47,032 nucleotides of DNA from Acidisoma sp. L85 (GTDB lineage: Bacteria; Pseudomonadota; Alphaproteobacteria; Acetobacterales; Acetobacteraceae), in the NCBI RefSeq assembly GCF_009765865.1, contig NZ_LMUQ01000026.1:396942-443973 (forward strand), in the 5' to 3' direction. Positions 1-47,032 of this stretch are shown here, piece after piece; the stretch's first letter is position 1; the number at the start of each line of letters is the position of its first letter. Made by a program: the position numbers and the translations under genes. Under the pieces are notes generated by a model. That model was not told the origin of the DNA, did no database searches, and was given only the letters and a program-made list of their open reading frames with translations.

Positions 1-276
1 TACTGCTCCGAGGCCGAAGAGCAACAGGCTGCGGCGGTCACCCAGCCGGTCGGAGACACGGCCGATCACCAGCAGGGTAGTCAATGTGCCGAGCGAATAG
101 GCGGTGTAGATCTCGGTGAGGACCGTCGCGGCGAAGTGCCAGCGATCCTGATAGAAGCCATACAGCGGCGAAGGCGCGCTGCTCCCGAGCAGGGCGAGCA
201 CCACGGTCGCAATCACCAGGTGTCGCGCGAACCGGCTCTGAACGCCCTGCTCAATCACTGGGGCGGTCACCGCCAT
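1..276 (-). CDS. MFS transporter, N-terminal part (runs off the left edge)
   Basis: The minus strand reads from an ATG at 276 to the window edge and gives 92 residues of an integral membrane transporter. It has a short cytosolic N-terminus, a first hydrophobic segment (residues about 18-32), a PLYGFY turn, and a second membrane segment followed by SDRLGDRRSLLLFG near residues 72-85. That last stretch matches the loop 2-3 signature (motif A, GxxxDRxGRR) of the major facilitator superfamily. The substrate cannot be told from this part. The gene is divergent from the DMT permease that starts at 407, so the 130 bp between them should hold both promoters. The truncation is only the edge of the window. 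Confidence 0.8.
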   Translation of the reverse strand, partial: MAVTAPVIEQGVQSRFARHLVIATVVLALLGSSAPSPLYGFYQDRWHFAATVLTEIYTAYSLGTLTTLLVIGRVSDRLGDRRSLLLFGLGAV

Positions 277-406
277 GCCTGCACGCGCTCCATCCGAGCG
301 TTCATCTAGAGCATGCCTCGCACGGGAGCGACCAGGGGGAAGCCGCGAAGCAGCCTTGCCAATGGCTGGAGGTGACAAGGGCCAGGCGAGACCATACAGG
401 CGGTGG

Positions 407-1267
407 ATGGCGGTCACCTTTGGTCTCATCGCGGCACTTTGCTGGGGTCTGGGCGACTTCCTGTCGCGCTTCTCGGCGCGTGGCTTGGGCGCGTGGCGCA
501 GCACCTTCTTCGGGCAGATGCCCGGTGCCTTGGTGATCTCGTCGTGGCTTCTGCTCGATACGGCGCACTGGCCCCGCCTCGCCGCGGCACCGCCCTCGAT
601 TTGGGTCTTGGCCTGTCTCGGCGCGAGTTTTTCCATCTTCTCGACCTATGCGATGACACGGGCGCTGATGGTGGGCGCTCTTTCGCTGGTGGTGCCGATC
701 ATCGCGAGCTACGGCGCGATCTCGACCGTGCTCGCCCTCCTCAGCGGCGAGACTCTCGCGGCGCTACCGGCGCTGGGCATTGCTGTTTGCATCGGTGGCA
801 TTGCGGCGGCGGCAGCGGCGCCTCGGAACGATGCGGCACTGCGGCGGGAGACGGCTGGGATAGGCTGGGCGCTAGCCGCTGCTGCGGGTTATGGCACCGC
901 GCTATGGATCCAGGGGCGCTTCGTGATGCCGCAGCTCGGACCGGCGGCGCCGCTCACCATTACTTACTGCGGCAATGTCGCGATTGCTTTGGTGTTCCTG
1001 CGCGCCCGGCGGGAGAGCCTGGCCTGGCCGCCGCTACGCCTGCTCGGCTTCACTTTCGGCTACGGGGTGCTGACGGCGACCGCCTATATCAGCCTGGCGC
1101 TGGGTCTCGCGACGGGTCAGGTGGCGATCGTGGCGGTGCTGAGTTCTCTGTGCAGCGCACTGACCGCCGTGCTGGGGTTCATTCTGCTGCGTGAGCGAAT
1201 GGCCATGCGGCAATGGGCAGGGGTCGCGCTGATCTTGCTGGGGGTTGGGCTGGTGAACGCGGGGTAG
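407..1267 (+). CDS. EamA/DMT-superfamily permease
   Basis: The 286-residue protein has about ten hydrophobic segments in two halves (roughly residues 3-135 and 147-284), the layout of the drug/metabolite transporter superfamily. It opens with FGLIAALCWGLGDFLSR, typical of EamA repeat 1. The second half ends in a short basic RERM stretch followed by the last helix, as in EamA repeat 2. It is an inner-membrane exporter or importer of unknown small molecules. I chose the ATG at 407 because the first helix begins at once. The reading frame is open back to 275, but the extra residues are polar, Arg-rich and overlap the divergent MFS start. An ATG at 362 is an alternative. Confidence 0.8.
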   Translation: MAVTFGLIAALCWGLGDFLSRFSARGLGAWRSTFFGQMPGALVISSWLLLDTAHWPRLAAAPPSIWVLACLGASFSIFSTYAMTRALMVGALSLVVPIIASYGAISTVLALLSGETLAALPALGIAVCIGGIAAAAAAPRNDAALRRETAGIGWALAAAAGYGTALWIQGRFVMPQLGPAAPLTITYCGNVAIALVFLRARRESLAWPPLRLLGFTFGYGVLTATAYISLALGLATGQVAIVAVLSSLCSALTAVLGFILLRERMAMRQWAGVALILLGVGLVNAG

Positions 1268-1293
1268 GTTGAGCTACGCCCGACCCTACCCGC

Positions 1294-1442
1294 CGTCATC
1301 CTCGGCGAAGGCCGAGGATCCACGCCTTCGTCTTGGCGCCGATGGAAAAGCGCGGGTGGCACGGGGTGCCCCGCACGCCTTCGCGTGCCATGATGGTCCA
1401 TTCGATCCCGGACCACCATCGTCCTTGGCGAAGGCCAACGGG
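1294..1442. repeat. Composite palindromic repeat, copy 1
   Basis: Module A, at 1294-1327, is a near-palindrome centred on CTCGGCGAAGGCCGAG. It is followed by a GC-rich arm pair (GGCACG near 1364 and CGTGCC near 1384), then TGGTCC/GGACCA arms at 1394-1399 and 1410-1415. A degraded second core, CCTTGGCGAAGGCCAACGG, lies near 1421-1439. Related copies lie at 20666, 25419 and 42448. This copy sits between two convergent genes (permease ending 1267, GST ending 1456), so it may act as a bidirectional terminator. Confidence 0.75.
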
Positions 1443-1455
1443 CGCTAACGACCCC

Positions 1456-2118
1456 TCAGGCCAGCCCCTCATACTTCGGCAGGTGCCAGGCCTCCGGCTC
1501 CTCGGCCGCGCCGCGATACCAGGCTCCAACCAGGGGATGGGCGCGCACCGCCGCGCAATAATCGGCGCTCGCATCGCCGATCACCGGCTCGTAGGTCAGG
1601 AAGCGCGCGACGACCGGGGCGAACATGATGTCGGCGCCAGTGAAGGGCGCGCCAAAAAGATAGGGGCCGCTCGCCCCAAACTCGGCGCGGACCGAGGCCC
1701 AGAGCGATTCGATGCGGCCGACATCGGCCAAGGCGCCGGCCGTCTGGCCCAGCCCGCCGTAATCCTTGCGCCCGAGATTCATCGGCATGGACTGGCGAAG
1801 GTCGCGATACGAGGCGTGCATCTCGGCGGCGACGGATCGCGCCATCGCGCGCGCGCGCCGGTCCTCGGGCCAGAGCGAGGGCTGGAACTCCGCACAGTAT
1901 TCGATGATGGCGATGGTCTCCCAGATCCGCGCCCCGTCATGTTCGAGATAGGGCACCAGGCCGCTCGGGCTCGCCTGTTTCACGGCTGGCGTATTGCCGC
2001 CCTCCAGGGGAATCAGCACCTCGGTGACATCCAGGCCAGCGGAGGCCACGGCGAGCCAGCCCCGCATTGACCAGGAGGAATAGCGGCGGTTGCCGATAAC
2101 CAATCGTCCCTCAGACAT
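1456..2118 (-). CDS. Glutathione S-transferase family protein
   Basis: The 220-residue cytosolic protein has the two-domain GST layout. An N-terminal thioredoxin-like domain opens with LVIGNRRYSSWSMRGW, where the Ser-rich turn is where GSTs place the catalytic Ser/Cys. SPSGLVPYLEHDG supplies the cis-Pro glutathione-binding loop (VPYL), and ETIAIIEYCAE is the alpha-3 helix. A helical C-terminal domain follows, with the conserved TGADIMFAPVVAR segment, the N-capping Asp region of the GST core. The family conjugates or reduces electrophiles with glutathione; the substrate is unknown. The ATG at 2118 is preferred because the family starts shortly before the first strand, although the frame is open to 2157. 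It is divergent from the MarR-regulated efflux operon, so a detoxification role under shared control is plausible but inferred. Confidence 0.85.
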   Translation of the reverse strand: MSEGRLVIGNRRYSSWSMRGWLAVASAGLDVTEVLIPLEGGNTPAVKQASPSGLVPYLEHDGARIWETIAIIEYCAEFQPSLWPEDRRARAMARSVAAEMHASYRDLRQSMPMNLGRKDYGGLGQTAGALADVGRIESLWASVRAEFGASGPYLFGAPFTGADIMFAPVVARFLTYEPVIGDASADYCAAVRAHPLVGAWYRGAAEEPEAWHLPKYEGLA

Positions 2119-2231
2119 TTCGAATACTCGCTTGCTCCCGATACGCGTCCATCCCATGCCCGACCCGCCCCGGGCAACCCGTTACCAGCCGCAATGGCAG
2201 CCATGACGGAAAGTGATGAGCGAAGATCGTA

Positions 2232-2262
2232 ACGCCCGTTATAATGACGATTGTAATGGCGT
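2232..2262. promoter_or_regulatory. Inverted repeat, candidate MarR operator
   Basis: The left arm is 2232-2245 (ACGCCCGTTATAAT) and the right arm is 2250-2262 (ATTGTAATGGCGT). They pair with two mismatches and a one-base bulge around a 4-nt centre. MarR dimers bind AT-rich inverted repeats of about this size in their own promoters. The repeat covers both candidate start codons of the marR-like gene (2244 and 2256) and lies 114 bp upstream of the divergent GST start. Control of both units is inferred. Confidence 0.5.
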
Positions 2263-2762
2263 ATCTCCCGCTCGAGGAAGATCTCCTCTTTCTCATCCAT
2301 GACACCGCCCGGATGATCGGCATCCATGTCGATCGGCTGGCGCGGCAGCATGGCATGAGCCGGGCGCAATGGGTGCTGCTCATTAAGCTAGACCGCCATC
2401 CCGGGCTTTCGCAACGCGATCTCGCGGAGTTCATGGAGGTCGAGCCGATCACGGTCGGCCGGCTGATCGACAAGCTGGAGGCGCGCGGACTCGTGACGCG
2501 CAAGCCGGATGATCAGGATCGCCGGGTCTGGCGCGTGCATCTGCTGCCGGCGGCGCAGCCCTATCTCGCCGAGATCGGCCTGCATCGCGCCGAAATCGCA
2601 GAACTGGTGGGGCGGGGCATTCCGCCCGCCATGGCGGAGACGCTGCGGCAGGGTCTCATCCGATCGAAAAGCAATGTGGCGGCGGCCTTGCGCGCCCAGG
2701 CGAGCGACTCAGTTCCGCGAACTGAACCGCTTTTGCCGCAGGACGAGGCCTTGGAGGCATAA
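2244..2762 (+). CDS. MarR-family transcriptional regulator
   Basis: The 172-residue protein is a winged-helix regulator. Residues about 8-36 form the N-terminal dimerisation helix. The HTH is LSQRDLAEFMEVEPITVGRLIDKLEARGLV, and DDQDRRVWRVHLL is the wing, with the DxRD/R-type residues MarR proteins use for minor-groove contact. The C-terminal helix completes the dimer interface. The gene is first in an operon with a HlyD-type adaptor (the TAA is directly followed by that gene's ATG) and an EmrB-type pump, the emrRAB arrangement in which the regulator is released by the exported toxicant. No Shine-Dalgarno is visible before the ATG at 2244 or the in-frame ATG at 2256. Both lie inside an inverted repeat, so a leaderless transcript is possible. 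Confidence 0.88.
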   Translation: MTIVMAYLPLEEDLLFLIHDTARMIGIHVDRLARQHGMSRAQWVLLIKLDRHPGLSQRDLAEFMEVEPITVGRLIDKLEARGLVTRKPDDQDRRVWRVHLLPAAQPYLAEIGLHRAEIAELVGRGIPPAMAETLRQGLIRSKSNVAAALRAQASDSVPRTEPLLPQDEALEA

Positions 2763-3896
2763 ATGGATCAGGTTTCCCCCCGCGACCGCTCGGAAGCGGC
2801 TGCCGACACGATGGCCGGTCCGACGCCGGAGAGCCGCCGTACCACGGCGGCCGCGCCTGTCCGCCGCCGCCGCGTTTCCCTAAGGCTGCCGCTGATGCTG
2901 GGCGGGATCGTCATAGTGCTCGGCGGTTCAGGCTATATGTGGCTGACCGGCGGCCGCTACGTTTCGACCGACGACGCCTACGTCCAGGCCGCGGAACTCA
3001 ATGTTACGACCGATGTCTCCGGTCTGGTGTCGCGGGTATTGGTGCACGAGGGCGACCATGTGAAGACGGGCCAGGTGCTGTTTCACCTGGGCGAGCATCA
3101 TTTCCAGATCATGCTCGATGGCGCGAAGGCAAAGCTCGCGCAAATCGCGCTGAACTACGCAGCGATGCAGCAGGATTATCTTCGGATGCTGCGCGATGTG
3201 GACACGGCGAAGGCGCAGGTCGATGGCGATCAGGCGGATTTCGGCCGGTTTTCCTCCCTAATCCACAGCGGCGGCGTGACGCGAGCCGAGTATGATACGG
3301 CGCATTACAAGCTGCTCGCGGATCAGGCACGGCTTGGCGCCCTCCAGGAACAGGCCCGCACGCAATTGGCGCGGCTGGGCGGCGTCGCGGATTCGTCGGT
3401 CGAGAATTTCCCTGACTATAAGAGCGCCCAGGCGGATGTCGCCGAGGCGCAGCGTCAGCTCGACCACACCGTCGTTGTGGCGCCGTTCAACGGTATCGTC
3501 ACCAATGTCGAAGCTGTTCAGCGCGGCCAGTATCTCAATGCCTCGGCCGCGGCCTTCGGGCTGGTTTCGACCGATGACGTCTTCGTCACCGCGCAGCCCA
3601 AGGAAACACAGCTTACCCATGTGCGGCCCGGCCAGCCGGTTACGATCACGGTCGACAGCTATCCCGGCGCGAAGTGGAACGGCGTCGTCGAGAGCATCTC
3701 ACCTGCCTCGGGCTCGCAATTCTCGCTGCTGCCGGCCGAGAATTCCTCGGGCAACTGGGTGAAGGTCGTGCAGCGCATTCCGATCCGGGTGAAGGTGACT
3801 GGCGGGCCCGCGGACCTGGACTTGCGTGCGGGAATGAGCGTCGAGGTCTCGATCGACACGGGCCATAAGCGCCAGCTGAGCGACATCATTCCCTGA
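2763..3896 (+). CDS. HlyD/EmrA-family membrane fusion protein
   Basis: The 377-residue periplasmic adaptor has a basic N-terminus and a single membrane anchor at residues 42-62. Next comes the family opening STDDAYVQA (68-76), then the first half of the lipoyl-like domain (VSGLVSRVLVHEGDHVKTGQVLF). A helical hairpin at about residues 118-225 precedes the second lipoyl half (VVVAPFNGIVTNVEAVQRGQ) and a beta-barrel domain. It bridges the inner-membrane EmrB pump and an outer-membrane channel, which is not encoded here. The ATG follows the marR stop without a gap and has GGAGG six bases upstream. The gene overlaps the next by one base (TGATG), so pump and adaptor are made together. Confidence 0.92.
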   Translation: MDQVSPRDRSEAAADTMAGPTPESRRTTAAAPVRRRRVSLRLPLMLGGIVIVLGGSGYMWLTGGRYVSTDDAYVQAAELNVTTDVSGLVSRVLVHEGDHVKTGQVLFHLGEHHFQIMLDGAKAKLAQIALNYAAMQQDYLRMLRDVDTAKAQVDGDQADFGRFSSLIHSGGVTRAEYDTAHYKLLADQARLGALQEQARTQLARLGGVADSSVENFPDYKSAQADVAEAQRQLDHTVVVAPFNGIVTNVEAVQRGQYLNASAAAFGLVSTDDVFVTAQPKETQLTHVRPGQPVTITVDSYPGAKWNGVVESISPASGSQFSLLPAENSSGNWVKVVQRIPIRVKVTGGPADLDLRAGMSVEVSIDTGHKRQLSDIIP

Positions 3897-5449
3897 TGTC
3901 GATGGCCGATACCCGCCCCCTCTACGAGCGGATCACCCCGGCAACCCGCACGATTGTCACCATCTGCGTGATGCTGGCGACGCTGATGCAGGCGCTCGAC
4001 AGCACAATCGCGAATGTGGCGCTGCCTTATATGCAGGGCACGCTGTCAGCGAATGCCGACCAGATCAACTGGGTGCTGACCTCCTACGTCGTTGCCGCCG
4101 CCATCATGACGGCGCCGGTGGGTTGGCTGACGGCGCGCTTCGGCGCCAAGAATGTGCTGCTGGTGAGCCTCGTTGGGTTCACCGCTACGTCAATGCTGTG
4201 TGGCATCGCGGGCGGCATTGGCGAGATGGTGATCTTCCGCTTTCTCCAGGGCGTCTTCGGTGCCGCCCTGGTGCCGCTGTCGCAGTCGACGCTACTGAAT
4301 ATCTATTCGCCGGCGCAGCGCGGACCGGCGATGTCGATCTGGGGCATGGGCGTGATGCTCGGGCCGATCCTCGGCCCCACACTCGGCGGCTATCTGACGG
4401 ACCTCTACAACTGGCGCTGGGTGTTTTTTGTCAACCTGCCCTTCGGCATCGCGGCCATTCTCGGGATCGTGCTGTTCATGCGCGAGGAGGGTGAGCGGAA
4501 GGTTCCCGGCTTCGACTGGACAGGCTTTGTGATCCTCGGCTTCGCGCTGGCTGGGCTACAGCTCGCGCTCGATCGCGGCGAGACGCAGGATTGGTTTACC
4601 TCGAAGGAAATCATCGTCGAGGCGGTAGTGGCGGGGCTCGGCATTTACCTCTTCACCGTGCATATGCTGACCTCGAACCGGCCGCTGCTGCCCAAGGCGC
4701 TGTTCACTGACCGCAATATGCTGAGCGCCATCCTAATGATGTTCCTCGTCGGCATGGTGCTGTTGTCGAGTTCGGCGCTGCTTGCCCCTTACCTTCAGCG
4801 CCTGTCGGGGTATTCAGTGCGCGAGGCGGGGCTGGAGATGGCGCCGCGCGGGTTCGGGACCATGGCCGCGATGCTGATCTCCGGGCGGGTCGGGACCAAG
4901 ATCGATGCGCGGTTGCAGATGCTGGTCGGCGTCATCCTGCTGGTGTTGTCACTGTACTGGATGACGCAATGGACGCCGGATGTGGCGAGCTCATCCATCT
5001 TGTTCGCGATCATCGTGCAGGGCGCGGGCCTGGGCTTCGTCTTCATGCCGCTGCAGCTGATTGCCTTCGCGACGCTTAGCCCGACACTGCGCGGCGACGG
5101 CGCTGCCGCAATGAGCCTTACGCGCAACATCGGCATGGCGATCGGCACTTCGGTGAGTTCAGCGGTGGTGGCTCAGATGGGGCAATATGAGCATGCGGTG
5201 CTGAGCTATTTCATCACGCCCTTCGCGCATGCGTTGCAGACGGGCATGCCGATCGACCCGCGGACCGCCGCGGGGGCGGTTCGGCTGGACGGCATGATCA
5301 CGCGGCAGGCGAATATCATCGGCTACATCGATGCGTTCAAACTGCTGATGCTGACCTCTATCCCCTGCGCCGCACTGCTCCTGCTCATGCGCAAGCCGAA
5401 GACCCCGGCTCCCGCGGGGGACGGGCCGGCTCACGCGGCGATGGATTGA
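3896..5449 (+). CDS. EmrB/QacA-type DHA2-family drug efflux pump
   Basis: The 517-residue protein has about 14 hydrophobic segments, the number expected of the DHA2 branch of the major facilitator superfamily. TM1 carries LDSTIANVALP, the D1 signature of proton-coupled drug exporters. Motif A appears as GWLTARFGAKNVLL after TM2, and motif C as MGVMLGPILGPTLGGYL in TM5. The protein ends in a Pro/Ala-rich cytosolic tail. It exports hydrophobic toxicants using the proton gradient, working with the adjacent HlyD-type adaptor. The start overlaps the adaptor stop, and an in-frame ATG two codons on is an alternative. The gene ends the efflux operon. Confidence 0.92.
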   Translation: MSMADTRPLYERITPATRTIVTICVMLATLMQALDSTIANVALPYMQGTLSANADQINWVLTSYVVAAAIMTAPVGWLTARFGAKNVLLVSLVGFTATSMLCGIAGGIGEMVIFRFLQGVFGAALVPLSQSTLLNIYSPAQRGPAMSIWGMGVMLGPILGPTLGGYLTDLYNWRWVFFVNLPFGIAAILGIVLFMREEGERKVPGFDWTGFVILGFALAGLQLALDRGETQDWFTSKEIIVEAVVAGLGIYLFTVHMLTSNRPLLPKALFTDRNMLSAILMMFLVGMVLLSSSALLAPYLQRLSGYSVREAGLEMAPRGFGTMAAMLISGRVGTKIDARLQMLVGVILLVLSLYWMTQWTPDVASSSILFAIIVQGAGLGFVFMPLQLIAFATLSPTLRGDGAAAMSLTRNIGMAIGTSVSSAVVAQMGQYEHAVLSYFITPFAHALQTGMPIDPRTAAGAVRLDGMITRQANIIGYIDAFKLLMLTSIPCAALLLLMRKPKTPAPAGDGPAHAAMD

Positions 5450-5487
5450 GGGCGCGGCCGCCGCCTAACACAGAGACGTTAATGGTT

Positions 5488-5505
5488 AGTTGCAGTTATG
5501 CAACT
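5488..5505 (+). promoter_or_regulatory. Small hairpin over a start codon
   Basis: AGTTGCA (5488-5494) and TGCAACT (5499-5505) are perfect inverted arms around GTTA. The presumed ATG of the large glycan enzyme, 5498-5500, lies partly in the loop and partly in the right arm. No Shine-Dalgarno precedes it. In RNA this could hide the start codon; it could equally be a dyad for a DNA-binding protein. Confidence 0.35.
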
Positions 5506-8500
5506 TTCTCCCATAAATGCGGCGATGACAAATGGCGCGCATGATCGGCTGACAAAAGACGGCGATAAAGCTCGGCGTCAGGCGCGCCGCGTGGCGCGCG
5601 CGCGGAAGCCTCCCGTTGACCCAGCCCTTGACGGGATTAGCCGAAGCGGATTGTTCGACGAAGCCTGGTATCGGCTCCGCTACGAGATTCGACCCAAGGT
5701 CGATGCGCTTGCCGACTGGTTCGAGCGGGGCTGCAAGAGTGGATTTCAGCCCAATCTTTGCTTTCAGCCCGATTGGTATCTCGCGCAGTACCGGGACGTC
5801 GAGGCCCACGGCATCAACCCCCTTGTCCACTACATCGACAATGGGGAGGCCGAAGGCCGTAAACCCTCACCGCTTTTCGACCCTGCCTGGTATCGCCAGA
5901 CATACAACCCGCCATCGGGCGAGTTGTGTCTCGCGCATTATCTGCGGTTGCGCGGAACCGGAACGGTCAATCCGCTGCCCGGCTTTGACGCGAATTTCTA
6001 CCTCTCGGAGAATTCCGATGTCGCTGAAGCAGGCGTTGATCCCTTCAGCCATTTCATGGAGCAGGGGTTTCGGGAGAACCGTGACCCCTCTCCCAGTTTC
6101 GACACGGCGTTTTATCGGAGCCGGTATCTGCGCAATCAGCCCGATGCCAATCCGCTGCTCGACTACCGGGAAAGGCGTGAGCGCGATCTTGTCTTCGTGC
6201 GCCGCCCTTTGCACGAGGAGACAATCCCGGCGGAGATGCGCCGCTTCACCCGGCCAGGCGAGTTTTTCGAGGAATTCCAGCCACTCCCACCGGGTGCGCC
6301 GCGACGGGCGATGGTGCTGGCTTATTACCTGCCGCAGTTTCATGCGACGCGCGAGAATGACGCGTGGTGGGGCAAGGGCTTCACCGAATGGACCAATCTG
6401 GCGCGGGGCCTGCCGCGCTTCGGTGGCCATTACCAGCCGCGCACGCCGCGCGACTTAGGCTTCTACGATCTCAACGACCCAGCCACCATGCGCCGGCAAA
6501 TCGCGATGGCGAAGGCCGCCGGTCTGGGTGGTTTCATCTTCTACTTCTACTGGTTCGACGGCGAACGTCTGCTGGACAGCCCGATCGAGCGGTTTCTCGC
6601 CGATCCCACGCTCGACATGCCTTTCTGCCTTATGTGGGCGAATGAGAATTGGACGCGCCGGTGGGACGGTCTGGAAACCGAAATACTCATCTCGCAGGAC
6701 TATCGGCCGTCCGACGATGAGTCGCTGATCCGCTGCTTCGCGCGCCATTTCGCCGATCCGCGCTATATCCGGCTGCAAGGCCGGCCCGTGCTGATGATCT
6801 ATCGCCCGAACATCATTCCCGATGCGACCGGAACCATCGCACGGTGGCGCGAGATGTTCCAGCGGATCACCGGCGAGGATCCGCTGATGGTCATGGCTCA
6901 GGGGTTTGGTGCCGCGGATCCGCGCGAGTTCGGGCTGGATGGTGCCGTCGAGTTTCCCCCGCACAAGCTTTGTGCCGATTTGCCGTCGATCGCCGATAGC
7001 CTGATGTGGTTCGATCCGGACGCTCAGGGCAAGATTGTGCGTTTCGAAGATGCCGTGCGGCAATCGCTGGACGAGCCGACACCGCCCTTCCCGCTTATCA
7101 AGACCGCTTGCCCAGGCTGGGACAATGATGCCCGGCGGGAAGGCAAAGGCATGGTGGTGCATGGCGCGACGCCCGCCGCCTTCGAACACTGGGTCAGTGA
7201 GCTGGTCGATCGCGCGCGCACGGCGCCTTTCTTCGGCAAGGCGATCGTCTGCATCAATGCCTGGAACGAGTGGGCCGAGGGCGCCTATCTGGAGCCCGAC
7301 ACCCATTTCGGTGCCGCCTTCCTCAATGCGGCGAGCCGCGCGATCAGCGCCGCCGCGCCGCCGCATCATCGCGCGAAATTTCTGCTGGTAGGCCATGACG
7401 CGCATCGCCATGGGGCGCAGACGCTGCTGCTCGAACTTGGTCGCAAACTTCGTGCGGCGCATGGTCTGGCCGTGGAATTCCTGCTGCTCGACGGCGGTCC
7501 AATGCTCGCCCAGTATGCTGCCGAAGCGCCGACGGCGGTACTGAGCGGCACGAAGGATCTGGAGCGGGAGATCAACGGGTTGCTGGCGCGCGGTTTTACC
7601 AGCGCGATAGTCAATAGCGTTGCCTCGGGGCGCGCCTGTGTGGCGCTGGCGGAGCGCGGCGTGGCGCCGGTGCTGCTGGTTCACGAATTGCCGAGTTTGA
7701 TTCGCGAGAAGTCTCTTACGGGGATTGCGGTGTCGGCGGTGGAAGCGGCGAAACACGCTGTCTTCCCCTCGACTTTTGTGCGCAACGCCTTCGTCGGGCT
7801 CACGCCTGCCGGGGTGGATTTGGTTGGTGAGGTCATTCTTCCGCAGGGTGTTTACCAGCCGGTCGTCTTCGATCTTGCGGCTCGATTGCGCGTTCGAGCG
7901 GAATTTGGCGTGCCCGCGGGGGCGCGGCTCTTGCTTGGCTTGGGTTATGGCGATCTGCGCAAGGGGTTCGATCTGTTCCTGCAGCTTTGGCGCGCCAGTC
8001 AAGGCGGAAACGAGCCGGTGCATTGCCTTTGGGCGGGCAAGCTGGACACGACACTCACCGGCTATCTTCAGCCCGAGATCTCCGCGGCGATGGAGGCCGG
8101 CAGCTTCCACCTGGCCGGGTTCCGTCGAGACGTGGCGGCGTTGCTTTCGGCCGCCGATGTCTTTGTGCTGACCTCGCGGGAGGATCCCTTTCCCTCGACG
8201 GTGCTGGAGGCTCTTGCGGCCGGACTGCCGAGTGTCGCTTTCCTCGGTTCCGGCGGTGTGCCTGAGATGCTGGCCGAGTTTGTCGCCGGGGAAGCGATGC
8301 CGATGGGCAATGTGGCGGCGATGGCGCTGGCGGCGCGGCAGCTAGGCGATCTCGCGGACGTGGAGATTGCCGATCGGCGCGAGCGGCTTGCAGCTATCGC
8401 CGAAGAGTATTTCGATTTTGGCCGCTATGCGCGCGACATCGTGGATCATGTCGATCCTACTCTGCTGGAGGTCTCGGTCGCGGTGCCCAATTATAATTAT

Positions 8501-9379
8501 GCACAATACTTGCCCGAGCGGCTGGGTGCGATCTTCGGCCAGACGCTGCCCGTTCGGGAGGTGTTGCTGCTCGACGACGCTTCCACGGATGACAGCCTAT
8601 CCGTAGCGCGAGAGACGGCGGAAACTTGGCGGCGCGATCTACGCATTTTGCCAAACGAGCGCAATTCCGGGGCGGTGCTGCGGCAATGGCGCAAGGCCGC
8701 CGAAGCGGTGAGCGGGCGCTACCTCTGGATCGCGGAGGCGGATGACGACAGCGATCCGCGATTTCTCGAAAAGGCAGTGGCCGCGCTAGATGCCGAGCCT
8801 GCGGCGGTAATGGCGTTTACCGACAGCGCCTCGATTGACGAGGCGGGCGAAACGATCGAGGCGAGTTATCAGCACTACTACAATATTTCTGCCCCCGGCT
8901 TCCTCACGATCGACGGCGTGTTTCCCGGCGGGCTCTTCCTGGAGCGGTGCCTCAGCGAGCGAAATCTTATACTCAATGTAAGTTCCGTCGTGTGGCGGCG
9001 CTCGGCGTTGCTGGCGGCATTTGAGCGATGCGAAGCGGCGCTCGACACTTTCATGGTCGCGGGAGATTGGCGACTGTATGCGGAGGTCTTGTCGGTCCCA
9101 GGCGCGCGGATTGCCTATGTGGCGTTGCCGCTCAATCGGCACCGGCGGCATCGCGCGAGCGTAACGCGGTTGCTGGACGCGGATCGCCATGTCGCGGAAA
9201 TCGCGGCGGCGCAGGCGGCGGTGGCTAGATTTCTACCGCTGCAGTCGGCGCGGATTGCTCGTCAAAAGCAATATCTTGAGGAGGTTTCGAAGCAGCTTGG
9301 CGCGGGAGGCATGCCCCCGCGCCTCCGCGACCCAACGAAACGGGCGGCTCGCGCCCGGTCTTCTAAGGCTGGACGTTGA
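5498..9379 (+). CDS. Trifunctional surface-glycan enzyme: WbsX domain + GT4 + GT2
   Basis: The 1293-residue protein contains at least three catalytic modules. Residues about 48-215 hold four copies of a short unit of the type FDxxWYxxxY...NPLxHYxxxGxxEGRxPSP, often found at the N-terminus of bacterial glycosyltransferases. Residues about 271-620 are a WbsX domain (related to GH99), with YYLPQFH, the conserved WWGKGFTEWTN, FYFYWFDG, WANENWTRRWDG and AWNEWAEGAYLEPD. Residues about 627-975 are a GT4-type glycosyltransferase, with a GLGYGDLRKGFD loop and the EDPFPSTVLEALAAGLP nucleotide-sugar site. Residues about 992-1240 are a GT-A fold GT2, with VAVPNYNYAQYL, LLLDDASTDDS and an EADDD metal site. 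No signal peptide is present, so it should act in the cytosol on LPS or exopolysaccharide precursors. It overlaps the convergent CHRD gene by 17 bp. The start is uncertain; a second in-frame ATG lies at 5525. Confidence 0.87.
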   Translation: MQLSPINAAMTNGAHDRLTKDGDKARRQARRVARARKPPVDPALDGISRSGLFDEAWYRLRYEIRPKVDALADWFERGCKSGFQPNLCFQPDWYLAQYRDVEAHGINPLVHYIDNGEAEGRKPSPLFDPAWYRQTYNPPSGELCLAHYLRLRGTGTVNPLPGFDANFYLSENSDVAEAGVDPFSHFMEQGFRENRDPSPSFDTAFYRSRYLRNQPDANPLLDYRERRERDLVFVRRPLHEETIPAEMRRFTRPGEFFEEFQPLPPGAPRRAMVLAYYLPQFHATRENDAWWGKGFTEWTNLARGLPRFGGHYQPRTPRDLGFYDLNDPATMRRQIAMAKAAGLGGFIFYFYWFDGERLLDSPIERFLADPTLDMPFCLMWANENWTRRWDGLETEILISQDYRPSDDESLIRCFARHFADPRYIRLQGRPVLMIYRPNIIPDATGTIARWREMFQRITGEDPLMVMAQGFGAADPREFGLDGAVEFPPHKLCADLPSIADSLMWFDPDAQGKIVRFEDAVRQSLDEPTPPFPLIKTACPGWDNDARREGKGMVVHGATPAAFEHWVSELVDRARTAPFFGKAIVCINAWNEWAEGAYLEPDTHFGAAFLNAASRAISAAAPPHHRAKFLLVGHDAHRHGAQTLLLELGRKLRAAHGLAVEFLLLDGGPMLAQYAAEAPTAVLSGTKDLEREINGLLARGFTSAIVNSVASGRACVALAERGVAPVLLVHELPSLIREKSLTGIAVSAVEAAKHAVFPSTFVRNAFVGLTPAGVDLVGEVILPQGVYQPVVFDLAARLRVRAEFGVPAGARLLLGLGYGDLRKGFDLFLQLWRASQGGNEPVHCLWAGKLDTTLTGYLQPEISAAMEAGSFHLAGFRRDVAALLSAADVFVLTSREDPFPSTVLEALAAGLPSVAFLGSGGVPEMLAEFVAGEAMPMGNVAAMALAARQLGDLADVEIADRRERLAAIAEEYFDFGRYARDIVDHVDPTLLEVSVAVPNYNYAQYLPERLGAIFGQTLPVREVLLLDDASTDDSLSVARETAETWRRDLRILPNERNSGAVLRQWRKAAEAVSGRYLWIAEADDDSDPRFLEKAVAALDAEPAAVMAFTDSASIDEAGETIEASYQHYYNISAPGFLTIDGVFPGGLFLERCLSERNLILNVSSVVWRRSALLAAFERCEAALDTFMVAGDWRLYAEVLSVPGARIAYVALPLNRHRRHRASVTRLLDADRHVAEIAAAQAAVARFLPLQSARIARQKQYLEEVSKQLGAGGMPPRLRDPTKRAARARSSKAGR

Positions 9380-9812
9380 CCTGACCGCGGATCTCACCGT
9401 TCGGGAAGGCTTGCGTATGGAGGTTCACGTAGTAGAGGCCGCCTAGAAGCTGCGACACCTCGTCGAGCGTCAGCTTGGCGGCGCCGTCGATCGGGCTGGT
9501 CAGCGGCGGTGGGATCGGGACCACCGGCGGCGCGTCTATGCCGGGTGTCGCGGGGCCATGGAAATGCGCCGCCATCACCGGGCCGGAGAGGCCCGAATAG
9601 GTGATGTGCCACTGTAGCGTAAGCGTCGCCGCGTCATACTGCGCCGTGACGTAGCCAAGCCCCGTCGGAGGCGCGCCAGTCACTGGAATGAGCTTGGCGG
9701 TGAGGGTAACAACGGCAGCCTGAGCCGAGCCCGAGGCGAGTAGACCGCCGACGCCGAGGAGCGTCACAGCCGCGAGGGTCATGAGGCTGCGCCGGCCGAG
9801 AAATTGCTTCAT
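9363..9812 (-). CDS. Exported CHRD-domain protein
   Basis: The 149-residue protein starts MKQFLGRRSL and continues into a hydrophobic stretch ending SGSAQA, a signal peptide with cleavage near residue 32. The mature part is a single CHRD domain. It contains AHFHGPATPG and ends with YVNLHTQAFPNGEIRGQV, the His- and Gly-rich closing motif of the family, named after chordin and common in bacterial exported proteins of unknown role. The ATG at 9812 is preferred because AAGGA lies about ten bases upstream; a second ATG at 9839 also has a purine-rich leader. Its 3' end overlaps the convergent glycan-enzyme gene by 17 bp. Extracytoplasmic location is well supported; function is unknown. Confidence 0.85.
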   Translation of the reverse strand: MKQFLGRRSLMTLAAVTLLGVGGLLASGSAQAAVVTLTAKLIPVTGAPPTGLGYVTAQYDAATLTLQWHITYSGLSGPVMAAHFHGPATPGIDAPPVVPIPPPLTSPIDGAAKLTLDEVSQLLGGLYYVNLHTQAFPNGEIRGQVNVQP

Positions 9813-9904
9813 CGCGAATATCCTTGCTGTGGCACTCATAAAAATATCTCGCTCCCTGCTCGGTGATGTTGAGGGGGCGATCACGGGATCGTGACGCTTT
9901 AGAG

Positions 9905-11143
9905 TCAGGCGGCTAGCCGGTCTACCTCCCGGATGGCGAGGCCCAGGCTGGCGACGAGATCGTCCATCATCGCGTCGGTATGACGGGGGGTGGGCGTCAG
10001 CCGCAGACGTTCCTGGCCGCGCGATACGGTCGGGTAGTTTATGGGCGTCGCGTAATGCCCGTGATGCTCGAGTAGGAGGCGACTGATCTCTCGGCACCGC
10101 ACGGCCTCCCCAATCGCCACCGGCACAATGTGGCTTGGAGACGGCAGCACCGGCAAGCGTGCCGCGGCGAGCTTGGACTTCATGGTCTCGGCACGCTCGA
10201 ACAAAGCCGCGCGGCGTGGGGCGTCCTGCCGCAGGTGACGGATGCTGGCGAGTGCACCGCCGACAACGGCCGGCGGTAGCGAGGTGGTGAAGATAAAGGC
10301 GGGCGCCGTCGAGCGGAGGGAATCGACCACGACGGCATCCGCCGCGATATAGCCGCCATGACAGCCGAAGGCTTTGGCGAGCGTGCCCTCGACGACAGTC
10401 AGGCGATGCGCGACACCATCGCGTTCCGCGACACCGCCGCCCTGCGGGCCGTACATGCCGACGGCATGAACCTCGTCGAGATAGGTCAGCGCGCCGTAGC
10501 GATCCGCTAGATCGCAGATCGCAGCGACGGGCGCGATATCGGCATCCATCGAATAGACGGATTCGAAGGCGATGAGTTTAGGCGCCGCAGTGGGGGCCGC
10601 CGCGAGCAACTCGGCAAGATGGGCAAGATCGTTGTGGCGAAAGATATGGCAAATCGCGGAACTCATCTTGATGCCGGCGATCATCGAGGCGTGGTTCTTC
10701 GCGTCGGAAAATACGTGCCAGTCCGGCAGGCCGCGAAGAATGCCGCTCAGGCTCGCCTGATTCGAGACGAAGCCAGAGCTGAAGAGGAGAGCTGCCTCCT
10801 TGCCATGCAGCGAGGCGAGTTCAGTTTCCAGCGCGGTGTGCAGGCTGGAGGTGCCGCCAATGTTGCGGGTGCCCCCTGCCCCGGCGCCGGATGCCCTGAC
10901 CGCAGCACAGGCGGCTTCCGTGACGATCGGATCGACGCCCATGGCGAGATAGTCGTTGGATGACCAGACGATAACATCCCGCCGCTGGCCATCGCGTTCC
11001 ATCGCGTAGACCGGGAAGCGCGCGGCGTCCCGTTGGAGCGGAGTGAACTGCCGATAGCGGCCTTGCGCCCGAACATCGGCGAGATGCGATCGACAATGCG
11101 CGAGAAAGGCGTTCATCGGCGCTCCGGCGGAAAGCTGGGTCAT
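9905..11143 (-). CDS. hemA: 5-aminolevulinate synthase
   Basis: The 412-residue PLP enzyme condenses glycine with succinyl-CoA to form 5-aminolevulinate, the first step of heme synthesis in alphaproteobacteria. It shows the alpha-oxoamine synthase core: [10 protein letters not shown] (60-69), [17 protein letters not shown] (86-102), the PLP-ring Asp and His in [12 protein letters not shown] (D223), and the Schiff-base lysine in EGTLAKAFG (K257). INYPTV and [11 protein letters not shown] near the C-terminus are characteristic of ALAS. The start ATG overlaps the TGA of the upstream Cox11-cytochrome c gene (ATGA), with GGAGGTG just before it, so the two genes are translationally coupled. MNAFL at residue 10 is an alternative start. 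The coupling to a heme-containing copper chaperone is unusual. Confidence 0.95.
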
Positions 11144-12021
11144 CAGCCGCCCACCTCCGGCTTGCTGTCGAACTGCTTCAGATAGGCGATGATGTCGCGC
11201 CGCGCCACCGCATCATCCAGATGGACCGGCATCAGAGCGCCCGGCATCATCGCCTGAGGCCCGGCGATCCAGCGATCCAGAGTCTGCGTGTTCCACACCA
11301 CGGAGGAGGCGGCCAGCACGGTGCTGTAGGGGTAACCCGGCATCTTCCCGGCGACGTGGCCGTAGATGGTGTCGAGCGGCGGTCCGGCGGCGTTGCGGCC
11401 TGTCTGGTGGCATTCGGCGCAGTTCTGCATGAAGAGTTTCTCGCCGGCTGCGGGGTCCGGCGGCGCGCCGACGAAGCGCGTGAGATCCTTGATGTCGTTG
11501 GCGTGGGTCGCACGGAAGAATGTGTAGGACAGTGTGATCTGATCGACATCCGAGGTGTCGTCGGCGGTCGCGATGCGCGGATCGACGAAGAAATCGACCG
11601 GCATCTCCACCGTCTGCCCGGCCTTCAGCAATTCCTGGGTAAAGCAGAAGCACTGAACCTTCTTGAAATAGAGCCCCGCCTTGTCCGGCGTCACGTTGAA
11701 CAGCGCACGGCCGACGATGTCCTCCTTGGATAGATTAGTGGCGCGGAAGAAAACGAGCGCCTCCTGCCCGAGCTTGAGCTTCACGTGGTCCTGAACCGGC
11801 TCGAAGCGCCAGGGCAGACTGCTGGAGGTGGTGGTTGTGAAAAAGACCGTGACGGTCTTGTCGGAGATCTTCGAGTTGTTGCTGGTGACGCGCTGCGTGG
11901 TGCCATTATAGCCGGTGGCCTCGCAGAACAGCCGGTAGAGGGGCACCGAGAAGCCGACCAGCGTGATCATGATGGCGATCACGCCGCAGAGCCCGAGTAG
12001 TGTTGCGAGGCGACGCCGCAT
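11143..12021 (-). CDS. ctaG: Cox11/CtaG copper chaperone fused to a C-terminal cytochrome c
   Basis: The 292-residue protein joins two modules. Residues 1-183 are a Cox11/CtaG protein, which inserts Cu(B) into cytochrome c oxidase subunit I. The N-terminal membrane helix is at 8-27. The conserved periplasmic [15 protein letters not shown] (C33) follows, then an immunoglobulin-like domain with the copper motif CFCF (C124, C126) and ATHANDIK near the normal Cox11 end. Residues 188-285 are a class I cytochrome c: CAECH heme site (C201, C204, H205), a GPPLDTIYG loop, W-x-x-x-TLDRWI, the likely axial Met in MPGALMP (M264) and the closing helix DIIAYLKQF. Ordinary Cox11 proteins are about 180-200 residues and lack the heme domain. 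Both modules would face the periplasm, so the topology is consistent. AGGAG lies nine bases before the ATG. The gene overlaps hemA by four bases, and no other cta genes are in the window. Confidence 0.9.
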
Positions 12022-12133
12022 GCCGTCCGGCTCCTGATCCGTCTACCCGTCAGACCTGCCGCCCCGCCTGACGTCTTGTCCGGGCGGTGCATCGCGGCCA
12101 GCATGACTGCCTCAACAAAAGCCGCCTTCCAGA

Positions 12134-12200
12134 CTCGCGAACGAACCCGGTCGCGACCCGCCGCAACTGTGCCGGAGACTAGGCCATGCCCGTGCGAGTG
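12134..12200 (+). promoter_or_regulatory. Partial cobalamin-riboswitch-like sequence (weak)
   Basis: The leader of the BioY-type gene contains CGACCCGCCGCAACTGT (12154-12170), then CCATGCC at 12184-12190. This resembles the conserved CCCCGCAACTGT core and following CATGCCACTG of cobalamin riboswitches. The GGGAA/GGTG 5' part is poor, and the B12-box 3' part (AGCCAGGAGACCTGCC type) is not seen before the start codon. It may be a decayed or variant element, or chance. Confidence 0.25.
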
Positions 12201-12227
12201 AAAACTGCCCACCGCCGCTGGGGTCCT

Positions 12228-12773
12228 ATGAGCATTCGGGACAATCCTGTCGCGATCTGGCCATTGCGCATTGTCCTTGTGGTGATCGGCGTGGCGCTGT
12301 TGGCCGCCTCCGCCCATATCGCCCTGCCCTTCTGGCCGGTTCCGATGACGATGCAGAGCGGCGTCGTGCTGCTGCTTGGCGCCGCCTATGGTTCCGGTTT
12401 GGCCGAGGCGACGGTCGGCGCCTATTTGGTCGCGGGAGCCGTCGGTCTGCCGGTTTTGGCCACTGGGGCCGGGCTGGCCTATATGGCGGGACCAACGGTT
12501 GGTTACCTCATTGGCTTCCTGGCCGCCGCGAGCTTCATGGGCCAGTGCAGCGCGCAGGGAGTGATGCGCGGGTGGTTTGGCACGGTGCTGGCGTTCGCGG
12601 TCGGGGCCGCCATTATTTTCGGCTGCGGTATCGGCTGGCTGAGCTTGCTCATCGGCCCGCAGAAAGCGATCGCGGCCGGGCTGCTGCCGTTCCTGCCCTC
12701 AGAGGCGACGAAGCTGGTGATGGCGGTGCTGCTATACCGGGCAGGCGCGATGGTTCGGCCGGCATTCGCGTGA
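12228..12773 (+). CDS. bioY: BioY-family biotin transporter substrate-binding component
   Basis: The 181-residue integral membrane protein has about six helices. The hallmark segments of BioY are present: LPFWPVPMTMQSGVVLLLGAA in the first loop and helix, GLPVLATGAGLAYMAGPT in the middle, and GYLIGFLAAASFMG after it. BioY is the S-component of the biotin ECF importer and binds biotin with high affinity. No BioM or BioN genes are here, so it either works alone or borrows a shared ECF module. The ATG at 12228 is chosen because the upstream in-frame residues (from 12186) are basic and fall in a possible structured leader. It is divergent from the Cox11-hemA operon. The only caution about substrate is the cobalamin-like leader, which would be odd for a biotin gene. 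Confidence 0.82.
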   Translation: MSIRDNPVAIWPLRIVLVVIGVALLAASAHIALPFWPVPMTMQSGVVLLLGAAYGSGLAEATVGAYLVAGAVGLPVLATGAGLAYMAGPTVGYLIGFLAAASFMGQCSAQGVMRGWFGTVLAFAVGAAIIFGCGIGWLSLLIGPQKAIAAGLLPFLPSEATKLVMAVLLYRAGAMVRPAFA

Positions 12774-12837
12774 AGACGCGGATTCAACGCCCGCGCGTCG
12801 ATCGGGGTGGTGATTTAGAATAATGAACCGCTGCGAA

Positions 12838-12914
12838 TGGGGCGAACGATGGGTTTCGAACCCACGACATCCAAGACCACAACCTGGCGCTCTACCAACT
12901 GAGCTACGTCCGCC
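12838..12914 (-). tRNA. tRNA-His (GTG anticodon)
   Basis: Read on the minus strand, the acceptor stem is GCGGACG/CGTTCGC, the D-stem GCTC/GAGC, the anticodon loop TTGTGGT (anticodon GTG, + strand 12878-12880) and the T-arm GTGGGTTCGAAACCCAT. A G at -1 (position 12914) faces C73 (12841), and CCA is encoded at 12840-12838. The -1 guanine is the identity element for histidyl-tRNA synthetase. It lies between bioY and the aminotransferase. Confidence 0.95.
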
Positions 12915-12950
12915 ATCGCATCTTCCCCGCATCTTGGCGGGGCGGCTCCT

Positions 12951-14782
<1,832 letters not shown>

Positions 14783-14867
14783 ACCGGCACAACCCTTCGG
14801 AGTGTCGCCTGCACCGGCAGTCGAGGCACCCTGTTAGCACTCTCTCTCCAGCATCAAGGATCCAAGA

Positions 14868-16292
<1,425 letters not shown>

Positions 16293-16321
16293 CGAGACAT
16301 TTCGCCTAGGTCGCGACAAAT

Positions 16322-16344
16322 GAGGGGCTTCGGCCCCTCGTTTT
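16322..16344 (+). terminator. Rho-independent terminator after glnA
   Basis: GAGGGGC (16322-16328) and GCCCCTC (16333-16339) form a perfect 7-bp stem around a TTCG tetraloop, followed by G and TTTT. This is a classic intrinsic terminator 29 bp after the glnA stop. Confidence 0.92.
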
Positions 16345-16932
16345 GCGTTTGGCGTCGTTTTCGGTTGGGCGGTCTGATACTTCCTTGTTATTACGAAAAC
16401 GCCGCATGAATTGAAAACGATGCAGCAATGAGCAGTAACAAATCCGTGTGCCTCGGGAGATCGAGACGACAACCTGGGCTCTCGTAATCCGAAATTAAGT
16501 TCCTTCCCGTAGACCATCAGGCATCAACCCATGGTCGGAGCGGAGGAACCTCGTTGGAAGTGATTAAAGGAGGAGGCTGCCGACCGCTAGGACATCGCGT
16601 GGGAGAGCAGGACAAATCTACCCATAAAGATGGAAACGTTTTCTATTTGCTTAGTCTTATACCGAACACGATGCTCCAGAAGGAAAAACCGCCGAGCAAA
16701 GTCGTGGCCCCGTCGAAGGAGTGCCAGACATCGTATGTGAAACCGAAGACAAAACCGTCACCAGCAAACATCGCGAAGCCATAGACGGATTCGATCGAGC
16801 GGGTTGCAGGCAGGACTAGATGTCGCTCACTGGCTGTCCGCCTCTCCCTGCGATCCGGAAGGCGACGAGACGTATAGCAAGCGGGTGTATCCGTTGGCGC
16901 CGGCCACCGCGCCTCTCACGTATTCCGCGAGA
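16345..16932. other. Gene-poor, AT-richer intergenic stretch
   Basis: Between the glnA terminator and the cupin gene no full-length gene is recognisable on either strand. Base composition is clearly lower in GC than in glnA. The short open frames (for example one from a TTG at 16554) have no start signal or family features. The only protein-like part is the minus-strand segment 16643-16915, listed separately. The stretch looks like decayed sequence. Confidence 0.5.
16643..16915 (-). pseudogene. Possible remnant of a small membrane protein gene
   Basis: On the minus strand an open frame of 90 residues runs from a stop at 16916-16918 to a TAG at 16643. Its last 50 residues look like real protein: SIESVYGFAMFAGDGFVFGF, then WHSFDGATTLLGGFSFWSIV and a basic tail. 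They alternate aromatic and hydrophobic residues as in a two-helix membrane segment. The first 35 residues are Arg-rich and not protein-like, and no ATG with a ribosome site precedes the good part. A neighbouring frame (about 16832-16930) also looks coding-like, which fits a frameshifted remnant. Family unknown. Confidence 0.25.
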
Positions 16933-17358
16933 CTATGTGGGCGGAACCGCTATCAGCCCGTGGCGCAACATCGTCTCCTTCATCTTCGCAACGTCGGGAG
17001 AGCCGCCTGCCAGAAGGGTCGCCATTTCGCGAAAATAGGCTGGGCCGAGAACACCTGGCGTGAGGATGCAGAGGCAACTCGCGGCCTCCTGCGTGTCGTT
17101 TCGGAAGCTGTGCACGACCCCACGCTTGACGAAGATGGATTGGCCCGGATTCAGTACGACATCCTGATCAGCCACGCGAAAGGTTATCGCGCCCGTAAAC
17201 CCGCAGGCGACCTCGTCCCAGCTTTCGTGATAGTGGGGCACCGGCATGCGAGCATTTGGATGCACCGTCATTTCGAACACGTCGAGACTTCCCCCGGTGT
17301 CTTCCTTACTCTGAAGAAACCGCACATCTAGCCCGCCAATGCGAATTATCTCTGACAT
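16933..17358 (-). CDS. Small single-domain cupin protein
   Basis: The 141-residue cytosolic protein is a cupin beta-barrel. Motif 1 is PVPHYHESWDEVACGFTG, giving metal ligands H42, H44 and E49. Motif 2 is PGQSIFVKRGVVHSFRN, giving the fourth ligand H83. It is therefore metal-dependent, as in small dioxygenase/isomerase-type or sensor cupins; the substrate is unknown. The ATG at 17358 follows a purine-rich AGAGAAAGAG leader and gives a normal N-terminus, whereas the longer frame to 17442 is basic and unlikely. It is divergent from the alpha/beta hydrolase at 17581. The region downstream of it is decayed. Confidence 0.8.
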   Translation of the reverse strand: MSEIIRIGGLDVRFLQSKEDTGGSLDVFEMTVHPNARMPVPHYHESWDEVACGFTGAITFRVADQDVVLNPGQSIFVKRGVVHSFRNDTQEAASCLCILTPGVLGPAYFREMATLLAGGSPDVAKMKETMLRHGLIAVPPT

Positions 17359-17580
17359 CTCTTTCTCTTTGCCCGCGGCTCGGTTGGGTCTTGCCTTGAG
17401 CGCAGAATGCCTGATTTCAGGCGAGTAAAACACCGAGCGCAAAGGGTCTCTCCTGTTCAGCCATCACCCGGCACGGCGGGCATTGGTCGCTGGGCGCCGG
17501 GCGGCGCAGGCAATTGACCGGTTGGGAAGAACGATAGCCTATCGGGTTTGGATTCCTCACAAGGTGCGGAGACCCAGCAG

Positions 17581-18528
17581 ATGCCGAACGCGCTCCTCGT
17601 CCCGCTCGCCATCGGCCTATCCATTGTCGGAACGGCGGCAGCCGCTGCCCAGTCCCAGGCGGCCGGAAACTTCGCCGGCCTCATCGATGTCGGCGGCGGT
17701 CGCAAGATGTATTTGGAATGCCGCGGGACCGGTTCGCCGACGGTTGTGCTGGTGGGCGGCCTCAAGGCTTCCGCCGGCGATTGGAACATCACCCGGGACA
17801 AGGCGCCGACGGTCTTCTCCGCAGTCGCCGATGTCACACGGGTTTGCGCCTATGACCGCCCAGGAACACCTGTCGGAGAGCAGCCGAGCCGCAGCGACCC
17901 GGTGCGGCAGCCGACGACGGCGGGGGACGCCGTGCGCGACTTGCATGCCCTGCTTGGCTCGGCGCACGAACCGGCGCCCTATGTGCTTGTAGGGCATTCC
18001 TATGGCGGGCTGGTCGCCAAGCTCTATGCGCAGACTTATCCGCGGGATGCCGCCGGCCTTGTGCTCGTCGATGCGCTCAGCGAAGGGCTTCAGGAGGCGG
18101 AGACACCGCGGCAATGGGCGACGCAACGCAAGCTAATGGAAGGCGACATAGCGGCGGGCCTGGCGCTCTATCCGGCGCTGGAAAGGATCGACCCGGACCT
18201 CAGCTTCGATCAGGTCCGGGCGGCGCCGCCGCTTAGCCTCCTACCGCTCATTGTGCTGTCCGCGGACCGGCCCTGGGGTCCGCAAGTCCCGGCGCTGATC
18301 GCCAATGGCACGTTGCCGGCGGATATCCCCCCCAATTTCGGCTACATCACGGATGCAGCACAGAAAAAGGCACAGGATCGTCTGGCCGCGCTGGTGCCGG
18401 GGGCCAGGCACATCACGCGCACGAAGAGCGGCCATGAGATCCAGAAGGAGCAGCCCGGCCTGGTAACGGATGCCGTCATCGATGTCGTCAACGCGGTCCG
18501 TGCCGGGAAGACGAGCCTGGCCGAATGA
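17581..18528 (+). CDS. Exported alpha/beta hydrolase
   Basis: The 315-residue protein has a hydrophobic signal peptide ending near AAAAAQSQA (residue 26). An alpha/beta hydrolase fold follows: VVLVGG oxyanion region, VCAYDRPGT, and the nucleophile elbow VGHSYGG (S140). The likely acid is D229 in VLSADRPWG and the catalytic His is H285 in KSGHEIQKEQP. The second half of the chain is compact with a short lid. It probably hydrolyses an ester or a related bond in the periplasm; the substrate is unknown. The ATG at 17581 is chosen over an upstream TTG because it places the signal peptide correctly and has GGAG about 12 bases before it. Confidence 0.87.
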   Translation: MPNALLVPLAIGLSIVGTAAAAAQSQAAGNFAGLIDVGGGRKMYLECRGTGSPTVVLVGGLKASAGDWNITRDKAPTVFSAVADVTRVCAYDRPGTPVGEQPSRSDPVRQPTTAGDAVRDLHALLGSAHEPAPYVLVGHSYGGLVAKLYAQTYPRDAAGLVLVDALSEGLQEAETPRQWATQRKLMEGDIAAGLALYPALERIDPDLSFDQVRAAPPLSLLPLIVLSADRPWGPQVPALIANGTLPADIPPNFGYITDAAQKKAQDRLAALVPGARHITRTKSGHEIQKEQPGLVTDAVIDVVNAVRAGKTSLAE

Positions 18529-18664
18529 CGATGAGCGGCTACGCCGTACCGGGCTTGCGGGAGGATGCGCCGCAAAGTATTCATCGCCCCCCGCCCGGCG
18601 CTTCACAGAGCCTGCGGCGCCAAAGGACGGCTGTCTGACAGGCGACTGAAACGACTGGCTTTTG

Positions 18665-18739
18665 GCCGGGTTAGCACAGTGGTAGTGCAGCGGTTTTGTA
18701 AACCGAAGGTCGCGGGTTCAAATCCTGCACCCGGCACCA
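18665..18739 (+). tRNA. tRNA-Thr (TGT anticodon)
   Basis: The acceptor stem is GCCGGGT/ACCCGGC, the D-stem GCAC/GTGC, and the anticodon loop TTTGTAA (anticodon TGT). The T-arm is GCGGGTTCAAATCCTGC, the discriminator base is A, and CCA is encoded at 18737-18739. One pair of the anticodon stem (27-43) is mismatched (G-A). I found no repeat of its 3' end downstream, so there is no sign of an integrated element. Confidence 0.95.
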
Positions 18740-18778
18740 GCGGCTCCGCAAGCGCCGAGGCGCCTTCCCCCTCCCCTC

Positions 18779-19369
18779 CTAACTCAAAGTGTTGAAAAGG
18801 CGGGCGATCCAGGAGATTTCGTAGACCAGACTTCCCGCCACGAAGATTTGGTGGAAGCGCCGGTTCGGCGTCCAGATCGCGATCGCGCAGAGCGCCAGAT
18901 AGATCGGAACACGGAATAGATATTCCGTGGCGAAAACAGCGAAATGACCCGAGCCCTTGATTCGGCTGTCCACCACATCGAAGAGGATCGTGAGCGCGAA
19001 AATGCCGAAGAACCATTTTCGGCGCGAGATGAAGAAATCCTCGTAGCCGGAATATTCGCTGATCGAGTCCGGGAAGAGCAGCGTGCACAGTAGAAAAAGC
19101 AGAATCGCATAGCCGATGAGGAAGAGGTAGATCTCGAAGGTCCAGTGCTGGAGATCGATCAGCCGGAACTGCCACCACCAGAAATGTACGAGCGTCAGCA
19201 GCAGCATCAGCACCCAGCCGAGATGTACTGGATAGGCTTTGTATTGGCCGGGATGCTGCAGGAGGCGGGCGACGCCGGTGAGCAGCCGCGTGATGCTGAG
19301 GCCCAGCACAATGCCCAAGACAATGCGAACATGCTGGAAGATTTCGATGGTGTCCGGGGTGGCGTTCAC
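18779..19369 (-). CDS. Unrecognised multi-pass membrane protein
   Basis: The 196-residue protein has five or six hydrophobic segments: about residues 14-34, 46-68, 80-97, 119-134, 143-164 and 174-190. They are rich in aromatic residues (VHFWWWQFRLIDLQHW after the second). There is a charged loop, EYSGYEDFFISRRKW, between the third and fourth. I do not recognise the family. It starts with GTG at 19369 (a GCAGG lies upstream) and is divergent from the Tat-type exported protein at 19468, with which it shares a 98-bp control region. A role at the inner membrane is all that can be inferred. Confidence 0.7.
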   Translation of the reverse strand: MNATPDTIEIFQHVRIVLGIVLGLSITRLLTGVARLLQHPGQYKAYPVHLGWVLMLLLTLVHFWWWQFRLIDLQHWTFEIYLFLIGYAILLFLLCTLLFPDSISEYSGYEDFFISRRKWFFGIFALTILFDVVDSRIKGSGHFAVFATEYLFRVPIYLALCAIAIWTPNRRFHQIFVAGSLVYEISWIARLFNTLS

Positions 19370-19467
19370 CTGCGGCCTGCGCGTGTCACTGGAGCCGTTA
19401 GCCTATCGTTAGTGGCATCTCGGACATGGCGCAGGTTACGATGAACTCGCCACCTCTGGAGCTTCCC

Positions 19468-20598
19468 ATGATCCGCGACCGATATCCAGCGGATAGTAAA
19501 CGACAAGAGGCTCGGCGTCTTTTCCTGAAGATGACGACCGCGACCGGCGGCATTCTATTCGCCCAGGGCGCGGGCTTGTGTCCGGCGATAGCCGAGGCCT
19601 TGATTCCTCTTAGCTTGCGGGGGCTGGTTGCCAGTCCGCTAGTCGATAGCATGGATCCGCGCGGCCCCATGGGGAAGCCGATTGCGAGCGGCGCTGTCGG
19701 ACTCAATGGGGATTTCGAGGCCGGCAAACGGCCCGACCTGTTGATCGAGATGCAAGCCAATGGCGGTGACTGGATCCAGTATGGCCTGGTTCACAACCGG
19801 CCCGATTGGTGTTCCGTAGGCTGGCGGATCTTTCGCTGGGGCATGAGCCACCAATTGCCGGATGGCAGCTTTCCCGAGGGCAAGCAGCCAGAATTCGGCA
19901 CCGCCCTGTTCATCGAAGCCTTGGGACGGTCGCTTCTGCTCGCGAGAGAATTCGGCGACACATCGCATGAGCGGGAGTTCGTGCCGGGGGTCGCGAAAGC
20001 GGCGTGGTGGATTGGCGCGCATAATTTGGACAGCGATTGGGAGTTGGTCTTCGATCGGCAATTCGCTCATCGGTTCTGGCTTTATGCCGCGGCGCTCGGC
20101 GATGCGGGCAAGCTTACCGGGGATGCGCGGCTTCTCGCTATCTCGGGGCAATTCGCTCGGCGCGGAGTGCTCGCTCAGCGCGCGAATGGGGTCGATCCGG
20201 AGAAAGGTGGGTTCGATGTGGGTTATCAGGCCGCCGGACTCGTCTTCGCCGCGCGCTACTTGGTTGTGGCGGATAGCTTGGCGGGCCGTGCCGGGATCCT
20301 GCGCATGCTGAGGAAGGGGATCGGATGGCTCGCCTCCCGCGTCGAGGCGAATGGCGATGTCGATGGAACCGGCAGCACTCGAATCGGCATAGAGCATGAT
20401 CGAAGCGGGCGCATCAAACAGGTGTTCTACGGTGTGTTGGTGGAGGCCTTCGGCAGCTACGCTTACGTCTCGGGTGATCACGGCTACGATGCGCTCGCGC
20501 TGAGAGTGCGGCGGAGCAAGGGTTTCCGCGATCACTTCGACCCAAGACTGGAGCGGAAGGTGTCGGCCTTGGGTGCGCCGTCGCAGTTGGGGAAGTGA
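19468..20598 (+). CDS. Tat-type exported protein, probable alpha/alpha-barrel
   Basis: The 376-residue protein has a twin-arginine signal, ARRLFLKM (RR at residues 16-17), followed by a short hydrophobic stretch with Gly/Ala, so export of a folded protein is likely. The mature part is helical and rich in Trp, with repeated patterns such as GWRIFRWGMSHQLPDGSFPEG, AFYIEALGRSLLL-like helices, WWIGAHNLDSDWEL and HRFWLYAAALGDAGKLTGD. This resembles secreted alpha/alpha-toroid carbohydrate-active enzymes, but I cannot name a family. The ATG at 19468 is chosen because GGAG lies seven bases before it; ATGs at 19426 and 19441 would add a polar tail before the Tat motif. It is divergent from the membrane protein at 18779. 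A glycan-related role is speculative. Confidence 0.7.
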   Translation: MIRDRYPADSKRQEARRLFLKMTTATGGILFAQGAGLCPAIAEALIPLSLRGLVASPLVDSMDPRGPMGKPIASGAVGLNGDFEAGKRPDLLIEMQANGGDWIQYGLVHNRPDWCSVGWRIFRWGMSHQLPDGSFPEGKQPEFGTALFIEALGRSLLLAREFGDTSHEREFVPGVAKAAWWIGAHNLDSDWELVFDRQFAHRFWLYAAALGDAGKLTGDARLLAISGQFARRGVLAQRANGVDPEKGGFDVGYQAAGLVFAARYLVVADSLAGRAGILRMLRKGIGWLASRVEANGDVDGTGSTRIGIEHDRSGRIKQVFYGVLVEAFGSYAYVSGDHGYDALALRVRRSKGFRDHFDPRLERKVSALGAPSQLGK

Positions 20599-20665
20599 AC
20601 TCGTTGCGATCGGTTTTTGTGCCACTACCTTTGCAAAGCAGACCGGGGTTGGCACGGCCCACCAA

Positions 20666-20763
20666 CGTCATCCTCCGCGAAGGCCGAGGATCCACGTCTT
20701 ACTCACGGCGCGAAGGCAAGACCTGTATGCTCGGCCCCTGGTGGGGCGCCCTTCGCCGAGCAT
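20666..20763. repeat. Composite palindromic repeat, copy 2
   Basis: Module A at 20666-20698 reads GTCATCCTCCGCGAAGGCC followed by GAGGATCCACG. It is joined to a hairpin with 9-bp perfect arms, ATGCTCGGC (20727-20735) and GCCGAGCAT (20755-20763). It lies between two convergent genes, ending at 20598 and 20816. Confidence 0.75.
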
Positions 20764-20815
20764 GAAGAGCGCCCGTCGGATCGGTCAATGTCCTAGCCGA
20801 TTGGTATAAGTGCGA

Positions 20816-21448
20816 TTAACGGCGACTCTCGATCTCCTGCATGGCGAAGCTCCAAAAGCCGTGTGGCTCTAGCGTGACGTATGTGAATGTCCATCCTTCG
20901 GAGCGTGCGAATTCGCACGCTGCCTGTATGACGCCATATACGTAGGGAGCGACGACATTGCCCACGCAGAAATCGTGCCCCGCAATTGTTCCGCCACTTT
21001 TAATTTTTTGCTTGCTTAGCCGAAGCTCCGCTAAAGTGAGCTTATACGAGTGATCTGTGTCAACATAGATCACGTCAAAAAACTGGTCGGGGTATTCGGC
21101 AAGTTTTTTCGTAGAGTAGCCTTGATTTATTACTACTCTGCCACCCTTGATTTCACTTGAAAGTCGTTGCCTCACGCGAACTAGACCACGCTCGTAACGC
21201 TCGCCCTCCCAAAGATCAATCAGGTGTAGTTTAGCCGGCTGACATCTCGCGAAAATTTGCTCACTAAAAGCGCCTGATGCAACGCCAATTTCGGCAATTA
21301 TCGCATTCTGCTTCCACGTATCGAGAAGATGCAAGCGACTCGGAAGCACGCGACAATCTTGGGTATGAATCAGCTCCAGTGCTTTGCCGATGATTGATTT
21401 TCTGTAATCGTCGCGCCGTGCCGAGTCTGTGTCGTTTTTTTCCAACAT
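20816..21448 (-). CDS. Class I SAM-dependent methyltransferase
   Basis: The 210-residue cytosolic protein has a Rossmann-type methyltransferase core. Motif I is IIAEIGVASGAFSEQIF and the post-I acidic residue sits in KLHLIDLWEG. FDVIYVDTDHSYKLTLAELRL and GGTIAGHDFC are the closing strands. The DTDHSY...D pattern matches the Methyltransf_24 type often found with glycan or secondary-metabolite genes. The acceptor is unknown. AGAGG lies eight bases before the ATG. It is 55 bp downstream of the alpha/beta hydrolase-TPR gene on the same strand, so the two probably form one operon. Both genes are clearly lower in GC than the flanks, a sign of transfer. Confidence 0.8.
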   Translation of the reverse strand: MLEKNDTDSARRDDYRKSIIGKALELIHTQDCRVLPSRLHLLDTWKQNAIIAEIGVASGAFSEQIFARCQPAKLHLIDLWEGERYERGLVRVRQRLSSEIKGGRVVINQGYSTKKLAEYPDQFFDVIYVDTDHSYKLTLAELRLSKQKIKSGGTIAGHDFCVGNVVAPYVYGVIQAACEFARSEGWTFTYVTLEPHGFWSFAMQEIESRR

Positions 21449-21503
21449 TCTAACGCCTCTAAGTTTCGTTTGTTTAGGTAGGGCGTACTGGATGGCTTTT
21501 GAT

Positions 21504-22694
21504 CTAATTTAGGAGAAGGTAGGCTTCAGAGAGAAGTTTTCTCGGCAAGTCCCAATTCTCAGCAAGTGCTACCGCCCTCTCTAGCTGGCTTATTGCTTCA
21601 GCCGGTTTCTTTAGTCCCAGGAATGCCTGCCCCAAACGAGCTCTTATGGCCGCTCGATAAGGATCATTTCTTCTGGCAATTTGCAAAAGTAACACTGCTG
21701 CGTCGAACTCTCTATCTCGAATATGCAGCATAGACCGCTCAAAAAGAGCGTCGTCGAATTCTGGGCGCAGAGCGATCGCTTGGTCGAAGTGGGACGAAGC
21801 CTTACTAAACTCGGATAGATCTCGATAATACTTTCCCATCAAGTTGTGACCATATGCCCAGTCATTCCTCAGACACAGCGCTTGCAGAACTTTCCAAATC
21901 TCGAAACTTTTCGATCTATGTAGCTGCGACATAATGTCAGAAACAATTTCAACTAGAGAGTTGTCGATCTCTTGTCGTAGGGAGATCTCCGGCACCACAA
22001 AATCGGCAAAGGAAGAGTCCGACGGCTCCTCTTCAAACACCAAATCGCTCAGAATCTTGTCAAGCGTTCCTCTGTATTTCATTAAGAGAGCCGGATTGTG
22101 ACTCCCTGCTTCCATTGCGAGGATTCGAGTATTCTGGGAACCAGACAGGTGAAGGGCGTGAACCATGTCAATTGGAACGCCTTGCGAAACAATGATTGTT
22201 CGCTCTCCAGCCCTCACATTCGGTATTTTTCCTAGATCACCGAACTTACCAGGTTCAAATCGAAGAAAATCCTGCCTCCATCTGTCATCGCGTTCCATCG
22301 CCCTCAATTCGGCGGTAAGAAAAGATTGCGGTGCGAAGGCAATCGAGTGATCAGCCTCGATAAGATCTCCAAACATAAGGGAGCCGTATCCCCCAAGAGA
22401 ACTCCCGAGGGTACACACCTTTTGAACCCCGAGTTCTTGGATCGTCACGCGGAGAAACTCGACAACTTGGTCTATTCCATCGAAGCCATCGGCTCCTAGC
22501 TGATACCAGCGGCGCGTCGTATCCTTTAGAAAGACTTTGTGGGCGTGTTTGTCAGCGAGTGCGCTCCTGAAATCCCACCTCCCCTCGTAAGATGCAAAAA
22601 CAACAATCAGATTCGATGCGCCAGGGCAACGCTCTATCAGGATAGGTTGGTAATCCGATTCCGTAGACGCACCCAACGCAGTTCGCACTCCCAC
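21504..22694 (-). CDS. Alpha/beta-hydrolase-like domain fused to TPR repeats
   Basis: The 396-residue protein has two parts. Residues about 15-215 form an alpha/beta-hydrolase-like domain: IVVFASYEGRWDF, the nucleophile elbow VCTLGSSLGGYGSL (S99), candidate acid D176 and candidate His H199 in EAGSHNP. Residues about 275-396 carry three TPR units (AYGHNLMGKYYRDLSEFSKA, then ALFERSMLHIRDREFDAA and ARLGQAFLGLKKPAEA). No signal peptide is seen. The pairing suggests a scaffolded esterase or acyl hydrolase acting on a glycan or protein partner, but the reaction is unknown. The start codon is GTG. GC is about 47 percent in two sampled lines (28 of 60 bases each), against 63 percent in a sampled line of the neighbouring glycosyltransferase. 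Confidence 0.75.
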   Translation of the reverse strand: MGVRTALGASTESDYQPILIERCPGASNLIVVFASYEGRWDFRSALADKHAHKVFLKDTTRRWYQLGADGFDGIDQVVEFLRVTIQELGVQKVCTLGSSLGGYGSLMFGDLIEADHSIAFAPQSFLTAELRAMERDDRWRQDFLRFEPGKFGDLGKIPNVRAGERTIIVSQGVPIDMVHALHLSGSQNTRILAMEAGSHNPALLMKYRGTLDKILSDLVFEEEPSDSSFADFVVPEISLRQEIDNSLVEIVSDIMSQLHRSKSFEIWKVLQALCLRNDWAYGHNLMGKYYRDLSEFSKASSHFDQAIALRPEFDDALFERSMLHIRDREFDAAVLLLQIARRNDPYRAAIRARLGQAFLGLKKPAEAISQLERAVALAENWDLPRKLLSEAYLLLN

Positions 22695-22976
22695 ATCGCC
22701 TATCGTCCCGCTGACGAGGTGGCCTCTGGTGACCGCTCCTGTAGCGAGCGATTGCCGACGCCGCCCCGCCGATAAGGCAGATGCCCTTCTTATTTCTTTA
22801 TCGTATTCATTTCAACTCAGCATCTTTCTATCGCATGCGACAGATTGCTTTGCTGAAAATGCAACGAAGATCCACCCGCGACGGCCGCTAGAGTCCGCAG
22901 TCGTCCAACGCGAGCCCCCCAAACGCAATGCGGATGTCCGACCGCTCGCGGATTCTGACGCAGCGTCCGGCGCGTC

Positions 22977-24110
22977 TTACAAATAATATTCCGCCAGCGG
23001 GGTGAAGCCGTTGAAGGATTGGGCGGCGTAGGTCGAGACATAGGCGCCCGCCGTCTCGATCTGGAGGCGGTCGCCGGCCTTGAGCGACAACGGCAGATGA
23101 TAGCCGGCCTTCTCATACAGGATGTCGGCGCCGTCACAGGTCGGGCCCGCCAGGACCGCGCGGCCGGTTTCGCTGCCGTCGTGCTCTGTGGTCAGGCGGT
23201 AGCGGATAGCCTCGCCCTCCGTCTCGGCCAGGCCGCCGAAACGGCCGATATCGAGATAGACCCAGCGTGGCGCGCCCGGATCGGGGTCGCGCCGGCTCAC
23301 CAGCACCACCTCGCTTGAGACCAGTCCCGCATCGCCGACGATCGCGCGCCCCGGCTCGATGCCAATCTCCGGCATCGCATGGCCGAAGTGGCGGGCGAGC
23401 GCCTGCATGATCGTCTCGCCAAAGCGGTCGAGGCCGGGCACCTCCTCACGGTAACGTACGGGCAGGCCGCCGCCGAGGTTGAGGAAGCCGAGGATCAGGC
23501 CCTGGGCCGCGAGCGTCTCGAAGACCAACGCCGCCTCGGCGATGGCGTCGGCATAGGCGCGCGGCTCGGTCTGCTGGCTGCCGACGTGGAAGGACACGCC
23601 ATAGGGCACCAGCCCAAGGGTCGCGGCCAGCGGCAGCAGGCGGATCGCCTCCTCCGCCGAGGTGCCGAATTTGCGTGAGAGCGGCCAGTCGGCGCCGTCA
23701 TTGGCAACCATCAGGCGGCAATAGACCCGGCTGCCGGGCGCGGCGCGGGCGATCTTGCGCAGTTCCTCCTCCGAGTCGAAGGCAAAGAGGGAGATGCCCA
23801 GGCGATGCGCCCGGAGGATGCTCGACGTCTTCTTCACGGTATGGCCGAAGCTGATGACGCCGGGGAGCGCGCCGGCGGCGAGGCAGGCCTCGATCTCCTC
23901 AATCCCCGCGGCGTCGAAGCCGCAGCCGAGGGCGGCCAGCCGCTCGAGGATCGGGCGTGCCGGATTGGCCTTCATGGCGTAGTAGACGCCCGCAGGGGGA
24001 ACGGCGGCGCGAATCGCGCGGTAGTTATGCTCGACCCGATCGACGTCCAGCACCAGGCAAGGGGTTGCCGGCTGCTCGGAACGGATAAAACGGACGATCT
24101 TGGGCGTCAT
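22977..24110 (-). CDS. Ornithine/lysine decarboxylase-type PLP enzyme (fold III)
   Basis: The 377-residue protein belongs to the alanine-racemase-fold (group IV) decarboxylases, the family of eukaryotic-type ornithine decarboxylase and diaminopimelate decarboxylase. The Schiff-base lysine is K47 in VYYAMKANP. Substrate and phosphate contacts are SFGHTVKK (88-94), FHVGSQQ (H175), NLGGGLP and IEPGRAIVGDAG. The second-subunit site GPTCDGADILYEK carries C325 and D326, the catalytic pair of ODC. The CDGxD motif and the absence of DapDC features favour ornithine (possibly also lysine or arginine) and hence putrescine synthesis. The ATG at 24110 is preferred; the frame is open to 24239 but would read through a strong hairpin. 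A structured leader and a possible leader ORF precede it. Confidence 0.88.
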   Translation of the reverse strand: MTPKIVRFIRSEQPATPCLVLDVDRVEHNYRAIRAAVPPAGVYYAMKANPARPILERLAALGCGFDAAGIEEIEACLAAGALPGVISFGHTVKKTSSILRAHRLGISLFAFDSEEELRKIARAAPGSRVYCRLMVANDGADWPLSRKFGTSAEEAIRLLPLAATLGLVPYGVSFHVGSQQTEPRAYADAIAEAALVFETLAAQGLILGFLNLGGGLPVRYREEVPGLDRFGETIMQALARHFGHAMPEIGIEPGRAIVGDAGLVSSEVVLVSRRDPDPGAPRWVYLDIGRFGGLAETEGEAIRYRLTTEHDGSETGRAVLAGPTCDGADILYEKAGYHLPLSLKAGDRLQIETAGAYVSTYAAQSFNGFTPLAEYYL

Positions 24111-24304
24111 CGCCAAGGCCCCTGTGCTTTGCGCCCGCCGGGTAAAGGCGGCGGGCGAGGTTGCGAAACGGTCGAACGAACTAGCGTCGCTTTGCCAGAA
24201 CGCTTGACGTCGTTGCGTGACCTGAGGGGCCAGAGGCACGTGCGTGGCTGCGTGGTCGGGGAGATAGACGGCTTGATCTTGCGTCGCAAGGCTCGAATCT
24301 TCAC
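24107..24304 (-). CDS. Possible leader ORF upstream of the decarboxylase
   Basis: A 65-codon frame begins at a GTG (24304), opens with the basic KIRALRRKIKPS, and ends with a TGA that overlaps the decarboxylase ATG (ATGA, 24107-24110). Basic leader peptides control ornithine decarboxylase genes in enterobacteria (speFL). No Shine-Dalgarno is visible and the second half is Pro/Arg-rich, so it may not be a gene. Confidence 0.25.
   Translation of the reverse strand: MKIRALRRKIKPSISPTTQPRTCLWPLRSRNDVKRSGKATLVRSTVSQPRPPPLPGGRKAQGPWR
24132..24157 (-). promoter_or_regulatory. Strong hairpin in the decarboxylase leader
   Basis: CGCCCGCCG (24132-24140) and CGGCGGGCG (24149-24157) are perfect 9-bp arms around an 8-nt loop, 21 nt before the decarboxylase start. 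A structured 5' leader (the speF leader motif) is known upstream of ornithine decarboxylase genes in alphaproteobacteria. Whether this is an example needs a covariance search. Confidence 0.5.
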
Positions 24305-24355
24305 ACCAGTCGCGCGAAGGGCATGCGATGGCTCGGCGCCGGGCGGGGATAGTGG

Positions 24356-25345
24356 ATGCCGATCGTGAATGGCGCGCTGCGGCGCGAGATCGAGGGACAG
24401 CTGAAGACTCCGCGCGGCCGGGTGATCCGGCGGACGGCGGTCGCGATGATCTCGGACTACATGTCCCTCAACGCCGCCGGCTGCGCCTTCTATGCGACGC
24501 TCGCGCTATTCCCTGCGGTGACCATGCTGATCTCGATCTACGGCATGGCCTTCGACCCGGTGACGGTGGAACCGCAGCTTGCCTATCTCAAGCAGATCAT
24601 GCCGGGGGCGGCCTACCAGCTATTATCGGACCGCGTGCACGAGCTTGTGAGCAACCGCAGCGGCACGCTGAGCGCGAGCCTTGTGATCAGTTTCCTGATC
24701 GCCTTCTGGTCGGCGGCCTCGGGCACTAAATCACTGATCTGGGCGCTGAATTTCGCCTATCGCCGCAAGGAGACGCGCGGCATGCTGCACTTCCAGGCGC
24801 TCGCGCTGGTGATGACCTTCGGCGCGGTTCTGGCGGCGGTGGCGGGGATTGGCGTGCTGGTGGGCTTACCCACCGCGTTCTCGGCTCTGGGCCTATCCAA
24901 ATATACCGCCCAGCTCGCGCATCTTTGCGGCATCGCGGGGCTATTCGTGTTCGTGCTGCTGATCCTGGTGCTGTTCTACCGCATCGGGCCGGCGCCGCAT
25001 CCCGATGGGGTCGGGCCGGTTTTGCCGGGCGCCTTCACGGCGGCGGTGCTGTGGCTGCTCGTGTCGGTGCTGTTCTCCTTCTACGTCAGCAACATCGCGA
25101 GCTATAGCGCGACCTATGGACCGCTCGGCGCGGCGGTCGGCGTCATGATGTGGTTCTATGTGAGCGCTTATGCGGTGCTATTCGGCGCGGAACTCAACGC
25201 GCAGATCGCCCAGGTCCGCGCGCCGGAAAAGCGTCGCCAGAGACGTGCGGCGGAGAGAAGCGCGGAGACGGATGCGCGCATCGAGGCGGCGATGGCGCGG
25301 CTGGCGCCAGGCAAAGCGAAGAAGGCGCTGGAGCGCAGGGAGTAG
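24356..25345 (+). CDS. YihY/BrkB-family inner-membrane protein
   Basis: The 329-residue protein has an N-terminal basic segment and about six membrane helices. The family signatures are LNAAGCAFYATLALFPAVTMLIS (TM1), SASLVISFLIAFWSAASGTKSLIWALNFAYRRKETR (TM2 and the cytosolic loop) and PGAFTAAVLWLLVSVLFSFYV. ATYGPLGAAVGVMMWFYVSAYAVLFGAELNAQI is the highly conserved last pair of helices. The C-terminal 45 residues are charged and helical. The family was once called ribonuclease BN in error; its real role is unsettled, with transport proposed. GGGGAT lies upstream of the ATG. It is divergent from the decarboxylase gene. Confidence 0.9.
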   Translation: MPIVNGALRREIEGQLKTPRGRVIRRTAVAMISDYMSLNAAGCAFYATLALFPAVTMLISIYGMAFDPVTVEPQLAYLKQIMPGAAYQLLSDRVHELVSNRSGTLSASLVISFLIAFWSAASGTKSLIWALNFAYRRKETRGMLHFQALALVMTFGAVLAAVAGIGVLVGLPTAFSALGLSKYTAQLAHLCGIAGLFVFVLLILVLFYRIGPAPHPDGVGPVLPGAFTAAVLWLLVSVLFSFYVSNIASYSATYGPLGAAVGVMMWFYVSAYAVLFGAELNAQIAQVRAPEKRRQRRAAERSAETDARIEAAMARLAPGKAKKALERRE

Positions 25346-25399
25346 CGGCGCGTCGGACGAGAGGGAGGCCCCCGGAAACCGGCGGGTTTACCTCCAGGT

Positions 25400-25450
25400 G
25401 TTGGGAGCGACTCCCCAACCGTCATCCTCGGCGAAGGCCGAGCATGACGG
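25400..25450. repeat. Composite palindromic repeat, copy 3
   Basis: A hairpin (GTTGGGAG/CTCCCCAAC, 25400-25419) is followed by an almost perfect 32-nt palindrome at 25419-25450, centred on CTCGGCGAAGGCCGAG with GTCAT/ATGAC ends. It lies between the convergent YihY/BrkB gene (ends 25345) and the glycosyltransferase (ends 25482) and could terminate both. Confidence 0.75.
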
Positions 25451-25481
25451 TAATGGGCCAGAGTCACCGCCAGTTGGCCTT

Positions 25482-28451
25482 TTACGCCTTGATCTTCCGC
25501 CGTGGCTTGGCCTTTGGCGGCTCCGCAGCGGCCTGCGATTTCAGCCGCACCACGCGCGGCATTATTGGACCGCAGCGGCCTTCGCGGAGGCGGTGGTCCC
25601 GGCCGACGAGTTCCAGCGCCGGATTGTAGTACGGATCCCCCTCGCGCAGCAGTGTGTTCCACTCGTCCCGCAACCGCTGGTCGTCCTTCGGGTGCTTCAG
25701 CGCCGAGCGCGCGATGCGCGTCACGGATTCATGGTGGTAGAGGATGGTGCGGCCATCATAGAGAATCTTGTAGCCCGCGCGGCCGATGCGCAGGCAGAGG
25801 TCGGTGTCGTTGAAACCGACGGCGAAGGTCTCGTCGAAGCCGGCAACCTCGGCGAATACGCTCGTCCGCATCATCATGCAGGCAGCGGTAACGGCTGAGA
25901 AATCGCGCAGCGCGGTCAGCGAGGCGTTGTAGCCAAGGGCGCGCTGCCCCTCCCCTTCCCAGACGTCATCGAAGCGCAGGGCGTGGTCGGCGAGGCCATT
26001 GATGCCGACCACAACCCCTGCATGCTGGACGCGCTTGTCCGGATACATGAGAAGGGCGCCAACGGCGCCGACCTCCGGTCGTGCGGCGATCGACCGCAGC
26101 CGTTGCAGCCAACCCGAGTCGATCGCCTCCACGTCGTTGTTCAGAAGCAGCACGAAGGCCGCGCCTTTGCCGTGCGTCCGCACCGCGAGGTTGTTCATGG
26201 CGGCGTAGTTGAAGGCGCCTTTGTAGGGCATGACGATGTGCCGCTCGGCGAGCTGTGCCAGGTAGCGCTTGGCGCGCGGCTCCTTGGACTGGTGGTCGAT
26301 CACCACGAGCCGGTAAGCCTCTACCGGAACCGTGCGCTCGATCGATTCGACGCATTGGCGCAGCACATCGACGCCGTCCTTGGTCGGGATCACGATGAGC
26401 ACCAGCCCGCCAGGATCCAGCCAGGCGACCTCGAACTGGTTGAATTCGGGCGCGGCGCTGGCGATCGCGGTCGGTTGAATGCGGTCGAGATGGCGCTGGA
26501 TCGCCGCGGTGGTAGCTGCCATCACCTCGTCGCGCTTACCATGCCCGGTGCTGCCGCCATGGGTGCGCCAGCGATACAGCACGCGCGGCACATGGGCGAC
26601 GGCGCTGGATTCCTCGATCACTCGCAGGACGAAATCGACATCGGCCGAGATCCGCAGCGAGTCGTCGAAACCGACGCGCTGCGCCACTTCGCGCCGCACC
26701 GCGACGAGATGCACGAAATAGGGATGCGACAGATAGTAGTCGTGGCTAAAGGCGGGCCGGGCACGCACGGCCAAAACTCTCGCGGAGTCCTCGCCGGTGA
26801 TCGCCTCGTCGCTGTAGATCAGGTCTGCGTCGGTCTGCTTCGCCGTCATGACGAGTTGATAGACCGCGTCAGGTTCCAGCACGTCGTCGTGGTCCATCAG
26901 CGCGACGAACGGCAGCGTGGCAGCCGCGATGCCGAGGTTGGTGGCGCCAGCGACGCCAAGGTTGCGTGGCGAGCTGATGACGCGGATGCGGGGCTCGGTT
27001 AGCGCGAACCAGTTGAGCACGAAGGCAACTTGCGGCTCGGTCGAGGCGTCATCGACGCAGATCAATTCCCAGCGCTCGCACCATTGTGTGCAGACACTAC
27101 GCAGTGCCTCGATGAGCCACTCGCGCTTAGTGTTGTGGATGGGCATGACGAGGCTGACGCCACCGCCCTCGGTGCGGCGCGCGACGAGCTTGCGCAGCCG
27201 GGCGAGCGCGGCAGGCGCGATGCCGCGATCCGGTGCGAGATAGGTTGCCTCGTTCGGGTTGAGACGGGGTTGCAGCGGGCCGCCGTTCAGGAATGTCGGC
27301 GTGCCCTCGACGCGAACGCGGATGTCCTTGCCGAGGAGACTGTGCAGGGGCTCGCTGAAGATGATTCGGAAGCCGCAGCGCTCGGTTGGCCAGCCCGCTT
27401 CCAACACATCGCGCCGCAGGCCATTGGCGGTCGCGCGACCGACGACGCGGTTCTCACAAAGCGCCTCGACCATGCAGGGCACGTCGGGTTGCGAGAGGTC
27501 CGTCACCCAGCCGCAGGCACTATCGCCATCGATCGTGTCGAAGAGGCCGCGGATCGTGGCCGAGACGCTAATCCTGAGCGGACTATTGACCAGGTTGATT
27601 CCTGTGTCCGCCAGAACGATTGAGATTTCTTCCCCGTCGGTGACGCTGCCGAAGGCGCCCGTCGGGAAATGGAAGCCACAATGCGTTGCCGCGACGCCGA
27701 TGCTCGCGAGGTCTGGGCGCGGGTGGTCCGCCGTGACCGTCGCGAGGACGCGATCACCCACCTGAGCCGCGATTTGCAATCGTCGGTCGGGGTCATTGAG
27801 ATCGGCGGCCCAACCGGTGAGCGCTTCCTGCGAGGCATGCTCGACATAGCCGACGAGGTTGACGTGCTGTTTGCCGATGGTGATGGCGGGATCGATCCGC
27901 CAGCCGCCGATTTCCAGAGTTACCGCGGCACCGCCGGGAACCGACGCAAAACTCCGCAGCGGGAGCACGACGCGGTAAAGCGCCCTGCCTTGATCGCCCG
28001 GCGCGGCTTCGGACCGAGCGATGCCGTCCACGGCTAGAACATTGTCGTCCGTCATGCCGCGAATTTGGAGCCGGGACAGCAGGCGGCTTGCCAGAGAGAC
28101 CTCCAGCGACAGATTGCCACCGGCGACAACGACGGCCCGCTCGACCCGAGGGGCGATGATCGATGCGAGCCGCAGGGGCTCCGCGAGCAAGGGCGCACCC
28201 GTAGCGGCATCGCGAAAGTTGAGGAAACCGGGCAGCTTCTCTCCGGCGACCGGGATGCGCATCTCCGCGCCCGCGCGCTGCGGGGACAGAGTTGCGACGG
28301 GCTGCCCATCCAGCAGAGCCAGCATGCGTGGGGGCAGCCTCGTCTCGGGAGGCCATGTCAGCGTCAGGCACTCGGCCGCGCTTTGCACGACTGGCGCGTC
28401 GATGGGCTTTTCGCGCGTGGCGAGGCCCGGGGAAAGCGGTGTTGGCGGCAA
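25482..28451 (-). CDS. Large bifunctional GT2 glycosyltransferase with N-terminal beta domains
   Basis: The 989-residue protein has two GT-A glycosyltransferase modules. The first (about 428-660) has SLVMPIHNTKREWL, LICVDDASTEP, LGVAGATNLGI and the DHDD metal motif near residue 517. The second (about 682-960) has LIVIPTKDGVDVLRQC, VVIDHQSKE, FNYAAMNNLAV, LLLNNDVE and the acceptor-side ED-equivalent VGFNDTDLCLR. Ahead of them, residues about 194-265 and 297-395 are two copies of a beta-rich unit (GWAADLNDPDRRL... and GWVTDLSQPDVPC..., each ending CGF.F). This unit is common in alphaproteobacterial glycosyltransferases and perhaps binds carbohydrate. I start at the TTG at 28451, which has GGAGGT six bases upstream; the frame is open to 28550, and a GTG at 28388 is an alternative. 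The C-terminus is basic (PRRKIKA). Likely role: surface polysaccharide assembly. Confidence 0.85.
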   Translation of the reverse strand: MPPTPLSPGLATREKPIDAPVVQSAAECLTLTWPPETRLPPRMLALLDGQPVATLSPQRAGAEMRIPVAGEKLPGFLNFRDAATGAPLLAEPLRLASIIAPRVERAVVVAGGNLSLEVSLASRLLSRLQIRGMTDDNVLAVDGIARSEAAPGDQGRALYRVVLPLRSFASVPGGAAVTLEIGGWRIDPAITIGKQHVNLVGYVEHASQEALTGWAADLNDPDRRLQIAAQVGDRVLATVTADHPRPDLASIGVAATHCGFHFPTGAFGSVTDGEEISIVLADTGINLVNSPLRISVSATIRGLFDTIDGDSACGWVTDLSQPDVPCMVEALCENRVVGRATANGLRRDVLEAGWPTERCGFRIIFSEPLHSLLGKDIRVRVEGTPTFLNGGPLQPRLNPNEATYLAPDRGIAPAALARLRKLVARRTEGGGVSLVMPIHNTKREWLIEALRSVCTQWCERWELICVDDASTEPQVAFVLNWFALTEPRIRVISSPRNLGVAGATNLGIAAATLPFVALMDHDDVLEPDAVYQLVMTAKQTDADLIYSDEAITGEDSARVLAVRARPAFSHDYYLSHPYFVHLVAVRREVAQRVGFDDSLRISADVDFVLRVIEESSAVAHVPRVLYRWRTHGGSTGHGKRDEVMAATTAAIQRHLDRIQPTAIASAAPEFNQFEVAWLDPGGLVLIVIPTKDGVDVLRQCVESIERTVPVEAYRLVVIDHQSKEPRAKRYLAQLAERHIVMPYKGAFNYAAMNNLAVRTHGKGAAFVLLLNNDVEAIDSGWLQRLRSIAARPEVGAVGALLMYPDKRVQHAGVVVGINGLADHALRFDDVWEGEGQRALGYNASLTALRDFSAVTAACMMMRTSVFAEVAGFDETFAVGFNDTDLCLRIGRAGYKILYDGRTILYHHESVTRIARSALKHPKDDQRLRDEWNTLLREGDPYYNPALELVGRDHRLREGRCGPIMPRVVRLKSQAAAEPPKAKPRRKIKA

Positions 28452-28682
28452 GCGCGACCTCCGTCGGAACCCGTCTATCCCTCGCCCGCAGGCGATTGCG
28501 CAACCTCTCCCTTCGCCGCCGCGACGGCGCACGCCTGGCGGCTTAGCCAAGCTGCTGGACTAGGAAGATAATTTTGCCAGAGAAATGGATGAGGCGGATA
28601 AGGGCCTGGGATCAAAGACCGGCTCGGCGCTAGGCAAGGCGCACCACCGGAAGCTGGGCAAGCCGCGACTCGGGGGCCAGGT

Positions 28683-28720
28683 GACGCTCTTCCCTGCCCG
28701 AACGGGTTGAGAAGAGCGTC
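28683..28720. other. Long hairpin downstream of the exported Pro/Gly-rich protein
   Basis: GACGCTCTTC (28683-28692) and GAAGAGCGTC (28711-28720) are perfect 10-bp arms, with a further CCCG/CGGG pair inside (28697-28706). It starts 18 bp after the stop of the minus-strand gene 28738-29307. No T-run follows on either strand, so it may be a Rho-dependent or mRNA-stabilising structure rather than an intrinsic terminator. Confidence 0.55.
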
Positions 28721-28737
28721 GGTGGCAGCGTGCAGCG

Positions 28738-29307
28738 TCAGCCGATGCGGTTGATGCGGCCGCTATGGGGATCGATGGCGAAACGCGCGATGACCCCGCC
28801 ATCGCTCGTGGCATAGGCGAAGGCGATGGTGCCGTCGGCCTGGCCGGCGACATCCGTCACCTTCCAGTCGTGATTGCCTTTGGAGAGCAGGATCGCCTGA
28901 GCAAGGATCTGTACGTCAGCGACGCTGAGGTGCTTGTCGCGTTGCGGGTAGATCAGACCCCAGGTCACGATCTCATGATGGATACGTTGGATGAGGCCGC
29001 GCATCGGCGGCCGCATGCCCCCCGGCCCCATGCCGGGACCGCCGGGACCGCCGGGACCGACCCAGCTCGCGGGACCACCCGGAGCAGGCGGGGGCGGCGG
29101 TGCATCTTGGCCAGGCGCGCCGGCATCGGCAAGAAGCATGCCGACCGGTGTGCCGGAGGGCGAGCCCAGCCGCGCTTGTGGCACGGTGGGTGCGGCGGCT
29201 GCCGCCGGCGCGGCTGGCTCGGACGACTGAGCGCGAGCGGAGTAGCCTTCCAGTGTCGCGCCGCCCAGCGCGAGGGTAATAATGAGCGCAGTCCCGAAAC
29301 GTCCCAT
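28738..29307 (-). CDS. Exported Pro/Gly-rich protein next to a two-component system
   Basis: The 189-residue protein has a signal peptide ending near SARAQ (residue 27). A long low-complexity region rich in Ala, Pro and Gly follows (about 29-105, including PPPPPAPGGP and GGPGGPGMGPGG). The C-terminal domain, about 80 residues, is folded: IHHEIVTWGLIYPQRDKHLSV, then GTIAFAYATSDGGVIARFAIDP. The last part resembles a PepSY-like beta hairpin (inference). It is divergent from the response regulator at 29443 with 135 bp between. Small exported proteins beside OmpR/EnvZ pairs are often targets or modulators of the sensor, but nothing here proves it. Confidence 0.75.
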   Translation of the reverse strand: MGRFGTALIITLALGGATLEGYSARAQSSEPAAPAAAAAPTVPQARLGSPSGTPVGMLLADAGAPGQDAPPPPPAPGGPASWVGPGGPGGPGMGPGGMRPPMRGLIQRIHHEIVTWGLIYPQRDKHLSVADVQILAQAILLSKGNHDWKVTDVAGQADGTIAFAYATSDGGVIARFAIDPHSGRINRIG

Positions 29308-29442
29308 GAAGGGCTCCTTTGTCTATCGACCAGGCAAAGCTGGCGCCGCTCGGTGTCGGCTTTCGGTCCTGAACGCGACAAATTGCAACAGTGCACGCCA
29401 GCTACTGCCAATCCTTAAGCCGCCGACCTATACCTGCAAGTC

Positions 29443-30168
29443 ATGGAGACTCGCCCGCATCTATTAGTCGTGGACGACGATCGCGAAATTCGCGATCTGT
29501 TGACACGCTTTCTTGAGAAGAGCGGCTTTAGGATCACTGCGGTCAGAGACTCGCGGGAGGCCCGGCGGGCCTGGACCCGCGGCGCCTTTCACCTTGTCGT
29601 GCTCGACCTCATGCTCCCCGGCGAGAACGGCCTCGATCTGGCCCGCTGGCTGCGTGACCAGGAGGACGTGCCGATCGTCGTCCTCAGCGCGATGGGCGAG
29701 GAGACCGACCGCATCATCGGCCTGGAGCTGGGGGCTGACGACTATATCGCCAAGCCATTCAACCCGCGCGAACTCATGGCCCGGATCCGCGCCGTGATGC
29801 GCCGCGCGCACGACAGCGGCGAATCGCCGGCGCCAGGGGAGCGCGTCGCGCGCCCCGTGACATTCGCGGGATGGACTTTGGAGCCATCGCGGCGTCGGCT
29901 GCTGAACCCGGATGGCGTCGAGGTGCCGCTGACCGGCGGCGAATACGATCTCCTCATCGCAATGCTGGATCGCGCCAACCGCGTGCTCACCCGCGACATG
30001 CTGCTCGACCTGCTGCGTGGGCGGCAGGCGGGGCCCTTCGATCGCGCCATCGACGTCGCCATCAGCCGGTTGCGCCGCAAGCTCGACGACCAAGGACGTG
30101 GCGGGCAGATCATCAAGACGGTGCGTGGGGGCGGCTATGTCTTGGCGACGACGGTGGACCGGCTGTAA
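29443..30168 (+). CDS. OmpR-family response regulator
   Basis: The 241-residue protein has a receiver domain (about 5-118) with the acidic pair D11/D12, the phosphoacceptor D55 in VVLDLMLPGENG, S82 and K104 in YIAKPFNPRE. A winged-helix OmpR DNA-binding domain follows (about 142-237): LTGGEYDLLIAMLDRANRVLTRDMLLDLL, AIDVAISRLRRKL and TVRGGGYVL. It has the EnvZ/OmpR-type layout and receives phosphate from the kinase encoded directly downstream. Target genes are unknown; the divergent exported protein and the coupled GT4 gene are the first candidates. Confidence 0.95.
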   Translation: METRPHLLVVDDDREIRDLLTRFLEKSGFRITAVRDSREARRAWTRGAFHLVVLDLMLPGENGLDLARWLRDQEDVPIVVLSAMGEETDRIIGLELGADDYIAKPFNPRELMARIRAVMRRAHDSGESPAPGERVARPVTFAGWTLEPSRRRLLNPDGVEVPLTGGEYDLLIAMLDRANRVLTRDMLLDLLRGRQAGPFDRAIDVAISRLRRKLDDQGRGGQIIKTVRGGGYVLATTVDRL

Positions 30169-30178
30169 CCATCTGCTG

Positions 30179-31555
30179 GTGACCGCGCAGACCAACGCCC
30201 GCCGCTCCCTACGTCTCTGGCCCCGCAGCCTCGCGGCGCGGACAGCGCTTGTCGTGATCCTCGGCCTTGTCGTCGTGCAGTGCCTGGGCCTCGGCATCCA
30301 TACGCTCGACCGGAACGAGTTCGTCCGTGCCGCCGAGCTGCGCGGCCAGACCCTGCGGATCATGACGATCTATCGGGACCTGGTGGATGTGCCCGCTGAG
30401 GCCCGCCAGACCCGGCTGGCGAAGCTGGTGCTGCCGCGCAACTTCGCAGCCCTCGTGGCGCCCACTCCGGACACGAAGTCCAAGAGTGCCTTCCCGGCGC
30501 CCCCGTCGCTCCGCCGCAGCGTGCTGGTCAATATCGCCGGCTTCCCGTTGCCCCCCGAGTTCCGGCCACGGCGGATCCAGCTCATGGCGGATCCGGACCA
30601 TCGGTTGCAGATCACCGCGCTGCAAATGCCGCATGGCACAGACTGGCTGATCGTCTCGAGCCCATTGCCGCGCCCTGATGCGCTGCAAGGGCCGGCCTTC
30701 CTCGCCGCCTTCCTCGTGATGACCGTGCTCGCGGCGCTGTTGACAATCTGGGCCGTTCGCCGCCTGACCGCTCCGGTTCGTACCCTCGCCGAAGCCGCCG
30801 AGCGCCTGGGGCGCGATGTCAATGCCCCGCCTTTGCCCGAGGATGGACCGCTCGAGGTCGCGGCCGCCGCTGCCGCCTTCAACACGATGGCGAGCCGCAT
30901 CCGCCGCTTCATCGAGGACCGGACGTTGCTGCTGACGGCCATCGGTCACGACCTGCGGACACCGATCACCCGCATGCGGTTGCGCGCCGAGTTCATGGAA
31001 GACGACGAGCAGCGCGCGAAGATGCTGAATGACCTGGACGAGATGGAGGCCATGGTCTCCGCCACCCTCACCTTCGGGCGCAATGCGAGTTCCGCCGAAC
31101 CGCTCTCGCCGGTCGATCTTCCCGAACTTATCCGCACCGTGCTCGACGAGGCGGGTGACGCGGCGCCCGAAACGATCGACCGGCTGAGTTACGAAGGGCC
31201 GGACCATCTGACCGCCCAGTTGCGCGGGCGTTCTTTCAAGCGGGTCCTCACCAATCTCGTCTCCAATGCTCTGAAATACGGCGACAGCGCGAAGGTCCGG
31301 CTGCTCCTGCCGAAGGAAGGCAGCGATATGCTGCGCGTCGAGGTTCTGGATACGGGCCCTGGGATCCCGCTCGATGACATGGAGCGGGTGATGCAGCCTT
31401 TCCAAAGGCTGGAAACGAGCCGCAATCGCGAGACTGGCGGCGTCGGCCTCGGGCTGACGATCGCAAGAGACATCAGCCGCGCCCATGGTGGCGACCTTGT
31501 GCTGGCCAACCGGGCGGAGGGCGGCGCACGGGTTACAGTCACCCTGCCGGCATGA
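30179..31555 (+). CDS. EnvZ-type sensor histidine kinase
   Basis: The 458-residue inner-membrane kinase has TM1 at about residues 20-40 (ARTALVVILGLVVVQ). A periplasmic domain of about 130 residues is followed by TM2 near 178-195, a HAMP linker (RRLTAPVRTLAEAAERLG), and the DHp helix with phosphoacceptor H257 in IGHDLRTPITRMRLR. The ATPase domain has an N box NLVSNALKYG near 359, then DTGPGIP and GGVGLGLTIARDIS. I start at the GTG at 30179, ten bases after the regulator stop. An ATG at 30137 with a G-rich leader would overlap the regulator and add 14 residues. The 3' end overlaps the GT4 gene by four bases (ATGA). Confidence 0.92.
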   Translation: MTAQTNARRSLRLWPRSLAARTALVVILGLVVVQCLGLGIHTLDRNEFVRAAELRGQTLRIMTIYRDLVDVPAEARQTRLAKLVLPRNFAALVAPTPDTKSKSAFPAPPSLRRSVLVNIAGFPLPPEFRPRRIQLMADPDHRLQITALQMPHGTDWLIVSSPLPRPDALQGPAFLAAFLVMTVLAALLTIWAVRRLTAPVRTLAEAAERLGRDVNAPPLPEDGPLEVAAAAAAFNTMASRIRRFIEDRTLLLTAIGHDLRTPITRMRLRAEFMEDDEQRAKMLNDLDEMEAMVSATLTFGRNASSAEPLSPVDLPELIRTVLDEAGDAAPETIDRLSYEGPDHLTAQLRGRSFKRVLTNLVSNALKYGDSAKVRLLLPKEGSDMLRVEVLDTGPGIPLDDMERVMQPFQRLETSRNRETGGVGLGLTIARDISRAHGGDLVLANRAEGGARVTVTLPA

Positions 31556-32649
31556 GCCGCTCGGTTCTGGTCTATCGCGACGTCATCCTGCCAGCCTCCG
31601 AAACCGGTTTCATGCGCCGCCAGTATTGCGGCTTTACGAGGCTCCATCCCATTTGGATCGGCCGCCGCCTGACCGAATTTTCGAGCGGCTTGGATGCGCG
31701 GCGGCTGGGGGGTGAAGGCCCGCTCGGTGGCTTGCGGCGGCTTGCCTTCAAGGAGGCCGGGTTAGTGCCGGACCTGGCGGCCCTCGAAGCGTTGAAGCCG
31801 ATGGCACTGCATGCACAGTTTGGGCGCGGGGGCGCCCTGGCTTTGCCGATCGTGCAGGCGCTTGGGATCCCACTTGTCGTCACTTTCCATGGTGGGGACG
31901 CACATAAGAACACCCATTACCGCCGCTTCCCGCCGGGAGTTTTCGCTCGCCGGCTGCCGCGGTTGATCGCGCAGACGCGGTTGTTCGTTTGTGTGTCGGA
32001 AAGCGTGCGAGTCCGGCTGATCGAGCGAGGCTTCCCGCGTGAGAAGCTGGTACTCCTGCCGGTCGGCACAGAGATCCCTGAGCCTCAACCGGAGGAGCCG
32101 CGCGACGGCGTGCTGTTCGTTGGCCGGTTCGTGGAGAAAAAGGGGCTCGGGACCTTGATCGCGGCACTTCACCTCCTGCGGGCGAAGGGGCAGGAGCCGG
32201 CGGCGGTCATTGTTGGTGACGGACCGGAAGCGGCGGTGCGACGCCGCGAGGCCGAGGGGTTGGCGCGCTTGAGCTTCGTTGGCTGGCAGCCCTCCGAGGA
32301 GGTCGCGCGTTTGATGCGCCGGGCGAGGGTTCTGGTTGCGCCAAGCCTACGCGCGAGCGGCGGCGACGCTGAGGGTTTACCGAGCGTCGCAGTGGAGGCG
32401 ATGGCGCTGGGTCTGCCGGTTCTCGCGAGCGACGAGGCTGGTGTTGAGGGCGTCGTGCGGCCGGGTGAGACGGGCGAGATCGTTCCGGCGCGTGATCCGG
32501 CGGCGCTGGCGGAGGCAATCGCACACCTATTGGCCGAACCGCACACCCTCGCGGTGCTCGGCACGGCGGCGCGGCGGTTTGTCGTGCAACATCTGGATGC
32601 GCGGCGGCAGTCGGCGGCCTTAGAGGAGACGTTGCTTTCGCTCGCGTGA
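31552..32649 (+). CDS. Family 4 glycosyltransferase coupled to the kinase gene
   Basis: The 365-residue cytosolic GT-B enzyme has an N-terminal acceptor half with LHAQFGRGGALALP and VVTFHGGDAHK, as in colanic-acid-type GT4 enzymes. The C-terminal donor half has LFVGRFVEKKGLGTLI, GDGPE, SFVGWQPSEEVARLM and the GDAEGLPSVAVEAMALGLPVLA nucleotide-sugar site with the EX7E pattern. It transfers a sugar to a growing glycan or lipid-linked intermediate. Its ATG lies within the stop of the histidine kinase gene (ATGA), so it is translated with the two-component system. It ends 11 bp before the convergent ABC permease gene, with no visible terminator. Confidence 0.92.
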   Translation: MSRSVLVYRDVILPASETGFMRRQYCGFTRLHPIWIGRRLTEFSSGLDARRLGGEGPLGGLRRLAFKEAGLVPDLAALEALKPMALHAQFGRGGALALPIVQALGIPLVVTFHGGDAHKNTHYRRFPPGVFARRLPRLIAQTRLFVCVSESVRVRLIERGFPREKLVLLPVGTEIPEPQPEEPRDGVLFVGRFVEKKGLGTLIAALHLLRAKGQEPAAVIVGDGPEAAVRRREAEGLARLSFVGWQPSEEVARLMRRARVLVAPSLRASGGDAEGLPSVAVEAMALGLPVLASDEAGVEGVVRPGETGEIVPARDPAALAEAIAHLLAEPHTLAVLGTAARRFVVQHLDARRQSAALEETLLSLA

Positions 32650-32660
32650 GCGGCGAGAGC

Positions 32661-33671
32661 CTACGGCAAGCCGACGCCACGGCCGCCCGCGCGGCGCTGC
32701 TGGATGACGACGGCGATCACGAGCAAGGCGCCCTGCGCGATATCCTGCCAGAAGGAATTCACGTTCAGGATGATCAAGCCGTTCTCAAGCACCCCGAGCA
32801 GGATCACCGCCAGGATCGTGCCGACGATGGTTCCTCGCCCGCCCTGCAATGAGACGCCGCCCAGCGCCGCCGCGGTGATCGACTGAAGTTCAAGTCCCTG
32901 GCTGCCGGAAGTCGGTTGCCCCGATCCGGTGCGCGCGGTCAGCAGAATGCCGGCCAGTGCCGCGACGACGCCCACAAGCATGTAGATGCCGATGATGTAG
33001 CGGTTGAGCGGAATTCCGGCGAGCCGCGCCGCCGTCGCATTGCCGCCGACAGCGTAGATGTTGCGGCCAATATCCGTGAAGTGGAGCATGAGCTGCACCA
33101 GCAGCGCCACGAGCAGCAGAATCCAGATGAGCGCGGGAATGCCGAGGATGTCGCCCCGCGCGAGGAACACGAACAAGTGGTTCATGCCCGTATAGCCCTG
33201 CGCCCGGCCATTGGAGACCAGGTTCGCCACGCCGCGATAGGCGGCGAAGGTCGCGAGCGTCGCGATCACCGCATTCACACGGCCATAGATGATGACAACG
33301 CCGTTGAGCAGCCCGGTGCAAAGACCCAGCACCAGCGCCGCCGCGATGCCGGCAAGCGCGCTGCCGGTCGACATGAAGACCATCGCGGAGACGACGGAGG
33401 TGAGCCCCGCTTGCGATCCCACGGAAATGTCGAGGCCGCCCAGCAGCATCACCACGGTCTGCACGACCGCGAGCACACCGACGATCGCAACGGTGGTTCC
33501 GATCGTCGCGATATTGCTGGCGTAGAAGAAGTTGCTGTTCTGCACGCCGATAAAGGCGACAAGAGCCGCGAGTGCCAGCAACAGGCTGACATTCTGCACG
33601 CCGATCGTCGCCAGGGCGCGGCGGAACGTGGAAGGATGTGACACGGCCGTCTCGGCTGCGGTCGCGGTCAT
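32661..33671 (-). CDS. Sugar ABC transporter permease (RbsC/AraH type)
   Basis: The 336-residue protein has eight to ten hydrophobic segments. It shows the CUT2-family sequences VVMLLGGLDISVGSQAGLTSVVSA (the EAA-like ATPase contact region), GLCTGLLNGVVIIYGRVNAVIATLATFAAYRG and AAALGGVSLQGGRGTIVGTILAVILLGVLENGLIILNV near the end. It forms the inner-membrane channel of a monosaccharide importer. The start overlaps the stop of the ATPase gene by four bases. It is last in an operon that runs SDR, binding protein, ATPase, permease. Confidence 0.93.
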   Translation of the reverse strand: MTATAAETAVSHPSTFRRALATIGVQNVSLLLALAALVAFIGVQNSNFFYASNIATIGTTVAIVGVLAVVQTVVMLLGGLDISVGSQAGLTSVVSAMVFMSTGSALAGIAAALVLGLCTGLLNGVVIIYGRVNAVIATLATFAAYRGVANLVSNGRAQGYTGMNHLFVFLARGDILGIPALIWILLLVALLVQLMLHFTDIGRNIYAVGGNATAARLAGIPLNRYIIGIYMLVGVVAALAGILLTARTGSGQPTSGSQGLELQSITAAALGGVSLQGGRGTIVGTILAVILLGVLENGLIILNVNSFWQDIAQGALLVIAVVIQQRRAGGRGVGLP

Positions 33672-35167
33672 GCAGCATCCTCCAGGATAGCGAGGCTCAG
33701 GATTTTCTCTTCGGTCGCTTCGTCGCGCGTGAGTTCGCCGCGCATGCGGCCGCCTTGCATCACGATGATGCGGTCGGCGAGGCCCAGCACCTCCGGCAAT
33801 TCGGACGAGATCACCAGGATGGCGCTGCCCTCGGCGGCCAGCTTGTCGATGATGGCGTAGATATCAGCCTTGGCGCCAACATCGACGCCGCGCGTCGGTT
33901 CGTCGAGAATCAAAAGCTTGGCCTGCCGGGCCAGCCAGCGCGCCAGCACCGTCTTCTGCTGATTGCCCCCGGAGAGTGTTGAAACCTCCTGCTCGATCGT
34001 GGGCGTGCGTACGCGCAGCTCGGCGACGTAGCGGCGGGCGATACGGGATTCCTCGGCACGACTCACGATGTGGAATTTCTGCAACCGGCTGAGCACCGAA
34101 AGGCAAATATTGTCGCGCACCGAACGCTTCATGAGCAGCGCTTGCTGCTTGCGTTCCTCGGGCGCGAGGGCCAGGCCGGCGCGCACCGCGTCACGCGGCG
34201 AACGCAGATGAAGCGGCTTCTCCTCGACCTCGACACTGCCGGATAGGATGGGCGTGTCGCCTATGACGGCATGCGCGAGTTCCGTGCGTCCGGCGCCGAC
34301 AAGACCAGCAAGCGCCACCACCTCCCCTGCCCTCACCTCGAAGCTTATGCCGGATACGTCCTCGGTGGTGACGTCACGCAGGCGCAGCACCGTGCGGCCG
34401 ATCTGGCGGGGGCTGCGCGGGAAAAGCGCCGAGAGGTCGCGGCCGACCATCATGCGGACGAGCTCGCCATCATTGGTCTCCGCGGCGATACGCTCGCCGA
34501 CGGAGGCGCCGTCGCGCAGCACGAGGATACGCGTGGCGACGCGGAAGATCTCCTTCATGCGATGCGAGACGTAGATCACGGCGATTCCTTCCACCGTGAG
34601 CTGGGTGATAAGGCGGAAGAGTGACTCCACCTCGTGATCCGACAAGGAGGAAGTCGGCTCGTCGAAAGCGATGATGCGGGCACCGCCCGTCAGCGCCCGC
34701 AGAATCTCGACGATCTGGCGCTGGGCTGGCGACAATGTGCGGCCAAGCTGTTCGGGGCGGATGACACCGGTGAAGCCGTACCGGGCGAGATCCTTCGCCA
34801 CCTGCGCATAGAGGCCGGTGCGATCGAACAGGCGACCGCGACGCGGCAGGGCGCCGGCATAGACGTTTTCGGCGACGGAAACATCCGGGATGATCTCGGG
34901 TTCCTGCACCACCACGCGAACGCCGGACTCGCGCGCCGCATGGGGCGTTGCGAAAATGACGGTCTGGCCATCGACGGTGATGCTGCCTTCGTCGGGCTGA
35001 TGCACACCGCTCATCAACCGCAGCAGCGTCGATTTGCCGGCACCGTTCTCGCCCATCAGTGCGAGCACCTCGCCGCGCCGCGCCGAGAGCGAGACGCCGC
35101 GCAACGCCTGCACGGCGCCAAAACGCTTGGCGACGTTTTCCATTTTGAGGACGACCGGATCAGTCAT
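33668..35167 (-). CDS. Sugar ABC transporter ATPase (RbsA/AraG type)
   Basis: The 499-residue protein has two fused nucleotide-binding domains, as in CUT2 importers. The first has Walker A MGENGAGKST (38-47), the signature LSPAQRQIVEILRAL and Walker B RIIAFDEPTSSLS. The second has a degenerate P-loop (VALAGLVGAGRTELAHAV), the signature STLSGGNQQKTVLARWL and Walker B LLILDEPTRGVD. It drives sugar uptake through the adjacent permease. The ATG at 35167 (MTDPVVLKMENV) is chosen; upstream in-frame sequence lies in a repeat. The double hairpin between this gene and the binding-protein gene may set their relative expression. Confidence 0.94.
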   Translation of the reverse strand: MTDPVVLKMENVAKRFGAVQALRGVSLSARRGEVLALMGENGAGKSTLLRLMSGVHQPDEGSITVDGQTVIFATPHAARESGVRVVVQEPEIIPDVSVAENVYAGALPRRGRLFDRTGLYAQVAKDLARYGFTGVIRPEQLGRTLSPAQRQIVEILRALTGGARIIAFDEPTSSLSDHEVESLFRLITQLTVEGIAVIYVSHRMKEIFRVATRILVLRDGASVGERIAAETNDGELVRMMVGRDLSALFPRSPRQIGRTVLRLRDVTTEDVSGISFEVRAGEVVALAGLVGAGRTELAHAVIGDTPILSGSVEVEEKPLHLRSPRDAVRAGLALAPEERKQQALLMKRSVRDNICLSVLSRLQKFHIVSRAEESRIARRYVAELRVRTPTIEQEVSTLSGGNQQKTVLARWLARQAKLLILDEPTRGVDVGAKADIYAIIDKLAAEGSAILVISSELPEVLGLADRIIVMQGGRMRGELTRDEATEEKILSLAILEDAA

Positions 35168-35193
35168 GGGACGCCTTTCTCTCGCGGCCCGCT

Positions 35194-35282
35194 GACCCAC
35201 CCCCGGCCCCTCCCTTCCAGGGAGGGGTGAAGTCAGGCCGCGTGGCCCCCCTCCCTGCAAGGGAGGGGTTGGGGGGTGGGTT
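35194..35282. repeat. Nested double-hairpin repeat inside the ABC operon
   Basis: Two identical 9-bp hairpins, CCCCTCCCT/AGGGAGGGG (35207-35227 and 35248-35268), lie inside longer outer arms (ACCCACCCCC near 35195-35204 and GGGGGTGGGT near 35272-35281). Elements of this type are frequent in GC-rich proteobacteria. Here it separates the binding-protein gene from the ATPase gene, as REP sequences do in malE-malF, where they stabilise the upstream mRNA. Confidence 0.8.
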
Positions 35283-35308
35283 TACGACCCACCCCGCGCT
35301 CGCCCGCC

Positions 35309-36304
35309 CTAGCTGCAGCTACCCATGACGCTCTTCCAGTTGCCGGGCGTCACGATCGTCGTCGTCGCGATGGTCTTCGGGGGCAGCGGCGTCTTGTTGC
35401 GGATCGAATCCACCAGAACCTTCAGCGCCGCGCTGCCGACATCATGGCCGCTAATGAACAGCGCCGCCTTGTTGCCGGTCGGCTGACCCGCCTGCCAATC
35501 CTTGCAGGTGAGATAGCCGCCCAGGCCAACACCGACGATGCCATCGGCCGGAATGCCGGCATTGGCGAGGGCTGTCACGGCACCGGTCTCGCTCTCATCG
35601 TTGCAGCCCCAGACGACCCAATGCTTGATCTGCGGATTGGCGGTGACGACGGCCGCCGTGCGGTTCTGCGCGTCCACCACCGAATTGTCGGTGCCGATCT
35701 TGATAATCGTCGGCACAGTTCCTGCCGCCGCGAGGAAGCCGGCTTCCTCGCCCTTCTCCCGATCCGCGCAGACGGAAAGCTGCTGCTCATAGGGCGCGGC
35801 GACGCGGGTGGTGTCTGCGGTCCAGCCAAGCTGCTTGTAGATATCGCCCGCCGCCTCGCCGACCTTATAGCCCATCTGGTAGCCATCGAAGCCGACGAAA
35901 GCCGCGAATTGCCCAGTGCCGCTCTTGATCGGATCATCGGTCGAGACAATCGGAATATTGGCGGTCGTCGCCATGTCGATGACCTGCGGCCCGATCTGCT
36001 GATCCGGCACCACGATGGCGATGCCGTTCACTTTCTGGCCGACCATCACGTTCATCGCGCTGATGGCGGCATTGGCATCCATCTGCACGTTGACGACATC
36101 GACCTTCACATTGCCCAGCGCTTTGGCCTCGTCTTTGGCGCCCTGGGCCTCATCGACGAAATACTGCTGGTCGCCCTGTTTCTGAATGTAAGCGATCGTC
36201 AGCGGCGCATCATCGGCCGCGCGGGCGGCCGAAAACGCCGTCATGCCGCCGGCAAAAACGACGGCGGCGCAGGCGGTGGCGAGAAGTGTCGTGCGTGATT
36301 TCAT
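35309..36304 (-). CDS. Periplasmic sugar-binding protein (AraF/RbsB type)
   Basis: The 331-residue protein has a signal peptide with cleavage near AARA (residue 29). A type I periplasmic binding fold follows: LTIAYIQKQGDQQYF, NGIAIVVPDQQIGPQV, IVSTDDPI and NPQIKHWVVWGCNDESETGAVTAL. This last segment, with GIVGVGLGG, is closest to the L-arabinose-binding protein AraF. It delivers a monosaccharide, probably arabinose, galactose or a related aldose, to the permease/ATPase encoded downstream. The two Cys in the C-terminal half (in the TCKDW and GSCS segments) could form a disulphide. It lies 120 bp downstream of the SDR gene on the same strand. Confidence 0.9.
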   Translation of the reverse strand: MKSRTTLLATACAAVVFAGGMTAFSAARAADDAPLTIAYIQKQGDQQYFVDEAQGAKDEAKALGNVKVDVVNVQMDANAAISAMNVMVGQKVNGIAIVVPDQQIGPQVIDMATTANIPIVSTDDPIKSGTGQFAAFVGFDGYQMGYKVGEAAGDIYKQLGWTADTTRVAAPYEQQLSVCADREKGEEAGFLAAAGTVPTIIKIGTDNSVVDAQNRTAAVVTANPQIKHWVVWGCNDESETGAVTALANAGIPADGIVGVGLGGYLTCKDWQAGQPTGNKAALFISGHDVGSAALKVLVDSIRNKTPLPPKTIATTTIVTPGNWKSVMGSCS

Positions 36305-36424
36305 TGTCCGTCCCTTCGCCCTTTGTTGATCGGTGCGGCGCCCGGGCGGCAGCTCCGCAGACTTCCCGCCGGGGATCGGCGGGTCTCATGGCGCGCCGCC
36401 AATGCGCACGCGATCCAAGCTGGC

Positions 36425-37201
36425 TCAGTCATGATAGACGACCGACCGGCCGCCATCGATCGCGATGCAGGCGGCGTTGATGAAAGGTGCCTCGTCGGAG
36501 GCGAGAAAAACAGCGGTCATGGCGACTTCCTCGGGCCGCCCGATGCGCTTCGGCGGATGCAGCGCCTCAGCCCGCGCCCTTTCAGCGGCGGGGTCCGGGA
36601 AGGTCGCCCAATAGTCGCGGGCGATTGAGGTATCGATATAGCCGGGCGCGATGGCATTCACCCGCACGCCCCGCGCCGCATATTCGATGCCGAGCGAGCG
36701 GGTAAGCCCAAGCAGACCGTGCTTCGCGACCGGATAGGGAAAGGTGCCGGGGATGATCGTGCTCGAATGGCTGGAGGCGATGTTCACGATCGAACCGCTG
36801 CCTTGCTCGAGCATTCCGGGCAGTGCCGCGCGGCACATGTGCCAGACGCCATCGAGGTCCACCGCGAAGCAGCGGCGCCACTCGGCCTCGCTGGTTTCGA
36901 GCGGCTCGTGGAAGACGTTAATGCCGGCATTGTTGACGAGAGTGTCGAGCCGCCCGAAAGCGCCGAGCGCCTGAGCAACCGCCGTTTCGGCATCACGCCG
37001 GGCGGTTACATCCATCTCGACGAAGAGCGCGCGTGCGCCTTGCTCCTGAAGCCGTTCCGCCATAGCGGCGCCGGTCTCGGGGTCTTTCTCGGCGATAACG
37101 ACGGCGGCGCCTTCGCGCGCGAAGCACCAGGCGATCGCTGCGCCTATGCCCCGGCCAGCGCCGGTCACCAAGGCGACCTTGTCTTGCAGCCGTCCCGCCA
37201 T
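36425..37201 (-). CDS. SDR dehydrogenase, galactose/aldose 1-dehydrogenase-like
   Basis: The 258-residue short-chain dehydrogenase has TGAGRGIG (13-20), NNAG (90-93), catalytic Ser in NIASSHSS, and Tyr156/Lys160 in YPVAKHG. The SSHSSTIIPGTFPYPVAKHG stretch and the RGVRVNAIAPGYIDTSIARDYW stretch resemble rhizobial/burkholderial aldose (galactose, fucose, arabinose) dehydrogenases, which oxidise the sugar at C1 to the lactone with NAD(P)+. It is first in the sugar-uptake operon and divergent from a DgoR-like regulator, so it probably starts a non-phosphorylating oxidative pathway. The ATG at 37201 is used; a TTG one codon upstream is the alternative. Lactonase and dehydratase genes are not in the window. 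Confidence 0.87.
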   Translation of the reverse strand: MAGRLQDKVALVTGAGRGIGAAIAWCFAREGAAVVIAEKDPETGAAMAERLQEQGARALFVEMDVTARRDAETAVAQALGAFGRLDTLVNNAGINVFHEPLETSEAEWRRCFAVDLDGVWHMCRAALPGMLEQGSGSIVNIASSHSSTIIPGTFPYPVAKHGLLGLTRSLGIEYAARGVRVNAIAPGYIDTSIARDYWATFPDPAAERARAEALHPPKRIGRPEEVAMTAVFLASDEAPFINAACIAIDGGRSVVYHD

Positions 37202-37369
37202 CAATAGCCCACCGTCTCTGAGGGCGCCGCTAGGCCGACCTCGATACCAACGCAGGGGCCCAATAGCATTGCCGGGGGGAGTTTGATGGCCGTCATGCTG
37301 CGCGGACGTTCCCGCTGATGGAGTTCATCGACTTCCTCCGCATCCCGCCCTTTCCCTATACGGCGGGAA

Positions 37370-37382
37370 CGGTATGCTACCG
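37370..37382. promoter_or_regulatory. Candidate GntR/FadR-type operator
   Basis: CGGTA-TGC-TACCG is a perfect palindrome with a 3-nt centre, the same geometry as FadR sites (TGGT-NNN-ACCA). It lies 27 bp before the GntR start and 169 bp before the divergent SDR start. A second, wider inverted repeat, CGTTCCCGC (37307-37315) with GCGGGAACG (37363-37371), flanks it and could support looping or cooperative binding. Confidence 0.5.
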
Positions 37383-37408
37383 CAGCGGATCAATATTCGG
37401 ATCATTCG

Positions 37409-38152
37409 TTGAGTCAAGTCAGACTTAGCCCACGCCCCCGTGTGCATCGCAGTGTGGTGGATACGCTCGCGCGCCGTATCCTGTCGGGCGACATCGCGCC
37501 TGGCGAGGGGCTGCCTAATACACAGGACCTGAGCGCCGAACTCGGGGTCAGCCGATCGGCTTTGCGCGAGGCGATCAAGGTGCTGACGGCGAAGGGCATG
37601 CTCGGCGTGCGCCCCCGCACCGGCACCCGTGTATTGCCGCGCGAGAGCTGGAACCTCATGGATCCGGAGCTGCTCGCCTGGTGCGGTCCTACCATGGATG
37701 CCGATATGCTGGGCGCCCTGCTGGAATGCCGCTGGCTCATCGAGCCAGGCGCGGCGGCGCTGGCCGCGGACCGCGCGAGCGCCGCCGATCTTGCCGCCAT
37801 CGATCAAGCCTTCACCCGGATGGCATCGGCGCCAACGCTGGAGGAGCGCGTCGCGGCCGATCTCGACTTCCACCTCGCGGTGCTGCGGGCGAGCGGCAAT
37901 CTTTTCCTGTTGCAATGGGCCGGGACGGTCTCCTCAGTCCTGCTCGCGGCCTTTCGCCGGTCGAGCGGCGCCGCACTGTCTCTGGAGGCCGCGTCCTCGG
38001 CGCATCGCGAGATTGTCGAGGCGATCCGGCTGCGCGATCCGGCGCGCGCGGATCGCGGGATGCGGGAGGTGTTGCGGGTAGCGGCGGCGGATCTTCAGCT
38101 CTGGCCGGTGCCGTCCAATACGGCGGCGAGTGTCGCGATGAAGCGCGCCTGA
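37409..38152 (+). CDS. GntR-family regulator, FadR/FCD type (DgoR-like)
   Basis: The 247-residue protein has an N-terminal winged helix: HRSVVDTLARRILSGDIAPGEGLP, LGVSRSALREAIKVLTAKGML and VRPRTGTRVLPR. The linker SWNLMDPELLAW is characteristic of the DgoR (galactonate) branch. An all-helical FCD domain follows, with metal/ligand residues in ECRWLIEPGAAALAA, DLDFHLAVLRASGN and AHREIVEAI. It is divergent from the sugar dehydrogenase/ABC operon and probably represses it until a sugar acid binds. I use the TTG at 37409; a GTG at 37442 is the alternative. Its last 58 bases overlap the convergent giant glycan-enzyme gene. Confidence 0.88.
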   Translation: MSQVRLSPRPRVHRSVVDTLARRILSGDIAPGEGLPNTQDLSAELGVSRSALREAIKVLTAKGMLGVRPRTGTRVLPRESWNLMDPELLAWCGPTMDADMLGALLECRWLIEPGAAALAADRASAADLAAIDQAFTRMASAPTLEERVAADLDFHLAVLRASGNLFLLQWAGTVSSVLLAAFRRSSGAALSLEAASSAHREIVEAIRLRDPARADRGMREVLRVAAADLQLWPVPSNTAASVAMKRA

Positions 38153-41100
38153 CTGTGCTCGGCCGCGATGCGCGTCTGGCCGCCATCCCGCACACGGCAC
38201 CATAGCGTTTCGTCTTCATACAGGCTGGCGCAGGATTGGGCGAAATCCTCGGGCCGGTCGGCGCTCATGATTTCCTCGCCGTGGCGCCAGCCCATCTGGC
38301 CGGCGATGAGGTTTGTCGCGACGGTCGGCAGCCCGGCGGCCGCCGCTTCCACCACCTTATGCGGCAGGCCGGCGGCGAAGCGCGTAGGCGCGAGGAAGAT
38401 GCGAGCACTGGCATAGAGCGGCTCGAGATCTTCGACCTGGCCGAGCAGTTCCACACCGGGCGCCGCGAGATCGGGTGCTCCGGGGAATAGCGCGCCCGCG
38501 ACTGTCAGCGTGACATGGCCAAGCATCGCCCGCACCGCGGGCCATATCTCCTGCACGAACCATCGCAGGCTGTCGTAATTGGGCGAGTCCGTTTCGAGCA
38601 GGCGGCCGACGAAAAGAAAGCCTCGCCGCTGAGCGAAGTCCGGAGCACCGATTGAGAGGCTGACGGTGTCGCCGAGAACATAGGCGGGTGCTTGGGCATG
38701 AGTGCGGAACAGCGCTGCCTCCGCCTCGCTCACTGCGGTGACGGATTCCACGCCTGCGGCCAGCGCCGCCTCGGTTTCGATCAGCGCTGCAGCCTCCTCG
38801 ACGCTTGCTGCCTCACCGTGAAGCTTACGTCGCGCCATTTCGCGCAGGGCAGCGAAAGCCTCGGCATCATAAACGATGCGAATGCCGGAAAGGTCGAGGC
38901 CCGAGGTTTCGGCAAAATCGCGGAAACGCTGCATGTTGTTGGGGCGGCTGATGAAGAGGACTTCGTAGAAGCCGCAGCGCTCCTCTCGAAGACTGGCAAG
39001 CACATCGAGTCCGCCTGACAGGACCTCCACGCGCGGGTCGAGTTCGGTATAGGCGCCTTCCCAATCAATCTCCGGCTCGTCGAGCGGGAGCAAGGTCACC
39101 GACCAGCCAAGCGCGATCATGCCGTTGAGCACGCTCAGCAGCCTGGGGAAGCCAGCGCCGTACGGGCGATGCGGCACTTTTTCCTCGAGCACCAGCACGC
39201 GCCGCCCGCTGGCGCCCGGCGGCACCCGTGCTGCGAGGCGGTTGCCAGGAAGTGCGGGCAAGTGACCGGCCAGAGCCGCGCCATGGCGGGCACGGAAACG
39301 GCGGCGGTTGCGGTGCATGAGCGCTTCCGCCTCGCCGCTGGCCGCCTGGCTGCCAAACTCGAAGTGATCGGCGCTCGCCATGGGTTCGTAGACGGTCGCG
39401 AGGCCGATTTCCCGCAGGCGCAGGCAGTAGTCAGAATCCTCGTAATAGGCGGGAGCGTATCGTTCATCGAAACCGCCGAGACGCGTGAAGGCGTCGCGCC
39501 GGGTCATCAGGAAGGCTCCGGAACCGTAGTCCACGACGCGTCGGAACATCGCCTCGGCCGCGTCGGCGGGCCGGCCGCGCGCATAGCCTTCGGTGATGCC
39601 GTCTCGCCAGACGATGGCACCTGCCTCCTGTAGCCGCCGGTCCGGATGGATGAGACGGCCGACTACGGCGCCCGCTGCCGGTTCCCGATCCAGTATGGAG
39701 ATCGCCGCCGCGATCGAGCCCGCATGCACGAAGGCGTCGTTGTTGAGGAATAGGAGGAACTCGCCGCCCGCCGCCGCCGCCGCCGCGTTGGCACCACGCA
39801 GAAAGCCCAGGTTGCCGCCGTTGCGCAGGACACGAGCATTATCGATGCGATCGAGCAATGCGGCGGTCTCATCCGTCGAGCCGTTGTCCTGCAGAATGAT
39901 TTCCATTCCCGGCTCAAGGTCCCGAGCCAAGGCCCGCAGGCAGCCCAAGGTGAAGAAGGCCTTGTTGAACAAGACAATGAGAATTGAGAGTCGCGGCTTT
40001 TCCACGGCCGGCAGAACCAGCCGCTCGCCGCTGTCGAGGAAATCCTGCAGTCCGCTCTGCAGTCGCGCGGCCATCGCCTCCTTGGGATCGGGTACCAGTG
40101 CTAGCGCGGGCAGCGTGGGAGATGGTGACGGCAGGCAGGCCCCCGCCGCTACGGCGCGGCGTTGTCGGAGACGGGAGAAAACTTGGCCGCGCGCGGTCCA
40201 TACGAGGATCTTGGCAGCTCCTCGCGCTTGCCGGAAGAAACTCGGATGACGTTCCGCGATGCGGTTGAGCGGAGCGACCACGCGCCAGGTGGTGCTGGCG
40301 TAGATCGTCTTGACCGTCTGCTCGTAGCCCGCGAGCGCGGCGATCCGGATGTCCTGTGCTGCGAGACGCTCGTTGGCGGTATCCAGCCGATCGGCGGCCT
40401 CGCGCCATTGGCGCTGCGCGCGTCGCTCGGTCAGACGCAAGCGGTTCACATTACCCGCGAGCAACAGCATCTCCCCGCGCTGACTGCGGGCGGCTGCCTC
40501 GCGCCGGGCGATATCCTCCGCGAGACGTCCGACATCCTCGGAGAGCCGGCGGAGTTCGCCGGAATGCGCGGCCATCTCCGACAGCGCGGCGGCCGAGGCT
40601 CGAAGCTGGGTTTCAAGTTCCTCGACGCGAGCAAGTCGCCAGGGACTACCGGCGGGCAAATGCCATCGGAGAGGTCTTTGGAAAACATGGCCAATTGTCG
40701 CGTTGTGTTCGGGTAGAAGTTTCCCGCCGACCCAGGTCTGCACCATCAATTCGAGCTCGGAATAACGTGCGAGATCAGACGGTGTGATGAGAAAGCCGAG
40801 CTGTGTCAGTACCGCGCTCACAATGCGATCGGCCGTGTCGAGCGTCGGATCGGCAGGTGGCGCGATGGCTTCCACCCGCCGCACCGACTCCCGCAGACTG
40901 CGGGCCAGCACGAAGCCAAGCGGGAGCGTCGCGCGAGTTTGCCATTCCTGGTCGAAGAAGACCGGCGCACCTTCGGGAAGCACAGCAAGGTTGAAAGGTG
41001 TCGCGTCGAAATGCGTGCCCTCGACCAGTGATTCCGCCGAAAGCGGGACTTGGCCGATGCGGGCGAGCAGCGCCTCGACCCAAACTCTCGCCCAGTCTGT

Positions 41101-42366
41101 GACCTGGTCCAGGGTCCATTCCGGCTGCCCGAACAGCTCGACCAGGCGGAACCACCAGGATCGCGTTGGAAGGTAAGCCTCTTCCGGATTGGCGTGGATG
41201 ATCGGTGAGTCGCCGGCGGCGGTCAGCGTCAGGGGGCGGCGGCTCACGCGGATGGCGGCGTCGTGCTTCGCGAAGACCGTCTCTTTCATGAAGGCGGGCT
41301 GCCGGTCGAGCGCATAATGCCAAGCCAGGACGCCGTTGCTTGGCTCCCCGGCGGTTGGCGATGTGGGACGCGCCGCGACGAGAAAGGCGTTGGACAATTC
41401 CGCAAGCAAGCCGTTGCCCGCGACCACCGGCCACGCCCTTTGCAGCGAGAAGGCAGGATCCAAGGGAGACTGCTGATCGCTATGCACGGTCTCCGCCGCC
41501 AGGGCGCCGGGATCAAAGCCGTGTGTCGCGGCGCCAAGCGGCGAGATGACCACGCTCGGTAATTTGTAGTCAGGGAAAGGAAGATAGATGTCCTGCCGCG
41601 CAAATCCCGCGCTTCGCAGCATCCGCTGCAGGTCGTTCTTTCCGAAAGCCGCGACGCTTGCCGTGTTGTCGCTATCGCCAAGATCGGGGGCACCGACAGG
41701 ATCGCGCGCGGCGCCGGCGAGATGTTTCAGGCCGAGCCGGTTCTCCGCCGCGACCAGCAATAATCCGTCTGGCTTTAACAGGCCCGCGAGATGGATGAGC
41801 AGCGCTCGCTCGGGCTCTTCCTGGCCGGCGAAAAAGACCCCGGCATATTCCAGCATGCCGATGAGCAAGATGACGTCGGCTGGTTCCTCAAGCGTAAAAC
41901 CGAAGAGGTTGTCGTTGATGACGGTGACATTCGCGAGGTCTCGGGTGCGCGCGCGGATTATCTCAGCCCGACGCGGGTTGCTTTCGACTGCAACGACTTC
42001 GCGCGCCGTTTCGCCGAGATAACGCGTGATGGCGCCGCAACCGGCGCCGACTTCCAGCACCCGCTTGCCGCGCAGATCCTCGGCGAAGGGCCGCAGCAGG
42101 TTCGCTCGCTTGGAGGAGAGGTGGTACTGCGTGGGCCAGTCCGTGATCGCCGCGCGCCGTTCGGGCGAGAGGCTGCTCCGATCGGTCAGCCCGTTGACGA
42201 TGCCAGCGATGCGGTTGTCCAGGGCACCGTCGTCGTTGTGGCTTTGACGCTCAGGTCGCCCGTTGATCGGGGTGAAGAGCCCGGCGCGCTCGCTATAGGA
42301 TCGCGGGAAGCTCAGGATCTTCCTGTCGGCCGAAAGATTCCGTTCTTCGTCTGGAAGCGCATGCAT
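38095..42366 (-). CDS. Giant glycan enzyme: methyltransferase + kinase-like region + coiled coil + GT2 + GT4
   Basis: The 1423-residue cytosolic protein has several modules. Residues about 80-270 are a SAM methyltransferase with VLEVGAGCGAITRYLG (103-118) and VVAVESNPRRAEII. Residues about 320-560 contain FDATPFNLAVLPEG and VFFDQEW, which recall the catalytic and metal loops of a kinase-like (aminoglycoside phosphotransferase) fold; this is an inference. Residues about 577-668 form a coiled coil. Residues about 790-1020 are a GT2 module (SILIVLFNKAFFTLGC, ILQDNGSTDETA, NLGFLRGANAA, FLLFLNNDAF, YYEDSDYCLR). Residues about 1053-1423 are a GT-B module (FLFVGRLLETDSPNYDSLRWF, LLGQVEDLEPLYASARIFLAP, AAGLPTVATNL). 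It should assemble and modify a surface glycan. Its 3' end overlaps the convergent regulator gene by 58 bp. Confidence 0.87.
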   Translation of the reverse strand: MHALPDEERNLSADRKILSFPRSYSERAGLFTPINGRPERQSHNDDGALDNRIAGIVNGLTDRSSLSPERRAAITDWPTQYHLSSKRANLLRPFAEDLRGKRVLEVGAGCGAITRYLGETAREVVAVESNPRRAEIIRARTRDLANVTVINDNLFGFTLEEPADVILLIGMLEYAGVFFAGQEEPERALLIHLAGLLKPDGLLLVAAENRLGLKHLAGAARDPVGAPDLGDSDNTASVAAFGKNDLQRMLRSAGFARQDIYLPFPDYKLPSVVISPLGAATHGFDPGALAAETVHSDQQSPLDPAFSLQRAWPVVAGNGLLAELSNAFLVAARPTSPTAGEPSNGVLAWHYALDRQPAFMKETVFAKHDAAIRVSRRPLTLTAAGDSPIIHANPEEAYLPTRSWWFRLVELFGQPEWTLDQVTDWARVWVEALLARIGQVPLSAESLVEGTHFDATPFNLAVLPEGAPVFFDQEWQTRATLPLGFVLARSLRESVRRVEAIAPPADPTLDTADRIVSAVLTQLGFLITPSDLARYSELELMVQTWVGGKLLPEHNATIGHVFQRPLRWHLPAGSPWRLARVEELETQLRASAAALSEMAAHSGELRRLSEDVGRLAEDIARREAAARSQRGEMLLLAGNVNRLRLTERRAQRQWREAADRLDTANERLAAQDIRIAALAGYEQTVKTIYASTTWRVVAPLNRIAERHPSFFRQARGAAKILVWTARGQVFSRLRQRRAVAAGACLPSPSPTLPALALVPDPKEAMAARLQSGLQDFLDSGERLVLPAVEKPRLSILIVLFNKAFFTLGCLRALARDLEPGMEIILQDNGSTDETAALLDRIDNARVLRNGGNLGFLRGANAAAAAAGGEFLLFLNNDAFVHAGSIAAAISILDREPAAGAVVGRLIHPDRRLQEAGAIVWRDGITEGYARGRPADAAEAMFRRVVDYGSGAFLMTRRDAFTRLGGFDERYAPAYYEDSDYCLRLREIGLATVYEPMASADHFEFGSQAASGEAEALMHRNRRRFRARHGAALAGHLPALPGNRLAARVPPGASGRRVLVLEEKVPHRPYGAGFPRLLSVLNGMIALGWSVTLLPLDEPEIDWEGAYTELDPRVEVLSGGLDVLASLREERCGFYEVLFISRPNNMQRFRDFAETSGLDLSGIRIVYDAEAFAALREMARRKLHGEAASVEEAAALIETEAALAAGVESVTAVSEAEAALFRTHAQAPAYVLGDTVSLSIGAPDFAQRRGFLFVGRLLETDSPNYDSLRWFVQEIWPAVRAMLGHVTLTVAGALFPGAPDLAAPGVELLGQVEDLEPLYASARIFLAPTRFAAGLPHKVVEAAAAGLPTVATNLIAGQMGWRHGEEIMSADRPEDFAQSCASLYEDETLWCRVRDGGQTRIAAEHSQARFIATLAAVLDGTGQS

Positions 42367-42447
42367 GGCCGAAGTTCATACGAACTTAGCGCTGGCTTGG
42401 AAACGCTAGAGCAGTATGTCGTGGGTTGAGCGATGCTCCTCCCACCA

Positions 42448-42526
42448 CGTCATACCCGGCGAAGGCCGGGCATCCACGCCTTTGCTCCACGAAGGCAAGC
42501 GTGGATGGCATGCCTTCGCATGCCAT
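42448..42526. repeat. Composite palindromic repeat, copy 4
   Basis: Module A at 42448-42480 has the variant core CCCGGCGAAGGCCGGG, with the base pair changed on both arms, so pairing is kept. It is joined to a perfect hairpin ATGGCATGC-CTTC-GCATGCCAT (42505-42526). This copy lies upstream of the giant glycan-enzyme start and downstream of atpC, both on the minus strand, where it could end the ATP synthase transcript. Confidence 0.75.
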
Positions 42527-42634
42527 GACGGACCCTTGGGTCGCGGTCGAATATTAGATCATCACGCTCTGTGTGCTCATCAAGCTTCAGCGGATCGCCT
42601 TTGGCTCTGGCCTCACCTGGCGGGCGACGGAGCC

Positions 42635-43045
42635 TCAGCCTTGCCCGGCGATGTCCACAATCGCCTGAGCCACCTGCACGCGATCCGTCGCGGCCGATGC
42701 GGCGGCTACGTCGCCGGCGCGCTCAGCCTCGCGCAGATCCGCCATGGCGGACTGAAGGTCCCGCTCGCCATCGGCTCGGTTGAGGCTGCTGCTGGGTTCC
42801 GCGATGTCGGCGAGAACAGTGCAGCGCTCGCCGGTGATTTCGGCGAAACCGCCGGTCACGAAGTAGCGCGCGGCGATCTGCTCGCCTTCGTAGAGGATGA
42901 CCTCGCCGCCGCGCAGCAGCACGATCATCGGACTGTGCTCGGGCAAGACGCCGATATCGCCTTCCGAGGCGGGGATGACGACCATATCGACATCCCGCGC
43001 CACAAGCAGCTTCTCGGGGCTTACGATCTCAAGGGCGACGGGCAC
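42635..43045 (-). CDS. atpC: F1F0 ATP synthase epsilon subunit
   Basis: The 136-residue protein has the epsilon beta-sandwich (LEIVSPEKLLVARDVDMVVIPASEGDIGVLPEHSPMI, and FVTGGFAEITGERCTVLAD). A short C-terminal helical hairpin is rich in Ala and charged residues. It sits on the gamma stalk and can inhibit ATP hydrolysis. It is the last gene of the operon, 14 bp after atpD. Confidence 0.96.
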   Translation of the reverse strand: MPVALEIVSPEKLLVARDVDMVVIPASEGDIGVLPEHSPMIVLLRGGEVILYEGEQIAARYFVTGGFAEITGERCTVLADIAEPSSSLNRADGERDLQSAMADLREAERAGDVAAASAATDRVQVAQAIVDIAGQG

Positions 43046-43059
43046 CGGCGATCCTCGGC

Positions 43060-45388
<2,329 letters not shown>

Positions 45389-45414
45389 CGGTCAGATCTC
45401 GCCCCGCTCCGCCA

Positions 45415-46950
45415 TCAAGCGATGAAGCCGTCAACAAGCTTGGTGATGAAATCCGTCAGCTTCTTATCAACATCCGGCTTGATCTCACGATCGTTGCGGA
45501 TCGATTCCAGAATACCCGGCTCGCGCGCCTTGAGTTCCGAGACGTAGTGACGCTCGAATTCCACGATCCGGCCGACCGCGATGCGATCGACCAGGCCGCG
45601 CACGCCGGCGAACAGCACGACGGCTTCTTCCTCGACGGGCAGCGGATGGTATTGCGGCTGCTTGAGCAATTCGGTCAGACGTGCGCCACGGGCCAGCAGT
45701 TTCTGCGTCGCCGGATCGAGATCGGACGCGAACTGGCTGAAGGCCTGCATCTCGCGATACTGCGCGAGATCCAGCTTGATGCGGCCGGAAACCTGCTTCA
45801 TCGCCTTGATCTGCGCCGCGGAACCCACGCGGGAGACGCTGACGCCGACATTCACGGCGGGGCGGATGCCACGGAAGAACAGCTCCGTCTCAAGGAAGAT
45901 CTGCCCGTCGGTGATCGAGATCACGTTCGTCGGGATATAGGCGGAGACGTCACCGGCCTGCGTCTCGATGACCGGCAGTGCGGTCAGGCTGCCGGCGCCT
46001 TCGGCGTCCGACATTTTGGCGGCGCGTTCCAGCAGGCGGGAATGCAGGTAGAAGACGTCGCCCGGATAAGCCTCGCGACCCGGCGGGCGGCGCAGCAACA
46101 GGGACATCTGGCGATAGGCGACGGCCTGCTTGGACAGATCATCATAGGCAATCAGCGCATGCATGCCGTTGTCACGGAAATATTCGCCCATGGCGCAGGC
46201 GGTGTAGGGCGCCAGGAACTGTAGCGGCGCAGGTTCCGAAGCGGTGGCGGCGACGACGATGGAATATTCCATCGCGCCATTCTCTTCGAGCGTGCGGACA
46301 AGCTGCGCGACCGTCGAGCGCTTCTGACCGATCGCGACATAGATGCAATAGAGCCTGCGGCTCTCGTCATCCGTCGCGTTGACAGATTTCTGGTTGATGA
46401 AGGTATCGATGATGACCGCTGTTTTGCCGGTCTGGCGATCACCGATGATCAGCTCGCGCTGGCCGCGACCGATGGGGATCAGCGCATCGATCGACTTGAT
46501 GCCGGTCTGCATCGGCTCATGCACGGATTTGCGCGGGATGATGCCTGGCGCCTTGACCTCGGCACGGCGGCGCTCGGTGGTCTCGATGGGGCCACGCCCG
46601 TCGATCGGATTGCCGAGGCCATCGACCACGCGGCCAAGCAGGGCCTTGCCGACGGGCACATCGACGATGTCGCCGGTGCGAACGACGGTATCGCCTTCGC
46701 GGATGCGGCTGTCATCGCCGAAAATCACGGTGCCGACGCTGTCGGTGCCGAGGTTGAGGGCCATGCCCTTGAGACCGGCGCCGGGGAATTCCACCAGCTC
46801 TCCGGCCATTACGTTCTGCAATCCGAAGACCTGGGCGATGCCGTCGCCCACGCTCAGCACCTGGCCTGTCTCAGCGACATTGGCCTCGGTATCAAAGCTG
46901 GCGATCTGCTTCTTCAGGATCTCCGAGATCTCTGCCGGGCGGATCTCCAT
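45415..46950 (-). CDS. atpA: F1F0 ATP synthase alpha subunit
   Basis: The 511-residue regulatory subunit has GDRQTGKT (170-177) as its non-catalytic P-loop, and [66 protein letters not shown] carries the arginine finger that completes the beta catalytic site. The N-terminal crown domain is intact ([16 protein letters not shown]). It starts directly after the atpH stop. Confidence 0.98.
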
Positions 46951-47032
46951 TTAGGCGGCTCCCTTCATCGCGTATTGCAGTCGCTGTAGGCGCGACTTGA
47001 GGCTGGTGTCGTAGAGGCGGGCGCCGGGCTTG
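46951..47032 (-). CDS. atpH: F1F0 ATP synthase delta subunit, C-terminal end only
   Basis: The last 26 residues read KPGARLYDTSLKSRLQRLQYAMKGAA before a TAA at 46951-46953. DTSLxxxLxxLxxAMKG is the usual C-terminus of the delta (OSCP) subunit. The stop is directly followed by the atpA ATG. The rest of the gene is beyond the window edge. Confidence 0.9.
   Translation of the reverse strand, partial: KPGARLYDTSLKSRLQRLQYAMKGAA

Follow-up and report, generated by a model that had tools for sequence, protein, structure and literature searches.

Cox11/CtaG copper chaperone and class I cytochrome c in one protein: a conserved fusion with a predicted redox role in two alphaproteobacterial families

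A Cox11/CtaG domain followed in the same open frame by a full class I cytochrome c domain was found in the window (the whole 47,032-nucleotide stretch of Acidisoma sp. L85 DNA analysed here). The fusion is real and conserved; two families have it, as does a plasmid. Very probably it serves the aa3-type oxidase as copper chaperone, with CuB as its presumed target, and it adds to the Cox11 family a form whose predicted redox role is plausible. Passages of two reviews (PMC6696091, PMC9145763) describe copper insertion at the buried CuB site as “not well” or “poorly” understood. The fusion suggests that copper may be handed over together with electrons, and the heme joined to the CuB chaperone would be a coloured, titratable reporter on the copper domain.

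The fusion gene and its protein

The uninterrupted 292-residue frame claimed in the original prediction was borne out, on the minus strand (unstated there); the plus-strand reading from 11143 contains stops within the stretch. The features of the locus are as follows (window coordinates; conservation counts refer to 54 distinct fused sequences):

11143-12021, minus strand: cox11-cytochrome c fusion gene, a single open frame of 292 aa plus stop, ATG start
11941-12003, minus strand: putative N-terminal membrane anchor, about residues 7-27, a hydrophobic stretch recognised by eye
11512-11949, minus strand: CtaG/Cox11 domain, residues 25-170, Pfam CtaG_Cox11 (PF04442), model positions 1-148 of 148
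11923-11925, minus strand: third Cox11 cysteine, C33, adjoining the membrane anchor, kept in 54/54
11641-11652, minus strand: copper motif CFCF, residues 124-127, kept in 54/54
11458-11511, minus strand: short linker, residues 171-188, R182-F183 invariant in the alignment
11173-11457, minus strand: class I cytochrome c domain, residues 189-283, from Pfam and PDB matches
11407-11421, minus strand: predicted heme c attachment motif CAECH, residues 201-205, with C201, C204 and H205 kept in 54/54
11230-11232, minus strand: Met264, taken as axial ligand because it aligns with the Met of cytochrome c, kept in 54/54
9905-11143, minus strand: 5-aminolevulinate synthase (ALAS; heme synthesis), directly downstream, TIGR01821, E 3.4e-169

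In a Pfam search of the fusion protein, PF04442 was matched over its full length (185.9 bits against a curated cut-off of 25, E 5.5e-55), and the NCBIfam equivalog PRK05089, “cytochrome c oxidase assembly protein”, scored 201.3 bits against a cut-off of 162. The Cox11 half also matched PDB 1so9 (residues 26-171, E 6.5e-44), the Cox11 of S. meliloti, the species being that given in the PMC6696091 legend to the sister entry 1sp0. The CFCF motif and a membrane-proximal third cysteine, both characteristic of Cox11/CtaG, were present. The second half showed the N-terminal CxxCH and C-terminal axial Met of a class I cytochrome c, together with matches to PF00034 Cytochrom_C (residues 191-283, 39.1 bits against a cut-off of 21.3, E 2e-9) and PDB 1ccr (residues 183-284, E 5.9e-17). 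The earlier reading of Cox11 and a full class I cytochrome c in one protein was thus supported by Pfam, NCBIfam and PDB matches, and the positions that it gave for C33, CFCF, CAECH and Met264 all hold. Neither the SCO1/SenC thioredoxin-fold domain (PF02630) nor the COX2 domain carrying CuA (PF00116) was matched in the fusion protein at E 0.001. From the sequence, we infer that heme is attached to the cytochrome domain.

Distribution of the fusion

The screens used the window protein as query at E 1e-60 or 1e-54, and all genome samples were partial draws; at these cut-offs a Cox11 joined to some unrelated cytochrome may have escaped notice. The search for Cox11 followed by cytochrome c, proposed with the original prediction, showed that the architecture recurs: the fusion is carried by 32 of 299 genomes sampled from the window's family and by 26 of 286 from a second alphaproteobacterial family, and a plasmid has it too. 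The E 1e-60 screen matched 35 of the 299 genomes of the window's family: the 32 with the fusion, two with Cox11 only (G077 and G155) and one cut by a contig end (G165). Thirty-one of the 32 fusions were read as DNA; that of G278, at a contig end, was assigned from its match range (81-287) alone. Some Cox11 was present in 182 of the 299.

In a sample of the class (n=385), the window's own genome was the only one with the fusion at E 1e-54, and the 7 matches among the 384 other genomes were all Cox11-only. In a sample of the phylum (n=299), 2 of the 298 other genomes were matched: G773, which carries the fusion, and G897, Cox11-only. The 26 genomes of the second family, that of G773, matched both domains at E 1e-60 (G1217 twice). 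The plasmid copy is carried by pBAL398.3 (NZ_CP133114.1) of Rhodopseudomonas sp. BAL398, a named, conjugative plasmid on which the protein is publicly annotated plainly as “cytochrome c oxidase assembly protein”; in the plasmid search, one of the 398 records with any match covered at least 80% of the query. The family of G773 was taken as the one that holds Rhodopseudomonas (Nitrobacteraceae), since G994, one of the 26, has exactly the match coordinates of pBAL398.3. No separate fusion was found in 19 Cox11 loci of the window's family, chosen mostly for long frames among the matches listed, nor in 15 further Cox11 loci chosen among the matches listed in another search.

Evolutionary history

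Trees of the Cox11 domain were built from 95 rows (careful method) and 132 rows (quick method). All fused rows fell in one clade (support 100/97 with 95 rows, SH-aLRT 98 with 132 rows), and the sole unfused rows inside it were G077 and G155, beside the fused G204. The trees require two label changes, best read as one gain, then probably one loss of the heme domain. In G077 and G155 (loci L110 and L111) the Cox11 stop runs directly into the next open frame, no CxxCH was seen by eye in 900 nt at these loci, and the G204 fusion precedes the same downstream region (cluster c6). These two genomes carry the Cox11 half alone, so the heme domain is not indispensable everywhere.

Neither tree placed the fused clade as sister to the clade of the family's ordinary Cox11 (36 rows). 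This speaks for a possible replacement of the ordinary gene by an incoming one, on a backbone with weak support and with a long branch, L009, as the row nearest to the fused clade. The window's family also includes G105, one copy of which is placed with the Rhodopseudomonas type (support 100/93). In a tree of the cytochrome domains (quick method, SH-aLRT 90), which also held five duplicate rows of the fusion itself, seven other cytochrome rows fell outside the fused group.

Conservation and selection

The conservation set comprised 54 distinct fused sequences, that of the window included; identical Cox11 domains were counted once, and G278 and G165 (contig ends), G1104 and G1133 lay outside it. 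Fourteen residues were invariant in all 54 (C33, C124, F125, C126, F127, R182, F183, C201, C204, H205, P214, W243, W251 and M264), and the distance from CFCF to CxxCH was always 75-78 residues. Nei-Gojobori counts on 14 close pairs, with each half taken apart, gave dN/dS values of 0.05-0.24 for the Cox11 half and 0.04-0.52 for the cytochrome half (at most 0.26 in 13 pairs). Both were below 1 in every pair and the cytochrome half had the higher value in 11 of the 14: both halves are under purifying selection, the heme half being usually less constrained.

An artefact or misassembly was ruled out by the recurrence of the same architecture in 54 distinct sequences. A missed stop or frameshift at residues 183-190, raised in the original prediction as a refuting result, was excluded by the 53 other fused sequences. 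Because architecture, ligands and spacing recur in this way, and because dN/dS is below 1, the fusion cannot be put down to chance, a missed stop or a frameshift. It is highly improbable that the heme domain is a passenger of little function in a fusion fixed once: its absence from the nested pair G077/G155 and its weaker constraint in 11 of 14 pairs agree with such a passenger, but its ligands were kept in 54/54, its dN/dS stayed below 1 in 14/14 pairs, and the two domains occur joined in a second family, and on a plasmid as well.

The cytochrome domain might instead be a docking module which mimics the substrate of the oxidase, binds subunit II or the bc1-aa3 supercomplex and so holds Cox11 at the assembling oxidase, with heme serving for folding only. 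This is unlikely in our judgement. The class I fold, PDB matches mostly to mitochondrial-type cytochromes c and the short, near-fixed spacing between CFCF and CxxCH are in keeping with it, and the domain loss in G077 and G155 would be tolerated. The lysine ring of cytochrome c serves docking to the oxidase. However, the fused cytochrome domains hold few lysines (mean 3.6, range 0-7, n=54, against a mean of 7.7 in a small sample of seven other cytochrome c domains from the same loci), so such a ring would be weak here, which counts weakly against docking, and the heme ligands are invariant, Met included.

Another reading takes the protein as a membrane-anchored respiratory electron carrier of the cytochrome cy kind, with Cox11 as its anchor. 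Cytochrome cy constructs were among the PDB matches, but we regard this reading as very unlikely: a chaperone would be expected to be scarce, and the few lysines and the abundance of PF00034 speak weakly against it (18 matches in the window's own genome and 9-19 in six others searched; the fusion is counted in genomes that have it, and one protein can contribute several domains).

The fusion as sole Cox11

No PF04442 match besides the fusion was found in 30 of the 32 genomes of the window's family that carry it, the window's own among them; genome completeness was 62-100%, so a few may hide another Cox11. Three of the genomes with the fusion as sole Cox11 (G127, G183 and G225) are single contigs. 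In the two remaining genomes (G082 and G105) the aa3 operon has a second Cox11 between its CtaB and COX3 genes. CtaB adjoins COX3, with no Cox11 between them, in G000, G003, G071, G089, G110, G113, G163 and G204, and COX3 lies apart from CtaB in G127. The operon of G003 and of the window's own genome reads COX2-COX1-CtaB-COX3, without Cox11. A small frame of 85-89 aa lies between CtaB and COX3 in G000 and G003, that of G003 having no Pfam match; COX1 of G000 is split over two contigs, and the stretch from CtaB to COX3 is continuous. CtaB, COX3, COX2, SURF1 and Cox11 were identified by checked examples and, for the rest, by similarity.

Three genomes of the same genus (G001, G002 and G004) were without Cox11; G002 and G004 each had one COX1 frame of 670 aa, and G001 had three long ones plus one broken in two. 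In the second family, G773, the only one of the 26 genomes checked for this, had a canonical Cox11 besides the fusion.

As the fusion was the sole Cox11 found and the aa3 operons read were mostly without cox11, it is very probably a working CuB chaperone. On this point the original prediction is supported; electron transfer between heme and copper site, redox sensing and gated copper loading, which it also raised, are hypothetical functions.

Gene neighbourhood

The likely start of the ALAS gene is the ATG at 11116, 26 nt past the fusion stop (67 nt in G003). Given the same strand and this short distance, heme synthesis is possibly co-transcribed with the heme-bearing chaperone. Synteny, which had been suggested as a check, was confined to the genus: ALAS, an aminotransferase and glnA were common to fusion loci of the window's own genus, and broad synteny was lacking across genera of its family.

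Elsewhere in the window, a CHRD-domain protein is encoded at 9366-10097 on the minus strand (PF07452, E 1.3e-20); since the listed frame runs into the end of the ALAS gene, translation probably begins at a point further inside it. A 1293-aa protein with a WbsX-type domain and glycosyltransferase domains of families 1 and 2 is encoded at 5498-9379 on the plus strand, and two tRNA genes lie at 18665-18736 (plus strand) and 12841-12913 (minus strand).

A copper cluster with the order multicopper oxidase, DUF411, DsbE/TlpA, SCO, PCuAC, fusion and DsbA was found in four loci: the plasmid locus L119 (NZ_CP133114.1, 170097-196552), L235, L236 and L238, two of the last three being near-identical to the plasmid locus. 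CcdA was present in three of the four, the plasmid included. On the plasmid the PCuAC and fusion genes overlap by 4 nt, and after the cluster come a CusA/CzcA-type efflux system and genes for arsenic resistance. In two more loci SCO and PCuAC were divergent. SCO and PCuAC thus accompanied the fusion in 6 of the 23 loci compared (three of the six near-identical), and neither was found in the other 17 within the stretch fetched; PCuAC was also supported by Pfam in L245. When loci of the window's family were searched with the plasmid proteins, only L107 gave SCO and L108 gave DsbA, the latter locus being cut just upstream of the fusion.

Proposed role of the heme domain

Monoheme His/Met cytochromes have a potential of about +0.25 V. 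A cytochrome of this kind should be able to convert Cu(II) to Cu(I) bound by thiolates, but not to reduce a disulfide. One-electron upkeep of Cu(I) was favoured over disulfide reduction as the role of the heme because the disulfide would be out of reach and the copper clusters encode separate thiol proteins. The full best explanation, held tentatively and with rather less than even confidence, is that of a CuB chaperone with a covalent one-electron module which keeps and delivers Cu(I). Periplasmic c-type cytochromes or the bc1 complex would reduce the heme of the fusion, which would pass single electrons to copper at CFCF or to the nascent heme a3/CuB centre; copper would thereby stay in the Cu(I) form up to its delivery, in a periplasm that is oxidising and at times rich in copper, and the two-electron upkeep of thiols would be left to others, e.g. 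those encoded near the plasmid copy (DsbA, TlpA/DsbE and CcdA).

The status as sole Cox11, the operon pattern, the conserved ligands and spacing, the plasmid copper cluster and the precedent of CopZ (see below) are consistent with this one-electron module. The heme-less sole Cox11 of G077 and G155, the higher dN/dS of the cytochrome half, and copper genes that are mostly not nearby speak against it. Excerpts of published work bear on the same question: CtaG is required for aa3 activity in Caulobacter, added copper being no substitute (PMC12617631); Cox11 binds copper as a dimer via CxC (PMC9145763, PMC6696091); and PCuAC is reported to provide Sco and Cox11 with copper in R. sphaeroides (PMC9145763). 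A further report (PMC9232578) describes COX11 in human cells as becoming more reduced, and not more oxidised, once its partners are lost; this gives no sign that reductant is short and counts against our best explanation.

The heme could also feed electrons into the nascent oxidase, through CuA or heme a. The oxidase would then be in a reduced state when it receives CuB, or when the finished enzyme is checked, and copper loading would be gated by respiratory electron flow. The ligands invariant in 54/54 fit electron entry of this kind equally, and a passage of PMC9145763 describes Paracoccus Cox11 as staying on subunit I far into assembly; the heme-less relatives G077 and G155 speak against it, and we consider it quite unlikely. 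A broader conjecture, doubtful at present, is that copper insertion at CuB proceeds only when the chaperone's own heme is reduced by the respiratory chain, so that the oxidase is built in step with electron supply, by a module which is horizontally mobile and replaces the ordinary Cox11. G077 and G155, as close relatives without the heme domain, are natural controls, and together with the heme as reporter they make a redox step in CuB loading directly testable.

Comparison with known systems

No description of a Cox11-cytochrome c fusion was found in the open-licence full-text literature searched; public domain-architecture pages may list it, and PMC8239418 points to a supplementary section on Cox11 distribution.

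The protein resembles Cox11/CtaG (PF04442; S. meliloti CtaG, 1so9/1sp0) in its complete domain, CFCF and the third cysteine, and in a putative membrane anchor (by eye). The unfused Cox11 frames read end 2-38 residues past the matched region, whereas that of the window continues into a class I cytochrome c, and its gene, unlike that of ordinary Cox11/CtaG, lies outside the aa3 operon. A Sco-cytochrome c fusion of Pseudomonas putida, for which electron transfer was proposed, was reportedly described by Banci et al. in 2011; it likewise unites a copper chaperone of the oxidase with cytochrome c, but Sco has a thioredoxin fold and acts as CuA chaperone or as thiol reductase, and Cox11 is an Ig-like, dimeric CuB chaperone. 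The caa3-type COX2-cytochrome c, as described in part of PMC4013037, likewise has cytochrome c fused to an oxidase copper protein, but one which is a structural subunit with CuA and not an assembly factor. The CopZ of Archaeoglobus fulgidus, according to a passage of PMC7558416, is a copper chaperone fused to a redox domain which reduces Cu(II); it differs in being cytosolic, in having Fe-S in place of heme c and in being another chaperone. The Sco-cytochrome c fusion and the Fe-S-fused CopZ are the nearest precedents of the fusion described here.
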